Shown: positions 1-64,000 of the stretch, one piece after another | Layout of the letters: each line of letters opens with the position of its first letter | Position numbering within the stretch: position 1 is the first letter of the stretch | NCBI RefSeq assembly: GCF_900149705.1 | Contig: NZ_LT703001.1 | Coordinates: 2,846,001 to 2,910,000, forward strand | Source: Sphingorhabdus sp. Alg231-15 | GTDB lineage: Bacteria > Pseudomonadota > Alphaproteobacteria > Sphingomonadales > Sphingomonadaceae | Length of the DNA: 64,000 nt | Direction: 5' to 3' | Made by a program: the position numbers and the translations under genes | Notes under the pieces: model-generated | Told to the model about the DNA's origin: nothing | Seen by the model: the letters and a program-made list of their open reading frames with translations, nothing else | Database searches by the model: none

Positions 1-1
1 G

Positions 2-463
2 CTGGTGGATGATTATGGCTTTGACGCAGCGATTGATTATCGCGGTAAGAGCCAAGCGCAACTTGAGGCAGAGATCGCAGCCGCTGCACCAGATGGCGTA
101 GACATCATCTGGGAAAATGTTGGCGGCATAATCATGGACGCCGGCATCGCATCGATCAACGAATATGGCCGAATGGTGCTTTGCGGCTTGATTAGCGAGT
201 ATAATAGCCCCGAGCCTGTGGGCACGCGCAACTTGTGGTATCTCATCTCGCGTCAGGCGACGATCAAAGGCTTTCTGGTTCGCGATTATCCGCCGCGCTT
301 TCCCGAGGGCATTGCGCAAATGGGGCAATGGTTGGCCGAGGGCAAGATCAAGCATGACGAGGATATCGAGAAAGGCATTGAGAACAGCTATGATGCTTTC
401 ATGAAGCTGTTCTCCGGCGGCAATCAGGGTAAGCTCATTTTAGACGTTTCGCCCGAGGAATAA
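2..463 (+). CDS. NADP-dependent MDR oxidoreductase, C-terminal part (prostaglandin-reductase/CurA-like)
   Basis: This is the C-terminal ~153 residues of a zinc-independent medium-chain dehydrogenase/reductase; the N-terminal half lies before the window. The segment DIIWENVGG matches the DxxxDNVGG stretch of the Rossmann domain in prostaglandin reductase/curcumin reductase-type double-bond reductases, and NQGKLILDVS matches their usual C-terminus. Family members reduce alpha,beta-unsaturated ketones with NADPH in the cytoplasm. The substrate is unknown. The gene lies 11 bp upstream of the epoxide-hydrolase-like gene, so the two are probably co-transcribed. GTG at position 5 is not taken as the start because the frame is open to the window edge. 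Confidence 0.85.
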   Translation: MVDDYGFDAAIDYRGKSQAQLEAEIAAAAPDGVDIIWENVGGIIMDAGIASINEYGRMVLCGLISEYNSPEPVGTRNLWYLISRQATIKGFLVRDYPPRFPEGIAQMGQWLAEGKIKHDEDIEKGIENSYDAFMKLFSGGNQGKLILDVSPEE

Positions 464-474
464 GGAGTTTCATA

Positions 475-864
475 ATGTCAAATGCTGCTGAACAAATCGT
501 GGTCGACTTTATCGAAAGCTGGAACCGGATGGACTATGATTCCATTTATGCAGCGATGGCGGATGATATTTTCTATCACAATATTCCAATGGAACCCTGC
601 GAAGGGATTGAGGCCGTGCGCGCTTTTTTTGAAGGCTCCGGCATGGGATCGGATGGTGCAGAATGGATAACCCACCACATCGCGTCCGACGAGAATGTGG
701 TGCTGACAGAACGGACCGACAAGTTCCGGATTAACGGACAATGGGTTGCTATCCGGGTGATGGGAACGTTTGAGATTTCAAATGGGAAAATCGCCAAATG
801 GCGGGACTATTTTGATCTCGCCGAATTTCAGAATGAAATGGCGCGGGTGATGGAGATCAGTTAG
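475..864 (+). CDS. Limonene-1,2-epoxide hydrolase family protein
   Basis: A 129-residue protein of the LEH/SnoaL-like (NTF2-fold) superfamily. The five residues that activate water and open the epoxide in Rhodococcus LEH all appear present: Tyr34 and Asn36 (FYHNIPM), Arg80 and Asp82 (ERTDKF) and Asp111 (WRDYFD). This favours a real epoxide hydrolase over a non-catalytic SnoaL relative. It is cytoplasmic, with no signal peptide. A clear Shine-Dalgarno (AAGGAG, 462-467) precedes the ATG. With the upstream reductase and the nearby SDRs and TonB receptor it suggests catabolism of a terpenoid, steroid or other alkene-derived compound. The substrate is not determinable here. Confidence 0.85.
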   Translation: MSNAAEQIVVDFIESWNRMDYDSIYAAMADDIFYHNIPMEPCEGIEAVRAFFEGSGMGSDGAEWITHHIASDENVVLTERTDKFRINGQWVAIRVMGTFEISNGKIAKWRDYFDLAEFQNEMARVMEIS

Positions 865-881
865 TACTTTTCGATAAGCTT

Positions 882-1325
882 TCAGCCATCAACTTTCGAA
901 GATCGTATGTGGCCGTGTTCAATAACTTCATATTTTGGTTTGAGAATTTCAACAAAAGCGCGTGCTTTTGATTGAATATTTCCGTCTGAAAACAAGAAGT
1001 TGTGAAACAGGAAGATATCATACCTGTTTTTGTCGAAGCTGTTGATGGTGAACACATATTCTTTAAAATTGCAGAACCCCATATGGTTTACCGTGAAGCT
1101 GTCACCGACCGTCTGGCTGGAAAACTGTTTGACTTCAAAGTTTGACTTTTCGCGGGATGCGAATTCCGCAAATTCCCGTTTGAAATCGCTGACATTTTCA
1201 TCGTCAATGCGCAATTTTATCACATAAGTTTGGGTGTAGTGGATGGGGTAAATGCAGCCTATTTTGGGAATCCATACAATCAGGATCACAATCAGGATGA
1301 GCGATGTTGCAATTTTCAATTTCAT
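882..1325 (-). CDS. Hypothetical membrane-anchored protein
   Basis: I do not recognise this 147-residue protein. It starts with a Lys-flanked hydrophobic segment (residues ~5-20, ATSLILIVILIVWIP), which could be an uncleaved signal anchor. A soluble, charged, Phe/Asn/Lys-rich domain of about 120 residues follows. The gene is visibly richer in A+T than its neighbours, which may mean recent acquisition or weak selection. It is convergent with the epoxide-hydrolase gene (17 bp between stops). A modest AGG-type ribosome site precedes the ATG. The ORF has normal composition and a signal anchor, so I call it a gene, but without a function. Confidence 0.6.
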   Translation of the reverse strand: MKLKIATSLILIVILIVWIPKIGCIYPIHYTQTYVIKLRIDDENVSDFKREFAEFASREKSNFEVKQFSSQTVGDSFTVNHMGFCNFKEYVFTINSFDKNRYDIFLFHNFLFSDGNIQSKARAFVEILKPKYEVIEHGHIRSSKVDG

Positions 1326-1381
1326 CCTGAGCCTTATCTGGGAGGAGTAATCAGTTAGTGCCGGTCTCAGACTTAGCGATC

Positions 1382-2143
1382 TCAGTTCGGCTGATAAAGC
1401 GTCCCGTTATCGACCGGATATTCGCCTGCCGTCATAAAGCGCGACGCATCGCTGGCCAGATAGATACATAGTTCGGCCACATCTTTGGGATGGCCCAAGC
1501 CGCCAAGCGGGATCATCCCGGTTTCCGAGGTCGGATCACCCTCTGCCCCAACAGCTGCTTGCCGAACCATCGGCGTGTCGATGCCGGCGGGGTGCAAGCT
1601 ATTGCAGCGGATCGGGTAATTTTGCTCTTTGCAATGTAACGCTACCGATTTGGTCATTGACCGCACACCGCCCTTGGCCGCGGCATAGGCAAGAAACGGC
1701 GAGTAACCCTGCAGTGCAGCCATGGAACTCATATTGATGATCGCACTGGGTTGATCATTGGATTTCATCGCCCGCACCGCCGTCTGACAACCGAGGAACA
1801 CCCCTTCGAGCATCACCGCATTGGTCAACCGAAATTGCTCCAGGGTACAATCTTCGATGGTGGCAGGAATGACCAGCCCGGCATTATTGACTAATATATG
1901 CGGGGTCCCGAAACTTTTCGCGGTTTCTTCAAACACCTCGTCCCAGCGTGTCGGATCAACAACATCCTGATGTAAGGCCATCGCGTCGTTGCCAATGGAT
2001 GCTGCTGCTGCCTCAACGCTTTCGGCATTCATATCGGTGAGGACAACCTTCGCGCCTTCGGCAACAAATGACTCGCTGATCGCTTTACCAAGACCCGATC
2101 CAGCACCGGTCACGATCGCAATTTTACTTTCTAGCCGGCCCAT
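1382..2143 (-). CDS. SDR family oxidoreductase
   Basis: A 253-residue classical short-chain dehydrogenase/reductase. The nucleotide site TGAGSGLG (TGxxxGxG) is near residue 12. NNAG and the Ser-Tyr-Lys triad are present (NMSSMAAL, then AYAAAK), as is the C-terminal VDNG segment. It probably interconverts an alcohol and a ketone with NAD(P)H. The frame extends to 2248, but I chose the ATG at 2143: AGGGAGGA lies just before it, and the domain starts at MGRLES, exactly as in the other SDR of this window. It is divergent from the TonB receptor with 272 bp between starts, so uptake and oxidation may be co-regulated. Confidence 0.9.
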   Translation of the reverse strand: MGRLESKIAIVTGAGSGLGKAISESFVAEGAKVVLTDMNAESVEAAAASIGNDAMALHQDVVDPTRWDEVFEETAKSFGTPHILVNNAGLVIPATIEDCTLEQFRLTNAVMLEGVFLGCQTAVRAMKSNDQPSAIINMSSMAALQGYSPFLAYAAAKGGVRSMTKSVALHCKEQNYPIRCNSLHPAGIDTPMVRQAAVGAEGDPTSETGMIPLGGLGHPKDVAELCIYLASDASRFMTAGEYPVDNGTLYQPN

Positions 2144-2347
2144 AAATCCTCCCTGCAAAGCTGTATTGTTGATCGCATAGGCTTTGATTTCACCTATGAT
2201 AGCAATCCCCAATATCGTTAGTTTCCGTAAAGGATTTTCAATGTCCACGGAACATATGTTGCGCGAATATCACAGTTTTGCATATTTGCTATCAAATTGG
2301 CTAGCAGAGCGCCACGAAACTCCTGCTTAAGATGACCCCATAAATAA

Positions 2348-2362
2348 GGCGGAAAAACCGCC
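2348..2362. other. Small hairpin in the receptor leader
   Basis: GGCGG-AAAAA-CCGCC is a perfect 5-bp stem with an A5 loop, about 54 bp before the receptor start codon. It may be a 5' leader hairpin. No regulator site is recognised, and this could be chance. Confidence 0.3.
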
Positions 2363-2415
2363 ACTTAATTTGGATGAGGCCCAGGTCTGCGACCCGGGAA
2401 TTTTGGGAGAGAGTA

Positions 2416-4872
2416 ATGACTGAACAATCTAAACGCCACAATAGTATCTTTGCGACAAAATCCATGCGCGGATTGCTTTTGGGTTCTGCGGCAAGCCTGG
2501 CCTTCGCCGGTGTTGCGGCTCCGGCTCATGCGCAGGATGCTGCTGAAGATGATGACAGCAATGTCATCACGGTCATTGCACGTAAACAAACGGAGACATT
2601 GCAGGAAGTGCCGGTGACGGTGACCGCCATTGGCGGCGATACGCTCGAAAATTTCCAGGTCAATGAAATTGCCGATGTTGTGAGCCGGGTTCCTGCACTG
2701 AACGTTCAGGTCGGTGGTTCCGGTTCGGGCGGTCAGATCAGTTTGCGCGGGGTTGGTTCATCCAATATTTCCGCTTCGTTCGACTCCGCTGTCGCGTTCG
2801 ACTTTGATGGCGTTCAGGTCAGTACGATGCGTCTGGTTCAGGCCGGATTTTTTGATGTCGAACAAATTGACGTCCTGAAAGGCCCTCAATCGCTGTTTTT
2901 CGGGAAAAGTGCATCGGCCGGTGTGTTTTCGGTCCGGTCCGCCAACCCGACACCGAATTGGGAAGTGGGTGTAAAAGCGTCTCAGGAGTTTGAAGAGAAT
3001 GGCACGACGATTAGTGGCTATGTGTCTGGCCCCATCTCCGACGCGTTGGGCATTCGGGTAGCGGCACAGTTTAACAATATTGAAGACTATGTGGATCTTG
3101 CGCCCGGCACAGCGGCGTTCAACCCTAATGGTTCCGTTCGGACCAGTCGTGGTCTTCAGAATTTCGTTAGCCGGGTAACATTTCAATGGGATCCATTTGA
3201 TAATTTCAACGCGAACCTGAAACTCAATTACATCAAGAATGAAAATGACGGTGCGATCGCGCATTCGGATATCAATTGCGGCCCCAATGGTGTGGCGGAT
3301 TCTATCTTCCTGCTCGGGGGCGGGGTGGTTATCCCATCCAATGCCGACTGTAACGATTCTGATGGTCTCTATCATCATACAGATGCTGCCGCGGCATTGC
3401 GGTCAGGTGTGCCTGCCGGGTCCGCCGGTGAGGGACGTTTTGAAAATGGCATTCCATTTGGCGAAACCGATATGTTCTTCGGTCGGTTGAAATGGGACCT
3501 CGATATGTCAGATTCGCTGACGTTATCTTCGGTTACCGGTTATCTCAATCTCGATGCGGTCGATACAGATTGTTATGGTTATGTCGGTCAGTTCGGTAAC
3601 GTGCCGTCTGGGGTTGGTTGTAGTGATCCACGCAACCGGACCGAGCAATTCACACAGGAACTACGTGTATCAAGTGACTTTGACGGTATGTTCAACTTCA
3701 TGGTCGGCGCTTTTTATGAAAGCCGCGAAATTGATTTTGATACCTCGCAACAGGGGGTCAATATCTCATTTCTTGGGCCCGATCCAGTGACTGGTAACAC
3801 CTATGACTGGTTCAAGAAACACAATACGAAAACCGAAGCAGTTTCCTTGTTCGGAAGCGTCACACTTGATCTGACGGATCAACTTGAACTTTCCGGTGGT
3901 CTCCGCTGGACCGACGAGAAAAAAGTGAACACGGTCACAGTGCCCTATGTTCATACATTTCTGGCTGCCGGACCGGCATTTATTAACAGCGGATTCTTCT
4001 CGGGACCAATTCGTTTCAGCGATAGCAATTTCTCGCCGGAAGTTTCGCTCAGATATCAGGCTACGGATGATATTAACATTTATGCAGCCTTTAAAACCGG
4101 CTTCAAATCTGGTGGGATCGATAATAGCGCATTGCCATCTTCAAGCTTGCTTGGTTTTGATGATCCCGATCCGGCGGTAAGACAGGCAACTGCCGACGCA
4201 TTGATCTATCAGTCGGAAACAGGTCTTGGCGGAGAAGTTGGCGTCAAAGCGCAATTTGCGGACCGCACGATTACATTAAATACATCTGTATTCTACTATG
4301 TGTTCGATGATCTGCAGGTGCAGAATTTCGATGCGACGACCATTCAGTTCCAGACCTTCAACGCCAGTCAGCTGACTAGCCAAGGTGTTGATGTGGAATG
4401 GGCTTGGCGGACGCCGGTTGAAGGCTTGAACCTTTCAGGTTCGCTGGCTTACACCGACGCCGAGTTCACCGCGCCGTTTGTCACGACATCGGGTGAGGAT
4501 ATCAATGGTCGGGCAGCGGCACGCGCTCCGAAATTTGCAGCCAACGCTGCCTTTGACTGGTCGATCCCAATGAGTGATGCCTTTGAACTCGGGTTGAACG
4601 GCAACCTGCAATATAGCGGTTCCTATTTCACCAACGAGGACTCACTGACTGATCTCAAGCAAGACAGCTATGTATCGATCGATGGTTCAATTTCGGTCGG
4701 TGATCCTGATGGGGCATGGAAATTGTCACTGGTAGGCGTGAACCTGACCGATGAAATCTGGATCAATACCAGCGGCGGTCGTCCATTCCTTGAGCCAGGC
4801 GTCGGCGATGATCTGGTCGTAACCCAGAACCGTGGCCGCCAGGTCTTTGTGGAGGCCAGCTTCAAGTTCTGA
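2416..4872 (+). CDS. TonB-dependent receptor
   Basis: An 818-residue outer-membrane receptor. A signal peptide ends at AHAQ (about residue 40, after a hydrophobic stretch from GLLLGSAASLAFAG). A TonB-box-like stretch (NVITVIARK) and the plug domain follow (EVPVTVTAIGG, LRGVGSSN, VLKGPQSLFFGKSASAG), then the 22-strand barrel ending in the typical aromatic C-terminus ASFKF. The ATG at 2416 is chosen over 2374 because GGGAGAG lies just before it. It should import a bulky or scarce substrate into the periplasm using TonB/ExbBD. Divergence from an SDR, a second SDR downstream and the epoxide hydrolase nearby suggest a hydrophobic organic substrate rather than a siderophore; that is inference. Confidence 0.93.
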   Translation: MTEQSKRHNSIFATKSMRGLLLGSAASLAFAGVAAPAHAQDAAEDDDSNVITVIARKQTETLQEVPVTVTAIGGDTLENFQVNEIADVVSRVPALNVQVGGSGSGGQISLRGVGSSNISASFDSAVAFDFDGVQVSTMRLVQAGFFDVEQIDVLKGPQSLFFGKSASAGVFSVRSANPTPNWEVGVKASQEFEENGTTISGYVSGPISDALGIRVAAQFNNIEDYVDLAPGTAAFNPNGSVRTSRGLQNFVSRVTFQWDPFDNFNANLKLNYIKNENDGAIAHSDINCGPNGVADSIFLLGGGVVIPSNADCNDSDGLYHHTDAAAALRSGVPAGSAGEGRFENGIPFGETDMFFGRLKWDLDMSDSLTLSSVTGYLNLDAVDTDCYGYVGQFGNVPSGVGCSDPRNRTEQFTQELRVSSDFDGMFNFMVGAFYESREIDFDTSQQGVNISFLGPDPVTGNTYDWFKKHNTKTEAVSLFGSVTLDLTDQLELSGGLRWTDEKKVNTVTVPYVHTFLAAGPAFINSGFFSGPIRFSDSNFSPEVSLRYQATDDINIYAAFKTGFKSGGIDNSALPSSSLLGFDDPDPAVRQATADALIYQSETGLGGEVGVKAQFADRTITLNTSVFYYVFDDLQVQNFDATTIQFQTFNASQLTSQGVDVEWAWRTPVEGLNLSGSLAYTDAEFTAPFVTTSGEDINGRAAARAPKFAANAAFDWSIPMSDAFELGLNGNLQYSGSYFTNEDSLTDLKQDSYVSIDGSISVGDPDGAWKLSLVGVNLTDEIWINTSGGRPFLEPGVGDDLVVTQNRGRQVFVEASFKF

Positions 4873-4891
4873 TCAACTCTCCCGTTGATCA
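4870..4891. repeat. Perfect inverted repeat over the receptor stop codon
   Basis: TGATCAAC-tctccc-GTTGATCA is an 8-bp perfect inverted repeat that includes the receptor's TGA stop. It lies 5 bp before the intrinsic terminator, so it could form a first 3'-end hairpin. Confidence 0.5.
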
Positions 4892-4896
4892 CAAGA

Positions 4897-4931
4897 GGCC
4901 GGGACAGCTGGGGGGCTGTTCCCGGCCTTTT
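4897..4931 (+). terminator. Intrinsic terminator after the TonB receptor
   Basis: A GC-rich stem GGCCGGGACAGC pairs with GCTGTTCCCGGCC with one bulged base, across a short G-rich loop, and is followed by TTTTC. This is a textbook rho-independent terminator ending the receptor transcript. Confidence 0.88.
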
Positions 4932-5036
4932 CTTTGGTCAAAGTTTCCAGCGAGGATAGCCATATTGAGAGTGGCGGCGGGACGGTGTCCGGTTAATATT
5001 GGACCAGTAAGGATCATATAGGTTGAGGAGCGAAAC

Positions 5037-5843
5037 ATGGGACGTCTTGAAGGTAAAAAAGCCATTGTGTTGGGCGCAGCGGGCGCGGGCAATATGGGGC
5101 AGGTGATTGCGCAACGTTTGCGCGATGAAGGTGCCGATGTGCTGGTCGCTGGCCGAAAGGAAGACGAACTGAAACGCTTTGCGGGAGAGTTGGGTGGCCA
5201 TTATGCGCTGTGTGATCTGACGAACGAAGATGAAGTCAATGCCCTTGCAGAAACCGCGACCAGCAAAATGGGCGGCGTTGATATTGCGGTCAACGCAACC
5301 GGCCTTGGTTTCCTCAAGCCGTTTCTGGAAAATACCCGCGAAGAACTCGAGATGATGTCAGCCCTGCAGCTGGTTGGCCCGTTCCAATTTTATCAGGCGA
5401 TGATCAAAGCGATGAGCGCTAACGGTCCTAGTGGTGGTTCGATTATTCAAATCAGCTCGGCGACGGCGACGATCATGCTGAATGATCATGCGGCCTATAT
5501 GGGTACCAAGGCCGCAACCGATCACATCATCCGTTGCATTGCGCATGAATTTGGTGAGCGCGGTATAAGAGCCAATAGCATTTCACCGGGCCTCACCCGC
5601 ACACCTATGACGGCTGGTGTTGATCAGGTGCCAGGCTTGGTGGAATCCTTTGAAGCGCGTTATCCGCTGGGCCGTATCGGTACCAGTGAAGATATTGCAG
5701 CGGCGACTGTTTTCCTCGCCAGCGACGAATGTTACATGACCGGCGAAAATCTGCAGGTTAATGGCGGTCTCTGCCTGCGCGGCAATCCAACGCGCAAGGA
5801 TCAGGAATTGATGATGGGAGCTGTCGCTGCCGCCAACAGTTGA
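5037..5843 (+). CDS. SDR family oxidoreductase
   Basis: A 268-residue short-chain dehydrogenase. It begins MGRLEGKKAIVLGAAGAG with a GxxxGxG-type nucleotide site, and carries the catalytic Ser (QISSATAT) and YxxxK (AAYMGTK). The C-terminus has the ENLQVNGG cofactor/substrate-lid segment. It is probably a cytoplasmic alcohol/ketone oxidoreductase. GAGGAG lies 6 bp before the ATG. It follows the terminator of the receptor gene, so it has its own promoter in the ~105 bp before it. Its N-terminus resembles that of the SDR at 1382-2143, and the two may act on related substrates. Confidence 0.9.
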   Translation: MGRLEGKKAIVLGAAGAGNMGQVIAQRLRDEGADVLVAGRKEDELKRFAGELGGHYALCDLTNEDEVNALAETATSKMGGVDIAVNATGLGFLKPFLENTREELEMMSALQLVGPFQFYQAMIKAMSANGPSGGSIIQISSATATIMLNDHAAYMGTKAATDHIIRCIAHEFGERGIRANSISPGLTRTPMTAGVDQVPGLVESFEARYPLGRIGTSEDIAAATVFLASDECYMTGENLQVNGGLCLRGNPTRKDQELMMGAVAAANS

Positions 5844-5922
5844 CGGTGTAAAAGCCGGTTGGCGCTCTGGTAATTTTCCGCCATGATGGTGCTTTGATGC
5901 ATCGGCACGGGGAAGATCGCTA

Positions 5923-7191
5923 TTGCTTGATATATTAAGCCAGTTTCAGGGCGTTATCGGGATTGCCTTTGTCCTGACCGTCGCCTGGGCATTGTCGGAA
6001 AATCGTAAGGATCGGCCAAGCTGGCGCTGGATTGCAGGGGCGATTGCCATCCAGTTCATCCTTGCCGTTTCGATTGTTCGCATTCCTGTCATCTGGGATA
6101 TTATCGGCCTCGCCAATCAGGGTGTGCAGGCGATTGAACAGGCGACTTTAGCCGGTTCCAGCTACATGTTCGGTTATGCCGGCGGCGCCGAGCTACCGTT
6201 TGTTCTGAAGGAGGGCGCCGCTCCGCCACTGATCATCGCTTTTCAGATATTGCCGCTGGTGATCGTTTTTTCGGCGCTGGCAGCCTTGCTGTGGCATTGG
6301 CGGGTTTTGCAGTTGATCGTCAAAGGCCTTTCCTGGGCTTTGCAAAAGACGCTGGGAGTGAGCGGTGTCGTGGGACTCAGCGGCGGTGCAAATATCTTCC
6401 TTGGGGTCGTCGAGTCACCATTGGCCGTGCGCGCCTATTTCGAACGGATGAGCCGGGCCGAGCTGTTCACGATCATGGTGCTGGCCATGTCGACGATATC
6501 CGGTGCGATATTGGTGCTCTATGCGACCACGTTGGAAAAGACCGTACCCAATGCGGTGGGACATATGATTTCCGCCTCGCTAATCTCTCTGCCAGCGGCC
6601 ATCCTGCTCTCGCGGCTGATGGTGCCTGGACGGTCCGATACCAAGGTAGACCGGGAGGAACCCGGCTTGAAATATGACAACAGCTTTGACGCTATCATCA
6701 AGGGTACGATGGATGGCGTACAGCTTTTCCTAGCCGTTATAGCGGTGATCATAGTGATCTTCGCCTTCGTTGCACTGATCGACCAGATACTCTCTGTTTT
6801 GCCCTTGATTGGCGGCGAAGCACTGACCTTGAAACGAATCTTCGGCTGGATATTCGCTCCGCTGATGTGGATGATTGGGGTGCCTTGGGAAGAGTCGGCC
6901 GCAGCGGGATCGTTGATGGGAACGAAAGCAATCCTCAATGAATATGTCGCTTATCTAGAGCTGGCGGCGCTGCCGGCTGATACTTTTAGCGCCAAAGGAC
7001 TATTGATCGTCACCTATGCATTGTGCGGTGTCGCTAATCTGGCAAGTGTCGGACTAATCATCTCGACCATCGGTACTCTATGTCCCGAACGCGGCGCAGA
7101 AGTGGCAGGTCTGGGCATGAAAAGCTGGTTTGCCGGCAACTGTGCCACCGCGATGACCGGCGCGGTGATCGGGATTATCACATGGGTATGA
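5923..7191 (+). CDS. Concentrative nucleoside transporter (NupC/CNT family)
   Basis: A 422-residue inner-membrane protein with about ten hydrophobic helices and the three-part CNT layout. The N-terminal helices contain ALSENRK. The middle nucleoside-transport domain includes GLSGGANIFLGVVESP, the conserved helix-hairpin with the G-Q/G-N-x-F-x-G-x-x-E motif. The C-terminal domain has GVPWEESAAAGSLMGTK and GVANLASVGLIISTIG, the second nucleoside/sodium-binding repeat. It imports nucleosides with Na+ or H+. The start appears to be TTG at 5923; no ATG in frame fits the conserved N-terminus. The CDP-alcohol transferase starts 12 bp downstream, suggesting an operon, though a functional link is not obvious. 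Confidence 0.9.
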   Translation: MLDILSQFQGVIGIAFVLTVAWALSENRKDRPSWRWIAGAIAIQFILAVSIVRIPVIWDIIGLANQGVQAIEQATLAGSSYMFGYAGGAELPFVLKEGAAPPLIIAFQILPLVIVFSALAALLWHWRVLQLIVKGLSWALQKTLGVSGVVGLSGGANIFLGVVESPLAVRAYFERMSRAELFTIMVLAMSTISGAILVLYATTLEKTVPNAVGHMISASLISLPAAILLSRLMVPGRSDTKVDREEPGLKYDNSFDAIIKGTMDGVQLFLAVIAVIIVIFAFVALIDQILSVLPLIGGEALTLKRIFGWIFAPLMWMIGVPWEESAAAGSLMGTKAILNEYVAYLELAALPADTFSAKGLLIVTYALCGVANLASVGLIISTIGTLCPERGAEVAGLGMKSWFAGNCATAMTGAVIGIITWV

Positions 7192-7203
7192 GGTCTGCTT
7201 GCA

Positions 7204-7809
7204 ATGTTTGACGCCAAGATCCGTCCGCTGATAGATCCTCCGCTTAATGCGGTTGGTCGGGGCTTGGCTAGGATGGGACTCACGGCCAACAGCATAACCC
7301 TGTTGGGTCTCGGTCTTGGCTTGGGCGGGGCTTATACCGTTTCCCAGGGGCACTATGGTTGGGCTCTGGCACTGGTAGTGCTGAGCCGGCTATTGGACGG
7401 CCTTGACGGTGCTGTTGCGAGAGCAACGGAGAAGACGGCCTTTGGAGGCTATCTGGATATCGTCTGCGATTTCATTTTTTACGTATCGATTCCACTGGCA
7501 TTCGGGATCGCTGATCCGGTCAATCTACTACCTGCCCTGATGCTGGTAGCCGCGTTCACGATTACCGGGATCAGTTTTCTCGCCTTTGCCGTTACCGCCG
7601 GCGAGCAAGGGGTGGAAACCAGCGCCCATGGTGAGAAGAGCTTCTTCTACAGCACCGGAATTGCTGAGGGAGGTGAGACGATCGCTTTCTTCCTGATCAT
7701 CTGCTTATTCCCGGGATATTTCGCCACGCTGGCTTATATTTTTGCCGGGCTATGCGTTTTGACGGTGCTTCAGCGCACGGTGTTGGCATGGCTTAGCTTT
7801 CGCGGTTGA
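7204..7809 (+). CDS. CDP-alcohol phosphatidyltransferase family protein
   Basis: A 201-residue integral membrane enzyme with about six helices. It carries the complete family signature D-x2-D-G-x2-A-R-x8-G-x3-D-x3-D (residues DGLDGAVAR, then GGYLDIVCD), whose aspartates bind two metal ions and the CDP-alcohol. The family joins a phosphatidyl group or an alcohol to CDP-activated partners in phospholipid synthesis. This short version, resembling PgsA/Pcs-type proteins, has no assignable acceptor. It probably shares a transcript with the upstream nucleoside transporter. Confidence 0.87.
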   Translation: MFDAKIRPLIDPPLNAVGRGLARMGLTANSITLLGLGLGLGGAYTVSQGHYGWALALVVLSRLLDGLDGAVARATEKTAFGGYLDIVCDFIFYVSIPLAFGIADPVNLLPALMLVAAFTITGISFLAFAVTAGEQGVETSAHGEKSFFYSTGIAEGGETIAFFLIICLFPGYFATLAYIFAGLCVLTVLQRTVLAWLSFRG

Positions 7810-7912
7810 GTCTCGCCGGCGGGTACTATCCGCTTTCCTACAAGCTATGAACTGCAGTAATCTCAGAGCGACTCTTTTTCAGTTTTGAATATTATGATCC
7901 GGTTGAATTTTG

Positions 7913-7930
7913 TTCGCGCCTTTGCGCGAA
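7913..7930. other. Hairpin between convergent genes
   Basis: TTCGCGC-cttt-GCGCGAA forms a perfect 7-bp stem in the gap between two convergent genes. It may act as a shared 3' end, but it lacks a T-run on either side. Confidence 0.35.
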
Positions 7931-7978
7931 ACCCTCAAAGGGACCTTGTACACTCTGTAAACTTAGTAGCTCTTGGGC

Positions 7979-10132
7979 CTAGCTCCGCGCCCAGTTGAAA
8001 TAGCGCTCCAGCCATTTGAGTGCCCATTCCGGCTTGTGCTTCTTGCGCCATTCTCCAGCGGCAAATTTATTCGCTTCCGCCATGGTAGGATAGGTGTGAA
8101 TTGTGCCGAGGATCTTGCCAAGGCCTAGCCCGTGTTTCATGGCTAGGACATATTCGGTGAGCAATTCACCGGCATTCTGGCCGACAATGGTGACTCCCAA
8201 TATCCGATCTTTGCCTGGCGGCGTCAGCACTTTGACAAAGCCCTCAGTGGCGCTTTCGGCAATGGCGCGATCAAGATCATCAAGGCCATACTTTGTGACC
8301 TCGTACTCGATGCCTTCTTTTTCGGCCTGTTGTTCGTTGAGGCCAACATGCGCGATCTCTGGATCGAGAAAAGTCGTCCACGGCAGAAATTCGTAACTCG
8401 GCTTGAACTTTTTATACCGCCCGAACAGCGCATTGACTGTCGCGAACCATGCCTGATGCGAGGCATTATGGGTTAGCTGATAGGGGCCGGCAACATCACC
8501 TGCGGCATAGATATGCGGAAAAGTGGCCTGCAGATGTTCGTTGGTTACCAATGTACGATCTGTTTCAACCCCAAGCTCTTCAAGACCAAAACCTTCAAGC
8601 CGGGCGGCGCGACCAACAGCGATCAGCAAGTCGTCAAAGGGAAGAGCCTGTTCACCGCTATCATTCTCGACGATGATCATTTTGGCGCCATTCTGCATTT
8701 CGGTACGTAGAGCCTTGTGGCCGCAGAGTAGTGTGACACCGGAATCAGCCAGCGCTTTGGACGCGATTTCGGACACATCCTCGTCCTCTATCCCCATAAC
8801 CCTGTCTGCCATCTCGATCAGGGTGACATTGCTGCCCAGACGCGCGAAGGATTGCGATAACTCACAGCCGATCGGGCCTCCGCCAAGAACGACCATCTTT
8901 TCCGGAACGTTGTCACGCTTGGCCATTTCCTCCCATAGCGTATCGCTGGTCAGAAACCCGGTATCTTCCAATCCAGGCAATGGCGGAACGAACGGTCGGG
9001 CTCCGGTTGCCAATACAATAGCCTTGCCAGTCAGCGTCTGAATATCACCGTCGTTGCGCTCAATCTCAACCGTCCAGGGATCGGTCAACCGAGCATAGCC
9101 CTGCACGACATCGACTCCCAAGCCTTCAAACCGCTCTACGCTATCATGCGGTTCAATCGTCTTGATAATGTCTTCAACCCGGGCAATCACATTCTTGAAA
9201 TTGATGACCGGCTTGGTGGCCGTCAGACCATAGCGATCGGCATGCTGCATTTGTTCGGCGATCTTTGCGCTTTTGATAAGTGCTTTTGATGGAACACAGC
9301 CATAGTTCAGGCAGTCACCACCCATTTTCCCAGACTCGATCAAAGTGACCTTCGCATTGATCGTCGCAGCGATTAGTGAGGATACCAGTCCGCCTGAGCC
9401 CGCTCCAATGACGATCAGGTTACGGTCGAACTTTTTGGGTCGGGTCCAGCCTTTGTAAACCTTCCGGTTTTTGACAAACCCGATAATCCCTTTGGCAATC
9501 CAAGGGAATATGGCCAACAGGACAAAGGAACCGATGACCGAGAGAGAGAAGACTTCACCTACCGAGTTCACCTGCGACAGCTGAGTGCCTGCATTCACAT
9601 AAACGATAGTGCCGGCAAGCATGCCAATCTGACTAGCGATGAAATATTTCCACACCCGCATCTTGGTGAGGCCCATCAGCAGGTTCACAACAAAAAATGG
9701 AAAGGCCGGAACTAGCCTGATCGAGATTAGGTAAAAAATGCCATCGCGCTTGATACCTTCATTGATATTTTTGAGCCGCTGGCCAAATTTACTCTCAACC
9801 CAGTCGCCCAGCAAATAGCGGGATGTGAGAAATGCAATGGTTGCACCAATGGTTGACGCAAAGGAGACAATAATCGTCCCGACTAAAACGCCAAACAACG
9901 CTCCTGCAGCGAGTGTCATCACTGCGGCGCCAGGAATAGACAAGGCTGTGACTGCAACATAGATCAGAAAAAATACACCAATGATGAGCAGTGGATTGGC
10001 TCGATATTGGGCATCGATGGCGTCTTGCTGTGCCTTCAGGTTTTCAAGAGTCAGTTGGGACCCGAGATCATAGTAAAAAAATGCAAATATCGCCGCTACG
10101 ATGACCGCTAGCAGTAATAGTTTCTTCGCCAT
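7979..10132 (-). CDS. TVP38/TMEM64 membrane domain fused to a FAD-dependent pyridine nucleotide-disulfide oxidoreductase
   Basis: A 717-residue two-part protein. Residues ~1-225 form a TVP38/TMEM64 (VTT/DedA-like) membrane domain with several helices and the GATIAFLTSRYLLG and RLVPAFPFFVVN signatures. Residues ~236-717 form a mercuric-reductase/lipoamide-dehydrogenase-type flavoprotein: FAD site GAGSGG (243-248), redox disulfide CLNYGC (Cys274, Cys279), NADPH site GGGPIG, second FAD motif YAAGDV and the C-terminal HTYPTMAE segment carrying the catalytic-base His. The MerA Hg-binding C-terminal Cys pair is absent, so it is not a mercuric reductase. Fusions of this layout are known in aquatic bacteria, but their substrate is not established. 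The gene is a single unit. Confidence 0.9.
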   Translation of the reverse strand: MAKKLLLLAVIVAAIFAFFYYDLGSQLTLENLKAQQDAIDAQYRANPLLIIGVFFLIYVAVTALSIPGAAVMTLAAGALFGVLVGTIIVSFASTIGATIAFLTSRYLLGDWVESKFGQRLKNINEGIKRDGIFYLISIRLVPAFPFFVVNLLMGLTKMRVWKYFIASQIGMLAGTIVYVNAGTQLSQVNSVGEVFSLSVIGSFVLLAIFPWIAKGIIGFVKNRKVYKGWTRPKKFDRNLIVIGAGSGGLVSSLIAATINAKVTLIESGKMGGDCLNYGCVPSKALIKSAKIAEQMQHADRYGLTATKPVINFKNVIARVEDIIKTIEPHDSVERFEGLGVDVVQGYARLTDPWTVEIERNDGDIQTLTGKAIVLATGARPFVPPLPGLEDTGFLTSDTLWEEMAKRDNVPEKMVVLGGGPIGCELSQSFARLGSNVTLIEMADRVMGIEDEDVSEIASKALADSGVTLLCGHKALRTEMQNGAKMIIVENDSGEQALPFDDLLIAVGRAARLEGFGLEELGVETDRTLVTNEHLQATFPHIYAAGDVAGPYQLTHNASHQAWFATVNALFGRYKKFKPSYEFLPWTTFLDPEIAHVGLNEQQAEKEGIEYEVTKYGLDDLDRAIAESATEGFVKVLTPPGKDRILGVTIVGQNAGELLTEYVLAMKHGLGLGKILGTIHTYPTMAEANKFAAGEWRKKHKPEWALKWLERYFNWARS

Positions 10133-10247
10133 GTCGGTTTTCCCTTAGCCCGCTTGAATAGAATGATTTTCTGGTATTCGCCGGTAAGGCATAACGGGTT
10201 ACACCGTTCCCGTCGATTCCGCTTTTCGGGTTTGTTGATTCAGAAAA

Positions 10248-11249
10248 CTAGTTGTCTTTCAAGCCCATGGCATCGAGCATTCCGGGCAACCACTTTTTTG
10301 TTCTGCTGTCATAGAGCGGAAAGGTATTGGTGTAAGCCCAGGCGCACATACCAATGCCGACAGCGTCAAACGCGGTCCGGACCGCTTTTTGATATTGGAC
10401 CCGCTCGGCAACCGGGATAGCATCTATGGCGCCAAATTCGCCCATAAACGGTGTTTTTCCTGTACGAGCGATATAATCGCGGATCTTTTGAACGTCGTCT
10501 TCAAGCGCTTTTTGATCTTCTTCGCCGCCATATTTTTTGCCCAAAGGTGGCGGGTTATCAACCCAGGTCGCCCCCTGATGAGTGAAGGGGAAAGGGTCGT
10601 AATAGTGAAAGGTTGGGACGATGTGCGGATCATCTGGCAGCGGTAATGTGGCCAGGGATTTGATTCCGCTCCATAGCTCTCCGCCGATAATAACCGGTCG
10701 ATCAGGATTGGTTTCGCGAATGGCTGCCAATGCAGGTTGCAGCGTGGCGAGCAGATTTTTATGAGTTAGCTGATCATGAGGTTCGTTCTCAATCTCGAAC
10801 CAGAGATGCTCAGTTGGTTCATTGGCGAAAGCCGCCGCAATCTGTGTCCATAGTCCAGCGAGACGCGGTGCATGTTTGGCCGGTTCCTTGTATAGTTCCT
10901 CATAATGATGGTCGTCCAGGATCACATTGAGTCCTGCTTCTCGAGCCAAGAAGACGACATGCTTGACGCGATTCATGAAAGATTTTCGAATGGTGTAGGG
11001 GGAATTTTCATCGGCGTGCGCTGACCAGCGGACAGGCAGACGGATTGTATCAAAACCGGCGGCCGCGATGATCTGAAAGTCATTATCGGCAATCTTGCGT
11101 CCCCAATCCCCCTCCTGTGGTGGTTCGAGATGATTACCCATATTGACGCAGCGGCCAACCGGTAGGCTGTCGGTTTGCGCTGTGGCGAGTGCGGAACTGA
11201 ATGTAAGGGCAGCGCAGATCGTGATAGCCACTAGCTTTTTGCGATTCAT
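10248..11249 (-). CDS. Glycoside hydrolase family 5 protein (exported endo-glycanase)
   Basis: A 333-residue GH5 (clan A, TIM-barrel) enzyme with a signal peptide ending near ATAQ (residue 25). The catalytic acid/base is Glu156 in IENEP and the nucleophile is Glu271 in FMGEFG. DTIRLPVRW and the HH pair (DDHHYEE) are further family marks. It should cleave internal beta-linkages (cellulose, beta-glucan, glucomannan or xyloglucan; not resolvable here) in the periplasm or outside. The start overlaps the upstream isomerase stop by one base (TAATG), and its ribosome site (AAAGGAGA) lies within that gene, so translation is coupled. A LacI-type operator lies before the operon. Confidence 0.9.
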   Translation of the reverse strand: MNRKKLVAITICAALTFSSALATAQTDSLPVGRCVNMGNHLEPPQEGDWGRKIADNDFQIIAAAGFDTIRLPVRWSAHADENSPYTIRKSFMNRVKHVVFLAREAGLNVILDDHHYEELYKEPAKHAPRLAGLWTQIAAAFANEPTEHLWFEIENEPHDQLTHKNLLATLQPALAAIRETNPDRPVIIGGELWSGIKSLATLPLPDDPHIVPTFHYYDPFPFTHQGATWVDNPPPLGKKYGGEEDQKALEDDVQKIRDYIARTGKTPFMGEFGAIDAIPVAERVQYQKAVRTAFDAVGIGMCAWAYTNTFPLYDSRTKKWLPGMLDAMGLKDN

Positions 11250-12133
11250 TATCTTCTCCTTTGAACAGGCGGCGATTGGGAATGGAAGGATTGAAAATAG
11301 GCAAGACTGCGGCGCAATGTTCGGAAGGGATCGGATGAGACATCATGTTCAGCGATCAAATGTGTGATGCCCGCCAATTCCGACTGCTGCAGCACGGCGG
11401 GAAAGTCGATCCGTCCATCGCCAGCATCGACCATGGCGGTAGTTTGCACGTCCATGTCTTTCGCGTGAATCAGTGGAAATCCGCCAGGATAGGCTTGAAA
11501 ATATGGCTCAGGGGAACGTCCCGCGAACGTCAACCAATAGAGATCAAGTTCGAATGAAACGTAGCGGCGATCTACGCCAGCGAGCAGCAAGTCATAGGGC
11601 TCGATGCCATCGATTGGTTCAAACTCGAATTCATGGTTGTGATAGGCAAAACGGATGCCCTGCTGATGAGCGCGGCGGGCAACATCGTTGATGATCTCGA
11701 TCCAGGTTTCCCACTGGGCCAACGTCTGTCGCTCTTCAACCGGTAGCCACGCAAGGATCATATATTCGGCGCCCAGAATGCGTGTTTCCTCGATGAGTCC
11801 ATCTGGATCATCTCGCAGACGCTTCCAGGTGATATGTGATCCCAATATTTGCAAATCCAGCGCGTCAGTCATGGAGCGCACATGAGCAGGATCCTGGTCG
11901 AAAAGCCCAGCGAGCTCGATCTCCTGATAGCCGAGAGCTGCAACTCGCCGCAGAGTCGTGGCAAAGTCCGACTGCAGCTCATGACGGACTGTATAGAGCT
12001 GTGCGGCGTGGCTAATGCGCGAATCTTCAGTGGGCGCGGATGAAGCGTTAGGAGACTGCGACATGGTGCAGGATGACAGTAGGGCTGCCGCCAGCATGAT
12101 CAAATATCGCAGTCTTTGCCTGGCATGTGGCAT
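11249..12133 (-). CDS. Lipoprotein sugar phosphate isomerase/epimerase-like TIM-barrel protein
   Basis: A 294-residue protein of the AP-endonuclease-2/xylose-isomerase-like TIM-barrel family (PF01261 type). HAAQLYTVRHEL, GYQEIELAGL and AYHNHEFEF are typical. Metal ligands expected in the family appear in the HNHEFEF, ELDLYW, HAKD and AEHD segments. The N-terminus ends in a lipobox (LSSC, Cys22), so the protein is probably lipid-anchored in the periplasm, which rules out a simple role in cytoplasmic sugar-phosphate metabolism. It is first in an operon with the GH5 enzyme. Exact activity is unknown; similar proteins accompany glycan-degradation genes in many bacteria. Confidence 0.82.
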   Translation of the reverse strand: MPHARQRLRYLIMLAAALLSSCTMSQSPNASSAPTEDSRISHAAQLYTVRHELQSDFATTLRRVAALGYQEIELAGLFDQDPAHVRSMTDALDLQILGSHITWKRLRDDPDGLIEETRILGAEYMILAWLPVEERQTLAQWETWIEIINDVARRAHQQGIRFAYHNHEFEFEPIDGIEPYDLLLAGVDRRYVSFELDLYWLTFAGRSPEPYFQAYPGGFPLIHAKDMDVQTTAMVDAGDGRIDFPAVLQQSELAGITHLIAEHDVSSDPFRTLRRSLAYFQSFHSQSPPVQRRR

Positions 12134-12239
12134 GGGCTAGCAGGTTCTCTCCATTCGCAGGTTTTGGCGTTTGCCTTAAGGGCCGCATCGGAACGAAACG
12201 GCGACCGCGATCACGAAGATAGGACGGGATAGAGAATAA

Positions 12240-12253
12240 TGTCAACGTTGTCT
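12240..12253. promoter_or_regulatory. LacI-type operator, GH5 operon / cupin divergent promoter
   Basis: TGTCAACGTTGTCT matches the consensus TGACAACGTTGTCA at 12 of 14 positions, with a perfect central CAACGTTG. It lies 107 bp before the isomerase start and 80 bp before the cupin start, so it could control both directions. The same motif recurs before several sugar genes in this window. Confidence 0.65.
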
Positions 12254-12332
12254 TTTACTTCTATGATTGAACTGCTAGACCTTTGTGGGTCAAATTTGGA
12301 TGCTGGCTAGGATCATATGGAAAGGGCTTGCA

Positions 12333-13352
12333 ATGGTTGAGTTGGTCGCGCCCAAGGCATTGGAATCGCGCGAGGCTGTGACGCGGCATATATTCGATAC
12401 GGAAATCCGGCCAACCGGCAAACCATTGATATTGAAGGGGCTAGCCGCAGATTGGCCCGCCACCCAGGCGGCCGTGCGGTCCACTGACGATATTGCCTCC
12501 TATCTGACAGGGCTCGCCAGTGATGCGAAGGTAATGACCTATCTTGGCAAGCCCGAAATGGCCGGGCGATTTTTTTACCGCGAGGATATGCGAGGTTTCA
12601 ATTTTGAGCGACGCGAAATTGCGATCAAGAAAGTCATCGCCAAGCTGCTCGACATTAGCGATGATCCGTCGCCCATGCACATCTATGCTGGCGCCGGTCA
12701 ATCGGCCGAATTGTTTCCGCAATTTGCCGCAGCTAATCCGATGCCATTGCTCGACCCTGCTGTCACGCCGCGGGTGTGGATAGGGAATGCGGCCCGTGTT
12801 GCACCGCATTTTGATGCATCGGAAAATATCGCAGTTGCTGTGCGCGCGCGTCGCCGGTTTTTACTCTTTCCGCCCGAACAAGTGAAGAATCTCTACGTTG
12901 GACCGTTCGAAGTGACGATGGCAGGTCCACCGGCAAGTATGGTTGATCCAACTGCGCCCGATCTTGAACGCTATCCCAAATATCGCGAAGCGATGAACCA
13001 TGCGTTGGTCGCGGATTTGGAGCCGGGAGACGCCATCTATATTCCGTCGCTATGGTGGCATTTTGTTCAGTCCTTTGACCCGTTTAATGTATTGGTCAAC
13101 TATTGGTGGGCCAATGAAACTGCTGGCGCTGGTCTTGCGGCAGTGGCGCATGGATTGCTTTCCATTCGCGACCTGCCATCTAATGAGAAACAGGCGTGGC
13201 GAGCGTTGTTCGATCACTATGTTTTTGGAGAGGATGCGAGTAAGGCAGCAGACCATCTTCCGGAGCATATCCGGGGTGTTCTCGGCCCCAGCTCGGCGGA
13301 ACGAGACCGGAAAATAGCAGCTTTTCTGGTCGGTGGTCTAAGCGATATCTGA
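12333..13352 (+). CDS. Cupin-8 / JmjC-like 2-oxoglutarate oxygenase-family protein
   Basis: A 339-residue cytoplasmic protein of the cupin-like (JmjC-related, PF13621) family. The facial triad seems present: His159 and Asp161 in APHFDASEN and His243 in SLWWHFVQS, expected to bind Fe(II) for 2-oxoglutarate-dependent hydroxylation. RRRFLLFPPEQ and LEPGDAIYIPSLWWH are family hallmarks. ATG 12333 is chosen over 12285 because the conserved part begins at MVELVAPKAL. Relatives are commonly found near TonB receptors and tryptophan-halogenase-like genes, as here. The natural substrate is unknown. It shares a putative operator region with the GH5 operon and precedes the GH3 gene. Confidence 0.85.
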   Translation: MVELVAPKALESREAVTRHIFDTEIRPTGKPLILKGLAADWPATQAAVRSTDDIASYLTGLASDAKVMTYLGKPEMAGRFFYREDMRGFNFERREIAIKKVIAKLLDISDDPSPMHIYAGAGQSAELFPQFAAANPMPLLDPAVTPRVWIGNAARVAPHFDASENIAVAVRARRRFLLFPPEQVKNLYVGPFEVTMAGPPASMVDPTAPDLERYPKYREAMNHALVADLEPGDAIYIPSLWWHFVQSFDPFNVLVNYWWANETAGAGLAAVAHGLLSIRDLPSNEKQAWRALFDHYVFGEDASKAADHLPEHIRGVLGPSSAERDRKIAAFLVGGLSDI

Positions 13353-13401
13353 TCAAAAGTCGAAGCGGCGGCCGGCTCAAAATAATTCTTTGACTCTCGA
13401 A

Positions 13402-13415
13402 TGACAACGATGACA
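13402..13415. promoter_or_regulatory. Possible LacI-type operator before the GH3 gene
   Basis: TGACAACGATGACA matches the palindrome TGACAACGTTGTCA at 12 of 14 positions; the left half is perfect. It lies 34 bp before the chosen GH3 start. Confidence 0.5.
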
Positions 13416-13448
13416 TAAGGGCAAAAATTTCGATTTAGGATGGATGTC

Positions 13449-16067
13449 ATGAAGAAATTAATCAGCTCAATTGCGCTTGGGCTCGCTTTAGCGGGATGTC
13501 AGATCAGTGATTCTGCTGATGTGGTTTCTAACGCTGATTTCCCATTTCAAGATCAGTCTCTATCCATTGAAGAGCGCGTCGACGACCTGATTTCGCGTAT
13601 GACACTGGGAGAAAAAGCGGCACAAATGTATGACAAGGCGCCGGCGATTGAGCGGCTTGGTGTCCCGGCTTATGTTTACTGGAATGAGGCCCTCCATGGT
13701 GTTGCCAGGGCTGGAGAAGCAACGGTTTTTCCGCAAGCCATCGGAATGGCAGCGACATTTGACGAAGAGCTGATGTTGCGTATCGCAACCACCATTTCCG
13801 ATGAAGGGCGCGCGAAACACCATGATTTTCTGAAGCGCGGCAATGCATCCATCTATACCGGTCTGACATTCTGGTCACCGAACATCAATATCTTCCGCGA
13901 CCCACGCTGGGGGCGGGGGCAAGAGACTTATGGTGAAGATCCCTATTTGACTGGGCGTATGGCGGTCAATTTCGTGAATGGTTTGCAAGGGGATGATCCC
14001 AAATATCTCAAAACCGTTGCGACCGTGAAACATTATGCCGTGCATAGTGGTCCTGAAACCACGCGGCATACAGATGACTATAACCCGACCGACAAAGATC
14101 TGTACGAGACCTATTTGCCGGCTTTCGCCACCGCCATTGCTGATGCCAATCCGGCCTCGGCGATGTGCGTCTATAACGCTGTGCGCGGTATTCCTGGATG
14201 TGCGAGCGAGTTTCTTATGCAAGATATATTGCGCGAAGAACTCGGCTTTTCCGGTTTTGTCGTTTCTGATTGCGGGGCCATCGGTAATATCCATCGACCA
14301 CAACATCATGATTTTGTGAAGACCAAGGCTGAAGCTGCAGCGATCTCGGTAAAGGCGGGAACGGAACTGGTTTGCGGCGATGGTGAAGGCAGTGTGTATG
14401 CGGCCCTGCCAGAAGCAGTCGAGAAAGGCTTGATCGATGAGATGACAATTGACCGCGCCTTGAAACGCATCTTCACCGCCCGGTTTAAGCTCGGCATGTT
14501 TGATAATCCGGACGAGATCAGCTTCGCCTCTATCCCGATGGATGTTGTGGGATCAGAAAAGCATCTTGCTCTTACCAAAGAAGCGGCACGCAAATCTCTG
14601 GTACTTTTAAAAAACAACGGCATTTTGCCGTTGAAAGCCGACAGGAAGATTGCAGTTATCGGACCCAATGCCGATAATTTTGATGTCCTGATCGGCAACT
14701 ATCATGGCAAGCCGGTGCGTCCGGTCACGGCTCTGGAAGGCCTGAAAGCCCGGTTCGGAAACGGCAACGTCGCCTATGCTCCGGGCAGCTCACTTGGCGG
14801 CTCGATGTTCACCCATTATCAACCGGTTCCAGCTGCGGTGTTGTCACATCGGGATGGCGATGGTTTCGCGCCTGGTATTAAGGCAAGCTACTACAAAGGC
14901 GAAGAAGTTCAAGGAGAGCCTGCCCGCGAAGCAGTTGAGAAAACGATCGATTTTGAATGGAAAGGATCACCAGCCACAGACGAGATTGATGAAGCATTCA
15001 CCGCAGTCTGGGAGGGATATATCAGCCCAGCGAGTACCAGCCGCTATCGGTTCGGACCGGATCTGAAGGTTGAAATCGATGGTAAGGAAGTGGCAACGGA
15101 CGGTGTCAAACTCACCAAAGGCGAACGGCACGCGATCAAGGTCAGCCTGTCTATGGCGCCTGTATGGCACAATAATGTGATCGAACCGATGGCGCGGCTG
15201 GAATGGCTCGATCTAGACCGTGACCTGACGGCTGAAGCTATGGCTGCGGCAGATAAATCGGATGTGATCCTGTTTTTCTCCGGCCTTTCTGCAAAGCTTG
15301 AAGGTGAAGAAATGTCAGTTGATGTCCCCGGCTTCGTCGGAGGAGACCGAACCTCTCTCGACCTGCCAGCGGAACAGCTGGCGCTGCTCAAAAAGCTGCA
15401 GGCGACCGGTAAGCCCATTGTCTTGGTCAATTTCTCCGGTAGTGCTGTCAACCTGTCTTGGGCAGACAAAAACCTGCCAGCCGTGGTGCAAGGTTTCTAT
15501 CCAGGAGAAGCGACCGGTCTTGCCGTGACTGAATTGTTGCTGGGGGACTATAGCCCTGCAGGCCGTTTACCCGTAACTTTTTACAAGGATCTGGGCGGGA
15601 TGTTGCCGCTCAATGACTATTCTATGAAAAACCGGACCTATAAATATTTTACGGGAACGCCCGTTTATCCATTTGGTCACGGGCTAAGCTACACGCGCTT
15701 TGCTTATTCAAATCTGGTGGTACCGGAAACACATGATCCTTCGAAACCGCTGACCCTCAGTGTGACTTTGACCAACAAGGGCGAGATGGATTCCGATGAA
15801 GTGGTTCAGGTCTATGCTTCCCGCCGTAATGGTGAAGCAGATGCACCGCTCCGCACTCTGGTGAAGTTTGACCGCGTTATTGTTCCAGCGGGTGGATCGA
15901 GAATAGTCTCTTTCACCATCGCGCCTAATAAGCTGCGCTTTGTCGATAGCGACGGTTCGCGCAAAGCCTATCAGGGAACGATTGAGTATAGCATCGGGTC
16001 CGGTCAGCCGGGCAGCGTGGCACCGGGAGCCAACATTACAAAAAAGGTCCGTTTTTCGGGAAGCTAA
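13449..16067 (+). CDS. Glycoside hydrolase family 3 enzyme with PA14 domain (beta-xylosidase/beta-glucosidase type), lipoprotein
   Basis: About 872 residues. A lipobox (LAGC, Cys17) indicates lipid anchoring. The order is: GH3 N-terminal barrel (~30-360) with YWNEALHGVA, RGQETYGEDP, KHYA and the nucleophile Asp274 in VVSDCGAI; GH3 C-terminal sandwich interrupted by a PA14-like domain (~480-600, near ASYYKGEEVQGE to EWLDLD); then a fibronectin-III-like C-terminus (YTRFAYSNL onward). The WNEALHGV context is characteristic of beta-xylosidase-like GH3 subgroups, so it probably releases xylose (or glucose) from oligosaccharides. The ATG at 13449 is preferred to 13440 because AGGATGGA provides a ribosome site and the signal peptide starts there. 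A putative LacI operator precedes it. Confidence 0.9.
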   Translation: MKKLISSIALGLALAGCQISDSADVVSNADFPFQDQSLSIEERVDDLISRMTLGEKAAQMYDKAPAIERLGVPAYVYWNEALHGVARAGEATVFPQAIGMAATFDEELMLRIATTISDEGRAKHHDFLKRGNASIYTGLTFWSPNINIFRDPRWGRGQETYGEDPYLTGRMAVNFVNGLQGDDPKYLKTVATVKHYAVHSGPETTRHTDDYNPTDKDLYETYLPAFATAIADANPASAMCVYNAVRGIPGCASEFLMQDILREELGFSGFVVSDCGAIGNIHRPQHHDFVKTKAEAAAISVKAGTELVCGDGEGSVYAALPEAVEKGLIDEMTIDRALKRIFTARFKLGMFDNPDEISFASIPMDVVGSEKHLALTKEAARKSLVLLKNNGILPLKADRKIAVIGPNADNFDVLIGNYHGKPVRPVTALEGLKARFGNGNVAYAPGSSLGGSMFTHYQPVPAAVLSHRDGDGFAPGIKASYYKGEEVQGEPAREAVEKTIDFEWKGSPATDEIDEAFTAVWEGYISPASTSRYRFGPDLKVEIDGKEVATDGVKLTKGERHAIKVSLSMAPVWHNNVIEPMARLEWLDLDRDLTAEAMAAADKSDVILFFSGLSAKLEGEEMSVDVPGFVGGDRTSLDLPAEQLALLKKLQATGKPIVLVNFSGSAVNLSWADKNLPAVVQGFYPGEATGLAVTELLLGDYSPAGRLPVTFYKDLGGMLPLNDYSMKNRTYKYFTGTPVYPFGHGLSYTRFAYSNLVVPETHDPSKPLTLSVTLTNKGEMDSDEVVQVYASRRNGEADAPLRTLVKFDRVIVPAGGSRIVSFTIAPNKLRFVDSDGSRKAYQGTIEYSIGSGQPGSVAPGANITKKVRFSGS

Positions 16068-16096
16068 GAACATAAATCATGCAGGGGAGTTCAGTC

Positions 16097-16672
16097 ATGA
16101 TCATTCGCAATTCCGTCATTGCCTTGTGCGCAATATTTCTAGTGGCTGGTACAGCCATAGCGAAACAGCCCAATGCCGTGCTGCAGGCAATAGACGATGC
16201 CTTGCCGGGCACATTGATCAACGATCCGACGATCGTGGATTGGGTTGTTTACGGCAACAGCAAGAAGCCAAAACAGGTCAGTGCGCCGGAAACGCCGGGC
16301 CAATTCGCTATGCAGCTTAAAGTCGCCAAAAAGGGCGCACAAAAATATGACATGGGTGTGAATGTGCCAATCAGAACGGGCATCACATCAGGAAATATGA
16401 TTACCGTGGCATTTTGGGCGCGTGCGGTGAAAGCCGAGACCGCTGACGGCAGTGGCATTGTGGGCGTGCGGATCAATGAAGACAAAGCGCCCTATGATGG
16501 CTTTGGCGATCAGGACATAAAAATCGCTAGCAATTGGAAGCTGTATGAAGCGAAAATGCGGGCGACGATGACAGTGGCGGCGGGGCAAGCTGTAGCCGGA
16601 TTTCAGCTGGCAGGTGCTAAGCAAACGATTGAGATCGGGCAGGTCTATGTGCTCGATATGGGCGCATCATAG
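16097..16672 (+). CDS. Exported protein with carbohydrate-binding-module-like beta-sandwich
   Basis: A 191-residue protein with a signal peptide (cleavage near AIAK, ~residue 23). The mature part (DWVVYGNSKKPKQV, MITVAFWARAVKA, NWKLYEAKMR, AGQAVAGFQLAGAKQTIEIG) looks like a CBM4/9-type sandwich, as in proteins that bind soluble or insoluble glycans. The assignment is by pattern only. It lies 29 bp after the GH3 gene in the same direction, so it is probably co-transcribed. The ATG at 16097 has AGGGGAG before it and is preferred to 16079. Its stop overlaps the stop of the convergent halogenase-like gene by six bases. Confidence 0.7.
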   Translation: MIIRNSVIALCAIFLVAGTAIAKQPNAVLQAIDDALPGTLINDPTIVDWVVYGNSKKPKQVSAPETPGQFAMQLKVAKKGAQKYDMGVNVPIRTGITSGNMITVAFWARAVKAETADGSGIVGVRINEDKAPYDGFGDQDIKIASNWKLYEAKMRATMTVAAGQAVAGFQLAGAKQTIEIGQVYVLDMGAS

Positions 16673-18238
16673 TTTAAACGGATCCTCTTCCCGCACCGGC
16701 GTAGTTTGCGATATCGGAGCGGTTTTTTGTGTCATTTGAGCGCTGCAGTGCTCCTCAATAAAGGCTTCATGGGTTGGCAGGCTCGCCGCCGCGCGACCAA
16801 TTACGTCTTTTATGGCGTTGAGCCGCTGCTTGGTTTCTTCGGCGCTGATTACGCCGGCCACCGGATGATATTGTTCCGGAAAAATACCTTGTCCCGTCAT
16901 CACTGCTAGCCAACTGGGTTCGGCGAAAATCTCATTTTCGTCGCGAAAAATGCGCCCCGCCTGACGGAACAGTTTCAGCTTGCCAGACAGAAATTCCGGA
17001 ATATCCATCGTTCGCACATGGTTCCAAAATTCGGAATCGGACCGCTCGGTGGCATTATAGTGCAGGATCAGGAAGTCACGGATTGTTTCAAATTCCTGAT
17101 CGATAAGCGCATTGAACTTCTGCCGGTCGACCGGATTGAAATCGCCGGTGGGGAAGAGTGAAATCAATTTCGAAATGGCGCTCTGAATCAGATGAATGCT
17201 GGTGGACTCCAAAGGTTCGAGGAAGCCGCTGGAAAGGCCGATGGCAACGCAGTTATTCTTCCAAATCTCACGGCGCTTTCCGGTTGTGAAACGCAATTGC
17301 CGGGGTTCTGCTAGCACTGGCCCTTCGAGCGTATCGACCAGTGTTTGCCGCGCTTCCTCATCACTTGTATATTGGCTGGAGTAGACATAGCCGTTGCCGA
17401 CCCGGTGTTGCAGCGGAATACGCCATTGCCAGCCGGCTTTCCGCGCCGTGGATCGGGTATAGGGGGTGAGGTTTCCTGTTCGCTCACAAGGTGCGGCAAC
17501 GGCACTGTCGCAGGGTAGCCAGTGCGACCAGTCATCATAGCCGCTTTGCAACGTCTTCTCTATCAGCAGCCCGAAGAAACCGGTACAGTCGATAAACAAT
17601 TGGCCATCTTTGATCTGGCCATTTTCCAATGTTACGGATTCGATAAATCCATCGCTGCCGCGTTGCTGAACCGAGGTGACTTTCCCCTCGGTGCGTCGGA
17701 CGCCGCGCTCTTCGGCATATTGCCGAAGGAACCTAGCATAGAGTATCGCGTCAAAATGATAGGCGTATCTTATGCCCGACAGGGGTGAGTTGGGCGGCCC
17801 GGATGGCCGCGCAAACCTGCCTTCTTTTCCAGCTTGCCAGGCCAGACAATAATCTTCCAGTTCTGACGTATCGCCGGAGGCTTTTGCACGTAGCCAGAAA
17901 TGGTGAAAGCTAATTCCCTCCATGTCGAGACCATAGACGCCAAAGGGATGGAAATAGCGCTCTCCCGGTCTGTGCCAGTCCTGGAATTCGATACCCAGTT
18001 TGAACGTGGCCTGTGTTGCACGCATGAATTCATTTTCATCGACACCAAGCAAGCCGTTGAATTTCATGATTTCAGGGATAGTGGCTTCGCCCACGCCAAC
18101 CGTTCCGATCTCCTCGGATTCAACCAGATCTATCTGCATGGCCGATCCGCGAAATACGTTGGACAGAGCGGCGGCAGTCATCCATCCGGCTGTGCCACCG
18201 CCAACGATGACGATCTTTTCAATGGATTTAGCTGGCAT
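16667..18238 (-). CDS. Tryptophan 7-halogenase family flavoprotein (copy 4 of 4)
   Basis: A 523-residue PrnA/RebH-like flavin-dependent halogenase family member. It has the FAD site GGGTAGWM (13-20), GVGEATIP (~48-55), the catalytic-lysine segment ATFKLGIEF (Lys80), the halogenase motif WQWRIP and the GFLEPLESTS segment carrying the Glu-Ser of the active site. All chemistry residues known from PrnA therefore appear intact. The start codon overlaps the previous gene's stop by 11 bp (ATGCCAGCTAA), so translation is probably coupled. TonB-linked relatives such as Brevundimonas BrvH and the Xanthomonas campestris enzymes can halogenate indoles in vitro, but their natural substrate is unknown. Confidence 0.9.
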   Translation of the reverse strand: MPAKSIEKIVIVGGGTAGWMTAAALSNVFRGSAMQIDLVESEEIGTVGVGEATIPEIMKFNGLLGVDENEFMRATQATFKLGIEFQDWHRPGERYFHPFGVYGLDMEGISFHHFWLRAKASGDTSELEDYCLAWQAGKEGRFARPSGPPNSPLSGIRYAYHFDAILYARFLRQYAEERGVRRTEGKVTSVQQRGSDGFIESVTLENGQIKDGQLFIDCTGFFGLLIEKTLQSGYDDWSHWLPCDSAVAAPCERTGNLTPYTRSTARKAGWQWRIPLQHRVGNGYVYSSQYTSDEEARQTLVDTLEGPVLAEPRQLRFTTGKRREIWKNNCVAIGLSSGFLEPLESTSIHLIQSAISKLISLFPTGDFNPVDRQKFNALIDQEFETIRDFLILHYNATERSDSEFWNHVRTMDIPEFLSGKLKLFRQAGRIFRDENEIFAEPSWLAVMTGQGIFPEQYHPVAGVISAEETKQRLNAIKDVIGRAAASLPTHEAFIEEHCSAQMTQKTAPISQTTPVREEDPFKL

Positions 18239-19760
18239 AGATGGCGGCCTTACAGTTTTCGTCGATAAACTTCTGATGGGTGGGCATGACATTGGCTGAA
18301 TTCATGATCACATCGCGGACATTTTTCAGGCGTGCCTGCAATTGATCTTCACCCATGGCATCGACAACCGGGTGATAGGCGGCGGTTTCCAGCTCCTGTC
18401 CTTCCATAACCGCTAGCCAGCTGGTGTCGGTGAAAAGCTCGTCATTCTCACGGAAAATTCGTCCGGTTTCTCGGTAAAGTTCCATTTTCTGTTTCAGATT
18501 ATCCGGGACATTCATTGTCCGCACATGATTCCAGAAATCCGAATCTGTCCGTTTCGTTTGATGATAATGCAGGATCAGGAAATCACGGATCTGTTCATAT
18601 TCCGTGACAGTCATGGCGTTGAACATATCGACATCCACCGACTTGATTTCCTGTTGTGGAAAAAAGGCGAGCAGCTTGGCAATTGCCGATTGGGCTAGAT
18701 GAATGCTTGTCGATTCCAGCGGTTCCATGAACCCGGCGGCGAGACCCACTGCGACACAATTTCTGTTCCAGAATTTCTTCCGACGTCCGGTGACAAACTT
18801 CAATATGCGCGGATCGGCTAGCGGTTTGCCGTCCAGATTTTGCATCAAGATATCTGTAGCATCTTGGTCTGACATGAATGGGGAGGAGAATACATGCCCA
18901 TTGCCAATCCGATGTTGTAACGGGATACGCCACTGCCAACCCGCCGCATGGGCGGTGGAACGTGTATAGGGTTCCGGATCACCGATACTTTCGCATGGAA
19001 CTGCAACCGCCCGGTCACAGGGCAGCCAGTGACTCCATTCTTCATAGCCGGTTTGCAGCGCTTCCTCGATCAACAACCCGCGAAATCCGGAGCAATCGAC
19101 AAATAGATCTCCTTCTATCTCTCGTCCGTCATCAAGCTCCAATTTATCTATATATCCGTTGTCGCTGCATAGATTGGCTTCAACAACCCGCCCTTCGACG
19201 CGTTTGACGCCCTTGGCCTCGGCAATTTCGCGCAGATACTTGGCATAGAGCAGGGCATCGAACTGAAAGGCATAGGCGATTTTTTCCAGCGGTGAATTGG
19301 GCGCTTGCACAGGACGCATGAAAAGATTGCGCTTGGCTGCAACGGCCTGCAGACAGTAGTCCGCAAGTGGTGTGACAGCTTCGCCGCGTGCGCGCTGGAT
19401 ATTGCGTTGTTTCAGCCAGAAATGGTGAAATGCAATGCCCTCCATCTCGATACCATAGCTGCCAAAGGGGTGGATATAGCGGCTGCCTGAGCTCGACCAG
19501 TTGACGAATTCTATCCCCAGTTTGAAAGTTGCATTGGTGCGAGCAACAAACTCATTTTCGTCCAGACCCAGCATAGCTTGAAAATTGACAATCTGTGGGA
19601 TGGTCGCTTCACCGACGCCGACTGTGCCAATGACTTCGGATTCCACCAGCGTGATATCCGCATAGCCGTTTTTCAGCACATGAGCGATCGCTGCAGCAGC
19701 CATCCAGCCAGCGGTGCCCCCGCCGACAATGACGACTTTTCTGATGCGATTATCATTCAT
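18228..19760 (-). CDS. Tryptophan 7-halogenase family flavoprotein (copy 3 of 4)
   Basis: A 510-residue flavin-dependent halogenase family member. It retains GGGTAGWM, GVGEATIP, ATFKLGIEF (Lys80), WQWRIP and GFMEPLESTS, so it looks catalytically complete. The frame extends to 19877, but the conserved start MNDNRIRKVVIVGG fits ATG 19760, 10 bp after the stop of the preceding gene. It is part of a four-gene operon read leftward. It is close enough to copy 4 (16667-18238) to suggest tandem duplication, while differing throughout, so the duplication is old. Confidence 0.9.
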   Translation of the reverse strand: MNDNRIRKVVIVGGGTAGWMAAAAIAHVLKNGYADITLVESEVIGTVGVGEATIPQIVNFQAMLGLDENEFVARTNATFKLGIEFVNWSSSGSRYIHPFGSYGIEMEGIAFHHFWLKQRNIQRARGEAVTPLADYCLQAVAAKRNLFMRPVQAPNSPLEKIAYAFQFDALLYAKYLREIAEAKGVKRVEGRVVEANLCSDNGYIDKLELDDGREIEGDLFVDCSGFRGLLIEEALQTGYEEWSHWLPCDRAVAVPCESIGDPEPYTRSTAHAAGWQWRIPLQHRIGNGHVFSSPFMSDQDATDILMQNLDGKPLADPRILKFVTGRRKKFWNRNCVAVGLAAGFMEPLESTSIHLAQSAIAKLLAFFPQQEIKSVDVDMFNAMTVTEYEQIRDFLILHYHQTKRTDSDFWNHVRTMNVPDNLKQKMELYRETGRIFRENDELFTDTSWLAVMEGQELETAAYHPVVDAMGEDQLQARLKNVRDVIMNSANVMPTHQKFIDENCKAAIYAS

Positions 19761-19770
19761 AGGTTGGTAT

Positions 19771-21300
19771 TCATGAAGTGGAGTTTCCTGATTGTTGATC
19801 CTTGATCGCGACGGTGACAAGCTGGTCCATATAGGCCCTATGTGCAGGCATCGCATCGATGGTTTGTTTGAAGGCATCGACCATCCGACCCAAAGATTGT
19901 CCGACCTGAGCCATATCGATCGTCTGAGCCATTGGATCGTGGCGCCTCGGGATTTGGCCGAAGCCGATCATCATGTCGATCCAATCCTGTTCTTCAAAAG
20001 CCTCGCCATCGAAGGTTACGAACCGGCCTCGACTTTCAAATTGAGCAAGACGGATTTGCATGCTTTCAGGTAGGTCTGCATCTCGCGTTTTTCTCCAAAG
20101 ATCATCAGGACGTGTGTTCAAGACAAAGGGAAGTACATAAAAATCGCGCAACTGATCAAAGGCTATCGCATTCAGCCGATTATATTCGTCTGCCTCTACA
20201 TCCATATTTTTGGAAATCGGGATCAGCCCCGACAAGGTAATCGCCTGCTGGTGTAGCAACCGGATATCGGCAGAAAGATAGGGTCCAAGTGTACCGGCCG
20301 CGAGACCAGCACGAACGATATTGGCCGACCAAGGTTTGTGCATGTGATGCTGGCTGAGATGCGACAACATGGCCGATGAACCTTGATCACCAAGACGCGC
20401 TCTCGCTTGTTGATCGTTGAGTCGTGTCGAATCAAAAATTAGCGTCTTACAATCGCTGTTGCGGAGAGCTGTTTCAAAAACAACTCCGTCGTCAAGGCAT
20501 CGCGCAATGGGCACCGGATGATAGTCTTGGCCTGTTCGTTGATACTGACCGCTTATCATTCGATCGAAGGGCAATAACGGGACGATGCGGCTATCCGGCG
20601 AATCCGAGGCGAGCACTCCACTCACGTCGACAAACAGGTCTGCTTCTAGCTGTTGGCCTGAAGATAAAACCACTTGGCGAATTTGGTCGCTATTATTGGC
20701 CGTTTTGATCCCAGTTATCTGGGCTTGATGATGCTCGATAGTCATCGCTGCCAGAGCTTTTTCTTTCAGTAATATGTTATAGAGCCGCGCATCCAGGCTC
20801 ATGCGTGGTCGTAACATTGTCCGCGGTGACTGCGGATCGCTCGATCCATGGGTCAACTTTCCGGCAGAGGCTGCCCGTGCAGCAAAGCGAAAGGAAGAAA
20901 ATATTTCCGGCAGCTTTTCTGGCTCGCCTCTCGCCATTGCAGCGCGCAAGACGATGTGATGGAAGGCAACACCATTTATTCCCGGCAGTTTTCCCGAAGG
21001 CGCGGATATAAAGTGGCTTCCATCGCCTTGCCAACCGGAGAATTGGGTTCCCAAAGACAGATTGCCATCACAGCCCAATATGAGCTCCGCGTCACTCAAT
21101 CCGACCATTTTGTGAAAGATATTTTCACAATCGATGGTAATCGCGTGACCGGCCGGTTCGGTAGCTGAATCTTGCTCATCTTCGATAACCAAAAGACTGA
21201 TATCGGGTGGTAATATTCTCGCGAGCAAGGCTGTCATTGACCAGATGCCGACACCGGATCCAATGATGGCGATCGTTGAGAGGGAACTGTTTTCAGTCAA
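19771..21300 (-). CDS. Degenerate tryptophan-halogenase-like protein lacking active-site residues (copy 2 of 4)
   Basis: A 509-residue protein collinear with its neighbours, but many motifs are lost. The FAD loop reads GSGVGIWSM instead of GGGTAGWM. The segment aligned to TFKLGIEF reads LSLGTQF (Ser82 where the catalytic lysine should be). WQWRIP is replaced by unrelated sequence near FETALRN. The EPLESTS segment reads GPYLSADI, losing the active-site Glu. The frame is intact over its full length with no frameshift, so it appears maintained under selection for a non-halogenating role (partner, binding protein or altered enzyme). It starts at TTG overlapping the upstream stop (TTGA). I could not confirm this alignment computationally. 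Confidence 0.8.
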   Translation of the reverse strand: MTENSSLSTIAIIGSGVGIWSMTALLARILPPDISLLVIEDEQDSATEPAGHAITIDCENIFHKMVGLSDAELILGCDGNLSLGTQFSGWQGDGSHFISAPSGKLPGINGVAFHHIVLRAAMARGEPEKLPEIFSSFRFAARAASAGKLTHGSSDPQSPRTMLRPRMSLDARLYNILLKEKALAAMTIEHHQAQITGIKTANNSDQIRQVVLSSGQQLEADLFVDVSGVLASDSPDSRIVPLLPFDRMISGQYQRTGQDYHPVPIARCLDDGVVFETALRNSDCKTLIFDSTRLNDQQARARLGDQGSSAMLSHLSQHHMHKPWSANIVRAGLAAGTLGPYLSADIRLLHQQAITLSGLIPISKNMDVEADEYNRLNAIAFDQLRDFYVLPFVLNTRPDDLWRKTRDADLPESMQIRLAQFESRGRFVTFDGEAFEEQDWIDMMIGFGQIPRRHDPMAQTIDMAQVGQSLGRMVDAFKQTIDAMPAHRAYMDQLVTVAIKDQQSGNSTS

Positions 21301-22838
21301 GACATGACCGTTTCTGAACCGCCGTTTATTGCCGCGCCATAAGATTGGATGAAGTTCAGATGCTCTCCTGTATTGTCGACTGCGTTGGATATTTTTTCCC
21401 GAAGCAAACTGAATCGCGCTGCGATCTCTTCTGCTGACATTTTGTCGACTCGGGGATCATAGGCATCAGGGATGATATTCTGACCTGCAAATACGGCCAA
21501 CCAACTGGCCGGAAGAAACAGCCCGTGAGCATATTCCGGTATAATTCCACGGCGTCTAAAGGCGTCGATTTTCTGTTTCAGGCTTTCTGGCCACTCCATA
21601 TTGCGCAAGTCCCGCCACATTGGCGCATCGTCACGTTGATTGGCAACATAGTGAAGCACAAGGAAATCGCGGATGCGGTCGAACTCCAGGTCCATCACCC
21701 GGTTATATTCGTCGACATCTGAACGGTCGCACTGCTTCTCGGGAAAGAGCTCGATCAGATACGTAATGCCGCTCTGGATCAAATGAATGCTGGTCGATTC
21801 CAATGGTTCCAGGAACCCCCCTGACAAACCGATAGCCACACAGTTCTTGTTCCACAATTTCCGACGCTTGCCCGTCTTGAAAAATAGTTGGCGAGGATCA
21901 GCAAGCGCCTTGCCCTCGAGATTATCCATCAGCTGCGACGTAGCCTCATCATCACTTATATATTGATCGCAATAGACATGACCGTTGCCAATCCGATGCT
22001 GTAGAGGAATTCGCCACTGCCAACCCGCGGTTCGTGCCGTAGCTCTAGTATAGGGACCGATTGATTCAGTAGCTTTGCAAGGAACGGCGATGGCACGATT
22101 GCAAGGCAGATAATGGCTCCAATCATCATAGCCTGTTTGCAATGCCTGTTCGATCAACAAGCCTCGAAAACCCGAACAGTCGACGAACAGATCGCCCTCA
22201 ATAGCGGTGCCGTTTTCCAGGGTTACAGAAGCGATATTGCCGGTTAATCCATCAGTTTCGGTACTAACAATTTTTCCTTCAATCCTTCGAACCCCTTTGC
22301 TTTGTGCAAAGTCTGACAGGAACGCCGCATATTGGCTGGCATCAAACTGAAACGCATAGGAGAAGGTGGAGAAGATCGAACTCGGATCGGGATCGGGAAG
22401 CATGAAGCGATCATTTTCGGCAGCACGCACCGGATAGCTATAATCATCCAATTTGTGCCGCTCGCCGGACGCATGCATGCGAGTCCAATAGTGATGAAAA
22501 GCCGCTGGACCAATTTGTTCGCCATAGTCCCCAAAGGGATGGATATAGCGATCGCCAATCTTACCCCAGTCACAAAATTCGATGCCCAGTTTAAATGTTG
22601 CGCTGGTTCGGGCCATTAAAGTGGGTTCATCAATGCCCAGGGTTTGATTGAAAAAGCGGATATGCGGCAAGGTTGCTTCGCCGACACCAACAGTTCCAAT
22701 TTCGGCTGATTCAATCAGAGTAATGGTTGTACCTGTCGCTGATAGCTTGTGAGCAAGAGCTGCTGCAGTCATCCAACCAGCAGTGCCTCCACCGACAATA
22801 ACAATATTCTCAATTGCCTGTCCTGCCTCATGTTGCAT
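21297..22838 (-). CDS. Tryptophan 7-halogenase family flavoprotein (copy 1 of 4, operon leader)
   Basis: A 513-residue flavin-dependent halogenase family member with GGGTAGWM (16-23), GVGEATLP, ATFKLGIEF (Lys83), WQWRIP and GFLEPLESTS intact. It is the first gene of the leftward four-gene operon and is divergent from the 1029-residue TonB receptor across 285 bp. That gap holds two identical LacI-type palindromes. This arrangement (TonB receptor plus halogenase paralogues plus cupin-8) recurs in Caulobacterales and Xanthomonadales. It points to a role in handling what the receptor imports, rather than to a natural-product pathway; that is inference. Confidence 0.9.
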   Translation of the reverse strand: MQHEAGQAIENIVIVGGGTAGWMTAAALAHKLSATGTTITLIESAEIGTVGVGEATLPHIRFFNQTLGIDEPTLMARTSATFKLGIEFCDWGKIGDRYIHPFGDYGEQIGPAAFHHYWTRMHASGERHKLDDYSYPVRAAENDRFMLPDPDPSSIFSTFSYAFQFDASQYAAFLSDFAQSKGVRRIEGKIVSTETDGLTGNIASVTLENGTAIEGDLFVDCSGFRGLLIEQALQTGYDDWSHYLPCNRAIAVPCKATESIGPYTRATARTAGWQWRIPLQHRIGNGHVYCDQYISDDEATSQLMDNLEGKALADPRQLFFKTGKRRKLWNKNCVAIGLSGGFLEPLESTSIHLIQSGITYLIELFPEKQCDRSDVDEYNRVMDLEFDRIRDFLVLHYVANQRDDAPMWRDLRNMEWPESLKQKIDAFRRRGIIPEYAHGLFLPASWLAVFAGQNIIPDAYDPRVDKMSAEEIAARFSLLREKISNAVDNTGEHLNFIQSYGAAINGGSETVMS

Positions 22839-22985
22839 TGCATTTTCTTTCGCTTAAACGGCGCATCAGGAAGACTGGCATTGGCCCCGATCATCCAACA
22901 ACGACAACATAGAAGCAATTGTTGCCGAATGGCAACGTTCGATCTGATCCATTACATTTTTATGAATATCCTTACATTCCGCCAT

Positions 22986-22999
22986 TGACAAGCTTGTCA
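22986..22999. promoter_or_regulatory. LacI-type operator 1, halogenase/TonB-receptor intergenic region
   Basis: TGACAAGCTTGTCA is a perfect 14-bp palindrome, identical to a second copy 34 bp away. It lies in the divergent promoter region, 148 bp before the halogenase operon start and 137 bp before the receptor start. Confidence 0.75.
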
Positions 23000-23019
23000 T
23001 TTCGAGGGAAGACAGCAAA

Positions 23020-23033
23020 TGACAAGCTTGTCA
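23020..23033. promoter_or_regulatory. LacI-type operator 2, halogenase/TonB-receptor intergenic region
   Basis: This is a second perfect TGACAAGCTTGTCA. The 34-bp centre-to-centre spacing, about three helical turns, would let two dimers bind on nearly the same face and interact. It is 90 bp before the TonB-receptor start. Confidence 0.75.
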
Positions 23034-23122
23034 TAAAGATTCGAGCACGGTGTAATAAGTGCCAAGGCCGCCGGAATTGATGGCTAAAAAGTCGATCCGG
23101 GGTTGTAGATGGGGAGGGTATT

Positions 23123-26100
23123 TTGAAGAAATTTATAGCTGTAGAGGCGAACGCGGGCACGATGCGGCCAGGTAAAATCCTGTCATCGGTTTCTGCCATT
23201 GCGCTTTGTTGTGTGGCGACGCAGCCGGCATTGGCGCAAGATGCTGGCGCAGAGCAGCAGGATGGAGCCGATGATGAGATTATCGTCACCGGTATTCGGC
23301 AAAGCATCAAGTCCTCTCAAGAAATCAAGCGAACGGCGGACACATTTGTTGATTCGATTACTGCTGAAGACATCGGTCAGTTACCAGACCGTTCGGTAAC
23401 AGAAACCCTGCAACGTATTCCCGGCATTTCAATAAGCCGGTTCGCTGCTGCGGACGATCCGGATCATTTCTCTGTCGAAGGTGCCGGCGTTGTTATTCGC
23501 GGACTGACATTTGTTCGTTCAGAGCTAAATGGTCGCGATACATTCTCGGCGAACAATGGCCGAGCGCTTGGATTTAATGATGTTTCGCCAGAGCTTCTTG
23601 GCGCTGTTAATGTCTTTAAGCAGCAAACTGCGGACATGATCGAAGGTGGTCTTGCTGGTTCGGTGGATCTGCGGACGCGTAAGCCGTTTGATAAACGCGA
23701 ACTGGTGCTTTCAGGCTCTATCGAAGGCAATTATGGCGATCTGCGCAAAAAATGGTCGCCGACCTATTCCATTTTTGCAAGCAACGTATGGAATAGTGGT
23801 ATTGGCGACATCGGCCTGATGCTCAACTATTCGCGTTCCGAGCTATTTTCACGCAATAACGGCACTCAGGTTACGGACTACACGTTCCGTGATGACCTCG
23901 ACCCAGCACGCACGGTGCTGGTACCACGCGGCGCAGGTGTACGATCCCAGGATTTTGATCGGGAACGTCAGTCCTACGGTGGTGCTTTGCAATGGGAAAG
24001 CAATGCAGGTGATGCTCAGGCGACGTTTGAATTTCTGCGGGTTGAAGCAAAGCAGGCATGGACCGAGCGCACTTTTGAAACCGCTGCGGATCAGTCTTTC
24101 ACAACGCGCCCTGTTCCAGGGACAACATTTGGTTTCGATGAAACGGGGCAATTTACGGATGGCTTCCTAACCGATACGGCGGGTTGGCGCTCAGCAGCTA
24201 ACTGTCCGGCGGGCCAGTTCGACAATTGTATTCCTTTGAACGGGTTTCAACATACCACTGGGCGCCGTTCAGTCGATCAAGAGACAACCACTCAGGACAT
24301 TTCACTAAATTTGAAATTCTATCCTACTGATCGATTGTCGTTTAATTTCGATGCTCAATATATTGAATCGACGACCGAGAATCTCGATCTTTCAATCTTT
24401 GGCAGTACGTTTGCTAACGCTGCCATTGATATCAATGCGGGCGGGATTCCAGATGTTCGGTTCAGCGCTCCAACGCCTGATGGTTCAGATATTGCGGATT
24501 ACTTCGCTGATCCTACACACAGTTATTACCGTGCTGCCATGGATCATCTGGAAGATAGTGAAGGGGATGAATTCGCATTCCGCGGTGATGTTGATTATGA
24601 ATTTGATGATGACAGTTTCTTGCGCAAAATAAGCGCTGGTGGTCGTTTCTCCACCCGCGATCAGACAACACGTTTCTCCGTTTACAATTGGGGTGTGTTG
24701 AGTGAGATCTGGAACGGGTCGACTGGTCCGGTCTTCTTTGGCGATGTTACCGGAAGTCCAGTAGAAACCTTCGCGTTCCCGAACTTTCAGCGTGGTGATG
24801 TTAGTCAGCCAAGTGCTGCATTATATTATGGTGGTGACATTATCTCGGGTTATCGTGACGGGTCGACCATAGCGGACTTGATTAGCATCAATGATTTGTG
24901 GACCAATCCTGGCTGGAGACCATTGGCACAGCGTGGCAATGTCGTCGATGGTGGACCGTTTACGCAAGGCGAAATCAACGAGACCAGGGAAGAAACATTC
25001 GCTACCTATTTGCGCCTCGACTTTGGTTCCGATGATATCTTTGGAGGAATGCGGTTAGATGGTAATATTGGCTTGCGCTATGTGAACACCAAGTTCCAGA
25101 CGCGCGGCGCATTCCAGACCCCGACACAAGGGGATGTCTTTTCCGGTGACTGTTCAATTCCGACACCAGCACCTGATGAATTCTGTCTGCTTTCACCCGA
25201 ACGACAGGCGCTCGCATTTGCTTTTGCCGATGGCGTTGCGATACCGGATACGCAACAGAGCTCTTTCACAAACTGGTTGCCTAGTCTCAATCTGAAACTG
25301 GGCGTTACCGATGAACTGATTTTCCGTTTTGGTGTATCAAAAGGAATCAGCCGCCCGGAACTGGGCTTGACCCGAAACTTCTTCGTGGCGCAGCAAAATA
25401 TCACTGACCTGGTTGTTGGCGGTGGCGATCTGGCGAATGGTCCATTGTTTAAAGCGGACGTGGGTAACCCAAATCTTCGGCCAGTTGAGTCAACCAACTG
25501 GGATCTATCGGCGGAGTATTATTTTAATGCGACTGGTTCCGTGACGGCATCGCTTTTTCTAAAAGATATAAAAAATGTGATAACATCGGGTAGTGAAATC
25601 GTGTCGGCGACAAATAGTGCTGGTGTGACAACCGATGTGCTGGTTTCAGGGCCATTTAACAACGGTAGCGGTACGGTTAAGGGATTTGAATTGGCTTACA
25701 ACCAATTTTATGACTTCCTACCCGGACCTTTATCTGGGTTCGGTTTCCAAGGGAATTATACCTTTATTGATTCTTCGGAAATTCCGAATTCAAACTTGAA
25801 TCCGACTGCTGTCAATGGTGTGCAACCTGCACCGACGATCAACAATCTACCATTGCAGGGACTGTCCAAGCATAACTTCAATGCCGCCCTGCTTTATGAC
25901 AAATATGGCGTGTCAGCGCGTTTGGCTTATAGTTGGCGGTCGCGTTACCTGCTCACAACGCGAGACGTGATCTTCCCGTTCTCGCCAATCTGGCAGGACG
26001 CTTCAGGACAGCTTGATGGATCGATTTTCTACACAATCAATGAACATGTGAAAATCGGCGTGCAGGCTGTGAACCTGTTGAATGAAACGACGGTTACCCG

Positions 26101-26212
26101 AGCGCAGGTCGATGCACCGGACGGGTCCGGATTTGGGGATCGCGTGCTGACACCGCGCTCTTACTTCTCCAATGACCGACGCTTTACGTTTATTGCTCGC
26201 TTTAGTTTTTAG
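23123..26212 (+). CDS. TonB-dependent receptor, large carbohydrate-type
   Basis: A 1029-residue outer-membrane receptor. TTG at 23123 follows a strong GGGGAGGG site and opens a signal peptide ending at ALAQ (~residue 39). Then come the TonB-box-like DDEIIVTGIRQSI, the plug (DRSVTETLQRIPGISI, VVIRGL, VNVFKQQTADMIEGGLAGSVDLRT) and a long barrel ending in FIARFSF. The IRQSIKSSQEIKR...VDSITAEDIGQLPD signature is typical of the Caulobacter/Xanthomonas sugar-type TonB receptors (such as the maltose receptor MalA). With GH3 downstream and the LacI operators upstream, it most likely imports an oligosaccharide released from a beta-glycan. Confidence 0.93.
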   Translation: MKKFIAVEANAGTMRPGKILSSVSAIALCCVATQPALAQDAGAEQQDGADDEIIVTGIRQSIKSSQEIKRTADTFVDSITAEDIGQLPDRSVTETLQRIPGISISRFAAADDPDHFSVEGAGVVIRGLTFVRSELNGRDTFSANNGRALGFNDVSPELLGAVNVFKQQTADMIEGGLAGSVDLRTRKPFDKRELVLSGSIEGNYGDLRKKWSPTYSIFASNVWNSGIGDIGLMLNYSRSELFSRNNGTQVTDYTFRDDLDPARTVLVPRGAGVRSQDFDRERQSYGGALQWESNAGDAQATFEFLRVEAKQAWTERTFETAADQSFTTRPVPGTTFGFDETGQFTDGFLTDTAGWRSAANCPAGQFDNCIPLNGFQHTTGRRSVDQETTTQDISLNLKFYPTDRLSFNFDAQYIESTTENLDLSIFGSTFANAAIDINAGGIPDVRFSAPTPDGSDIADYFADPTHSYYRAAMDHLEDSEGDEFAFRGDVDYEFDDDSFLRKISAGGRFSTRDQTTRFSVYNWGVLSEIWNGSTGPVFFGDVTGSPVETFAFPNFQRGDVSQPSAALYYGGDIISGYRDGSTIADLISINDLWTNPGWRPLAQRGNVVDGGPFTQGEINETREETFATYLRLDFGSDDIFGGMRLDGNIGLRYVNTKFQTRGAFQTPTQGDVFSGDCSIPTPAPDEFCLLSPERQALAFAFADGVAIPDTQQSSFTNWLPSLNLKLGVTDELIFRFGVSKGISRPELGLTRNFFVAQQNITDLVVGGGDLANGPLFKADVGNPNLRPVESTNWDLSAEYYFNATGSVTASLFLKDIKNVITSGSEIVSATNSAGVTTDVLVSGPFNNGSGTVKGFELAYNQFYDFLPGPLSGFGFQGNYTFIDSSEIPNSNLNPTAVNGVQPAPTINNLPLQGLSKHNFNAALLYDKYGVSARLAYSWRSRYLLTTRDVIFPFSPIWQDASGQLDGSIFYTINEHVKIGVQAVNLLNETTVTRAQVDAPDGSGFGDRVLTPRSYFSNDRRFTFIARFSF

Positions 26213-26228
26213 GCGAGCAAAGTCACCC

Positions 26229-26277
26229 GCGCGAAATGTGAGACCCCGCCCACTCCCAAGGGGTCTCACTTTCGCGC
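26229..26277 (+). other. Long hairpin between receptor and GH3 genes
   Basis: An 18-bp stem (arms 26229-26247 and 26260-26277, one bulged A) with a short C-rich loop follows the receptor stop by 17 bp. No T-run follows, so it may be a leaky terminator or a 3' stabiliser that sets the receptor/GH3 expression ratio. Confidence 0.65.
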
Positions 26278-26330
26278 TGGTCATGATCTGAAAATTTGAT
26301 AAGCGACATCGATTGATCGAAGGAGCATTT

Positions 26331-28922
26331 ATGGCTGATACTCTATCCACTGGACCAAAGGATCGGAGCACCAGTCCGATGATATTTGCAAGTTCGGTTC
26401 TGTCCATTTCGTCACTCCTGCTCGGGGGCTGTGCCGCCAATGCCGAAAGCATCGCCCAGGTAGAGCCTGTGCTAGAGGTGGCAAACCAACCAACGATAAA
26501 CCCCGAGAACTGGCCGAAAAGCGAGTCCCCGATCGCAGTCAACCCGGCCATAGAGGCACGTATTGCTGATCTGCTGTCAAAAATGACGCTGGAAGAAAAG
26601 GTGGGGCAGGTCATTCAAGCCGACATCGGTTCAGTTACCCCGGCGGACGTCAAGAAATATAACCTTGGTTCGGTATTGAACGGCGGCAATAGCGCACCGG
26701 GCGGTGACAATCGGACGACGCCGCAGGCTTGGCTGGCACTGGCCGACGAATTTTGGGATACATCGATCGATACAAGCGATGGCGGCCTTGGCATTCCGGT
26801 GCTTTGGGGGACGGATGCGGTCCACGGGCATAATAATATAATCGGTGCTACGATCTTCCCGCACAATATCGGACTGGGTGCGGCTAATAACCCGGACCTG
26901 ATGGAGGAAATCGGCCGGGTGACCGCTGAGGAAATTCGTATCACCGGACAGGACTGGACCTTCGCGCCGACTATCGCGGTGGTCCGCGATGATCGTTGGG
27001 GCAGGACCTATGAAAGCTATTCGGAAGATCCGGAAATTGTCGCATCCTTTGCTCCACGACTTGTAGCAGGCATTCAGGGGCGGCCCGGTGACAATGACTT
27101 CCTGACCGGAGCCAATCTGGTGGCTACGGTAAAGCATTTTGTCGGCGATGGTGGGACAGTGGCCGGTAAGGACCAAGGCGATAACCTGATGAGCGAAGCG
27201 GATCTGCGCGATCTGCAGGCATCCGGTTATGTCCCAGCCATCGAGGCGGGGGTGCAGGTCGTCATGGCGTCTTATAACAGTTGGCATGGCGAGAAGATGC
27301 ACGGCTTCAAACCCATGTTGACCGATGTTCTGCGCGGAAGGATGGGCTTTGACGGATTTGTCGTTGGTGACTGGAACGGCCATGGTCAAGTTGCGGGCTG
27401 TAAGCCGACCAGCTGTGCAGCATCTTTCAATGCGGGGCTGGACATGTTCATGGCGCCGGATACGTGGAAAGAGCTATACAAAAACACGTTAGCCCAAACG
27501 AAGTCCGGTGAAATCAGTCAATCACGTCTGGACGAAGCCGTTGCCCGGATTTTGCGAGTCAAGCTTCGCTCCGGTCTGTTTGAAGCGGGCCGCCCTTCAA
27601 CCCGGGCGTTGGCTGGAAAATGGGAACAGCTAGGTTCTGATTCCAGCATGGAGATCGCCCGGCAGGCCGTTCGCGAATCTCTGGTACTGCTTAAAAATGA
27701 GGGAAGCGTCTTACCAATTAAGGCGGGCGCGAAAGTGTTGGTCACTGGCGATGGCGCAGATGATATCGGCAAGCAATCAGGCGGCTGGACATTGAGCTGG
27801 CAAGGGACCGGAAACGAGAATAGCCATTTTCCCAAGGGTCACTCTATCTATGGCGGACTGAAGCAAGCGATTGAAGCCTCAGGTGGTCAAGCCTCATTGA
27901 GCAAAGACGGAACCTACCCGTCGCGGCCAGATGTAGTGATCGTAGTCTTTGGCGAGGATCCCTATGCCGAATTCCAGGGAGATCGTCCGCATGTTGATTT
28001 CGAACCGACCGAGCCGCTGGAACAGCTCAAAAACTACAAGGCGGCGGGTATTCCAACCGTGGCGGTCTTTTTGTCCGGTCGGCCGATGTGGGTGAATCCC
28101 GAATTGAACGCTGCTGATGCCTTTGTCGCTGCCTGGCTTCCTGGTTCGGCAGGACAAGGCGTGGCCGATGTTTTGGTCGCCGGTTCTGATCGTAAGGCAG
28201 CCCATGATTTCAAAGGACGGCTCAGCTTCTCCTGGCCTGGATCGTCTTATCAGACCGGCATCAACAAGGGCGATGATAACTATGCACCGCTCTTCGCCTA
28301 TGGCTATGGCCTGAGCTACGCACAGCCGAGAAATGTCGGCATGTTGAGCGAGAGTGAAGAACTGGCCGGCGCGACCAAATCCGACATTACATCAATGATG
28401 ATGGCCGGTGTTGCGCAATCACCCTGGGTAATGGGCGTGACAGATGCACGGGGCTATCGCGCGCTGGGCGACAGTCGCGGCAAGTCGCTGGCGGAAACGT
28501 TGGATATTATTGCAACGGATCGGGCAGCGCAGGAAGATGTGCGGCAATTGACCTGGTCTGGCCCTGCCGACTTTTTGATCTCTACCAATCCGGTCGATAT
28601 CTCGCGGCAGGCTAACGGCGATATGGCGGTGCAATTTGACTATCGCGTGGAAAGCGCACCAGCAGGTTCAGTGATGCTGGGCGGCGCATGCAAGGCGGAT
28701 GAACCCTGCGACGGCCTAATTGATGTGACAGGCAGCATGAAGGCAGCCGCTGGGCAGGGTTGGAAGATCGGCAAAATCAAGTTGAGCTGCATGAGCGAGG
28801 CGGGTGCCGACATGACCCGCATCACATCGCCATTTACGTTGCGCAGTGAAGCAGCATTTTCGGTTTCCCTTTCCAAAATCATGATTGTCGAGAACAGTGG
28901 AGACGCAAGTTGCTCTCTTTGA
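26331..28922 (+). CDS. Glycoside hydrolase family 3 exo-beta-glucan glucohydrolase type, lipoprotein
   Basis: An 863-residue GH3 enzyme. A lipobox-like LLGGC (~residue 35) suggests a lipoprotein. The N-terminal barrel has KMTLEEKVGQ, WGTDAVHGHNN, RDDRWGRTYESYSEDP, KHFVGDGG and the nucleophile Asp in FVVGDWNGHG. The C-terminal sandwich has QAVRESLVLLKNEG, VFGEDPYAEFQGD and YGYGLSY. An extra ~170-residue sandwich-like C-terminus follows. This layout is that of bacterial exo-1,3/1,4-beta-glucanases, releasing glucose from beta-glucans or cello/xyloglucan-type oligosaccharides. The start is ATG 26331 with AAGGAG 7 bp before. It lies downstream of the TonB receptor in the same direction. Confidence 0.92.
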   Translation: MADTLSTGPKDRSTSPMIFASSVLSISSLLLGGCAANAESIAQVEPVLEVANQPTINPENWPKSESPIAVNPAIEARIADLLSKMTLEEKVGQVIQADIGSVTPADVKKYNLGSVLNGGNSAPGGDNRTTPQAWLALADEFWDTSIDTSDGGLGIPVLWGTDAVHGHNNIIGATIFPHNIGLGAANNPDLMEEIGRVTAEEIRITGQDWTFAPTIAVVRDDRWGRTYESYSEDPEIVASFAPRLVAGIQGRPGDNDFLTGANLVATVKHFVGDGGTVAGKDQGDNLMSEADLRDLQASGYVPAIEAGVQVVMASYNSWHGEKMHGFKPMLTDVLRGRMGFDGFVVGDWNGHGQVAGCKPTSCAASFNAGLDMFMAPDTWKELYKNTLAQTKSGEISQSRLDEAVARILRVKLRSGLFEAGRPSTRALAGKWEQLGSDSSMEIARQAVRESLVLLKNEGSVLPIKAGAKVLVTGDGADDIGKQSGGWTLSWQGTGNENSHFPKGHSIYGGLKQAIEASGGQASLSKDGTYPSRPDVVIVVFGEDPYAEFQGDRPHVDFEPTEPLEQLKNYKAAGIPTVAVFLSGRPMWVNPELNAADAFVAAWLPGSAGQGVADVLVAGSDRKAAHDFKGRLSFSWPGSSYQTGINKGDDNYAPLFAYGYGLSYAQPRNVGMLSESEELAGATKSDITSMMMAGVAQSPWVMGVTDARGYRALGDSRGKSLAETLDIIATDRAAQEDVRQLTWSGPADFLISTNPVDISRQANGDMAVQFDYRVESAPAGSVMLGGACKADEPCDGLIDVTGSMKAAAGQGWKIGKIKLSCMSEAGADMTRITSPFTLRSEAAFSVSLSKIMIVENSGDASCSL

Positions 28923-28950
28923 CTGCCAGGAGTTGATCAACTGCAGGCAG
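28923..28950 (+). other. Inverted repeat after the GH3 gene
   Basis: CTGCC and GGCAG flank the 12-bp palindrome AGTTGATCAACT directly after the GH3 stop. It could fold as a 3'-end hairpin, but it lacks a T-run. It is a weak candidate for a transcript end. Confidence 0.4.
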
Positions 28951-29143
28951 GGGTGAAGCTCGACACATTCAAACGAATACCTACGGAATCGAAAGAATGT
29001 CTGCATCAAGTCGAAAGCGGACATGAGTTTAGATCATCGTTTTCTATCTGCGCGCATCACCCCTCTAGAAACTGATGCGACGAATCCTTATAGGGTTTGT
29101 CTATCAGGTCATTGATGCAGCTTACCATATTGAGATTCAGTTC

Positions 29144-29569
29144 ATGGCATTCATCCCCATTATCATCACAGCAGCTGCGGTAAGTCAGCCAGCTTCAACG
29201 GATGCAGCGACGCTTGCTGCGATTGATGCGACGTGTCATGATTATGTTGATGGTCAACTCGAGGGTGACCCTGATCGTGTCGCCCGCGCGCTGCATCCCG
29301 ATCTTGCCAAACGTGCGATCGTTGGAAAGCAGCCCTATGAAAGTTTCGGGCTGCGGCGGATGACCAAAGAGGAGTTGGTTGGTCTCACCAAGCGCGGTGC
29401 TCTCAAAACGCCGAAATACAAGTGGGACCGCAGTTGTAGAATTCTAGATGTGACCGGTAATGCCGCCTCGGTTCGGCTAGAAACACCGTGGTTTGTCGAC
29501 TATTTTCATATGGGAAATTTTGACGGAAAATGGTTGATAGTGAATGCATTATGGTACGTTAAGAAATAG
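29144..29569 (+). CDS. Exported lumazine-binding-like / NTF2-fold protein
   Basis: About 141 residues. The N-terminus MAFIPIIITAAAVSQP looks like a short signal peptide. The rest (IDATCHDYVDGQLEGDPDRVARALHPDLAKRA ... MGNFDGKWLIVNALWYVKK, quoted in parts) fits the putative lumazine-binding family (PF12893 type) of the NTF2 superfamily. Those are mostly uncharacterised exported proteins. An alternative start at 29075 would add 23 residues before the signal; neither start has a strong ribosome site. No link to its neighbours is visible. Confidence 0.65.
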   Translation: MAFIPIIITAAAVSQPASTDAATLAAIDATCHDYVDGQLEGDPDRVARALHPDLAKRAIVGKQPYESFGLRRMTKEELVGLTKRGALKTPKYKWDRSCRILDVTGNAASVRLETPWFVDYFHMGNFDGKWLIVNALWYVKK

Positions 29570-29692
29570 TGGGACCGCGGCCACTATAGCGATTGCTCGC
29601 ACTAGGAACCTTGAAATCCAAAGCCGGTAAAGTCCCGAATGCCGACGCTGAGAATCTACCAATAGTCTTTCTTTTGTACGTCATCGGTCAAT

Positions 29693-30820
29693 CTAGTCTT
29701 TTAGATTCTTTCGATATTGAGAGGGAGTCACACCAGTGTTTTTCTTGAAGGCGTGATTGAATGTTGCCTTTGATCCAAAGCCGCAATCATAAGCGAGATT
29801 TATCAAGGGCAGCTCGTAGCCATCAGCAACTATGCGTCTTTTGAATTCTTCTATGCGATACCCATTGATATATTCATAGAAACTTACTTCTGCCTGAGAG
29901 TTGATCACTTCGGACAACAATCTTTGGTTTATTCGTAAGTGGTTTGCGAGAACCGTCAGGCTCAAATCGCTTTCGAGATAGGGTTTATTTCGAGACATCA
30001 CGCTTTCAAGATCTTTAAATAGCGTACCCAGTAGCACCGGATCGTTTTTGTGTCCCGTTTCCTTCGGCCGGTTTTGATCAAAACCGGCAGTTATAGACTG
30101 CGTTTGCAGATAGCCTTGGGTACCAATCCAATATGTGCCAAGCGACAGAAAAAGAAGGAAAGGATAATAATATGGGATATCAAGGCTATCTCCGAACCGG
30201 ACGACGTCTATCGCTCTTAGAATGAACCATAGAAAGAAGAATATCGTGTAGAGAAGCACGGGTTTCTGTAACCAGTTCAATGTTCTTTCATGGATATCGG
30301 AATGGTTTTCTTTGATCCATTTTGCGTATGTCACGAGAATTCGATTCGTCAGAAACAGATATATAAAAATCGATATAATTCCTCCTGCTTGTTCCACCAT
30401 CCAGATGAAATGATCGCTGTTGATGGGTTCGGCAAAAAAGTAAAATACGTGCCGTTGATAAAATGGGCTGGCGTAATAGGCGATTTCGAGCACGACCGGC
30501 AGAAAATGAAGAAAATCTAGCTTGCCTAGATGGAAGCGGGAATTCGTGAGCGACTTTGTGTAAAGATAGAGTGATGGCCCTAGGCCATATAAAAGTTCCA
30601 CGGATAGAAATGAGTAACCCAGCGACCTTATGAAGCCTATATCATGCAGCACTACTCGCAGCACAGGTAAGGTGTAGAATAGCAGCATGAGCGACAACAA
30701 GAAGTTGCCAGTTCTCTGGTTTCTTCGAGATAGTATAAGCAACAAACTGATCATCAATCCGTGCAGTGCCCCGATCAGGATGACCAGGTTCCAAACGTTC
30801 AGATTGAGAGATAAGTCCAT
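29693..30820 (-). CDS. AraC-family regulator with N-terminal membrane-spanning sensor domain
   Basis: A 375-residue protein. About seven hydrophobic helices occupy residues ~5-245. A C-terminal AraC-type double helix-turn-helix follows (LSLTVLANHLRINQRLLSEVIN; LAYDCGFGSKATFNHAFKK; VTPSQYR; quoted in parts). Membrane-embedded AraC regulators of this layout are common in Bacteroidetes and marine Gammaproteobacteria. Divergent from an acylase gene (173 bp between starts), it probably controls that gene in response to an extracellular or lipophilic signal. The DNA is visibly more A+T-rich than the rest of the window. ATG 30820 is chosen; a TTG start at 30889 is possible. Confidence 0.82.
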   Translation of the reverse strand: MDLSLNLNVWNLVILIGALHGLMISLLLILSRRNQRTGNFLLSLMLLFYTLPVLRVVLHDIGFIRSLGYSFLSVELLYGLGPSLYLYTKSLTNSRFHLGKLDFLHFLPVVLEIAYYASPFYQRHVFYFFAEPINSDHFIWMVEQAGGIISIFIYLFLTNRILVTYAKWIKENHSDIHERTLNWLQKPVLLYTIFFFLWFILRAIDVVRFGDSLDIPYYYPFLLFLSLGTYWIGTQGYLQTQSITAGFDQNRPKETGHKNDPVLLGTLFKDLESVMSRNKPYLESDLSLTVLANHLRINQRLLSEVINSQAEVSFYEYINGYRIEEFKRRIVADGYELPLINLAYDCGFGSKATFNHAFKKNTGVTPSQYRKNLKD

Positions 30821-30992
30821 AAGTTGAAATAGCTGCCAGTTACATGATGCAGTATTGTCTCTCTTAGCCGAACCGGTTCCTATAACCAACCGACCAGAAA
30901 TGGATTATTTCGTCCGGCTACATCCAGACGGACGCCAACAGCTCTTTTTCGATCTAGCAAGTAAACAGCTTGCAAAAGAAAGAGGCTTTTTG

Positions 30993-33128
30993 ATGCTGAA
31001 CACGACGTTTCGGATGGCTGTTACACTATCGTTCTTAGCGGCACTGGGGAGCTGTGCCTTGCATAGTTCAAAAACGGAATCGATCAGCCAATCTGTTTTA
31101 GAACCTAGCTTAGAAGTGCCAGCACTTGCGGAGAATGTAACGATCATGCGGGACGAGTTTGGAGTTCCACACATCTTCGGTCCTACGGATGCGAGCGTTG
31201 TTTTTGGCGCCACCTATGCTCGAGCCGAGGATGAATTTCACTATATGGAGCAAGCCTATATAAAACTTTTGGGCCGCGCTGCGTCTGTGAGCGGGCCCGA
31301 CTGGCTGCCATGGGACATTTTCTTGAGAAAGCTGGAAATTGAAGATCATTCCAGACAGGAATATTTGAACGCATCAGCAGAAATCAAAGCTCTTTGCGAA
31401 GCTTTTGCCGAGGGTATGAATTATTTTTTGAGAACTAGGCCCGATATCAAGCCCAAGTTGATCATGCATTTTGAACCTTGGCATGCTCTGGTCGGCTATC
31501 GATTGTTTCATGTCTCCGGCATTGATGACGAAACCCAAAAGCAAATCGGACAGCCAAATATTCTCTCTGCATTTTCCGGTTATCTTTCCTCGACCATGTG
31601 GGCAATCGGGCCATCCAAGAGTGCCTCTGGGCACCCTATGTTGTTCATCAACCCGCATATTCCACTTGATGCTCCCTATGAAATGTCTTTGCACAGCGAC
31701 GAAGGTCTGAACGTTTCCGGTCAGCTGGCATATGGAATCGGGATTTTACCAATTTCCGGTCACAATGGAGATGCAGGTTGGTCAATCACCGCCAATAGTC
31801 CCGACATTAATGATGTCTATGAAGAGACAATCGTCGATGGCGCATCCGGCTCGTACCAATATGGAGGTGAGATACTGACAACCACAAGATGGACTGAAAA
31901 TATTGCTGTTGCTGGACCAGATGGGATCAAACAAAGAAAATATAATTTTGAGAAAACTCGACACGGCCCGCTGTTCGATGGACCGGGTGGCAAGCGCCTC
32001 GCGCTAAGAGTGGCCAAGCTGTCGAAAGGTGGCGTGCTGAAACAGTTTTTCGATATGAGCAAGGCACGCAATCTGGCAGAATTCAAACGTGCGATTGCGC
32101 CGATGAACATCACTTATAATAATCTTATGTATGCAGGACAGGACGGGCATATTTACTACGTCTACGGTGGAGCTATCCCCAAACGTAATGCTAAGTTGGA
32201 CTGGTCCAAGCCTGTCGATGGCAGCAACCCCGAAACCGACTGGCGAGGGTTTTTCTCTCTCGCGGACCTGCCACAAATTGAAAACCCTGCATCAGGCTAT
32301 CTACAAAACTCAAACAGCTCACCCTTTTTTTCGACGGATGGAACCGACCTGATAGAGACAGATTATCCTGCATATATGTTTCGATCTGAACGTGACACCG
32401 CGATTGCAAGGCGATCCAGACAACTGATCGCGGCAGAAGATAGAATATCTCTCGAACAGTTATCCCGATTTGCGTTCGATACTTATTTGCCCACTGCGGC
32501 GGCCGATATTGCGAAACTCAATGCGGAATGGGTGCAATCTTCTTCAAACAATGAAAAAACGGAAAAGGAAATTAAAGAAGCGCTACATATCCTCAACGAA
32601 TGGGATAGACGAGCGGATGCCGACTCAGTTGGAGCTGCACTCTATGTCACGATGTTCCACATGCGTGATAACGATTCCGCATATCCGATGATCAATCGGC
32701 TCAGAAGGACAACTGCACTTCTGGAAAAATATTACGGCGACTGGCGAATTCCATATGGCCGTTTTAATAGAATTAGACGCGCGGAACATAGGGGTAAGAT
32801 CAACATACCGCCTTCGCAACACGACCTGCCATCGCCCGGCACGCCTTTCTATATGGGCGCGATTATGACGTTTAATACGAAAACTGAAGACGGATCGAGC
32901 AAGAGCTACGGCAATCATGGACACTCCTATGTAAGCGTAGTGGAATTTGCTCCCGAGCTGAAGGCGCGATCAGTGATGGCCTATGGCCAGAACAGAAATC
33001 CTGAGTCTGCCCATTATTTTGATCAAGCTAGACTGTACACTCAGCAGAAGTTCAAGCCGGTCCGATTCTATGAAAAAGCCATCGTGAAGGCAGCTTTAAA
33101 AACCTATCGTCCAGGGCAGAAAAACTGA
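30993..33128 (+). CDS. Penicillin acylase family protein (possible N-acyl-homoserine lactone or aculeacin-type acylase), lipoprotein
   Basis: A 711-residue Ntn-hydrolase precursor. The order is: lipobox-type N-terminus (LGSC, Cys21); alpha-chain (VTIMRDEFGVPHIFGPTDA); linker; beta-chain beginning at the expected autocleavage Ser (Ser200 in SSTMWAIGPSKSASG). NPHIPL and ITANSPDINDVYEE carry family beta-chain residues. It should hydrolyse an amide bond of an acylated substrate in the periplasm; AHL acylases (PvdQ/QuiP type) and lipopeptide acylases share this fold. The chosen ATG has AAGAGG upstream and opens the signal; 30855 would add 46 residues of non-signal sequence. Its partner is the divergent membrane AraC regulator. 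Confidence 0.85.
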   Translation: MLNTTFRMAVTLSFLAALGSCALHSSKTESISQSVLEPSLEVPALAENVTIMRDEFGVPHIFGPTDASVVFGATYARAEDEFHYMEQAYIKLLGRAASVSGPDWLPWDIFLRKLEIEDHSRQEYLNASAEIKALCEAFAEGMNYFLRTRPDIKPKLIMHFEPWHALVGYRLFHVSGIDDETQKQIGQPNILSAFSGYLSSTMWAIGPSKSASGHPMLFINPHIPLDAPYEMSLHSDEGLNVSGQLAYGIGILPISGHNGDAGWSITANSPDINDVYEETIVDGASGSYQYGGEILTTTRWTENIAVAGPDGIKQRKYNFEKTRHGPLFDGPGGKRLALRVAKLSKGGVLKQFFDMSKARNLAEFKRAIAPMNITYNNLMYAGQDGHIYYVYGGAIPKRNAKLDWSKPVDGSNPETDWRGFFSLADLPQIENPASGYLQNSNSSPFFSTDGTDLIETDYPAYMFRSERDTAIARRSRQLIAAEDRISLEQLSRFAFDTYLPTAAADIAKLNAEWVQSSSNNEKTEKEIKEALHILNEWDRRADADSVGAALYVTMFHMRDNDSAYPMINRLRRTTALLEKYYGDWRIPYGRFNRIRRAEHRGKINIPPSQHDLPSPGTPFYMGAIMTFNTKTEDGSSKSYGNHGHSYVSVVEFAPELKARSVMAYGQNRNPESAHYFDQARLYTQQKFKPVRFYEKAIVKAALKTYRPGQKN

Positions 33129-33252
33129 GCAGGTTTAAAAATTGGTTTCCATTTCAATAAATTTGAACTTCTCGAAACAACACACGGCTTTTGCGCGCAA
33201 TAGGGTCGTGCGGTCATATCGGATGTTGCAACCAATCGCTCCTCGATTCAGA

Positions 33253-34593
33253 TTATCGAACCAACTGGGTCACCACATTCTCCAGCCATTCCTGTCGGCC
33301 AGAAACAGGGTTCGGAGCATGGTTGCTGGAAAGGGCAAAATCAGCGACGGCATCTAAATTGACTTCGCCGGCAAGCATCTTGGCGCCGATACCGCCTTGC
33401 CATCCTGCATAGCGCTGTTCTCTGAACTGATCGAGGCGGCCATCCTGGATCATCGCTTCGGCATTGAGCAGTGCGCGGGCCATGAGGTCGACTGCACCAA
33501 TATGAGCCTGGGCGACATCCTCCGCCGTAATACTTTGCCTGCGAACCTTGGCATCGAAATTCAGGCCGCCATTCCGCAGGCCTCCGGCTGACAGAATGGA
33601 TTTCAACACCAGCGTGACCTCTCGCAGGTCATTGGGAAATTGATCAGTATCCCAGCCGTTTTGAGGGTCGCCGCGATTCAGGTCGAGCGATCCGAATAAA
33701 TCAAGGGCAAATGCCATATCGACCTCATGCTCGAAACTAAGTCCAGCGAGAGTCGCGTGGTTAGCTTCAATATTGACGCGGACTTCGCGTTCCAGACCAT
33801 AGCGTTGCAGGAAGGCATGGACGGTTTGCACCGTGCTGTCATATTGATGCTTGGTCGGCTCATGCGGTTTGGGCTCGATCAGAATATCGCCGGTAAAGCC
33901 AATCTTGTGCTTATGCTCGACTACCAGGCTTAAAAATCTACCAAGCTGATCCAGCTCTTGACCAATTTTGGTGTTGAGGATCGTGTCATAGCCTTCGCGG
34001 CCGCCCCATAATACATAATTAGACCCACCCAAACGGTGCGTTGCATTGAGCGCCTCGCGTACCTGCAAAGCTGCAAAAGCCGCAATGTCGGGATTGGGAT
34101 TGGTTGACGCCCCAGCCATGTAGCGCGGATGAGAGAAATTATTGGCTGTGCCCCAAAGCAGTTTTTGCCCTGAACTGGCCATCAGTCCCTCAAGATGCTC
34201 CACTGCCTCGTTCAGGTATGTTACATGCTCTTGCGCTGTTTCTGCTGGTGCCATCACGTCAACATCATGAAAGCTGTAAAAAGGCAGATCGAGAATACTG
34301 AAAAGATCAAAGGCGGCTTCCCGCTTTGCAGCAGCCGCATCTTTCGGATCATCCATTTGATGCCATGGGCGGTGAAACCCGCCGGCGCCGAAAACATCCG
34401 ATCCATCCCAGCAGAAGGTATGCCAGAAGCATACAGAGAGCCTTAACTGCTCCTCCATTGATTTACCCATGACCATCCGGTTTTTGTCATAATAGCGATA
34501 GGCGAAGTCATTCGTGCTGTCCTGACCTTCATAGCGGGCTTGGGGCAGGGATTTGAAATATTCGCGGGATGCGGAATCGAGATGTTTGGTCAT
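33253..34593 (-). CDS. xylA: Xylose isomerase
   Basis: A 446-residue enzyme converting D-xylose to D-xylulose (also D-glucose to D-fructose) in the cytoplasm, of the usual length for class II enzymes. FHDVDVMAP carries the catalytic His, and WGGREGYDTIL and GDILIEPKPHEPTKHQYD carry the metal ligands. IEANHATLAGL and the DLNRGDPQNGWDTDQFPND stretch complete the metal site. Its ATG overlaps the xylB stop (ATGA), with AAGGAG inside the xylB end, so translation is coupled. It is second in the xylB-xylA operon, controlled from the region shared with the LacI gene. It is convergent with the acylase gene. Confidence 0.97.
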   Translation of the reverse strand: MTKHLDSASREYFKSLPQARYEGQDSTNDFAYRYYDKNRMVMGKSMEEQLRLSVCFWHTFCWDGSDVFGAGGFHRPWHQMDDPKDAAAAKREAAFDLFSILDLPFYSFHDVDVMAPAETAQEHVTYLNEAVEHLEGLMASSGQKLLWGTANNFSHPRYMAGASTNPNPDIAAFAALQVREALNATHRLGGSNYVLWGGREGYDTILNTKIGQELDQLGRFLSLVVEHKHKIGFTGDILIEPKPHEPTKHQYDSTVQTVHAFLQRYGLEREVRVNIEANHATLAGLSFEHEVDMAFALDLFGSLDLNRGDPQNGWDTDQFPNDLREVTLVLKSILSAGGLRNGGLNFDAKVRRQSITAEDVAQAHIGAVDLMARALLNAEAMIQDGRLDQFREQRYAGWQGGIGAKMLAGEVNLDAVADFALSSNHAPNPVSGRQEWLENVVTQLVR

Positions 34594-36059
34594 GTAAGCT
34601 GCTCCTTACCCTGACGGGTATTCGTATATAAGTTTTTGAAAATAATGCGTTTCTCGTGAAGTGTATCGGCAAGCTGCGGATCAGGTTCAATCGCTTCGAC
34701 AATATCCGGAGCCGCGAGTATGTCGGGTGCGCCCATCCCTTCAATCATGATACGAGCGAGCCGGGCCGCGCCAAAAGCAGCGCCCCTGTCAGCGCCTTTG
34801 CGATAGACTAGCGGTTTACCAATCGCTGAAGCTAGGATCCGACCCCAATACCGGGAGCGCGATCCGCCGCCGATAACGTTAAGTTGTTTGATCTCATTGC
34901 CGCAAGCCGCGATGGCGTCCGCGCCATCCGCATAGGCAAAGGCGATACCTTCAAGCGCAGCTTGCCCTAGCGCCGTCGGATCGGTTTCATGGGTCAAGCC
35001 ATAAAAGGCACCGGTCGCGTGAGGATCATTATGAGGTGTGCGTTCGCCAGAAAGATATGGCAGAAAAATTTCCCCCTTGGTCGGGGTCCCGCGCAATTCG
35101 GCGGCGGCAAATAGCGCCGGAGTATCACGAAAGCCGACAGTTCTTGCCACCCAGTCCACGGCGCTGGCGGCACTCAGCATGACCGACATCTGGTGCCACA
35201 GGTCCGGTAGGGCGTGACAAAAGGTATGGACGCCATCAGTTGGATTGGGACGATATTGATCGTCAACATGAAAAATCACCCCCGATGTGCCGATGGACAA
35301 CATGGTTTCACCCGCTCCAGCAACACCGGATCCCACCGCTCCAGCGGCATTGTCGCCGCCGCCTGCCGCTATAGGGACCGATTTCATGCCCCAACGCGAA
35401 GCCAGTTTCGCTGACAGGAAAGCGCTTTCATCCGGACCCTCGGCCAGCTCTGGCATATGCGACAAATCCAGGCCTGTTGCTTGTAACATCTTTTCTGACC
35501 ATTGCCGTTTGCCGGTATCGAGCCATAATGTTCCAGCTGCATCCGACATATCGGAAACCATTGCGCCAGAAAGCTTGTAGCGCAGCCAATCCTTCGGCAA
35601 CAACACCTTGGCAATTTTGGAGAAAATATCCGGCTCGTGCTTGTGTACCCATAATATTTTAGGGGCGGTGAAGCCCGGCATTGCTGTGTTGCCAGTGATA
35701 TCTGCCAATTGCGGAACCGCGATTTTCAACGCGTCGCATTCTTTATGGCTGCGTCCGTCATTCCACAAAATCGCCGGTCGCAATATGCCATTATCTGCAC
35801 CCATCAAAACCGCACCATGCATCTGACCTGCGATCCCGATTGCTGATATCTGACTGCGCAAGTCGTCAGGTAGTTGCTGGATCGCCGCATCAACGGCGTC
35901 CATCCAATCTTCTGGATCTTGTTCGCTATGCAATGGGTGAGGGCGCTGGACCTCCAAAGAGCTATTTGCCTCTGCCACTACCGTATCGCTGTCATCAACG
36001 ATGACCGATTTGACTCCGGACGTACCCAGATCAATGCCGAGATACAGGTGCGGAATCAT
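34590..36059 (-). CDS. xylB: Xylulokinase
   Basis: A 489-residue FGGY-family kinase phosphorylating D-xylulose to xylulose-5-phosphate, feeding the pentose phosphate pathway. The phosphate-1 motif is LGIDLGTSGVKSV. GQMHGAV and LWNDGRS are the xylulokinase-specific substrate segments, and GGGDNAAGAVGSG is the adenosine/phosphate region. It is the first gene of xylB-xylA. It is divergent from the LacI-type regulator; the 248-bp gap contains one exact-type operator and a 15-bp palindrome just before its start. Confidence 0.96.
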   Translation of the reverse strand: MIPHLYLGIDLGTSGVKSVIVDDSDTVVAEANSSLEVQRPHPLHSEQDPEDWMDAVDAAIQQLPDDLRSQISAIGIAGQMHGAVLMGADNGILRPAILWNDGRSHKECDALKIAVPQLADITGNTAMPGFTAPKILWVHKHEPDIFSKIAKVLLPKDWLRYKLSGAMVSDMSDAAGTLWLDTGKRQWSEKMLQATGLDLSHMPELAEGPDESAFLSAKLASRWGMKSVPIAAGGGDNAAGAVGSGVAGAGETMLSIGTSGVIFHVDDQYRPNPTDGVHTFCHALPDLWHQMSVMLSAASAVDWVARTVGFRDTPALFAAAELRGTPTKGEIFLPYLSGERTPHNDPHATGAFYGLTHETDPTALGQAALEGIAFAYADGADAIAACGNEIKQLNVIGGGSRSRYWGRILASAIGKPLVYRKGADRGAAFGAARLARIMIEGMGAPDILAAPDIVEAIEPDPQLADTLHEKRIIFKNLYTNTRQGKEQLT

Positions 36060-36065
36060 GGGGCT

Positions 36066-36080
36066 AATTGGTCACCAATT
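36066..36080. promoter_or_regulatory. 15-bp palindrome just before xylB
   Basis: AATTGGT-C-ACCAATT is a perfect inverted repeat 7 bp before the xylB ATG. It occupies the place where a ribosome site should be; no good Shine-Dalgarno is visible for xylB. It could be an mRNA hairpin or a second operator. Confidence 0.4.
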
Positions 36081-36217
36081 TCGTAGCTAACCAGCTTAGT
36101 GGCCAAGGCAATATCCGGCGCATTCCGGCTTGTCATCTTGCTATCTCTCCGTAACTTCTGACTCGTGCATTCGTATGTTTATGAATCAACCATCCTTTTA
36201 AGTGAGGTTTTCCGTAA

Positions 36218-36231
36218 TGACAACCTTGTCA
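36218..36231. promoter_or_regulatory. LacI-type operator, xylBA / lacI-type regulator
   Basis: TGACAACCTTGTCA matches the repeated palindrome with only the centre varied (CC). It lies 76 bp before the regulator start and 159 bp before xylB, consistent with autoregulation and control of xylBA. Confidence 0.75.
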
Positions 36232-36306
36232 AAACCTTGTTCTTGTGCCAATTTGATTCTAAGCAAGGTCCAGAGGATCAACGGCTTGCGCCGAAAGGGA
36301 TGAGGT

Positions 36307-37350
36307 TTGGAGAACAGGACGAGCGAGAGGCCGCACCAACGCGCGACCATGATCGACGTGGCCAAGGACGCCGGCGTATCGTTCAAAACCGTGTCTCGGG
36401 TACTTAATGGCGAAAGCAATGTTCGGGAAGAAACCCGCCGACTTGTCATGAGTGCTGCGGAAAGACTGGACTATAAGCTGAACGTGGCGGCGCGTAGTCT
36501 GCGCGTCGGCGGCCCCCAAATCATTGCGCTTCTGGTGCAAAACCCTAGCCGCAGCTATATTGAGAGCGTTCACCTAGGCGCGTTGCAGCGCTGCCACAAA
36601 ACCGGCATGCATCTGATCATGGAAGAATGTGAAGATGGTCTGGCCGAGATTGAGTCGATGATCAACAACACATCACCGGTTGGTGTGGTGGTAACGCCGC
36701 CTTTGTGCGACAATCCCGATCTCATAAAAATGCTTGATGCGAAAAAGATCCGCTATGTTCTGATCGCGCCGCGCAATCCGAGTGCAGCTCAGGCGTCGAT
36801 TAACATCAATGATGAGATCGCGGCCCAGGAAATGACAGAGCATCTTCTGTCCCTCGGTCATACGCGCATCGGCTTTATCAAGGGGCATCCGAATCATAGT
36901 GTTTCGGCAAAGCGCTATGATGGCTATTCAAAGGCGATGGTGTCGGCCGATATTGCCATCGATTCAGAACTCATCCAGCAAGGAGAGTTTTCATGGGCGT
37001 CCGGTCTTGCGTGCGCCGAAAAACTGCTCGATTTACCGGATCCGCCGAGCGCGGTTTTCGCCAGCAACGATGATATGGCCGCAGCCGTCATAGCGGCTGC
37101 CTATCGCCGGAACATTCACGTGCCCAATGACCTGTCAGTGGTTGGTTTTGACAATACGCAAGTTGCTGCGGTGATAAGTCCGCAGCTGACAACGGTGAAC
37201 CAGCCGATTGCCGATCTGGTCTCGGAAGCGGTCGGGCTGTTGACGGATCAGACATTCCAATCCGGTGACCGGCCCAAGCCGATATTTCTCGACCATCATC
37301 TGGTCAAGCGTGAGTCTGCCGGGCCCGCAAAAGCAAAAGTTTCAGCATAA
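36307..37350 (+). CDS. LacI-family transcriptional regulator of the sugar locus
   Basis: A 347-residue repressor-type regulator. The N-terminal LacI helix-turn-helix is TMIDVAKDAGVSFKTVSRVL, followed by the hinge helix (LNVAARSLR). A periplasmic-binding-like sensor domain follows (QIIALLVQNP, HTRIGFIKGHP, PSAVFASNDDMAAAVI, LSVVGFDNT). It most likely represses xylBA, the MFS gene, zwf and the other operator-bearing genes until an inducing sugar binds. A TTG start (36307) is chosen with AAAGGG before it; ATG 36349 would still keep the helix-turn-helix. Binding to the TGACAA-type palindromes is inferred from co-location only. Confidence 0.93.
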   Translation: MENRTSERPHQRATMIDVAKDAGVSFKTVSRVLNGESNVREETRRLVMSAAERLDYKLNVAARSLRVGGPQIIALLVQNPSRSYIESVHLGALQRCHKTGMHLIMEECEDGLAEIESMINNTSPVGVVVTPPLCDNPDLIKMLDAKKIRYVLIAPRNPSAAQASININDEIAAQEMTEHLLSLGHTRIGFIKGHPNHSVSAKRYDGYSKAMVSADIAIDSELIQQGEFSWASGLACAEKLLDLPDPPSAVFASNDDMAAAVIAAAYRRNIHVPNDLSVVGFDNTQVAAVISPQLTTVNQPIADLVSEAVGLLTDQTFQSGDRPKPIFLDHHLVKRESAGPAKAKVSA

Positions 37351-37395
37351 TTTCAGGACGTAACAAATAGGATCGCGGCGACGTGTAAAATTAAA

Positions 37396-37409
37396 AGTCA
37401 ACGTTGTCT
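37396..37409. promoter_or_regulatory. Possible LacI-type operator before the MFS gene
   Basis: AGTCAACGTTGTCT has 11 of 14 matches to TGACAACGTTGTCA with a perfect core CAACGTTGTC. It lies 27 bp before the transporter start, a typical repressor position. Confidence 0.6.
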
Positions 37410-37436
37410 ATTTTCGAGTAAGGGGAGGATTAATCC

Positions 37437-38843
37437 ATGCAAACGCATGACAATGAACAGACCAATATGGGGTTCATAGCGCTGATCGTGTCGATCGCGA
37501 CGATTGGCGGATTTCTGTTTGGCTATGATAGTGGTGTTATTAACGGCACGGTCGATGGTCTCAGAGCCGCGTTTAACTCTGACAGCGTCGGTACGGGATT
37601 CAACGTGGCATCGATGCTGCTCGGTTGTGCGGCGGGTGCTTTTGCTGCTGGTAAGTTGTCTGATATGTTCGGGCGCCGGAACCTCCTATTGGCAGCGGCC
37701 CTATTCTTCATCGTTAGCGCGTTTGGATCAGGCATTGCCGAATCATCGATCGAATTTGTTATTTATCGTATCCTTGGCGGCCTCGCCGTTGGTGCCGCCA
37801 GTGTAACTGCACCAGCCTATGTTAGCGAAGTCACACCGGCTTCGATGCGTGGTCGCTTGTCTAGTATTCAGCAGATCATGATTATCATCGGTCTGACGGC
37901 CGCTTTCCTTTCCAATTACTTACTCGCTGCTTCGGCTGGAGCCTCAACCAATATCTTCTGGATGGGATACGAGGCCTGGCGCTGGATGTTCTGGATTGAA
38001 ATTATTCCTGCAACAATTTTTTTGCTGGCGCTTCTGGCTATTCCGGAAAGCCCACGTTTCCTGGTGGTGAAGGGTCGCGATGCGCAAGCCGAAAGCGTAC
38101 TTACTCGCCTGTTTGGCGGTGACGCCGCGGCATCGAAGGTCAAAGAAATCAAGGCTACGCTTGCTGATGATCATGCGCCAAAATTCTCTGATTTGATGGA
38201 TAAAGCCACCGGCAAGGTACGAACTATCGTGTGGGTAGGTATCGGCCTCGCGACTTTCCAGCAATTGGTCGGGATCAATATCGTCTTCTATTATGGAGCG
38301 GTGCTTTGGCAGGCAGTTGGATTCAGTGAGAATGACGCACTCTTGATCAATATACTGAGCGGATCATTGTCGATTATTGCCTGTCTTGCGGCTATTGCCT
38401 TGATTGACAAGATCGGCCGCAAACCCTTGTTGATCATTGGTTCTGCCGGAATGGCGGTTACGCTGGGTATCATGGCGGCGGCCTTTTCCAGTGGGTCCAT
38501 CGTCGATGGCCAACTGGTGTTGTCTGACAATGCTGGCACGATTGCTCTTATCAGTGCCAATGCCTATGCGGCCTTGTTCAACTTTAGCTGGGGGCCAGTC
38601 ATGTGGGTCATGCTCGGCGAAATGTTTCCGAACCAGATCCGCGGATCTGGCCTAGCCGTGAGTGGTCTGGCGCAATGGCTGTCCAACTTCGGTATCACCA
38701 TGGCGTTTCCCATCATGCTGGTCAGCATTGGCTTGGCGGGAGCATATGGCTTCTACGCCCTTTGTGCCGCAGTCTCGGTCTTCTTTGTTTACAAGATGGT
38801 CAAGGAAACCCGCGGCAAGGAACTGGAGGAAATGGAAGGCTGA
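37437..38843 (+). CDS. Sugar porter family MFS transporter (xylose/glucose:H+ symporter type)
   Basis: A 468-residue inner-membrane transporter with 12 predicted helices. Sugar porter signatures: GYDSGVING after helix 1, SDMFGRRN between helices 2 and 3, PESPRFLV at the end of the N-half, QQLVGINIVFYYG in helix 7 and GPVMWVMLGEMFP in helix 10. It is closest in pattern to XylE/GLUT-type carriers and probably takes up xylose or glucose released by the GH3 enzymes. GGGGAGGA precedes the ATG, and a LacI-type operator lies 27 bp upstream. It sits between the regulator and the Entner-Doudoroff operon. Confidence 0.94.
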   Translation: MQTHDNEQTNMGFIALIVSIATIGGFLFGYDSGVINGTVDGLRAAFNSDSVGTGFNVASMLLGCAAGAFAAGKLSDMFGRRNLLLAAALFFIVSAFGSGIAESSIEFVIYRILGGLAVGAASVTAPAYVSEVTPASMRGRLSSIQQIMIIIGLTAAFLSNYLLAASAGASTNIFWMGYEAWRWMFWIEIIPATIFLLALLAIPESPRFLVVKGRDAQAESVLTRLFGGDAAASKVKEIKATLADDHAPKFSDLMDKATGKVRTIVWVGIGLATFQQLVGINIVFYYGAVLWQAVGFSENDALLINILSGSLSIIACLAAIALIDKIGRKPLLIIGSAGMAVTLGIMAAAFSSGSIVDGQLVLSDNAGTIALISANAYAALFNFSWGPVMWVMLGEMFPNQIRGSGLAVSGLAQWLSNFGITMAFPIMLVSIGLAGAYGFYALCAAVSVFFVYKMVKETRGKELEEMEG

Positions 38844-38862
38844 TCCGTTCTGTATTGCGGAA

Positions 38863-38888
38863 GCTGCGGTCTGGTTTCGGGCCGCAGC
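38863..38888 (+). terminator. Possible terminator hairpin after the MFS gene
   Basis: GCTGCGG pairs with CCGCAGC, extendable to 10 bp with one mismatch, 20 bp after the transporter stop. There is no real T-run, so it is a weak terminator candidate. Confidence 0.45.
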
Positions 38889-38932
38889 CTCTGTATACGA
38901 ATTCAGTCATCAAACTGCAGCTTATGCGAGCG

Positions 38933-38946
38933 AGACAACGTTGACA
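38933..38946. promoter_or_regulatory. LacI-type operator before the zwf operon
   Basis: AGACAACGTTGACA matches the consensus TGACAACGTTGTCA at 12 of 14 positions, with a perfect centre ACAACGTTG. It lies 114 bp before the zwf start. Confidence 0.6.
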
Positions 38947-39059
38947 GTATGCCGTTGCGGATTAAAAGAAATGGCTCGTCAGTCTTGCTTCATAGGGCCC
39001 TTTTATGAGCGCTACATTAGTATGAGAAATGTTGCTCCAACACGGATGATAGAAAATTG

Positions 39060-40508
39060 ATGCATTCCCACCCTTCCAACACATTGCTCCTTTTCGGGGC
39101 TACGGGTGACCTGGCTCGGCGTATGCTGCTCCCTTCTCTTTATGCGCTGCACGCTGATGGCCTGATTGCCAAGGGTTTGCGAATAATTGGCACGGCGCGC
39201 AGCCGACTTAGCGACGAAGAATATCGAAAAATAATCGGTGAGGCATTGCACGAGTTTCTCCCGGAAGAACGCAAAAATACTGCCGATATTGAACGGTTTC
39301 TGGAGCGGCTTTTCTATCAGCCCCTTGATGCGTCGCAGACGGAAGGTTTTGCTGATCTTGCTGCGAAGCTTGGCGATATTGCATCGGGTCTATCAATTTT
39401 CCTTTCAACGGCACCTTTCCTTTTCGAACCGACGATAAAAGGTCTGCAATCCGCCGGTCTCGCCGGGGATAATGTCCGCATCGGACTGGAGAAACCACTA
39501 GGCAATGATTTCGCATCTTCAACCGAGATCAATGATGCGGTAGCCGCCGCTTTCCCGGAAGAACGGATCTTCCGGATAGACCACTATCTCGGCAAGGAAA
39601 CGGTACAGAATATTCTGGCACTGCGTTTCGCCAACATGATGTTCGAACCGCTATGGAATGCGGGTGGTATTGATCATGTTCAGATCACCGTGTCGGAAGT
39701 GGTTGGCTTGGAGGGACGGCACGGCTTTTACGATGATACCGGCGCTTTGCGGGATATGGTCCAGAACCACATGTTGCAACTCTTGGCGATTACCGCGATG
39801 GAGCCGCCCGCCAGTTATGATGCAACTGCTATCCGCGACGAGAAAGTCAAAGTGCTGCGCTCGCTTCGCGCGTTGGACCCGGCGGAAGTTGTCACGGGTC
39901 AATATGACGCCGGCGCCGTGAATGGCACCGCTGTTGATGGATATCAGAGTGATTTGGGTGACCAATCGAACACCGAAACCTTTGTCGCTTTGAAGGCCCA
40001 TGTCGACAATTGGCGTTGGCAGGGTGTGCCCTTCTACCTGCGCACTGGCAAACGTCTGGCTGAACGGCGTAGTGAAGTTGTTATCCAGTTTAAGGACGTG
40101 CCACACAGTATTTTTGGAGAGCGCTCGGGCAAACCAATCGCCAACCGGCTCGTCATTCGACTGCAGCCGGAAGAATATGTCCGTCTGCAGGTGATGGCGA
40201 AAGAACCGGGACTCGACCGCGATGGTATTGTCCTGCGTGAGGTACCTCTCGACCTCTCGCTTACACAGGCCTTTGCCAGTGCCCGTCGCCGGATCGCATA
40301 TGAACGCTTGTTACTCGACCTGATCGAAGGTGATCAGACTCTGTTCGTCCGTCGCGATGAGGTCGAGGCGCAATGGTCATGGGTCGATGCCATACGGAAG
40401 ATATGGAGCGATCATGCAGTAGTACCGAAAAGCTATGGTGCCGGAAGCTGGGGGCCCTCCGCCGCAATTGCCCTGACCGAGCGGGATGGAGTAAGCTGGC
40501 ATGAATGA
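39060..40508 (+). CDS. zwf: Glucose-6-phosphate 1-dehydrogenase
   Basis: A 482-residue enzyme oxidising glucose-6-phosphate to 6-phosphogluconolactone with NAD(P)+. The N-terminal nucleotide site is LFGATGDLARRM, the active-site segment RIDHYLGKETVQNI carries the catalytic His and substrate Lys, and RTGKRLAERRSEV is a conserved late motif. It is first in the five-gene Entner-Doudoroff operon and overlaps pgl by 8 bp. ATG 39060 directly follows an in-frame TTG at 39057; either could be used. Confidence 0.97.
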   Translation: MHSHPSNTLLLFGATGDLARRMLLPSLYALHADGLIAKGLRIIGTARSRLSDEEYRKIIGEALHEFLPEERKNTADIERFLERLFYQPLDASQTEGFADLAAKLGDIASGLSIFLSTAPFLFEPTIKGLQSAGLAGDNVRIGLEKPLGNDFASSTEINDAVAAAFPEERIFRIDHYLGKETVQNILALRFANMMFEPLWNAGGIDHVQITVSEVVGLEGRHGFYDDTGALRDMVQNHMLQLLAITAMEPPASYDATAIRDEKVKVLRSLRALDPAEVVTGQYDAGAVNGTAVDGYQSDLGDQSNTETFVALKAHVDNWRWQGVPFYLRTGKRLAERRSEVVIQFKDVPHSIFGERSGKPIANRLVIRLQPEEYVRLQVMAKEPGLDRDGIVLREVPLDLSLTQAFASARRRIAYERLLLDLIEGDQTLFVRRDEVEAQWSWVDAIRKIWSDHAVVPKSYGAGSWGPSAAIALTERDGVSWHE

Positions 40509-41142
40509 CGCCGTCGTATCTGGGAAAGTCACTTGGGCGGACGATGCCGATGCAGGCGCTGTCGCTGCGCATCTGGTGAAAGCGATGGAGCAACACGGTG
40601 CCCGGCTGCTGGCTGTTCCCGGTGGTAATACGCCAGTGGCGATATTTGACATATTGTCGACCATGAACCTACCGTGGGAAGTGCTTTCCTTAATTCTCAC
40701 CGACGATCGTATCGTAGCGAAAGACCATGAAGCCAGTAATTTTGGCAAGCTCTCCAAAGCCTTTGCAAACAGTGAAGCGCAACTCATCGAACTGACCGAT
40801 AGCATGATCCCGCCGCGTGCCGATCTTGTCTGGATTGGAATGGGTGCGGACGGGCATATTGCTTCCTTGTTTCCGGATATGAAAGCACCGGTTCGGGGCG
40901 ATGAAAACAGCCCGATGGTTGTTCGTACGGTACCCGAACCCTTGCCGTCAGAAGCGCCTTTCGAGCGGCTCAGCCTCAATATGGCGGCGCTTACTGATAC
41001 CAATGAAATCATTATTGTCGTGCGTGGAGCCGACAAGAAAACTATATTGCAACAGGCAATAGAGGGGGCACATGATTTGCCGATTGCGAAGCTGATCAAA
41101 GCCGCTACCTGCCCCATAATAATTTTTTGGAGCGAGACATAA
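40501..41142 (+). CDS. pgl: 6-phosphogluconolactonase
   Basis: A 213-residue DevB/Pgl-type lactonase hydrolysing 6-phosphogluconolactone to 6-phosphogluconate. Family marks: [14 protein letters not shown] near the N-terminus, LILTDDRIV and the catalytic-site [14 protein letters not shown]. It is second in the operon; its ATG lies inside the zwf end and its end overlaps the edd start by 16 bp, which suggests tight translational coupling. Confidence 0.96.
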
Positions 41143-42959
41143 ACCTGCACCCCACCCTGGAAGCGGTAACCAGCCGCATCATCAAACGCAGCGCGGCGTC
41201 TCGCGCGGCTTATCTCGATCTGATTGATCGCGAAGGTGACAAGGGCGTCCATCGTCCCAACCTGTCCTGCGGCAACCTCGCACACGGCTTTGCCGCCAGC
41301 GGCGATGATAAATCGGCCATACGCTCGGGTGCGGCGATGAATATAGGTATCGTCACGGCCTATAATGATATGCTGTCGGCGCATCAGCCCTATGGTCGCT
41401 ATCCCGAACAAATCAAGATTTTTGCACGCGAAGCCGGTGCCACTGCACAGGTTGCGGGCGGCGTTCCGGCGATGTGCGACGGCGTAACTCAGGGCCAGTT
41501 GGGTATGGAACTCAGCCTGTTCAGCCGCGACAATATTGCGATGGGAACAGCGATCGGACTAAGCCACGGGATGTTCGAAGGTACATTGCTGCTCGGCATC
41601 TGTGACAAAATCGTTCCGGGCTTGCTAATCGGCGCACTGCGCTTTGGCCACTTGCCGACAATATTGATTCCCGCCGGACCAATGCCATCCGGCCTTGCCA
41701 ACAAGGAAAAACAGCGCGTGCGCCAGCTCTATGCAGAAGGCAAGGCGACAAAGGATGAGCTGCTGGAAGCCGAAGCCGCAAGCTATCACGGCGCTGGTAC
41801 ATGCACCTTTTATGGTACCGCCAACTCCAATCAGATGATGATGGAAATGATGGGCCTGCATATTCCCGGGGCAGCCTTTGTCAATCCAGGTACCAAGCTA
41901 CGTCAAGAACTGACCCGCGCTGCCGTGCGGCAATTGCCAACTATCAGCAAAGCGGGGAATGACTATCGCCCATTGGGCCGCTGCATTGATGAAAAGGCGA
42001 TCGTGAACGCTGCGGTTGGTCTTTTGACTACCGGTGGTTCGACCAATCATCTGATTCACTTGCCGGCGATTGCGCGAGCAGCCGGGATCATTATCGATTG
42101 GGAAGATTTTGATGCTTTGTCGGCTGTGGTTCCTCTTGTGACGCGTATCTATCCCAACGGCTCCGCTGATGTGAATCATTTCCATGCGGCTGGCGGCATG
42201 GCGTTCGTCATCCGCGAACTTCTGGATGCTGGGTTGTTGCATGGCGACATCATGACCGTCGCGGGCATGAACATGTATGATTATGCTAAAGAGGTAGTGC
42301 TTGATGCTGACAGGCCGGCTTGGAATGCTGCGCCGTTGGAAAGTCGCAACGCCGACATCCTTCGACCTGTGTCCGATCCTTTCTCTCCAGATGGCGGCAT
42401 GCGGCTGCTTACCGGTAATCTCGGCCGAGCGGCGATCAAAACCAGTGCGGTTGATCCTAGCCGACAGACTGTCGAAGCGCCGGTTCGGGTTTTTGCCGAT
42501 CAGAACGATGTGAAGACTGCCTTTGATGCTGGCGAACTGGACCAGGATGTTATCATCGTTGTGCGTTTTCAGGGTCCTCGCGCCAATGGCATGCCAGAGC
42601 TGCACAAGCTCACTCCGCCAATGGGCGTATTGCAAGATCGTGGTTTCAAGGTTGCACTGCTGACTGATGGACGTATGTCGGGTGCCAGCGGCAAGGTCCC
42701 AGCCGCAATCCACTGCTGGCCAGAGGCGAAAGACGGCGGACCTCTGGCAAAGTTGCAGGATGGCGATATCGTTCGCATTTGCGCCAAGACGGGCGAGTTG
42801 GCTGTCTTGGTCGACGAAGCGGATTGGCAGCAAAGGTCGCTGGCCGACACACCGGTGGAGTGCGCTGGCACCGGACGGGAGCTTTTTTCCGTCATGCGCA
42901 GCCTATCTGATAATGCAGAAGCAGGGGCGTCAGCCATGCTCAACCAGGCGGGATTGTAG
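41127..42959 (+). CDS. edd: Phosphogluconate dehydratase
   Basis: A 610-residue IlvD/Edd-family iron-sulfur dehydratase converting 6-phosphogluconate to KDPG. The cluster cysteines are in [17 protein letters not shown] and [35 protein letters not shown] and [16 protein letters not shown] are the Edd signatures. The most likely start is TTG 41127, inside pgl; there is no better ATG at the conserved N-terminus. A long antisense frame over it is a codon-bias shadow. Confidence 0.97.
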
Positions 42960-42961
42960 TT

Positions 42962-43936
42962 TTGACTCAGGAAATTGTGACAGCTGATATTGGCGGTACC
43001 CATGCCCGTTTTGCCATTGCTCAGGTGGAAGGTCATCATGTTGAGGCACTGACGGATCAGGTGGTAATGAAAAGTGCCGATCACGCCAGTCTGCAAACCG
43101 CATGGGAATTTTATGCAGACCAGATTGGCCGTGCACTGCCGAAAGACGGAGCGATTGCGGTTGCCGGTCCGGTTGGCGGCGAGCTTTTGCGTTTCACTAA
43201 CAACCCCTGGATTGTTCGGCCTCACGCTATCCCGACCAAGCTGGGTCTTGACCGCTTTACCTTGATCAACGATTTTGGCGCCGTGGCCCATGCTGTGGCC
43301 CATCTCAATGGCGATAGTCTTGTGCATTGCTGCGGTCCTGCCAAACCACTGCCGGCGATCGGACCAATATCGATATTTGGTCCCGGTACCGGCCTCGGCG
43401 CCGTGCAGTTGCTGCGGACTTCGGATAGCTATCACGTAATCGAAACCGAAGGTGGTCATACCGATTTCGCGCCACTCGACAGTATAGAAGACCAGATTTT
43501 GCAGAAGCTGCGGCAAAAGTACCGTCGGGTTTCCGTGGAACGGATTGTTTCAGGCCCTGGTCTGGTCGCCATCCATGAAGTTCTGTCGAACCTTGAAGGC
43601 AGGGCGGCTGTACCGGTTGATGATCGAGAGTTGTGGGAAATGGCGTTAGAAGGAAAAGATAGTCTCGCCGCTGCGGCGCTTGATCGCTTTTGCCTTAGCC
43701 TTGGTGCGGTGGCGGGTGATCTGGCTCTGGCGCAAGGGGCCAAAGCTGTGGTGATCGGCGGCGGACTGGGCGCACGGATCGCTGATATTTTACCCCAGTC
43801 CGGTTTCTGTCAGCGCTTTGTTGCCAAGGGGCGGTTTGAGGCCGTTATGCAAAATATTCCGGTTAAATTACTGCGCCACCCCCAGCCCGGTCTTTTCGGA
43901 GCGGCTGCAGCCTTTTTGCAGGAGCATAATGTTTGA
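42962..43936 (+). CDS. glk: Glucokinase (Glk type)
   Basis: A 324-residue bacterial hexokinase phosphorylating glucose with ATP, giving the substrate for zwf. The phosphate site is ADIGGTHARFAIAQV, the sugar site LINDFGAVAHAV, then GPGTGLGAVQL, the ETEGGHTDFAP segment with the catalytic-region Glu/His, and GGGLGARIADIL. It starts at TTG 2 bp after the edd stop and overlaps eda by 4 bp. Its presence in the operon shows that free glucose, from the hydrolases, is expected as an input. Confidence 0.96.
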   Translation: MTQEIVTADIGGTHARFAIAQVEGHHVEALTDQVVMKSADHASLQTAWEFYADQIGRALPKDGAIAVAGPVGGELLRFTNNPWIVRPHAIPTKLGLDRFTLINDFGAVAHAVAHLNGDSLVHCCGPAKPLPAIGPISIFGPGTGLGAVQLLRTSDSYHVIETEGGHTDFAPLDSIEDQILQKLRQKYRRVSVERIVSGPGLVAIHEVLSNLEGRAAVPVDDRELWEMALEGKDSLAAAALDRFCLSLGAVAGDLALAQGAKAVVIGGGLGARIADILPQSGFCQRFVAKGRFEAVMQNIPVKLLRHPQPGLFGAAAAFLQEHNV

Positions 43937-44541
43937 AACCAATTGAAAAAATAATGCGCACAGCGCCCGTGATCCCGGTATTGGTCATTGACGATGTTGC
44001 CAGCGCGCGGCCGATAGCCGAAGCGCTGGTAAGTGGTGGTTTACCGATATTGGAGGTAACGCTCCGCACGGACTGCGCACTTGAAGCAATCGCAGAGATG
44101 AAACAGGTCGAAGGCGCGATAGTCGGTGCTGGCACGGTTCTAAACGGCGATCACCTAAGATCCGCGATCGACGCCGGTTCTGAATTTATCGTGTCTCCCG
44201 GACTGACCGAAGGATTGGTCGATGCGGCTTTGACTCGCGATATTCCGTTGCTCCCCGGTATTTCATCAGCCAGCGACATCATGCGCGGCATTGAAATGGG
44301 ATTGGGACATTTTAAATTTTTCCCAGCCGAAGCATCTGGTGGATTGGCAGCTCTCAAGGCTATTGCAGCGCCTTTTAAAGACTGCAAATTCTGCCCCACC
44401 GGTGGAGTAAATCCGCAGACAGCACCCGACTGGCTGGCTTTGGAAGCTGTACTTTGCGTGGGTGGCAGCTGGGTGGTTCCAAAAGGTGTAACGGATTTTG
44501 AGCAAGTGAGGCAGCTGGCGCAAACGGCAGCTGCGTTTTAG
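43933..44541 (+). CDS. eda: KDPG/KHG aldolase
   Basis: A 202-residue class I aldolase splitting KDPG into pyruvate and glyceraldehyde-3-phosphate. PVIPVLVIDD and the catalytic Glu in LEVTLRTDCALEAI are at the N-terminus. The Schiff-base lysine is in GHFKFFPAE, and FCPTGGV binds phosphate. It starts at TTG and overlaps glk by 4 bp. It is the last gene of the operon; its stop overlaps the stop of the convergent epimerase gene by 4 bp. Confidence 0.97.
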   Translation: MKPIEKIMRTAPVIPVLVIDDVASARPIAEALVSGGLPILEVTLRTDCALEAIAEMKQVEGAIVGAGTVLNGDHLRSAIDAGSEFIVSPGLTEGLVDAALTRDIPLLPGISSASDIMRGIEMGLGHFKFFPAEASGGLAALKAIAAPFKDCKFCPTGGVNPQTAPDWLALEAVLCVGGSWVVPKGVTDFEQVRQLAQTAAAF

Positions 44542-45380
44542 CGCAGATGATCTTTTTCGGTAACGCAAAATTGAACTTGAGTGGACCATGTTTCGCCGGC
44601 TTCTAACTTGCGTAAGCCGCCACGATTGATGGCATCCGTGATATGACTAACGGGCTCAATACAAAAATAATCCTCATCAGCGGGGGCAAAAATATGGGTT
44701 TCGGGCAAGTCAAAATCAGGCTCTATAATGAGTTGATGCTGTGGCCACTCGATTAGCAACGGAGATTTACGGCCGGTAAAAACCGTGTCTACCGGATCAT
44801 CATCAGATAGGCTATAAGGCCCCACTTTGGAGATCCAACTGGTTGGCAGTCCATCTCTTGAGGTTTGCCAGAAGCCGTCAAAAGATGTGTGCAATTTCGC
44901 TTTAGATCGCGGAAAATAGGGATGAAACCCAAGCCCCGCAGGCATAGTCGTTTCGCCGATGTTGGTAATCGACACGCGATGGATGTAGCCGTCTGGTACA
45001 AGTGTCATAATTTGATCACAGACATAGAGCCATGGCCACCGACCGCATGGATGCTCGTAGCGAAGATGAAGCGTGTCCTCTGTCTTGCTGACGATCTGCC
45101 ATTCCTCGGTCCAGCCGTGTCCGTGAATGGGATGTTGGGCTGATGCGGCCGGATAGTTTGGTACCAAGGTCACGGGTTCGCCGTTGAACAAAAACTGTCC
45201 GTTCGCAATCCGGTTGGAAAATGGCACCATTACAAAATTTGCGAGGGCCAATGGTCCTTTTTCATTCATTCGAGCGGGGTGGAATATGGGTTGATCGCGC
45301 CAGTCAAATCGCAATATTCCGCCACCGCGTTGCGGATCAATAATCAATGCTATGTCATTGTTATGCAGCGAAATCACCAT
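44538..45380 (-). CDS. Aldose 1-epimerase family protein
   Basis: A 280-residue galactose-mutarotase-like protein. GILRFDWRDQPIFHP, FVMVPFSNRIANGQF, HGHGWTEEW (catalytic His), GLGFHPYFPR (second His) and FCIEPVSHITDA (catalytic Glu) are aligned with GalM family residues. It should interconvert alpha and beta forms of sugars from the hydrolases, helping entry into the xylose and glucose pathways, although some relatives act on sugar phosphates. It is convergent with eda. Confidence 0.9.
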   Translation of the reverse strand: MVISLHNNDIALIIDPQRGGGILRFDWRDQPIFHPARMNEKGPLALANFVMVPFSNRIANGQFLFNGEPVTLVPNYPAASAQHPIHGHGWTEEWQIVSKTEDTLHLRYEHPCGRWPWLYVCDQIMTLVPDGYIHRVSITNIGETTMPAGLGFHPYFPRSKAKLHTSFDGFWQTSRDGLPTSWISKVGPYSLSDDDPVDTVFTGRKSPLLIEWPQHQLIIEPDFDLPETHIFAPADEDYFCIEPVSHITDAINRGGLRKLEAGETWSTQVQFCVTEKDHLR

Positions 45381-45397
45381 CCGACAAGGATAGGCGT

Positions 45398-45790
45398 TTA
45401 TGGAGCGGTAGAATAGCTAATAAACGGCCCCAGCGCGACAGAAGCCCGAATTCCTGCCGGTGAGCTATCAACAAAACGGACAATATCGCCGGAACAGAGC
45501 ATGTTACTCGTCGTCTGGCTCACCATGACAAGATCATCCTGCAGTAAGGAAGCTCCCCATTGTGGACGATTGAGCCAAATCTTACGGTCGGGCATTTCAT
45601 AGGCGATACCAACGCGATCAATGACCCGAGTGGAACGGACCTGCTGCAATGCTATGCAATGGGTCGTCTCATAAACATCGACGGGTGGCACAAATATCAT
45701 CTGCGATACATCGACATGTCCAGTTTTGACGTCACTGGAGGTGCAGCCAGCCAGCGTCAATGGCAGCATCAGCATTGCTATGCGGTTCAC
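45398..45790 (-). CDS. Small exported lipoprotein, function unknown
   Basis: A 130-residue protein with a short signal and perfect lipobox (LAGC, Cys16 in LPLTLAGCTSS). The rest contains two later cysteines (HCIAL, MLCSG) that could form a disulfide, and a beta-rich pattern. I do not recognise the family. It lies 17 bp from the epimerase gene in the same direction, so the two may share a transcript whose leader holds the hairpins at 45826-45919. Confidence 0.72.
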   Translation of the reverse strand: MNRIAMLMLPLTLAGCTSSDVKTGHVDVSQMIFVPPVDVYETTHCIALQQVRSTRVIDRVGIAYEMPDRKIWLNRPQWGASLLQDDLVMVSQTTSNMLCSGDIVRFVDSSPAGIRASVALGPFISYSTAP

Positions 45791-46137
45791 TTACAGCCTC
45801 CTGTCGATCTTGTTGCCCCTAGTAGCCCGGGGGAAAGGTCAATCTGAGCCTTCCCCCGGGTCGGTCCGATCTTCGGGGAAAGATCTGGACAGAGGACCCG
45901 CAGGGTTCGGGATGGGTCCGATATTTAAGACGCCATCCACTGCTAAAACCCGCAAAATTTTCTTCGATTATTTTCAGAGGTCCTGAAACGCACTGTATCA
46001 ATATGTAAAATTACTTCATGACACGATTGCAAAAAACGGTATTATCGATCCAAGAATCGCACCTTTCCAGGCTTGCTGAATGATATTAATCCGTTCAGTA
46101 AGGCCCACACCCCCCAGATGCAGAGATTCGTCAGCTT
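45791..46137. other. Intergenic region with three hairpins
   Basis: There is no gene in these 347 bp. The first half holds three successive inverted repeats (45826-45860, 45864-45890, 45894-45919). The second half (about 45920-46137) is A+T-rich and should contain the divergent promoters of the lipoprotein gene and the ECF sigma-factor operon. I recognise no known riboswitch. Confidence 0.6.
45826..45919. other. Tandem hairpin element (three stems)
   Basis: Stem 1: CCCGGGGGAAAGG with CCTTCCCCCGGG (one unpaired base). Stem 2: GTCCGATCTT with AAGATCTGGAC (one bulge). Stem 3: GGACCC with GGGTCC. They are separated by only 3 nt each. On the minus strand this would be the 5' leader of the lipoprotein mRNA; on the plus strand an element upstream of the sigma factor. 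Confidence 0.6.
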
Positions 46138-46650
46138 ATGAAGCAACACGAACTTCAAGCCGTTTTCCTTAGTCAACGTGACGCCTTGTTGCGGTTTTTG
46201 CGAGCACGCGGCGCCGTTGATAATGCTGAAGATATTTTGCAGGATCTGTGGCTGCGTCTGGCCGATCTGGATGACAGCACCATCGTCAGCCCGGTGGCCT
46301 ATCTGTATCGCGCTGCCAATAATATCATGCATGATCGCCATCGTTCCAGCCAACGCTCAAGGCGTCGTGATAGCGAGTGGAGCGATATTGAGAGAGGAAC
46401 TGGAGAAGCTTCGGATTTCCCGCTCCCCGACCGGGCACTGATCGCGCGTCAGCAGTTGAACCAGATTGAGGCTCGTATTGCCGAAGAAGGTCCCCGCATT
46501 TTCAAGGTTTTTCGTCGCTTTCGTGTCGACGGCGTCGGGCAGCGTCAAATTGCTGCTGAACTGTGTATCAGTTTGAGTAGCGTGGAGAAGGATTTGCAAA
46601 AAGCGTATCGGGCACTGGCGGAGTGGCGGGAGAATGAAGATGCCCCATAG
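46138..46650 (+). CDS. ECF RNA polymerase sigma factor, FecI type
   Basis: A 170-residue ECF sigma factor. Region 2 is RFLRARGAVDNAEDILQDLW followed by PVAYLYRAANNIMHDRHRS (the -10-binding helix). Region 4 is VFRRFRVDGVGQRQIAAEL with the helix-turn-helix ending SSVEKDLQKAYRAL. It is first in a sigma/FecR/TonB-receptor operon and so should be released when the receptor senses its ligand. Confidence 0.93.
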   Translation: MKQHELQAVFLSQRDALLRFLRARGAVDNAEDILQDLWLRLADLDDSTIVSPVAYLYRAANNIMHDRHRSSQRSRRRDSEWSDIERGTGEASDFPLPDRALIARQQLNQIEARIAEEGPRIFKVFRRFRVDGVGQRQIAAELCISLSSVEKDLQKAYRALAEWRENEDAP

Positions 46651-46698
46651 TCTGCGGGATCAGAAGAGCGGTGACGTCTGTGTATCAGGACAGATTAT

Positions 46699-47676
46699 AT
46701 GACTGAAGTGAATGATATGATCCGGCACCAGGCTATTGCCTGGGTGATCCGCACGCGGGATGCTGATTTTGCTGACTGGGAAGCCTTTACCCGTTGGCTG
46801 GAGGAAGATCCGCAACATAATATCGTTTATGAGCAGGCATTGAGTGCTGAGGATAGGTTTGTCGATCTGGCCAAAACGATCAATCGTGTACCGGATGATG
46901 GAAGCAAGGTCCCGCTACCAGCAAATGATACACTGGATTTGCCTGGATCCGTGACAAACCGCCGCCGCATGATGTTTGGCGCGTTGGCAGCGTCGTTGGT
47001 TGTTGCGGTCAGTGCAGGTATCTGGACACAAATGCCGCAACCCTATGATGTGGTAACTGGTCCTGGCGAGCGGCAAGTTGTTTCTCTGCCTGACGGCAGC
47101 CAGATAACAATCAACGGCGATTCAAGGATTACCCTTGATAACAAGAAACCACGCCATGCCGTGCTTGATCGCGGTGAGGCGCTGTTTACCGTCACACATA
47201 AGGATGGTGATCCGTTCATTGTCGATACCGGAAATGCTCGTCTCGTCGATGCCGGAACAGAGTTTAATGTGGTCAAAGATGATGAAACATTGGATGTTGC
47301 GGTGTCCGAAGGCTTGGTCATTTATAATCCTGCACGTGAAAATATTAGCCTGCCAGCCGGCAAGCGTCTCCATCGGGACACGACCATAAACAGGGTAACG
47401 GTTTCGAACATTGCGATTGGGCAGATCGGTACTTGGCGAACAGGGCGCCTCAGCTTTACTGGAGCAACGCTGGCACAAGTGACCGATGCACTTCAGCGCA
47501 ATCTGGGGGTTAGTATTTCTGTAACGGAGGCGATTGCGGGGCAACCGTTTAGCGGCGTGATCCAGTTAAAGGATCGCGATCCAGAGAATTTGGAGCCTAT
47601 TGCAGCTTTATTAGGCGTGAGTGTGGAAAAACAAGATAAGGGTTGGATTTTGACAGGGGACGATGCGGTACCATAA
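46699..47676 (+). CDS. FecR-family anti-sigma factor / periplasmic signal transducer
   Basis: A 325-residue protein. The N-terminal cytoplasmic domain is QAIAWVIRTRDADFADWEAF followed by DPQHNIVYEQA. One membrane helix (~residues 95-112) follows, then the periplasmic FecR domain (VVTGPGERQVVSLPDGSQI, DRGEALFTVTH, DAGTEFNV). The C-terminal segment (LSFTGATLAQVTDALQRNLG) resembles the STN-interacting part. It should bind the neighbouring sigma factor and receive the signal from the STN domain of the receptor. It overlaps the receptor gene by 14 bp. Confidence 0.92.
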   Translation: MTEVNDMIRHQAIAWVIRTRDADFADWEAFTRWLEEDPQHNIVYEQALSAEDRFVDLAKTINRVPDDGSKVPLPANDTLDLPGSVTNRRRMMFGALAASLVVAVSAGIWTQMPQPYDVVTGPGERQVVSLPDGSQITINGDSRITLDNKKPRHAVLDRGEALFTVTHKDGDPFIVDTGNARLVDAGTEFNVVKDDETLDVAVSEGLVIYNPARENISLPAGKRLHRDTTINRVTVSNIAIGQIGTWRTGRLSFTGATLAQVTDALQRNLGVSISVTEAIAGQPFSGVIQLKDRDPENLEPIAALLGVSVEKQDKGWILTGDDAVP

Positions 47677-50098
47677 TAGCATAGCGGCCGCTGTGCTGGG
47701 TGTCGCAATTGTTGCTCCTGCTCATGCCGAAAATCAGGTGGAGGTGGATATAGCCGCAGGTCGTCTCGACTCTGCGATTTTTGCGCTTGGTGAACAGGCC
47801 GGTATCAGCATCGGCCTTTCCGATCCGCAACTGGGTGCGGAACGGGTACCACCCGTTAAAGGCCGGATGACGTCTTATCAGGCGCTTATCCGTCTTCTCG
47901 CCGGTAGCCGCGCCAAACCGCAGCGTGTTGATGAACGCCACTGGCGTATCGTCCCGATGATCAAGCCGCCCAAGCGAACACGGATCGCCCGCCGCTTGGC
48001 TAGGTCAAGGCCAATAAAAGCACCGATTACTTATCCGGACATTGTGGTCACTGCACGACCCATCCGCAACGATTTCGCAATGGAGCCGAGTGGCAGTTTG
48101 CGGACACTAACACTGGACGAGATCGGCCCTGCAGCAGAGATACGGGGAACAGATGCGCTGATCGACACATTGCCGAGCATCAGCTCGACGCAGCTGGGTC
48201 CGGGGCGCAATCGGCTTTTCATCCGGGGTATTGCCGATTCCAGCTTTAACGGACCCAACCAGGCTGTGTCAGGACAATATCTAGGCGATGCTAGGTTAAA
48301 CTATAATGCTCCAGATCCGGATTTGCGGTTGATCGATCTAAGCGCAATCGAGATCCATCAGGGACCGCAAGGAACGCGCTTTGGGGCAGGGACGTTGGGT
48401 GGTGTTATCCGCCTGATTCCCAATGCGGTCCGGCTAAATGAGTTTGGAGGAAAAGCTTCCATCGCGCTCGCTGCAACGCAAGACGGCGACCCGTCGGTTG
48501 ATGCAAATGCGACCGTGAACCTACCGCTGGTTTCTGGATCGGTTGGTATCCGCGCGTCAGTCTATGGCGGCCGAAAGGGCGGCTATATTGATGACCGGCG
48601 ACGTGATCTAGACGATGTCAATCGGGTAGACACAATAGGCGGACGCTTCATGCTGCGGGCGGATCCTGGTGCTGGTTGGTCGATTGATCTGATGGCGGCC
48701 GGACAGGAGATTGACGGCCGCGATGGTCAGTATTCCGATCGTCTTGGTGACAGCCTTGACCGCGCAGCTCCGTTTGCTCAACCCTATCGCAATCGATTTG
48801 CGCTAGGCCAGCTGAAAGTCCGAAAACAATGGGACAGTATGGAGTTGATGACGGCGGTCAATCTAGTCGACCAGAAAGTCTCGGAGACATTCGATCTGTC
48901 CCTGCCTGCCAATGAACCCTTTTATCCTGAATTGCTCGCCCTGTTCCGCCAGCGCGGTGACATCCGGCTGCTGACATCGGAAACTCGCCTGTCCCGGTCG
49001 CTGGATAACGGCGGACGATGGTTTTTGGGAACCAGCCTGATCAATAACCGCTATCGAATTCGGCGTGTAATCGAGAGCCGCTTTTTTACCACCAATATTG
49101 CGGGTATAGAAAATGAGGTGAGCGAGGTGACCGGTTTCGGTGAGCTTACCTGGCCGTTGTCCAAAAAGTTGACGGTGAATGTCGGCGGGCGAATAAGCCA
49201 TGTATGGTTGCAGGGCAAGACTCTCGACGCGTCGACTCTTGTCAGGCGTTCAGAGCCTGAAGATGACGCAGAGCATAACCAAACTGCATTTCTGCCTTCA
49301 GTTGGAGTGTATTACCAGTTGGCTGAACGGCTGACCGGTCATATCCGATATCAAGAGGGTTTTCGCGCCGGCGGTATTGCGGTCCGCGATGACATGGTTG
49401 AGCGGTTTCGCCATGATGATGTTGCTTCTATTGAAGGTGGGCTTAGCTATAGCAGTAGGGGTGAGACCGGTTTTGATGCATCTTTTACCGTTGCTCATAC
49501 CCAGTGGAATGATATTCAGGCTGATCTCATTGATACCAATGGTCTACCAGTCACCGATAATATCGGCAGCGGGCGTATATGGACCGTTGATGCGGCTATG
49601 AACTGGCGGCCACTGCGTGGGCTTTTGATTGAGGCGAGCGCACTTTGGGCCGACAGCCGCCTTAATCAGCCAGCCGAGACTATCTTGGTCAATGAATCCG
49701 GAAGTGAGTTTGTAGGCGATGTTGCCGAAGGAACGGTGATTGTTGACAGCGACAACCTGCCCAATGTTGCCGATTTTTCCGGCAGACTGGGTGTCAGCTA
49801 TTCTGCGCCACTATCCGACGACGAAACGATCTCGCTGGCCGCTTGGGCTCGTTATACCGGAGAGTCCCGGCTTGGCATTGGTCCGATACTGGGCGTGAAG
49901 CAGGGCGACTATATCGATACTGGGCTATCGGCAAGTCTTGACCTCGGCTCGCGTTCAATCTGGCTGGAGGCATCCAATTTATTCAATGCGTCCGGCAATC
50001 GCTTTGCGCTGGGCTCGCCGTTCACTTTGATCTTCGGTGAACAGATCACCCCGCTCCGTCCGCGCACAATTAGGATTGGTTTTGACGTTAAATTCTAG
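47663..50098 (+). CDS. TonB-dependent signal-transducing receptor with STN domain
   Basis: An 811-residue outer-membrane receptor. A signal peptide ends at AHAE (~residue 23). An N-terminal secretin/TonB (STN) signalling domain follows (VDIAAGRLDSAIFALGEQAG and the TSYQALIRLL stretch, ~25-95). Then come a basic linker, the TonB box region (PDIVVTARP), the plug (GRNRLFIRGIADSS, IEIHQGPQGTRFGAGTLGG) and the barrel with terminal RIGFDVKF. It should bind an extracellular ligand and signal to FecR and the ECF sigma factor. The ligand is not known: no siderophore gene is nearby, and the next operon downstream encodes the possible amyloid system. Confidence 0.93.
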   Translation: MRYHNSIAAAVLGVAIVAPAHAENQVEVDIAAGRLDSAIFALGEQAGISIGLSDPQLGAERVPPVKGRMTSYQALIRLLAGSRAKPQRVDERHWRIVPMIKPPKRTRIARRLARSRPIKAPITYPDIVVTARPIRNDFAMEPSGSLRTLTLDEIGPAAEIRGTDALIDTLPSISSTQLGPGRNRLFIRGIADSSFNGPNQAVSGQYLGDARLNYNAPDPDLRLIDLSAIEIHQGPQGTRFGAGTLGGVIRLIPNAVRLNEFGGKASIALAATQDGDPSVDANATVNLPLVSGSVGIRASVYGGRKGGYIDDRRRDLDDVNRVDTIGGRFMLRADPGAGWSIDLMAAGQEIDGRDGQYSDRLGDSLDRAAPFAQPYRNRFALGQLKVRKQWDSMELMTAVNLVDQKVSETFDLSLPANEPFYPELLALFRQRGDIRLLTSETRLSRSLDNGGRWFLGTSLINNRYRIRRVIESRFFTTNIAGIENEVSEVTGFGELTWPLSKKLTVNVGGRISHVWLQGKTLDASTLVRRSEPEDDAEHNQTAFLPSVGVYYQLAERLTGHIRYQEGFRAGGIAVRDDMVERFRHDDVASIEGGLSYSSRGETGFDASFTVAHTQWNDIQADLIDTNGLPVTDNIGSGRIWTVDAAMNWRPLRGLLIEASALWADSRLNQPAETILVNESGSEFVGDVAEGTVIVDSDNLPNVADFSGRLGVSYSAPLSDDETISLAAWARYTGESRLGIGPILGVKQGDYIDTGLSASLDLGSRSIWLEASNLFNASGNRFALGSPFTLIFGEQITPLRPRTIRIGFDVKF

Positions 50099-50316
50099 AC
50101 ATCCGATACGCGCTATCCAGATTCCAGGTGAACGTAGATCATTCGGCATTTGACAAAATCGGCCGGATTTGCGCCAAAAATCGAAAATTCTTCAGGCAAT
50201 TGCCAAATCGCAACAAGCGAAATTGCGAATCGCCCTAACAAGGGGTTGTCGCATGAAGCGGCATATAACAGGGCCTCTTTACCCCCTTCCTTGTTTGATC
50301 AGGGAATGATGAGAAG

Positions 50317-50331
50317 CCTTAGACCCTAAGG
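50317..50331 (+). promoter_or_regulatory. Hairpin overlapping the ribosome site of the Asn-rich gene
   Basis: CCTTA-gaccc-TAAGG can pair, and its right arm overlaps the Shine-Dalgarno AAGGAG (50328-50333) located 7 bp before the ATG. It could reduce initiation at the next gene until melted. The stem is only 5 bp, so chance is possible. Confidence 0.4.
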
Positions 50332-50340
50332 AGAATACCG

Positions 50341-50844
50341 ATGAAAATGACTAAAGTAATGGCGGCATCAGCTGCAGTGGTTGCTTTGGCCGTTGGCGCC
50401 CCTGCCATGGCTCAGCAAAACCAAAATAACGATGTCACAGACACCAACAACGGTGCTGTCGTTGTTAACGATCTGCTTGATGTATATCTGGCGGCAGACG
50501 CCAGCACGACAAATACGCTGGACGACATCAACAGCAATAACAACAACAACAACGATCTTGTTATCGCTACGCAAACGCTGACCGCATATAACACCAACTC
50601 TCAGATGGATGAACTCATCGATCTGGATGGTGAAGATGGTACACCGGCTCCAGTCGGTTATAACAGCGGCGACAACTATGTTCGCGGCAATGCCTTCGCA
50701 GCTTTTGCGGGTATCCTGAACCAATCATGGAATACCGGCGTCAACAACAACAACCAGGCTGCAACCAACATTGCGGCACAAGGCTCCATCAACTTCGGTG
50801 ATGGTGCTGGTGAAGCGGCTGCCGGCGGCGGTGGCGGCGATTAA
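50341..50844 (+). CDS. Secreted Asn-rich protein, possible functional-amyloid-like subunit
   Basis: A 167-residue protein with a clear signal peptide (VVALAVGAPAMAQ, cleavage ~residue 25). The mature part is rich in Asn and Thr, has no Cys, includes a run of six Asn (INSNNNNNND) and the segment SWNTGVNNNNQAATNIAAQG, and ends in a Gly run then Asp. That segment is reminiscent of the Asn/Gln-Gly-Val-Asn repeats of FapC amyloid fibres, but only one such unit is visible. I therefore call it amyloid-like by resemblance only. A strong AAGGAG site precedes it. It is first in the run of exported genes. Confidence 0.7.
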   Translation: MKMTKVMAASAAVVALAVGAPAMAQQNQNNDVTDTNNGAVVVNDLLDVYLAADASTTNTLDDINSNNNNNNDLVIATQTLTAYNTNSQMDELIDLDGEDGTPAPVGYNSGDNYVRGNAFAAFAGILNQSWNTGVNNNNQAATNIAAQGSINFGDGAGEAAAGGGGGD

Positions 50845-50864
50845 TCGCCCACGCGATGAAGGGC

Positions 50865-50893
50865 GGGCCGGTTCCAGCCGATGGAACCGGCCC
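50865..50893 (+). other. Perfect 12-bp hairpin between the subunit gene and the downstream genes
   Basis: GGGCCGGTTCCA-gccga-TGGAACCGGCCC is a perfect stem 20 bp after the Asn-rich gene. No T-run follows. It may be a processing or partial-termination site that gives more of the first transcript than of the next genes. Confidence 0.7.
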
Positions 50894-50934
50894 CTCCATC
50901 CCCCAAATCCGTATCCCTATCGGGAGTAAAGACG

Positions 50935-51306
50935 ATGAAAAAGCATTTTTGGCTTCTTATGATAGCCCCACTGGCCATGTCCGCTTCCCACGCAAGCGCA
51001 CAGGTCACGGATCAAGGCGCAGCGCCCCAGGCACCCGCGACGACCGCGCAGCCGTCTGCATCCCCCCTGATGTCGTTAGACGAGCTCGATGAGCTACGCG
51101 GCGGCACACAGATAGCAATTAACGAACAGACCTTTAACTCGGACAATACCGGCAATACGATCAACGGTGATTTCACCGCCGGTGATGTCAACTTGTCGGA
51201 TAACTCCCTGTCCAGTTTTAACGGTCTTGGTAATATTGTGATCAACACCGGCGCTCAGTCGGCACTCCAGGCGGGCCTGGCCGTGACGATCAATATTACC
51301 GATTAG
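50935..51306 (+). CDS. Small exported protein with double-glycine motif (candidate C39 peptidase substrate 1)
   Basis: A 123-residue protein. A Sec signal peptide (~1-22, ending SHASAQ) is followed by a Pro/Ala-rich linker and then SLDELDELRGG (Ser47 to Gly57), an exact fit to the double-glycine leader pattern S-x2-E-L-x2-[IL]-x-G-G. The last 66 residues are Asn/Thr/Gly-rich beta-prone sequence (NTGNTINGDFTAGDVNLSDN and VINTGAQSALQAG). Cleavage after Gly57 by the adjacent C39 peptidase is my inference. ATG 50935 has GGGAG before it; an upstream frame start is rejected because it would bury the signal peptide. Confidence 0.75.
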   Translation: MKKHFWLLMIAPLAMSASHASAQVTDQGAAPQAPATTAQPSASPLMSLDELDELRGGTQIAINEQTFNSDNTGNTINGDFTAGDVNLSDNSLSSFNGLGNIVINTGAQSALQAGLAVTINITD

Positions 51307-51320
51307 GTAAGGTATAGGCC

Positions 51321-52127
51321 ATGACCCTCACTCCCCCCATCAAAAATGGCCTACGCCCAGCCTTTCCGCCCTTCAAGAGCGGCTTGAAATCTTTCTTGAA
51401 GGGCGGACTGCTGGCTCTTTCCGGCGCCACCCTGATTTATAGCTCCGCCGCACAATCCGAAGTCCGTTTGGCGCGAGAATCGACCGGTGGAGACTATTAT
51501 GTCGGCGTAATGACCTGGTGGGATATCCCCTTTCGTTCGGTTGTTCGCCAACGCTATGATTTTAGCTGCGGGTCTGCAGCAGTCGCGACCTTGCTCACCT
51601 ATCACTATGATCGACCAACAGTCGAGAGAACACCGTTTAAAGCGATGTGGGATCAGGGCGATAAAGAGGTCATAAAAAAAGTCGGCTTCTCGATGCTCGA
51701 CATGCGCAACTATTTGCAATCCATCGGTTATCGTGCCGAGGGCTTCAAACTGAAGCCAGGACAACTTATTCAGGTCAAGCGGCCGGTCATCGTGCTTCTG
51801 GACATCGATGGTTTCAAACATTTCGTTGTGGTCAAGGGACAGACCGAAGATCAGGTGCTGGTCGGCGATTCTGTGCTTGGCATCAACAAATATTCTTACG
51901 AAGATTTCCATAAATACTGGAACGGAATCGCTTTGGCCATCGTCGATGGACCTATTACCAAACGACCTATCTACAATCTTGCCGGTGACTGGAATCCCTG
52001 GTCCACCGCTCCGACTGATCAGGTGTCCGAAACCGCAACGATCGGCAATTTAACCACCCACCTTCCCCCCCTGTACCAGATCACGCCAGAATTTCTTCTC
52101 GACGTGCGGGTTGGTACCGTCAGATGA
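51321..52127 (+). CDS. Exported C39-family cysteine peptidase (FapD-like)
   Basis: A 268-residue protein. An N-terminal signal/anchor (~24-45, FLKGGLLALSGATLIYSSAA) precedes a papain-like C39 domain: oxyanion Gln77 and nucleophile Cys83 in RQRYDFSCGSAA, His167 in GFKHFVVVKG, Asp183 in VGDSVLG. C39 peptidases cut after double glycine. Unlike bacteriocin exporters, it has no ABC transporter attached and probably acts in the periplasm. FapD of the Pseudomonas amyloid system is also a stand-alone C39 peptidase. The neighbours on both sides carry double-glycine motifs. Confidence 0.88.
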   Translation: MTLTPPIKNGLRPAFPPFKSGLKSFLKGGLLALSGATLIYSSAAQSEVRLARESTGGDYYVGVMTWWDIPFRSVVRQRYDFSCGSAAVATLLTYHYDRPTVERTPFKAMWDQGDKEVIKKVGFSMLDMRNYLQSIGYRAEGFKLKPGQLIQVKRPVIVLLDIDGFKHFVVVKGQTEDQVLVGDSVLGINKYSYEDFHKYWNGIALAIVDGPITKRPIYNLAGDWNPWSTAPTDQVSETATIGNLTTHLPPLYQITPEFLLDVRVGTVR

Positions 52128-52137
52128 GAGACAGACC

Positions 52138-52734
52138 ATGAACTGCAGACGTAAATATTTCGCCACGGTCGCCTGCATCGCTTCCTTCACAGCGATGCTC
52201 ATGCCCCAAATCGCCAAAGCCGACCCCACGGTGACGGCGGTTGATCTGCCCGCACTTGTTTCAGACGAAGATTTGGACAAGCTGCGTGGCGGGTTTGTCG
52301 TGTCTGGGCTAGGTATAAATTTCGGGGCTGATATCAGGACCTATGTCAATGGAGAGTTGCTTCTGCAGACGGTGCTGAACCTGAACGATGAGGGCGCGCA
52401 TACCACCCAGACGGCTGCTGCCGGACTAAGCCCGGTTGATGTTTCTGCGCTCGAAAATGGGGTGTTGTCCAATGGCAATATCCGGATGAAGGTTGGCGAT
52501 ACACCGGTCTACTTGCTGAACAACGGCCAAACCGCAATTGTTCATGAGACCACCAATGGTGTCCAGAATATGCTGATCAATACCGCCAACGGCTTTGAGG
52601 CCGTGCAAGAAGTGGACGCAACGCTGAGTCTTTCTGGCTATGAAAATTTCAATAGCAATCTGATGATGGATCGACTGGGCAGCGCTCTCGATGATCTAGC
52701 GGGTCACGCCGCAATTGGGGCTCTGGGGAACTGA
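52138..52734 (+). CDS. Exported protein with double-glycine motif (candidate C39 peptidase substrate 2)
   Basis: A 198-residue protein. A signal peptide (~1-28, ending IAKAD) is followed by VSDEDLDKLRGG (Val41 to Gly52), again a canonical double-glycine motif. A 146-residue domain (FVVSGLGINFGADIRTYVNG, NIRMKVGDTPVYLLNNGQ) follows that looks soluble and beta-rich and contains no Cys. It follows the peptidase stop by 10 bp and ends just before a strong terminator. I recognise no family. It may be a chaperone, nucleator or second fibre component. Confidence 0.72.
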   Translation: MNCRRKYFATVACIASFTAMLMPQIAKADPTVTAVDLPALVSDEDLDKLRGGFVVSGLGINFGADIRTYVNGELLLQTVLNLNDEGAHTTQTAAAGLSPVDVSALENGVLSNGNIRMKVGDTPVYLLNNGQTAIVHETTNGVQNMLINTANGFEAVQEVDATLSLSGYENFNSNLMMDRLGSALDDLAGHAAIGALGN

Positions 52735-53118
52735 TGGGGAATTGACCGGCCGCCAATCCTGCCGGTCCTAAACTGAAGCGCTGTGAGCCTTCACGCAGGT
52801 TCGCGGCGCTTTTTTTGCGGACCCGACAGATCCTTAATCCTAACCTGATCGACTGGTGCGAGGCCGTGATATCAGGACTGAAGAAGATGGGTGCGCGACA
52901 ATTTGTCCTCAGCGCGTTATCTATGGAACGAGACTGACGACTATAATCCCAAAGCTCTTGATCGCGCGAAAGAACTGAGATGATCATCCACCTTTCGCAA
53001 AAGGATACTTGTAACTGTTGCTGCGTGGCCGGTAAAACGGGTTGCAAAAGGGCTCGGACACGGTGTGATTGTCGATGCTTCTTGCCCGTTTCGTCGGTCA
53101 ACGCGGTCATTTGATAAT
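52735..53118. other. Intergenic region between convergent transcripts
   Basis: There is no supportable gene in these 384 bp. They hold the intrinsic terminator at 52778-52816 and then about 300 bp of unrecognised sequence. A short open frame on the plus strand around 52880-52983 looks protein-like for about 30 codons but has no start context. It may be a decayed remnant. Confidence 0.55.
52778..52816 (+). terminator. Intrinsic terminator of the double-glycine/C39 operon
   Basis: A 13-bp stem with three G-T pairs (GCGCTGTGAGCCT with AGGTTCGCGGCGC), loop TCACGC, followed by seven T. It is placed 44 bp after the last gene of the operon. Confidence 0.88.
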
Positions 53119-54666
53119 CTAAAAGCGGAAGGGTATGCGCGCAACAATGCTGACGTCCGGGGCGTCCTCGGTCACGCCAAACTGGAAGCCGAGATTCATA
53201 GATTGCTTTTCACTGAGGCGATAGGACATGCCAAAGTTGAGTGATCCAACCTGAATATCATTACTCTCTTGCAATGTGTCGCCGAGCTGGGTTTTGGTCG
53301 AGAAAATATAGTTGTGGCGATATCCCAGCGAGAAAGAAAAGCGCGGGTTGAGTGCAAAGCCAAAACCGACGCTCGCGTTTATTGCATCACCCGGATCGAC
53401 CTTTCCGACAAAAACATCGCCGACCACGCGATCGATATTGCGTTCAATATTCCACAAGTAGCCGGTGCCGCCGTAGATGACGACAGGGTCAGAGGGCAGC
53501 AGGAAGCTAATGCTGGGTTGTACGCCCCAGAAGCCCGATCCAGTGGCAAGTCCGGTAGCAACGCCAAATTCGTCGAACGGAATCTCATAGGGACTGGTGC
53601 CGGTATCGGTTTTGACGCGAAGGCCGGCGACCCAGATAGGACTTTGCGATTTGGGTCGGTTGAGTTGATAGCGTAGCGAAATTTCGGCGTCGCCTATCCC
53701 GGTTTCCTCTAGACCAACTTCCCGGGTAATCTGTTCATCGCGTTGCTGAACAACCTGAATTCTATCCTTACGATAGAGTAGGGGAACGCGGCCCTCGATC
53801 TCCAGCCTGTTGGTCAGACCGTAGCGCATGGCGAAAGTTCCGATGATGGTGTCGCGGTCCGCGTCGCTGGCTTCAATCGCTCCAATCTGGATACCCGGAA
53901 TCAACTCGATTCCACGGAAGACCAACCGGTTGGTGGATGAGCGTGTATATTCAATGGAAGGATCAAGCACGAACTGTCCGCGTGGTGTCAGCACTCCTTG
54001 CCCTTCCGGCACGGCTTCAACCTTCTGTTCGATATTGTTCGCTTCCGGCGGAGCTTCGCCAACCGGGCCTTCCGGCATGGTCAGTTCATCATCCGGGCTC
54101 GTCCCGATTTGCACTGCGGCTGTCTCTACCCGGCTTCGCTGAATACCGGTACCGCGCATCTGCGAAAGGGCAAACGGTGTCTCCACGGGAGCAGCGGCGC
54201 GCACTAGTTGATTATGCAGCTCGAGCTGTTTGATCTTGTCATTTTGAGATTGGATCAGCGCGTTCTGGCTGGCGATCAGTTGCTTTTGCTCCGACAGTTC
54301 GGATTGTATCGCTTGCAAAGCAGCGGTGATATTAGTTGTTTCCTGATCCATAACTTTCGCTTGGGGCTTTTTTGTCGCCGGTTTGGGCATAGGAGCCGCC
54401 GCTTGCATTATCGGTGCGGGCGAAGGCTCCGCTGGTACTGTCGTCGGTTCTGCCGCTCGCGACTGACTTTTGGACTGCACGGCCTGTAATCGCGCCATGA
54501 TTCTGGCCGACTCCGCTTCGGCTTCAGCAGCAGTAAAGCTTTGGGCCGGGCTGACATTTTCTTTTTCGATTGTTGACGGTGTCGCGGCATCCGCTGATCC
54601 ACCAAACAATGCCGCAGCGGGAAGGGCGACTATATAGGCGAGGGGGTTTGATATTGTGCTGGTCAT
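53119..54666 (-). CDS. Outer-membrane beta-barrel protein with N-terminal coiled coil (FapF-like)
   Basis: A 515-residue protein. A signal peptide (~1-27, AAALFGGSADA) and a Pro/Ala-rich stretch are followed by a coiled coil (~109-154, AALQAIQSELSEQKQLIASQ and NALIQSQNDKIKQLELHNQL). A linker precedes a beta-barrel (~224-515) with GVLTPRGQFVLDPSIEY, ADRDTIIGTFAMRYGLTNRL and terminal IVARIPFRF. A trimerising coiled coil joined to a 12-strand-type barrel is the layout of FapF, the amyloid secretion pore. The same fold region occurs in barrels annotated only as transporters. ATG 54666 is chosen because GGAGA precedes it; a longer frame would overlap the regulator gene. Confidence 0.8.
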   Translation of the reverse strand: MTSTISNPLAYIVALPAAALFGGSADAATPSTIEKENVSPAQSFTAAEAEAESARIMARLQAVQSKSQSRAAEPTTVPAEPSPAPIMQAAAPMPKPATKKPQAKVMDQETTNITAALQAIQSELSEQKQLIASQNALIQSQNDKIKQLELHNQLVRAAAPVETPFALSQMRGTGIQRSRVETAAVQIGTSPDDELTMPEGPVGEAPPEANNIEQKVEAVPEGQGVLTPRGQFVLDPSIEYTRSSTNRLVFRGIELIPGIQIGAIEASDADRDTIIGTFAMRYGLTNRLEIEGRVPLLYRKDRIQVVQQRDEQITREVGLEETGIGDAEISLRYQLNRPKSQSPIWVAGLRVKTDTGTSPYEIPFDEFGVATGLATGSGFWGVQPSISFLLPSDPVVIYGGTGYLWNIERNIDRVVGDVFVGKVDPGDAINASVGFGFALNPRFSFSLGYRHNYIFSTKTQLGDTLQESNDIQVGSLNFGMSYRLSEKQSMNLGFQFGVTEDAPDVSIVARIPFRF

Positions 54667-54701
54667 ATTGAAGTCTCCAAGCATGCCAAGGCATGCAAAT
54701 T

Positions 54702-55418
54702 TCAGGCAGCTGATAGTTCGCCAAGGCAAAGGCCGGCTGCGGGATGAATGTCGGTTTCGGGTTCGGCCGCCAAGCTGTCATGATATTCGCCGGCGATACT
54801 GCAAAGACCGGAGTTATCGGTAATGATGACCGAGTGTCGTCCGTCAATTTTGATCAACCCACGGCGGGCCAGGTCAGTAAATGTCCGGCTAACCGTGTGC
54901 ACCGTGAGGCCAAGAAAATCAGCGATATCGCTGCGCGACATCGGGATCCGGATACAGGAATCACCATCGGCCTGTTGTTTCAGGCACAGCAGAAACGCCG
55001 CAAGCTTCTCAGTTGCGGTCCGGTGTCCCATGATGAACAGATAGCGCTGAGCCGTCGACATCGCACGAAACAGAATCGTAACGGCTTCGTCGAGTTGTTT
55101 TTTGGGCGTTGAGTCGTCGGTGATATCCCCGACTCTGTAACACCGAACCACGACGTCGGTAACGGCTTCAGCCGCCGTTCCATAGTTGCCGTAGTCGGCC
55201 CCGAAAACGTCGCCACTGAAGAAAAAACCGGTTAGGTGACGATGCCCGTCCATATGGAAACGACATGTGCGCACGGTTCCGTGCACCACTTCGTACCAAC
55301 GACTGGCTCTTTGCCCTTCATCAAATATGAGTTGTCCTGCGCGAAACCGTAAGGTGGTAGAGCGCAAGTTCGAGTTTAGCCCCTGCATGATTGCAGGTGC
55401 GGTCATTAGCGATTGCAT
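54702..55418 (-). CDS. Crp/Fnr-family transcriptional regulator (FixK-like, without Fe-S cysteines)
   Basis: A 238-residue regulator. A cyclic-nucleotide-binding-like beta-roll occupies ~20-110 (LRFRAGQLIFDEGQRASRWY and FFFSGDVFGADYG). After a dimer helix, the winged helix-turn-helix reads MSRSDIADFLGLTVHTVSRTF then ARRGLIKIDG. The N-terminal Fnr cysteine cluster is absent, so it should not sense oxygen directly. It is 35 bp upstream of the FapF-like gene in the same direction and may be co-transcribed with it, suggesting control of the export module. AGAGGAG precedes the ATG. Confidence 0.9.
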   Translation of the reverse strand: MQSLMTAPAIMQGLNSNLRSTTLRFRAGQLIFDEGQRASRWYEVVHGTVRTCRFHMDGHRHLTGFFFSGDVFGADYGNYGTAAEAVTDVVVRCYRVGDITDDSTPKKQLDEAVTILFRAMSTAQRYLFIMGHRTATEKLAAFLLCLKQQADGDSCIRIPMSRSDIADFLGLTVHTVSRTFTDLARRGLIKIDGRHSVIITDNSGLCSIAGEYHDSLAAEPETDIHPAAGLCLGELSAA

Positions 55419-55952
55419 CCGTGCTGTCTCCTCTGGATTTTCAGCACGACCCTTTATTGTTCATTCCGTGACGATATTCCCAGAATATCATCGCGGCCTC
55501 AGATGCGACCTTTTGTTGTTTTGTGGTGATTATGTAGGGCAGGAGGGTGCAAATCGTCTATCCAGTGATTCGCTTGTTTGGAAAACCAAGTCATTCTGCC
55601 TGCGGGTTTTTACTAGGGGATTTTACCTACTAGATTGACAGACTGATGTAAATTACTGTAAATTCAGGCAGTTGGCATGGACGTTTTTGTCCTATCCCAA
55701 ACCTGTAGTACACGAGTAAAAGATTAACTATCGCAGGACGACATAGTCACTGCGATGTCACAGTTAAGACGATTTGTTGGGGAGGGAACCACCAACAGTC
55801 AGATTAGGCGGCCCAACAGGCCGTTAAATGTTGTGCGCAGTGATAGCTCGCAGCGATGGTGTCGCTTGTGAGTACACGACCGAAACAAATGGGGGCATTT
55901 GTGATCGGCAAGTTTTTTTGGCTTGTCGGTATTTTAAAAGGTAGGCCTCGTG
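55419..55952. promoter_or_regulatory. Regulatory region between Crp/Fnr and LuxR-type genes
   Basis: This 534-bp divergent region has no supportable gene. It contains two direct copies of TGTAAATT (55647-55654, 55657-55664) with a 10-bp period, and just before them an imperfect dyad (TACTAGG ... CCTACTAG, 55611-55633). Such helically phased repeats suit a regulator dimer array, but no known consensus is matched. Confidence 0.5.
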
Positions 55953-56222
55953 ATGTTACAGCAAAAGAGTTTGACCAGCGGTCCAGTGCTCACGCTGAGA
56001 GAGCATGAGATATTGGAATTTATTGCTCAGGGCATGTCGACCAAAGAAGTGGCGCAGCATATTGATATAGCGCCGCGCACCGTGGATCGCCATGTCGAGA
56101 ATGTACGTCTGAAATTGCGGGCGAAGAATCGCACACATATGGTCGCTTGCGCGGTTATGGAGGGTTTGCTGATGGTCGATATCGATGATCGGCAGCCCGT
56201 TGCCGAGACTGAAGCTCCATGA
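55953..56222 (+). CDS. Small LuxR/GerE-type helix-turn-helix regulator
   Basis: An 89-residue protein made of almost only a GerE DNA-binding domain: LTLREHEILEFIAQGMSTKE, VAQHIDIAPRTVDRHVENVR, then KNRTHMVACAVMEGLL. There is no receiver, autoinducer or PAS domain, so it is a stand-alone regulator that may need a partner or be controlled by its amount. GTG 55950 and ATG 55953 are adjacent; ATG is chosen with AAAGG before it. It faces the Crp/Fnr gene across a long regulatory gap, so it may act on the amyloid-like module; that is inference. Confidence 0.88.
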   Translation: MLQQKSLTSGPVLTLREHEILEFIAQGMSTKEVAQHIDIAPRTVDRHVENVRLKLRAKNRTHMVACAVMEGLLMVDIDDRQPVAETEAP

Positions 56223-56351
56223 CCGAAGGAGCCATGTATTTAGCGCTTGAGCGGGTTCGCCAGCTCTCACTATCCGCCAATTCGCATTCAGACTGATAAG
56301 TTCCACAATAGAGATATGTTGTTTCATGTTTTCTTGCTGTAGGCAGGAAGC

Positions 56352-59300
56352 ATGCAGCTGAATTTCAATGATATAATGCAACCCGAACTGACGGAACTTA
56401 ACCGTCTGCCGGCGCGGACATCCTTCACGTCTTTTGCGAATGCGGAAGCGGCAATGCACGCAGATAGGCAATCCGCGTTTAAACTGTCATTGGACGGCGA
56501 GTGGCAATTTTCTCTGGTAGGCAAGCCAACGGCTTCTCCTGATGGTTGGGAACAGCCCGCATATAATGACGACCATTGGCGCTCCATCATAGTTCCGGGC
56601 AGCTGGACCCGCCAAAATACAGACGATTTGCCACAATATACCAACGTGCAAATGCCTTTTGATTGTAGGGCTGCACCGCAAATACCAGATCAGAATCCCA
56701 CAGGCCTCTATCGCACGCAATTTGATCTGCCGTCTGGCTGGCATGCGCGGGAGACAATTCTCCACATTGGCGGGTTCGAGAGTGTTGCGCTGGTCTGGTG
56801 CAACGGTGAGTTTGTGGGCATGGGCAAGGATTCGCGCTTGCCGAGTGAATTTGATCTGTCGCCTTACTTGAATGAGGGCGTCAACCTGATTGCAATCATG
56901 GTAATCAAATGGTCGGATGCCACATGGATCGAGGATCAAGACCACTGGTATCATGGCGGCCTGCACCGCTCGGTTCATATTGAGTCGCGTGGTGCGACAC
57001 ATATTGCAGATCAGAGTATCATTGCTGATTTTGATGCTGAAAGCGGTAAGGGACAACTTCATTGTTCCGTGAAGATTGATGGGTCGTCCTCTGGCTGGAC
57101 TGTGCGCGGACAGCTTTTCGGGCCGAAGGGCGATCTTTTGATCACTCTGCCGGAAAGGGCAGTTGTTCAGTTTCCAGACGGCAATGTCTTCGAACAATAT
57201 ACCGCCGCCTATCAATTCGTCGAAACCCGAGCGATTTTGGAGGCGACCATTTCGGACGCTGAGCCATGGTCTGCGGAACGACCCGCATTATATCACCTGG
57301 CTACAGAGTTACTTGATGACCAGGGCAATATTGTCGAAGCCAATAAGATAGCTGTTGGGTTCCGCCGCGTCGAAGTTAAGGATCGCCGGTTGCTGGTTAA
57401 CAACCAGCCGATTACCATCATTGGGGTGAATCGCCATGATCACCACCCTGAAACCGGGAAAACACTAACCGTCCAAGAAATGCGTGCCGAATTGCTTCTG
57501 ATGCGCCGGCATAATATTAATGCAATCCGCACCGCCCACTATCCTAATGATCACCGCTTGCTTGATCTGTGTGATGAATTGGGTTTTTACGTTATCGATG
57601 AAGCCAATGTGGAATGCCATGCGCGCTGGCAGGCAGTATCCAATGATCCGCGTTATCAGAAAGCAATTATCGAACGCGTTATGCGTATGGTTCAGCGCGA
57701 TCGCAATCATGCGAGCGTGATCGGCTGGTCCTTGGGCAATGAATCCGGTCTTGGTCCGGCTCATGATGCAGCCGCGGCGATGGTTCGGCGGATGGATGAC
57801 ACGCGTTTCTTGCACTATGAGGGCGCGATATTTCATCGGTTCCAGACGCTAATGGGTGACCCCACAGAAACGTCTCGCAATGCGCCCGATATGCGGGAGC
57901 GCATGACCACGGATTTGATCTGTCCAATGTATCCGTCGATTGAGTTTATTGTTGGTTGGGCAAAATGGGCCGAGGAAACCAAGCTGGATGACCGTCCAAT
58001 GATTCTATGCGAATTTTCTCATGCAATGGGTAATTCCAATGGATCAATAGCGGACTATGTGGATGCGTTTTTTGAAGAACCCGCGCTGGGTGGCGGTTTC
58101 GTTTGGGAATGGCGCGATCATGGTTTTGCGGAAACCGATGCGCAAGGCCGGTTCTTCTGGGCCTATGGCGGCCATTTTGGGGATGATCCGAATGATGTCA
58201 ATTTTTGCTGTGATGGGCTGGTTGGACCGGATTTGACACCGCATCCGGGACTGCGCGAATATCAGTGGGCGGCGCGCCCTGTGCGAGCGAACCTGGACGG
58301 CCGACAAGAGGTATGCTTTACCAATCGGCGTTCTTTTATCAGCACGGATGATCTTGAGCTAACTTGGTCGCTGCAGAAAAATGGAGTGATGGTGGAGAGC
58401 GGGACTCTGTTTCCAAATATTCCGGCTGGCGAAAGCGAAACCATATCTATTCCGTATAGGACCGAAATAGACACTGACGACGAGTGGCATCTGCTGACTC
58501 AGTGGCGACTGCGTGAAGCATCCGATTGGGTTGAAGCCGGGCATCTGTTGGCCTGGGATCAATTTGCTCTCGGAGACACAGCCATTCCTGAACCAGTCGA
58601 TTTTCCGGCATTTAGTCTTTCCAGTAGCCTGCCGGTTACTGACTCTCTGCAATCTGGTCCGGTTGAGATTAGGTTTGATGAAAAAGGCAACATATCAACG
58701 GTGAATGTCGGTGATTGTATCGCAATTGAAGGCGATATTACCGCAAGCCTCTGGCGCGCACCGATGGACAATGATGGCGGTAAAATTGGTTGGCGCGAGG
58801 AACGTCCGAGTAAGCGCATGGAATGGGTGAACAACGGGCTTGATAACCTTGAGCTTGTCGCATCACCCCCTCAAGTCAAAGAGCAGGAAGACCAGACTCT
58901 GCTTTGTCTTAGCCGGGAAATGATTGGAACCGATGGTCAGAAAGCAACTCATCGCTCGCAGTGGACGTTGAATGCAGATGGCGCTCGTATTGATGAAGAG
59001 ATTATAGTGCCGGACGCGTGGACCGATGTGCCTCGGATTGGAATTCGCTTCCCGGTTCCTGCAGAATTGGAGCAGTTGACCTGGTTGGGACTCGGTCCCG
59101 ACGAATCTTATCCCGATAGGATTGGTGCGCAGACAGTCGGACGCTGGGAATCAAAAGTTGCCGATCAGTATCACGCCTATGTCCTGCCCCAGGAGCATGG
59201 TGCCCATGAACAGACGCGCTACTTCGTTCTCCAAGATAATAGCGGTAAGGGATTCTCCATTACTCTGCCCAATCTCAGTTTTTCCGCACGTCATCATCAT

Positions 59301-59480
59301 GACTTAGATATGACCCGTGCAACAACCATCGCGGATCTGGTCCGCCAGGACAGCATAGAAGTGCATATTGATGCCGCTATGCGCGGTGTTGGCACAGGCG
59401 CTTGCGGTCCCGATGCGTTGCAGGAATATCGCGTAGGGCCGGGTACTTATGCTTTCCACTGGTTTATCAGGCCAGCCTAA
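56352..59480 (+). CDS. Glycoside hydrolase family 2 beta-galactosidase (LacZ type)
   Basis: A 1042-residue enzyme, about the LacZ length and with its five-domain layout. The N-terminal jelly-roll has SLDGEWQFSL and VPGSWTRQ. WIEDQDHWYHGGLHRSVHI is the second-domain signature. The TIM barrel has GVNRHDHHPETGKTL, IRTAHYPNDHRLLDLCDELG, the acid/base Glu in GWSLGNESGLG and the nucleophile Glu in ILCEFSHAMGNSNG. Domain 5 follows (WRAPMDNDGG, GLGPDESYPDR). No signal peptide is seen, so it is cytoplasmic and acts on imported beta-galactosides. It may belong to the same glycan-use theme as the GH3 enzymes, but no LacI-type palindrome is present upstream. Confidence 0.95.
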   Translation: MQLNFNDIMQPELTELNRLPARTSFTSFANAEAAMHADRQSAFKLSLDGEWQFSLVGKPTASPDGWEQPAYNDDHWRSIIVPGSWTRQNTDDLPQYTNVQMPFDCRAAPQIPDQNPTGLYRTQFDLPSGWHARETILHIGGFESVALVWCNGEFVGMGKDSRLPSEFDLSPYLNEGVNLIAIMVIKWSDATWIEDQDHWYHGGLHRSVHIESRGATHIADQSIIADFDAESGKGQLHCSVKIDGSSSGWTVRGQLFGPKGDLLITLPERAVVQFPDGNVFEQYTAAYQFVETRAILEATISDAEPWSAERPALYHLATELLDDQGNIVEANKIAVGFRRVEVKDRRLLVNNQPITIIGVNRHDHHPETGKTLTVQEMRAELLLMRRHNINAIRTAHYPNDHRLLDLCDELGFYVIDEANVECHARWQAVSNDPRYQKAIIERVMRMVQRDRNHASVIGWSLGNESGLGPAHDAAAAMVRRMDDTRFLHYEGAIFHRFQTLMGDPTETSRNAPDMRERMTTDLICPMYPSIEFIVGWAKWAEETKLDDRPMILCEFSHAMGNSNGSIADYVDAFFEEPALGGGFVWEWRDHGFAETDAQGRFFWAYGGHFGDDPNDVNFCCDGLVGPDLTPHPGLREYQWAARPVRANLDGRQEVCFTNRRSFISTDDLELTWSLQKNGVMVESGTLFPNIPAGESETISIPYRTEIDTDDEWHLLTQWRLREASDWVEAGHLLAWDQFALGDTAIPEPVDFPAFSLSSSLPVTDSLQSGPVEIRFDEKGNISTVNVGDCIAIEGDITASLWRAPMDNDGGKIGWREERPSKRMEWVNNGLDNLELVASPPQVKEQEDQTLLCLSREMIGTDGQKATHRSQWTLNADGARIDEEIIVPDAWTDVPRIGIRFPVPAELEQLTWLGLGPDESYPDRIGAQTVGRWESKVADQYHAYVLPQEHGAHEQTRYFVLQDNSGKGFSITLPNLSFSARHHHDLDMTRATTIADLVRQDSIEVHIDAAMRGVGTGACGPDALQEYRVGPGTYAFHWFIRPA

Positions 59481-59507
59481 AACCGCTTTCACAGGAGACT
59501 GATCAAG

Positions 59508-60692
59508 ATGACAGCAAATATCGACGGCACGGCAGCAGAGAAGTTTGGACGTATTCGCGATGAATTTAATCGGAATTTTGCTGAGCGCGGAGAAGTAGGG
59601 GCGTCAGTCTGCATCAGTGTGAATGGCGAGCGTGTGGTTGATTTGTGGGGCGGTGTCGCTGATCCCAAGACTGACGTGCCATGGGAACGGGATACCATTT
59701 CAATTGTTTTCTCCTGCACAAAGGCCGCAACGGCCTTATGCGCCCATATGCTCGTCGATCGCGGACTGCTGGCACTCCATGCGCCGGTTGCCGAATATTG
59801 GCCTGAATTTGCCAAGAACGGAAAGGAAGCCACCACTGTCCAGATGATGCTGAACCACGAAAGTGCAGTCCCTGCCTTTCGTGATCCGGTTAAGCCAGGC
59901 GGTTTTCTGGACTGGGACTATATGATTAAACGCCTTGAAGACGAGGAAGCGTTTTGGGAGCCGGGAACCCGAAACGGTTATCACATGGTGAATTTCGGCT
60001 GGACCGTTGGTGAATTGGTCCGCCGGGTATCTGGCAAGTCACTGGGTCAGTTTTTTCGGGATGAAATCGCTGATCCTTTAGGTGCAGATTTCTGGATCGG
60101 CTTGCCCGACGACGTCACCCATCCGATTGCTCCCATCCTTCTGGCAACGCCTGATCCATCAGCAATGATGAGCGCTTTTACCAAAAAATTGCTCACGGAC
60201 CCGAATTCAATTCAAGCGCTGTCTTTTTTGAACAATGGCGGCTGGAACCAAAATGATCCTGCCGCACATAAGGCGGAGATTGGCGGTGCCGGCGGCATGT
60301 CCAATGCACGCGGTCAAGTGGCTATGTATGAGCCGCTAGCCTTGGGTGGATCACATAAGGGTGTTAAGCTGGTGTCGCCCGAGCGGCTTGCCCACATGGG
60401 TGAGGTTTCCGTTGCAACCCAGATTGACGCGACATTGTTGGCGCCTACCCGTTTTGCCTCAGGTTTCATGAAGTCGATGGATAATCGCGCCCATCCGGGT
60501 GGTGATCAGATGTCAGCGGTTATTGGTAAGGCAGCATTTGGTCATGTCGGCGCCGGTGGATCCATCGGTTTTGCCGACCCGGACCATGGTTTGGCATTTG
60601 GATATACGATGAACCAGATGGGCATGGGACTATTGCTAAATCAACGCGGCCAATCTTTGGTAGATGCAACTTATGAGATTTTGCGCGGCTGA
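59508..60692 (+). CDS. Serine hydrolase, class C beta-lactamase-like esterase family
   Basis: A 394-residue protein of the PBP4*/EstB-like family. The nucleophile is in the SxxK motif FSCTKAATAL (SCTK). A WGGVADPKT segment and the late GHVGAGGSIGFADP (HxG-type third motif) are typical. Such proteins are mainly esterases or D-aminopeptidase-like rather than true beta-lactamases. No signal peptide is visible. It begins 27 bp after the GH2 gene with AGGAG before the ATG, so it is likely co-transcribed and might remove acyl groups from the imported sugar. Confidence 0.87.
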   Translation: MTANIDGTAAEKFGRIRDEFNRNFAERGEVGASVCISVNGERVVDLWGGVADPKTDVPWERDTISIVFSCTKAATALCAHMLVDRGLLALHAPVAEYWPEFAKNGKEATTVQMMLNHESAVPAFRDPVKPGGFLDWDYMIKRLEDEEAFWEPGTRNGYHMVNFGWTVGELVRRVSGKSLGQFFRDEIADPLGADFWIGLPDDVTHPIAPILLATPDPSAMMSAFTKKLLTDPNSIQALSFLNNGGWNQNDPAAHKAEIGGAGGMSNARGQVAMYEPLALGGSHKGVKLVSPERLAHMGEVSVATQIDATLLAPTRFASGFMKSMDNRAHPGGDQMSAVIGKAAFGHVGAGGSIGFADPDHGLAFGYTMNQMGMGLLLNQRGQSLVDATYEILRG

Positions 60693-60810
60693 TACTCTTA
60701 ATTGAATTTGGTCGTCTGGAGGCAATTGCCTCACGGTCCGGTCCTTATCCATTGCGCGCAAAACGGCGCAAATGTTCAATCAGAAACGGGTTACGATTGA
60801 CGCGATTCTG

Positions 60811-60820
60811 TTAACCTTAA
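60811..60820. promoter_or_regulatory. Possible CtrA half-sites before sciP
   Basis: TTAACCTTAA contains two TTAA half-sites about 90 bp before sciP. In Caulobacter, sciP is activated by CtrA at TTAA-type sites. Spacing here is tighter than the TTAA-N7-TTAA consensus, so this is only a hint. Confidence 0.3.
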
Positions 60821-60907
60821 ACATTCCAAGTTGGTTTAGCTCCGCAAGGCATTTTCTGTTTGCGGGGTACGAACAAAGCGATGCCGAACGGCATGTAAGA
60901 GGTTATT

Positions 60908-61198
60908 ATGATTGAGAACACACGTCCACGACCAGCTATTGTTATCGGCCCCTTAGGTGAAGCGATGACCAAAGATGATCTGCCATGCCCCATGACGACG
61001 AGATGGGTTGTGCGCCGTAAAGCCGAGGTCGTCGCTGCTGTTAATGGTGGGATGCTGACCACCGACGAGGCTTGCGACCGGTATAATCTGTCACTGGAGG
61101 AGTTTGTTTCCTGGCAACAGGCGATAGAGCGAGCTGGAATGCCGGGATTACGAGTCACCCATCTGCAGGAGCGCCGTGAACAGTATCAAAAAGCCTGA
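60908..61198 (+). CDS. sciP: CtrA inhibitor SciP (DUF1153)
   Basis: A 96-residue alphaproteobacterial cell-cycle regulator. The conserved order is: N-terminal LGEAMTKDDLPCPMTTRWV, then VRRKAEVVAAVNGGMLT, then ACDRYNLSLEEFVSWQQAIE (helix-turn-helix-like), then GMPGLRVTHLQERREQYQ. In Caulobacter SciP binds CtrA and blocks its activation of target promoters. Its presence places the sequence in Alphaproteobacteria. The gene stands alone after a 215-bp gap. Confidence 0.95.
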   Translation: MIENTRPRPAIVIGPLGEAMTKDDLPCPMTTRWVVRRKAEVVAAVNGGMLTTDEACDRYNLSLEEFVSWQQAIERAGMPGLRVTHLQERREQYQKA

Positions 61199-61247
61199 CC
61201 GCCGATAGCCACAAAGACTCCCTCATCGACCGATAAGACGCCGCGTA

Positions 61248-61700
61248 CTAGGCGCGCTTGTCGGTCGGAGAGCCCAGGCAAATATGCGATGTTATACTGC
61301 TGACTTGCGGCAGCGTCCCAAGTGTATCGGCATGAAATTTTTTATAGGCGGCAAGGTCCGATACTTCGACGCGCAGCAGATATTCAACCGATCCCGTAAT
61401 GTTGTGACATTCGCGTACTTCTGATGCTTTCGCGACGGCTTGTTCAAATGCCTGCGCATCCTTTTTCAAATGCTCTGATAGTCCGACCATCACGAAAATA
61501 GTAATCGCAGCACCGCGAACCGCGGGGTTCAGTATCGCACGATAGCCTTTGATCAGACCATTGCGTTCCATATCTTGTACACGTCGCAAACATGCCGATG
61601 CGGACAGCCCGACTTTATTGGCCAGATCGCTATTGCTGATTCGGCCATCATGTTCGAGTTGGCGCAAGATATTGCGGCTTATATCGTCAATTTCCATCAT
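61248..61700 (-). CDS. Lrp/AsnC-family transcriptional regulator
   Basis: A 150-residue regulator. The winged helix-turn-helix covers DDISRNILRQLEHDGRISNS and LANKVGLSASACLRRVQDME. The C-terminal RAM sensor domain contains GYRAILNPAVRG, VRECHNITGSVEYLLRVEV and LPQVSSITSH. These bind amino acids and form octamers. The frame reaches 61796, but the real start is MMEIDDISR (61700 or 61697). Divergent from a dioxygenase gene that acts on tryptophan-like substrates, it probably senses tryptophan or kynurenine; that is inference. Confidence 0.92.
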   Translation of the reverse strand: MMEIDDISRNILRQLEHDGRISNSDLANKVGLSASACLRRVQDMERNGLIKGYRAILNPAVRGAAITIFVMVGLSEHLKKDAQAFEQAVAKASEVRECHNITGSVEYLLRVEVSDLAAYKKFHADTLGTLPQVSSITSHICLGSPTDKRA

Positions 61701-61787
61701 ATATTGCAAAGAATGATAGCATGGGGAGTATAAGGCAAGGAAATTGCGCCTATTTTGGGATATTATTGTGCAAATATCCTCAATCCA

Positions 61788-62966
61788 ATGGAACATGAAA
61801 TGGCGGCTAATCTCACGGACTACAATATAACCACAGATCGCGGATTTTTATCTAACTTCGATTCCGACAAGACCATTTTGCCGAATTCGCTTCAGTCGAT
61901 CCGGGATGCTGCCATGGCGCTACCCCGTACAATTCTGTCCGGTCGGTTGCGTCAACATATTGAGGCACTGCCGTTTGTTGATTTGACGGATTTTTGTGCG
62001 TCTGGCAGCCTTGCTGAACGGCGGATGGCCATGGTTCACTATTCGTTTTTGGTTCAAGCCTATGTTTGGGGCGAAGCAAAACCACCCCAGCATCTACCCA
62101 AATGCCTTGCTCTACCAATCTGGCAACTCGGCGCCTCAATCGGGCAGCCCCCTTTACTTACCTATTCCAGCTATGTGCTCGACAATTGGGGACGAATTGA
62201 TGCCGCTGGCCCGATTGACCTGTCCAATATATATATGATCCAGCCGTTTCTTGGTGGACAGGACGAAGCGTGGTTTGTCCTGATCCATGTGGCGATCGAG
62301 GCGAGGGCGGGAGAGATGTTGGCTACGCTGCCTGCGCTCATTCAGGCGTGCCGGGATCAGGATCTTGAGACATTGGAATCCGGTTTATCGGCGATGACCG
62401 CCGTTTGGGAAGACATGAACGATATTTTCGACCAGATGCCAGAGCGCTGCGATCCCTATGTCTATTTCCATCGGGTAAGACCCTGGATTCATGGATGGAA
62501 AGACAATCCAGCTCTCGGAAAGGGCTTGATCTACGAAGGTGTCGAAGAGACAAATGGGAAACCGCAAGCCTTTCGAGGGCAAACGGGATCGCAATCCTCA
62601 ATCGTGCCATCAATGGATGCTTTTCTTGGCATCGATCATGCCGGCGATCCGCTTCGCGCCTATCTTGACCAGCTGCATATTTACCGGCCGCCCGAACATC
62701 GCAGATTCATCGATGATATTCGCATGAATAGTTTATTGCGGCCGTTCATCCAGTCGGTTGATTCCCCGGTGTTAAGCAGTCTTTATAATGCTTGTGTAGA
62801 GAACCTGACACGATTCCGGACCCGGCATCTCGAATATGCTGCAAGCTATATCAACAAGCAATCCAAGGGCGGCGCTGGCAATACATCCGATGTCGGAACA
62901 GGTGGAACGCCATTTATGAAATATCTCAAGAAACATCGCGATGAAGCGGCAGCCCATATGCTTTAG
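61788..62966 (+). CDS. Indoleamine 2,3-dioxygenase family protein
   Basis: About 392 residues. It matches the heme-dependent IDO fold: PFVDLTDFCASGS, RRMAMVHYSFLVQAYVWGEA, the SIVPSMDAFLGIDH substrate/heme segment, the proximal heme His in RFRTRHLEYAASYI and the C-terminal GTGGTPFMKYLKKHRDE. It would oxidise L-tryptophan or a related indole to N-formyl-kynurenine in the cytoplasm. Bacterial members are often poor with Trp, so the true substrate is uncertain. The start could be 61788, 61800 or a TTG at 61755. It is controlled across a short divergent region (~90 bp) with the Lrp gene. Confidence 0.87.
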   Translation: MEHEMAANLTDYNITTDRGFLSNFDSDKTILPNSLQSIRDAAMALPRTILSGRLRQHIEALPFVDLTDFCASGSLAERRMAMVHYSFLVQAYVWGEAKPPQHLPKCLALPIWQLGASIGQPPLLTYSSYVLDNWGRIDAAGPIDLSNIYMIQPFLGGQDEAWFVLIHVAIEARAGEMLATLPALIQACRDQDLETLESGLSAMTAVWEDMNDIFDQMPERCDPYVYFHRVRPWIHGWKDNPALGKGLIYEGVEETNGKPQAFRGQTGSQSSIVPSMDAFLGIDHAGDPLRAYLDQLHIYRPPEHRRFIDDIRMNSLLRPFIQSVDSPVLSSLYNACVENLTRFRTRHLEYAASYINKQSKGGAGNTSDVGTGGTPFMKYLKKHRDEAAAHML

Positions 62967-62994
62967 ATTGGTGTCATGAGCTTAGGGAAAGGCC

Positions 62995-63756
62995 CTAGGT
63001 CGGCCATGCAAAAGAGATTGCAGTTTCGCCTGTCGATTCACCGGTATGATCAAAACGCCGTTCGATCGCAGTTCCCTGACCGTGGCTATCGACGGCTACC
63101 ACAGTGCTGCAGCGCGTCCCATAGAGGGGGTTACGGATGAATATCGCCGAACCCCTTGGCTCCAGAGGTGTTCCGGTTCCGTTGTTTGTCAGTGTTTTTG
63201 GTTGGAATGTTGTCTCATCCAATAGTGTATCCAACAAATCCGCCGGATCACTAGATTCTCTCTCGATCCATTGAGCCAATGCAGCATTGAGATGCGCCGA
63301 TTTGGGCCAAGGTCCGTCCAGTGGTCCATTAGACAAACCATGAATTCCAGGCGCAAGAACATTGCTGGCAGAGCCCGGTCGGTTGGAGTGAATAAACGCT
63401 TTGTCTCTGGCAACTGTGATCAGGTTAAATGGATTGAAATCGCCAAACTGACTGGAGGAGAGGTCAGGATAACGACCTTCACCGGACAAGAAATCCTTCA
63501 GAAGGTCACCACGCGAAATCAGATTTGCATCCGGTGTGCCATAGCCGCTGAGATTGGTGATAACGGCAAAGCGTCCCTGTTCCGAAAGGCCCAACCAGGT
63601 GCCACCAGCTAAAGTGTCTCGTCCGGCCAGCATATGGGTCGGCTTTTGCCACCGACCAAGCGCCTCGGCCGGCCGTGCGTGCATTTCATCTCGATTGCCA
63701 ATGGCAATGAGTTTCCAGCGCGGATGCGCCTTCCAAGCGAAGGATACGATGCACAT
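62995..63756 (-). CDS. NRDE family protein (TANGO2-like)
   Basis: A 253-residue protein with the N-terminal MCIVSFAWKAHP and the NRDE motif in GNRDEMHARP. GGTWLGLSEQGRFAVITNLS and GLSNGPLDGPWPK follow. Cys2 must be at the mature N-terminus for this Ntn-hydrolase-like fold, so ATG 63756 is chosen over 63765. Family function is unsettled; the animal homologue TANGO2 is linked to heme and lipid metabolism. It is convergent with the dioxygenase gene (28 bp). Confidence 0.9.
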   Translation of the reverse strand: MCIVSFAWKAHPRWKLIAIGNRDEMHARPAEALGRWQKPTHMLAGRDTLAGGTWLGLSEQGRFAVITNLSGYGTPDANLISRGDLLKDFLSGEGRYPDLSSSQFGDFNPFNLITVARDKAFIHSNRPGSASNVLAPGIHGLSNGPLDGPWPKSAHLNAALAQWIERESSDPADLLDTLLDETTFQPKTLTNNGTGTPLEPRGSAIFIRNPLYGTRCSTVVAVDSHGQGTAIERRFDHTGESTGETAISFAWPT

Positions 63757-63888
63757 TGTGCCCATAATACCGACCGCAACAGGCTTGGCGACCAGTTTCT
63801 GGTGATTGGCAATTTAAGGGATCATCGGATTGGATTGAGCGATCCCGATCTTTTCCGGCTAACAGATAGGATAATAGGATATCGGTGA

Positions 63889-64000
<112 letters not shown>

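Follow-up and report, generated by a model that had tools for sequence, protein, structure and literature searches.

The window (the whole stretch of 64,000 nucleotides that was analysed, from the alphaproteobacterium Sphingorhabdus sp. Alg231-15) contains a block of six genes, denoted here as A to F, all of which were recovered at the coordinates given in a preliminary description (Table 1). This window-type block encodes, as that description had reported, a secreted Asn-rich protein (A; 16.2% Asn), two small exported proteins with double-glycine motifs (B and D), a stand-alone C39 peptidase (C), an outer-membrane protein (E), and a Crp/Fnr regulator (F). Export signals were judged by hydropathy and by eye, without a predictor. 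No leader motif was seen in A. No second copies of E or D were found in the genome, and the one other FapD match was weak (40.6 bits) and fell within a 719-aa frame that is taken for an ABC-type C39 protein.

Table 1. Genes and sequence features of the window-type block, in positions of the whole stretch.
Feature	Position	Strand	Size or placement
Palindromic element TTGCCAAATCGCAA (TTGC-N6-GCAA)	50200..50213	+	141 bp before A
A, exported Asn-rich protein, proposed main fibre subunit, in the position of FapC	50341..50844	+	167 aa
B, exported protein with leader MSLDELDELRGG (SLDELDELRGG)	50935..51306	+	123 aa, mature part ~66 aa
B leader: Gly-Gly at residues 56-57, after which cleavage is predicted	51100..51105	+	
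C, FapD-type C39 peptidase, stand-alone and bearing an N-terminal export signal	51321..52127	+	268 aa
Cys83 codon of C	51567-51569	+	
D, exported protein with leader SDEDLDKLRGGF (SDEDLDKLRGG), in the position of FapE (52138 is the best reading of the start)	52138..52734	+	198 aa
D leader: Gly-Gly at residues 51-52, after which cleavage is predicted	52288..52293	+	
E, outer-membrane protein resembling FapF (coiled coil, followed by beta barrel)	53119..54666	-	515 aa
Presumed coiled coil of E, a long predicted helix (residues 105-158)	54193..54354	-	
F, FixK/Fnr-type Crp/Fnr regulator	54702..55418	-	upstream of E on the same strand

The product of gene C matched Pfam C39 (5.9e-18), and its best family was NCBIfam FapD (3.9e-47, as against 4e-30 for FilB), yet its score of 160 bits was under the equivalog cut-off of 330. 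It is described here as FapD-type. The catalytic residues proposed earlier (Cys83, His167, and Asp183), together with the oxyanion Gln (Q77), were kept in 97 of 97 aligned homologs, near copies included.

Resemblance of E to FapF was indicated by HMM, sequence profile, and fold search alike. NCBIfam FapF was matched at 7.1e-42 (144 bits, under the cut-off of 700), a profile of E recovered only FapF chains from the PDB (5o65, 5o67, and 5o68; best 3e-35), and FapF occupied all of ranks 1-18 in a Foldseek search with a low-confidence model built from 23 sequences (mean pLDDT 45.7). The long helix in this model had a pLDDT of 62-76 in its middle and less at both ends, and strands follow it. A FilC-type assignment (1.6e-19) was rejected given the far better FapF score, and no CsgG-family match was listed for E in Pfam.

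To evaluate conservation, we compared the neighborhoods of homologs of C and those of low-scoring FapF matches, and the block proved to be kept in related genomes. Among 30 named loci fetched for C, A, B, and D accompanied C in all 30, E in 29, and F in 28, and the order ABCDEF with strands ++++-- was present in 28. Neither E nor F was found on the 10.8-kb contig of L012, and F of L005 probably lies beyond the fetched stretch. The split, convergent gene order, which had been put forward as a distinguishing trait, did not hold up and was dropped as a diagnostic of window-type systems: only 20 of 38 sampled window-type loci were convergent, while E lay 3' of C on one strand, as in fap, in 14, and 4 were arranged otherwise.

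RGG was present in D of all 31 near loci and in B of 30, the exception (L013) being without Gly-Gly; the same loci have a leader with hydrophobic spacing that ends in GG. Residues R50, G51, G52, and F53 of D were invariant among 19 aligned sequences, and residues 43-50, directly N-terminal to the Gly-Gly, are predicted to form a helix, at low confidence (pLDDT ~53-60). In distant B proteins the leader site varies. The predicted structure of D (mean pLDDT 61.9) had no PDB match below E 0.001, and no fold is assigned to it. A, which is Asn-rich in all 31 near loci, had no NCBIfam match at E<=1, and a weak profile match linked it to mature B (hhalign E 6e-5, 63 columns). Homology of A to FapC is not claimed, because the aligned stretch (residues 2-25) is the signal peptide of A. 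A profile match of B to FapB (E 0.0019 over 14 columns) is suggestive only.

F matched NCBIfam FixK (5.9e-43, under that model's cut-off), consistent with the regulator proposed earlier. Before A, TTGCCANNTCGCAA was found at -137 to -146 in 31 of 31 near loci, with diverged flanks, and the TTGC-N6-GCAA element that it represents is possibly the box of F. The pattern TTGCN6GCAA had 18 matches elsewhere in the 573,709 bases of L003-L032; the 12-base core of the palindrome occurred once in the whole genome and its reversed control twice. The element surfaced through a looser pattern in a listing of FNR boxes and was not predicted beforehand. The classical FNR box (TTGA-N4..6-TCAA) was found before A in 0 of 31 loci and before F in 0 of 29. 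An expectation that the palindrome would be absent from window-type loci without F was wrong: L104, in which no F was found, carries an exact TTGCCANNTCGCAA directly before E.

We then placed the block relative to classical Fap. Groups were drawn first from FapF bit scores (classical, 321-405; window-type, 115-181) and subsequently checked with trees. One survey gave 20 classical-score genome rows, from which 14 were fetched in addition to 2 already in the sample, and 16 window-type rows, from which 14 were fetched in addition to the 2 already in the sample (G000 and G062). Nine rows at 46-74 bits were left out of the Fap set, and 4 of their genomes were examined as Fil loci; L108, with a FapF-like match but no peptidase, was excluded from peptidase counts. 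In unrooted trees of both FapD and FapF, which took in 9 of the 31 near loci, a single branch divided the two groups (support 100/99; 100 by a quick method). Window-type systems occur inside and outside the class of the window, and both kinds are encoded in each of three genomes (G091, G325, and G380).

A Fap repeat pattern was present in 27 of 48 classical FapB/FapC candidates and in none of 31 A or 31 B proteins, and neither A nor B had an NCBIfam match to FapB or FapC at E<=1. L074, which is window-type by score, is intermediate and combines FapB/C-type repeats (FapB 9e-16) with an RGG leader. A FapA profile built from alphaproteobacterial candidates matched 19 ORFs, all of them classical, and none in window-type loci; since it misses 9 of 28 classical loci, a remote FapA might escape detection. 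FapA is dispensable in Pseudomonas (PMC6173800).

The two systems share an exported C39 peptidase, a coiled-coil/beta-barrel pore, an exported Asn-rich protein, and a leader-bearing protein encoded directly after the peptidase gene. In the wide sample, the latter leader ends in RGG in 38 of 39 window-type loci and in TGK in one, and the same leader was identified in classical FapE, where it ends in RG[KR] (25/29), HGK (3/29), or TGK (1/29). Because ORFs with the motif were favored in picking for these counts, a blind recount followed. A strict pattern ([DE]..[LM]..RG[GKR], residues 20-220) was found in 57 of 68 ORFs after the peptidase gene (classical 25/29, window-type 32/39) versus 15 of 682 other ORFs in the same loci, and a relaxed pattern in 63 of 68 (29/29 and 34/39) versus 104 of 682. 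The 5 of 39 blind picks in which the motif was not seen involved a wrong frame or position (L107, L109, L114, and L115) or a motif too near the start (L077). The strict pattern was found in 0 of 22 FapB and 0 of 26 FapC classical candidates. The hallmark of window-type systems is a second leader, located behind the signal peptide and ending in RGG, in the products of both the gene that follows the peptidase gene (31 of 31 near loci) and the gene that precedes it (30 of 31).

In a profile comparison, D could be aligned with FapE across the leader (33 columns, E 4.9e-6), with no detectable similarity between the mature parts (E 0.45). Of 19 near D proteins, the NCBIfam FapE model matched only 3 (best 0.0011), and that of the window was not among them; when three distant D proteins were scanned, the model matched the leader region in one (L110, 1.2e-4, residues 9-60). 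These observations modify the earlier claim that double-glycine motifs set the system apart from Fap: the motifs are present in B and D, but they are less foreign to Fap than supposed because FapE bears the same leader in altered form. Where D has its second Gly, FapE has Lys or Arg. We know of no C39 enzyme that accepts either residue there, and the FapE site may therefore differ.

Classical FapD is a periplasmic enzyme, and FapC is not secreted unless the FapD Cys is intact (PMC5557850). The same study (Rouse 2017) left the target of FapD open, noting that Fap proteins are without canonical C39 sequences and suspecting FapE, and a passage of a 2025 review states that FapD ‘is thought to process’ FapE and FapF (PMC12822426). 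The leaders encoded beside C suggest what FapD cuts in the known system: the FapE leader ending in RG[KR], HGK, or TGK would newly predict both the target and its site.

Collectively, our findings suggest that the block probably encodes a sister system of Fap that exports a surface fibre in two steps. Sec would carry A, B, and D over the inner membrane, with removal of their signal peptides, and B and D would then be in the periplasm with a short leader still attached, its last residues being Gly-Gly. The exported peptidase C would then cut after the Gly-Gly and free the mature parts of B and D, the cut in D being the putative counterpart of FapE maturation. Unfolded chains would pass through the FapF-type pore E to the surface and assemble there into a fibre, possibly amyloid, made up chiefly of the Asn-rich A, to which B and D would contribute minor subunits. 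F may control the ABCD unit by binding the TTGC-N6-GCAA box.

The preliminary description had left two options, a diverged Fap system or a fibre-secretion system that is new but built of similar parts. That formulation stands: neither of the outcomes named in advance as refuting it occurred, E being FapF-like and the block being conserved among related genomes. The data lean toward its second wording because the trees split, both types coexist, and FapB, FapC, and FapA matches are absent. We consider it unlikely that the block is a fast-diverged true Fap operon in which FapA was lost and FapB/FapC changed past recognition. Such an operon would account for the common FapD, FapF, and FapE-like leader, the fap-like placement of E in the 14 relatives noted above, the intermediate L074, and a loose Fap-repeat fragment (AG..NQ) that A contains in 13 of 31 near loci; however, the dividing branch, in trees that are unrooted, together with coexistence in three genomes, is more in keeping with an old duplication than with recent divergence. 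The window system also differs in that its FapD and FapF scores fall under the equivalog cut-offs, a second leader-bearing gene lies ahead of its peptidase gene, its leaders end in RGG rather than the RG[KR] of FapE, and its near set includes a Crp/Fnr regulator.

Other alternatives concern what individual components do. That RGG is a docking tag, which C binds as a chaperone without cutting, would be compatible with RG[KR] in FapE and with the variable site of distant B proteins, but it is quite improbable given the invariant catalytic triad and the block in secretion caused by a Cys mutant in the Pseudomonas system (PMC5557850). Double-glycine leaders are also a mark of bacteriocin precursors, and B, with its short mature part, matches a bacteriocin-like family very weakly (0.095). 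Even so, B and D both have likely Sec signals, a scan of eight proteins from the block and its surroundings revealed no ABC transporter, B proteins of the nearest nine loci share 80-94% identity, and Asn-rich A is present in all 31 near loci, all of which make it very unlikely that B and D are peptides with another job (bacteriocin-like or signaling) leaving by a FapD/FapF-type exporter that makes no fibre. Least credible is that E is an uptake channel of the COG4313/phenol-degradation type with unrelated neighbors. E does match Pfam Phenol_MetA_deg (1.9e-8), and 4rl8 appears in its fold search (2e-3), but FapF is far ahead by sequence and fold, and of the 39 loci that were fetched because of a low-score FapF match, 38 also contain a FapD-type peptidase gene, which in 37 of those 38 is separated from E by at most 2.6 kb.

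The sister-system reading can be extended to a broader one, which as a whole we regard as evenly balanced: certain fibre exporters would form an older family, with Fap as one of its branches, and FapE would be a FapD substrate. Members of this family would have in common a C39 peptidase in the periplasm, a pore of the FapF type, and a substrate that is exported by Sec and bears a double-glycine-type leader. FapE would be cut in its LRG[KR] leader, about 15-25 residues past the signal peptide, and the window-type branch would have retained the canonical RGG site along with a second such substrate. Textbook leaders in the window lineage and an altered form in FapE make the precise site testable in both systems.

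Several other systems share parts of this design. The putative Fil pilus system (FilB/FilC) of Acinetobacter also has an exported C39 peptidase and a related barrel, but E and C score far better with FapF and FapD, and Fil-type loci carry further genes (which we take to be FadL-like and others) that are absent from the window. Double-glycine ABC exporters (PCAT/AMS and NHLM) likewise combine C39 peptidases with Gly-Gly leaders, and relatives with solved structures are 6mpz, 7n87, and 4ry2; there the peptidase is part of an ABC transporter, whereas the peptidase and proposed substrates of the window bear their own export signals. Curli have a dedicated pore and a surface amyloid in common with our proposal and, to our knowledge, no C39 peptidase. 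Window-type systems represent an exporter lineage that, by design, surveys demanding FapB/C repeats (method: PMC12392863) would miss, and they offer a host in which to study how a periplasmic protease licenses amyloid export.

The six genes that had been assigned to the block (A to F; table below) are all present at those positions, and the sequence observations made in the preliminary description were confirmed as a whole. Scans against Pfam and NCBIfam profiles returned no convincing match to known families for A, B, or D. Among NCBIfam families, FapD was the best match of C (3.9e-47) and FapF the best match of E (7.1e-42), and these are the best descriptions of the two proteins; both matches fall well below the curated equivalog cut-offs. 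At E ≤ 0.01, a profile built from 23 homologs of E matched four distinct PDB sequences, every one a FapF (best 3e-35). When the low-confidence AlphaFold2 model of E (mean pLDDT 45.7) was submitted to Foldseek, ranks 1–18 were FapF chains (best E 3.8e-9); other barrels ranked below them, and COG4313 channels scored 2e-3. Collectively, these results uphold the earlier proposals of C as a FapD-like peptidase and of E as a FapF-like pore. A small LuxR-type HTH gene (window 55950-56222) is divergent from F, and one related locus (L009) has a similar gene on the far side of F.

Genes of the block in the window
Gene	Position	Strand	Features
A	50341-50844		exported, Asn-rich protein
B	50935-51306		small exported protein; Gly-Gly motif ~33 residues past likely signal peptide (position by eye)
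C	51321-52127		C39 peptidase, export signal at N-terminus
D	52138-52734		small exported protein; Gly-Gly motif ~23 residues past likely signal peptide (position by eye)
E	53119-54666	minus	predicted coiled coil and beta barrel
F	54702-55418	minus	FixK/Fnr-type regulator

Of 296 genomes from the order, 39 matched the FapF model, as did 37 of 398 from the phylum. Scores comprised a top class at ~680–770 bits, presumably Pseudomonas, in which seven of eight exceed the curated cut-off; other classical Fap (fapABCDEF) loci at ~320–405 bits (14 rows within the order); loci of the window type at ~115–181 bits (26 rows within the order); and nine rows of the phylum scan at 46–74 bits, several of these genomes matching FilC far better. 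Three genomes (G091, G325, and G380) each encode one locus of classical score and one of the window type. Flanking DNA was read for 28 classical and 39 window-type loci, and a FapD-type peptidase gene was identified in 38 of the latter. A single branch separated classical from window-type sequences in phylogenetic reconstructions of both FapD (75 rows; support 100/99) and FapF (76 rows; support 100, quick method). The FapA profile detected FapA in 19/28 classical loci and in none of the window-type loci. One locus, L074 (8685-14362), is intermediate on a long branch; it encodes several exported proteins with FapB/C-type repeats (FapB 9e-16), the gene following the peptidase has an RGG leader, and a Crp-like regulator is encoded close by. 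An extra exported gene stands between fapE and fapF in all 14 classical operons of this order (L049-L062; e.g., L059:7556-8206, with a peptidoglycan-binding domain, PF01471), and its profile found no copy in any of the other loci searched.

The protein encoded after the peptidase in window-type loci carries a second leader past its signal peptide, resembling SD-x-x-L-x-x-x-RGG and usually followed by Phe. The RGG ending was found in 31/31 loci of the near set (close relatives including the window) and after 38/39 peptidase genes of the wider window-type sample (exception TGK, L076), a count tallied by hand from three leader listings (34 + 3 + 1) in which L082 and L022 are the same species. The classical protein at this position, identified as FapE in the three loci scanned with NCBIfam (345 and 337 bits for the two where FapF exceeds the cut-off; 69 bits for one locus of this order), has the same leader ending in RG[KR] (25/29), HGK (3/29), or TGK (1/29), and never in RGG (0/29). 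The first leader count favored ORFs with the motif, whereas a blind repeat always took the longest ORF; the strict pattern was then present in 25/29 classical and 32/39 window-type proteins against 15/682 other ORFs, and the relaxed pattern in 29/29 and 34/39 against 104/682. Between the profiles of D and FapE, the leader region alone aligned (33 columns, E 4.9e-6); nothing aligned between the mature proteins (E 0.45). A leader-like DDQVLSRQRGG stretch also occurs in a 164-aa ORF near a classical locus (L101:13257). Upstream of a Fil-type C39 gene, an exported protein (L125:9512-10474) has a leader-like TDTAMSNATGQDG stretch past its signal peptide, a hint of the same logic at this locus.

The leader extends to B, which carries RGG in 30/31 near loci; in Parasphingorhabdus marina (L013:9521-9949) the Gly-Gly of B is lost (MSSGNQ), while D retains RGG. 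In the wider sample, 33/39 loci matched the B profile, and pattern assignment gave 22 with Gly-Gly, 10 with Gly and then another residue, and one with nothing, a few picks (e.g., L083, L087) being visibly off the leader; endings read by eye include RGG, SGG, SGR, RGR, AGK, and TGQ. Among classical candidates, the strict pattern was found in 0/22 FapB and 0/26 FapC, and the relaxed pattern in 2/22 and 1/26, respectively. In the peptidase itself, Gln77, Cys83, His167, and Asp183 are invariant in 97/97 C proteins aligned. The two groups differ at ≥85% in nine columns of the alignment, of which two are gaps in classical sequences and another is the catalytic Cys + 2 residue, Ser in the window type and Ala in the classical. 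Such group-specific columns could be what a shift in the substrate end looks like.

According to Rouse et al. (2017; PMC5557850), FapD acts in the periplasm, its Cys is needed for FapC secretion, its target is unclear, canonical C39 sequences are absent from Fap proteins, and FapE alone lacked peptides in its first ~70 residues. The window-type lineage is a natural comparison for Fap, with the same machine, the same neighbor, and a canonical site, and we therefore propose that the periplasmic cuts made by C would fall after Gly-Gly in D and B, and that FapD would cut FapE in the corresponding leader, either after RG or after RG[KR], both of which are compatible with the sequence. The window system is predicted to work as Fap does, but neither repeat subunits nor FapA was detected in it, and for this reason it is a sister of Fap by membership. 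The reading of the block as a divergent Fap system or a new fiber-secretion system with similar parts is supported, with two corrections. Dueholm (2013; PMC3792158) assigned Fap to Proteobacteria, mainly Beta and Gamma, Delta appearing in a tree legend; Alpha is not mentioned in the passages covered. Pairing of fapD and fapF is itself already known, since PMC6173800 reports such pairs in five further phyla; a survey of 1172 clusters (PMC12392863) required FapB/C repeats. Searches of open-access journal articles listed none that, judged by title or by the passages covered, describes a FapE leader, a sphingomonad Fap, or a periplasmic C39 peptidase with double-glycine substrates; a paper on Xanthomonas Ax21 (PMC3897388), among those listed, was judged by title. 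What is new is the variant lineage with canonical leaders, which offers a testable answer to the question of the FapD target.

A C-based scan of named genomes recovered 30 loci, labeled Sphingorhabdus, Parasphingorhabdus, Sphingopyxis, Erythrobacter, and uncultured relatives. Conservation of the block in relatives was borne out: A, B, C, and D were present in 30/30 loci, E in 29/30, and F in 28/30, with the order ABCDEF on strands ++++-- in 28/30. Within the genus of the window, 17/32 genomes had a FapF match, 16 in the score range of the window and one with a classical score. Because other genes fill a gap of some 2.4 to 8 kb between D and E in five loci (L004, L005, L009, L010, and L017), E-F may, on gene order, form a separate unit. 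In a distant window-type locus (L110:1988-7370), the A-B-C-D unit appears to have been duplicated in tandem ahead of a single E.

In 31/31 near loci a palindrome, TTGCCANNTCGCAA, is located 137 to 146 bp upstream of A; 12 of its 14 bases are invariant amid diverged surroundings, and it is a putative box of F. The pattern TTGCN6GCAA occurs 18 further times elsewhere in these loci. Its 12-base core occurs once in the whole genome, which proves little because a reversed control pattern is also rare (once on each strand). Variants were found ahead of the A frame, or at its start, in L080, L082, L083, L086, and L087, all with F; L072, L073, and L084, where F is present, had no match close upstream of A. 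In a distant locus in which F was not found, the exact palindrome stands ~10 bp before the E frame (L104:8713-8726). A second palindrome in the window, TTGCCGAATGGCAA (22922-22935), is located ~190 bp before a large ORF at 23123 and is a possible further target of F.
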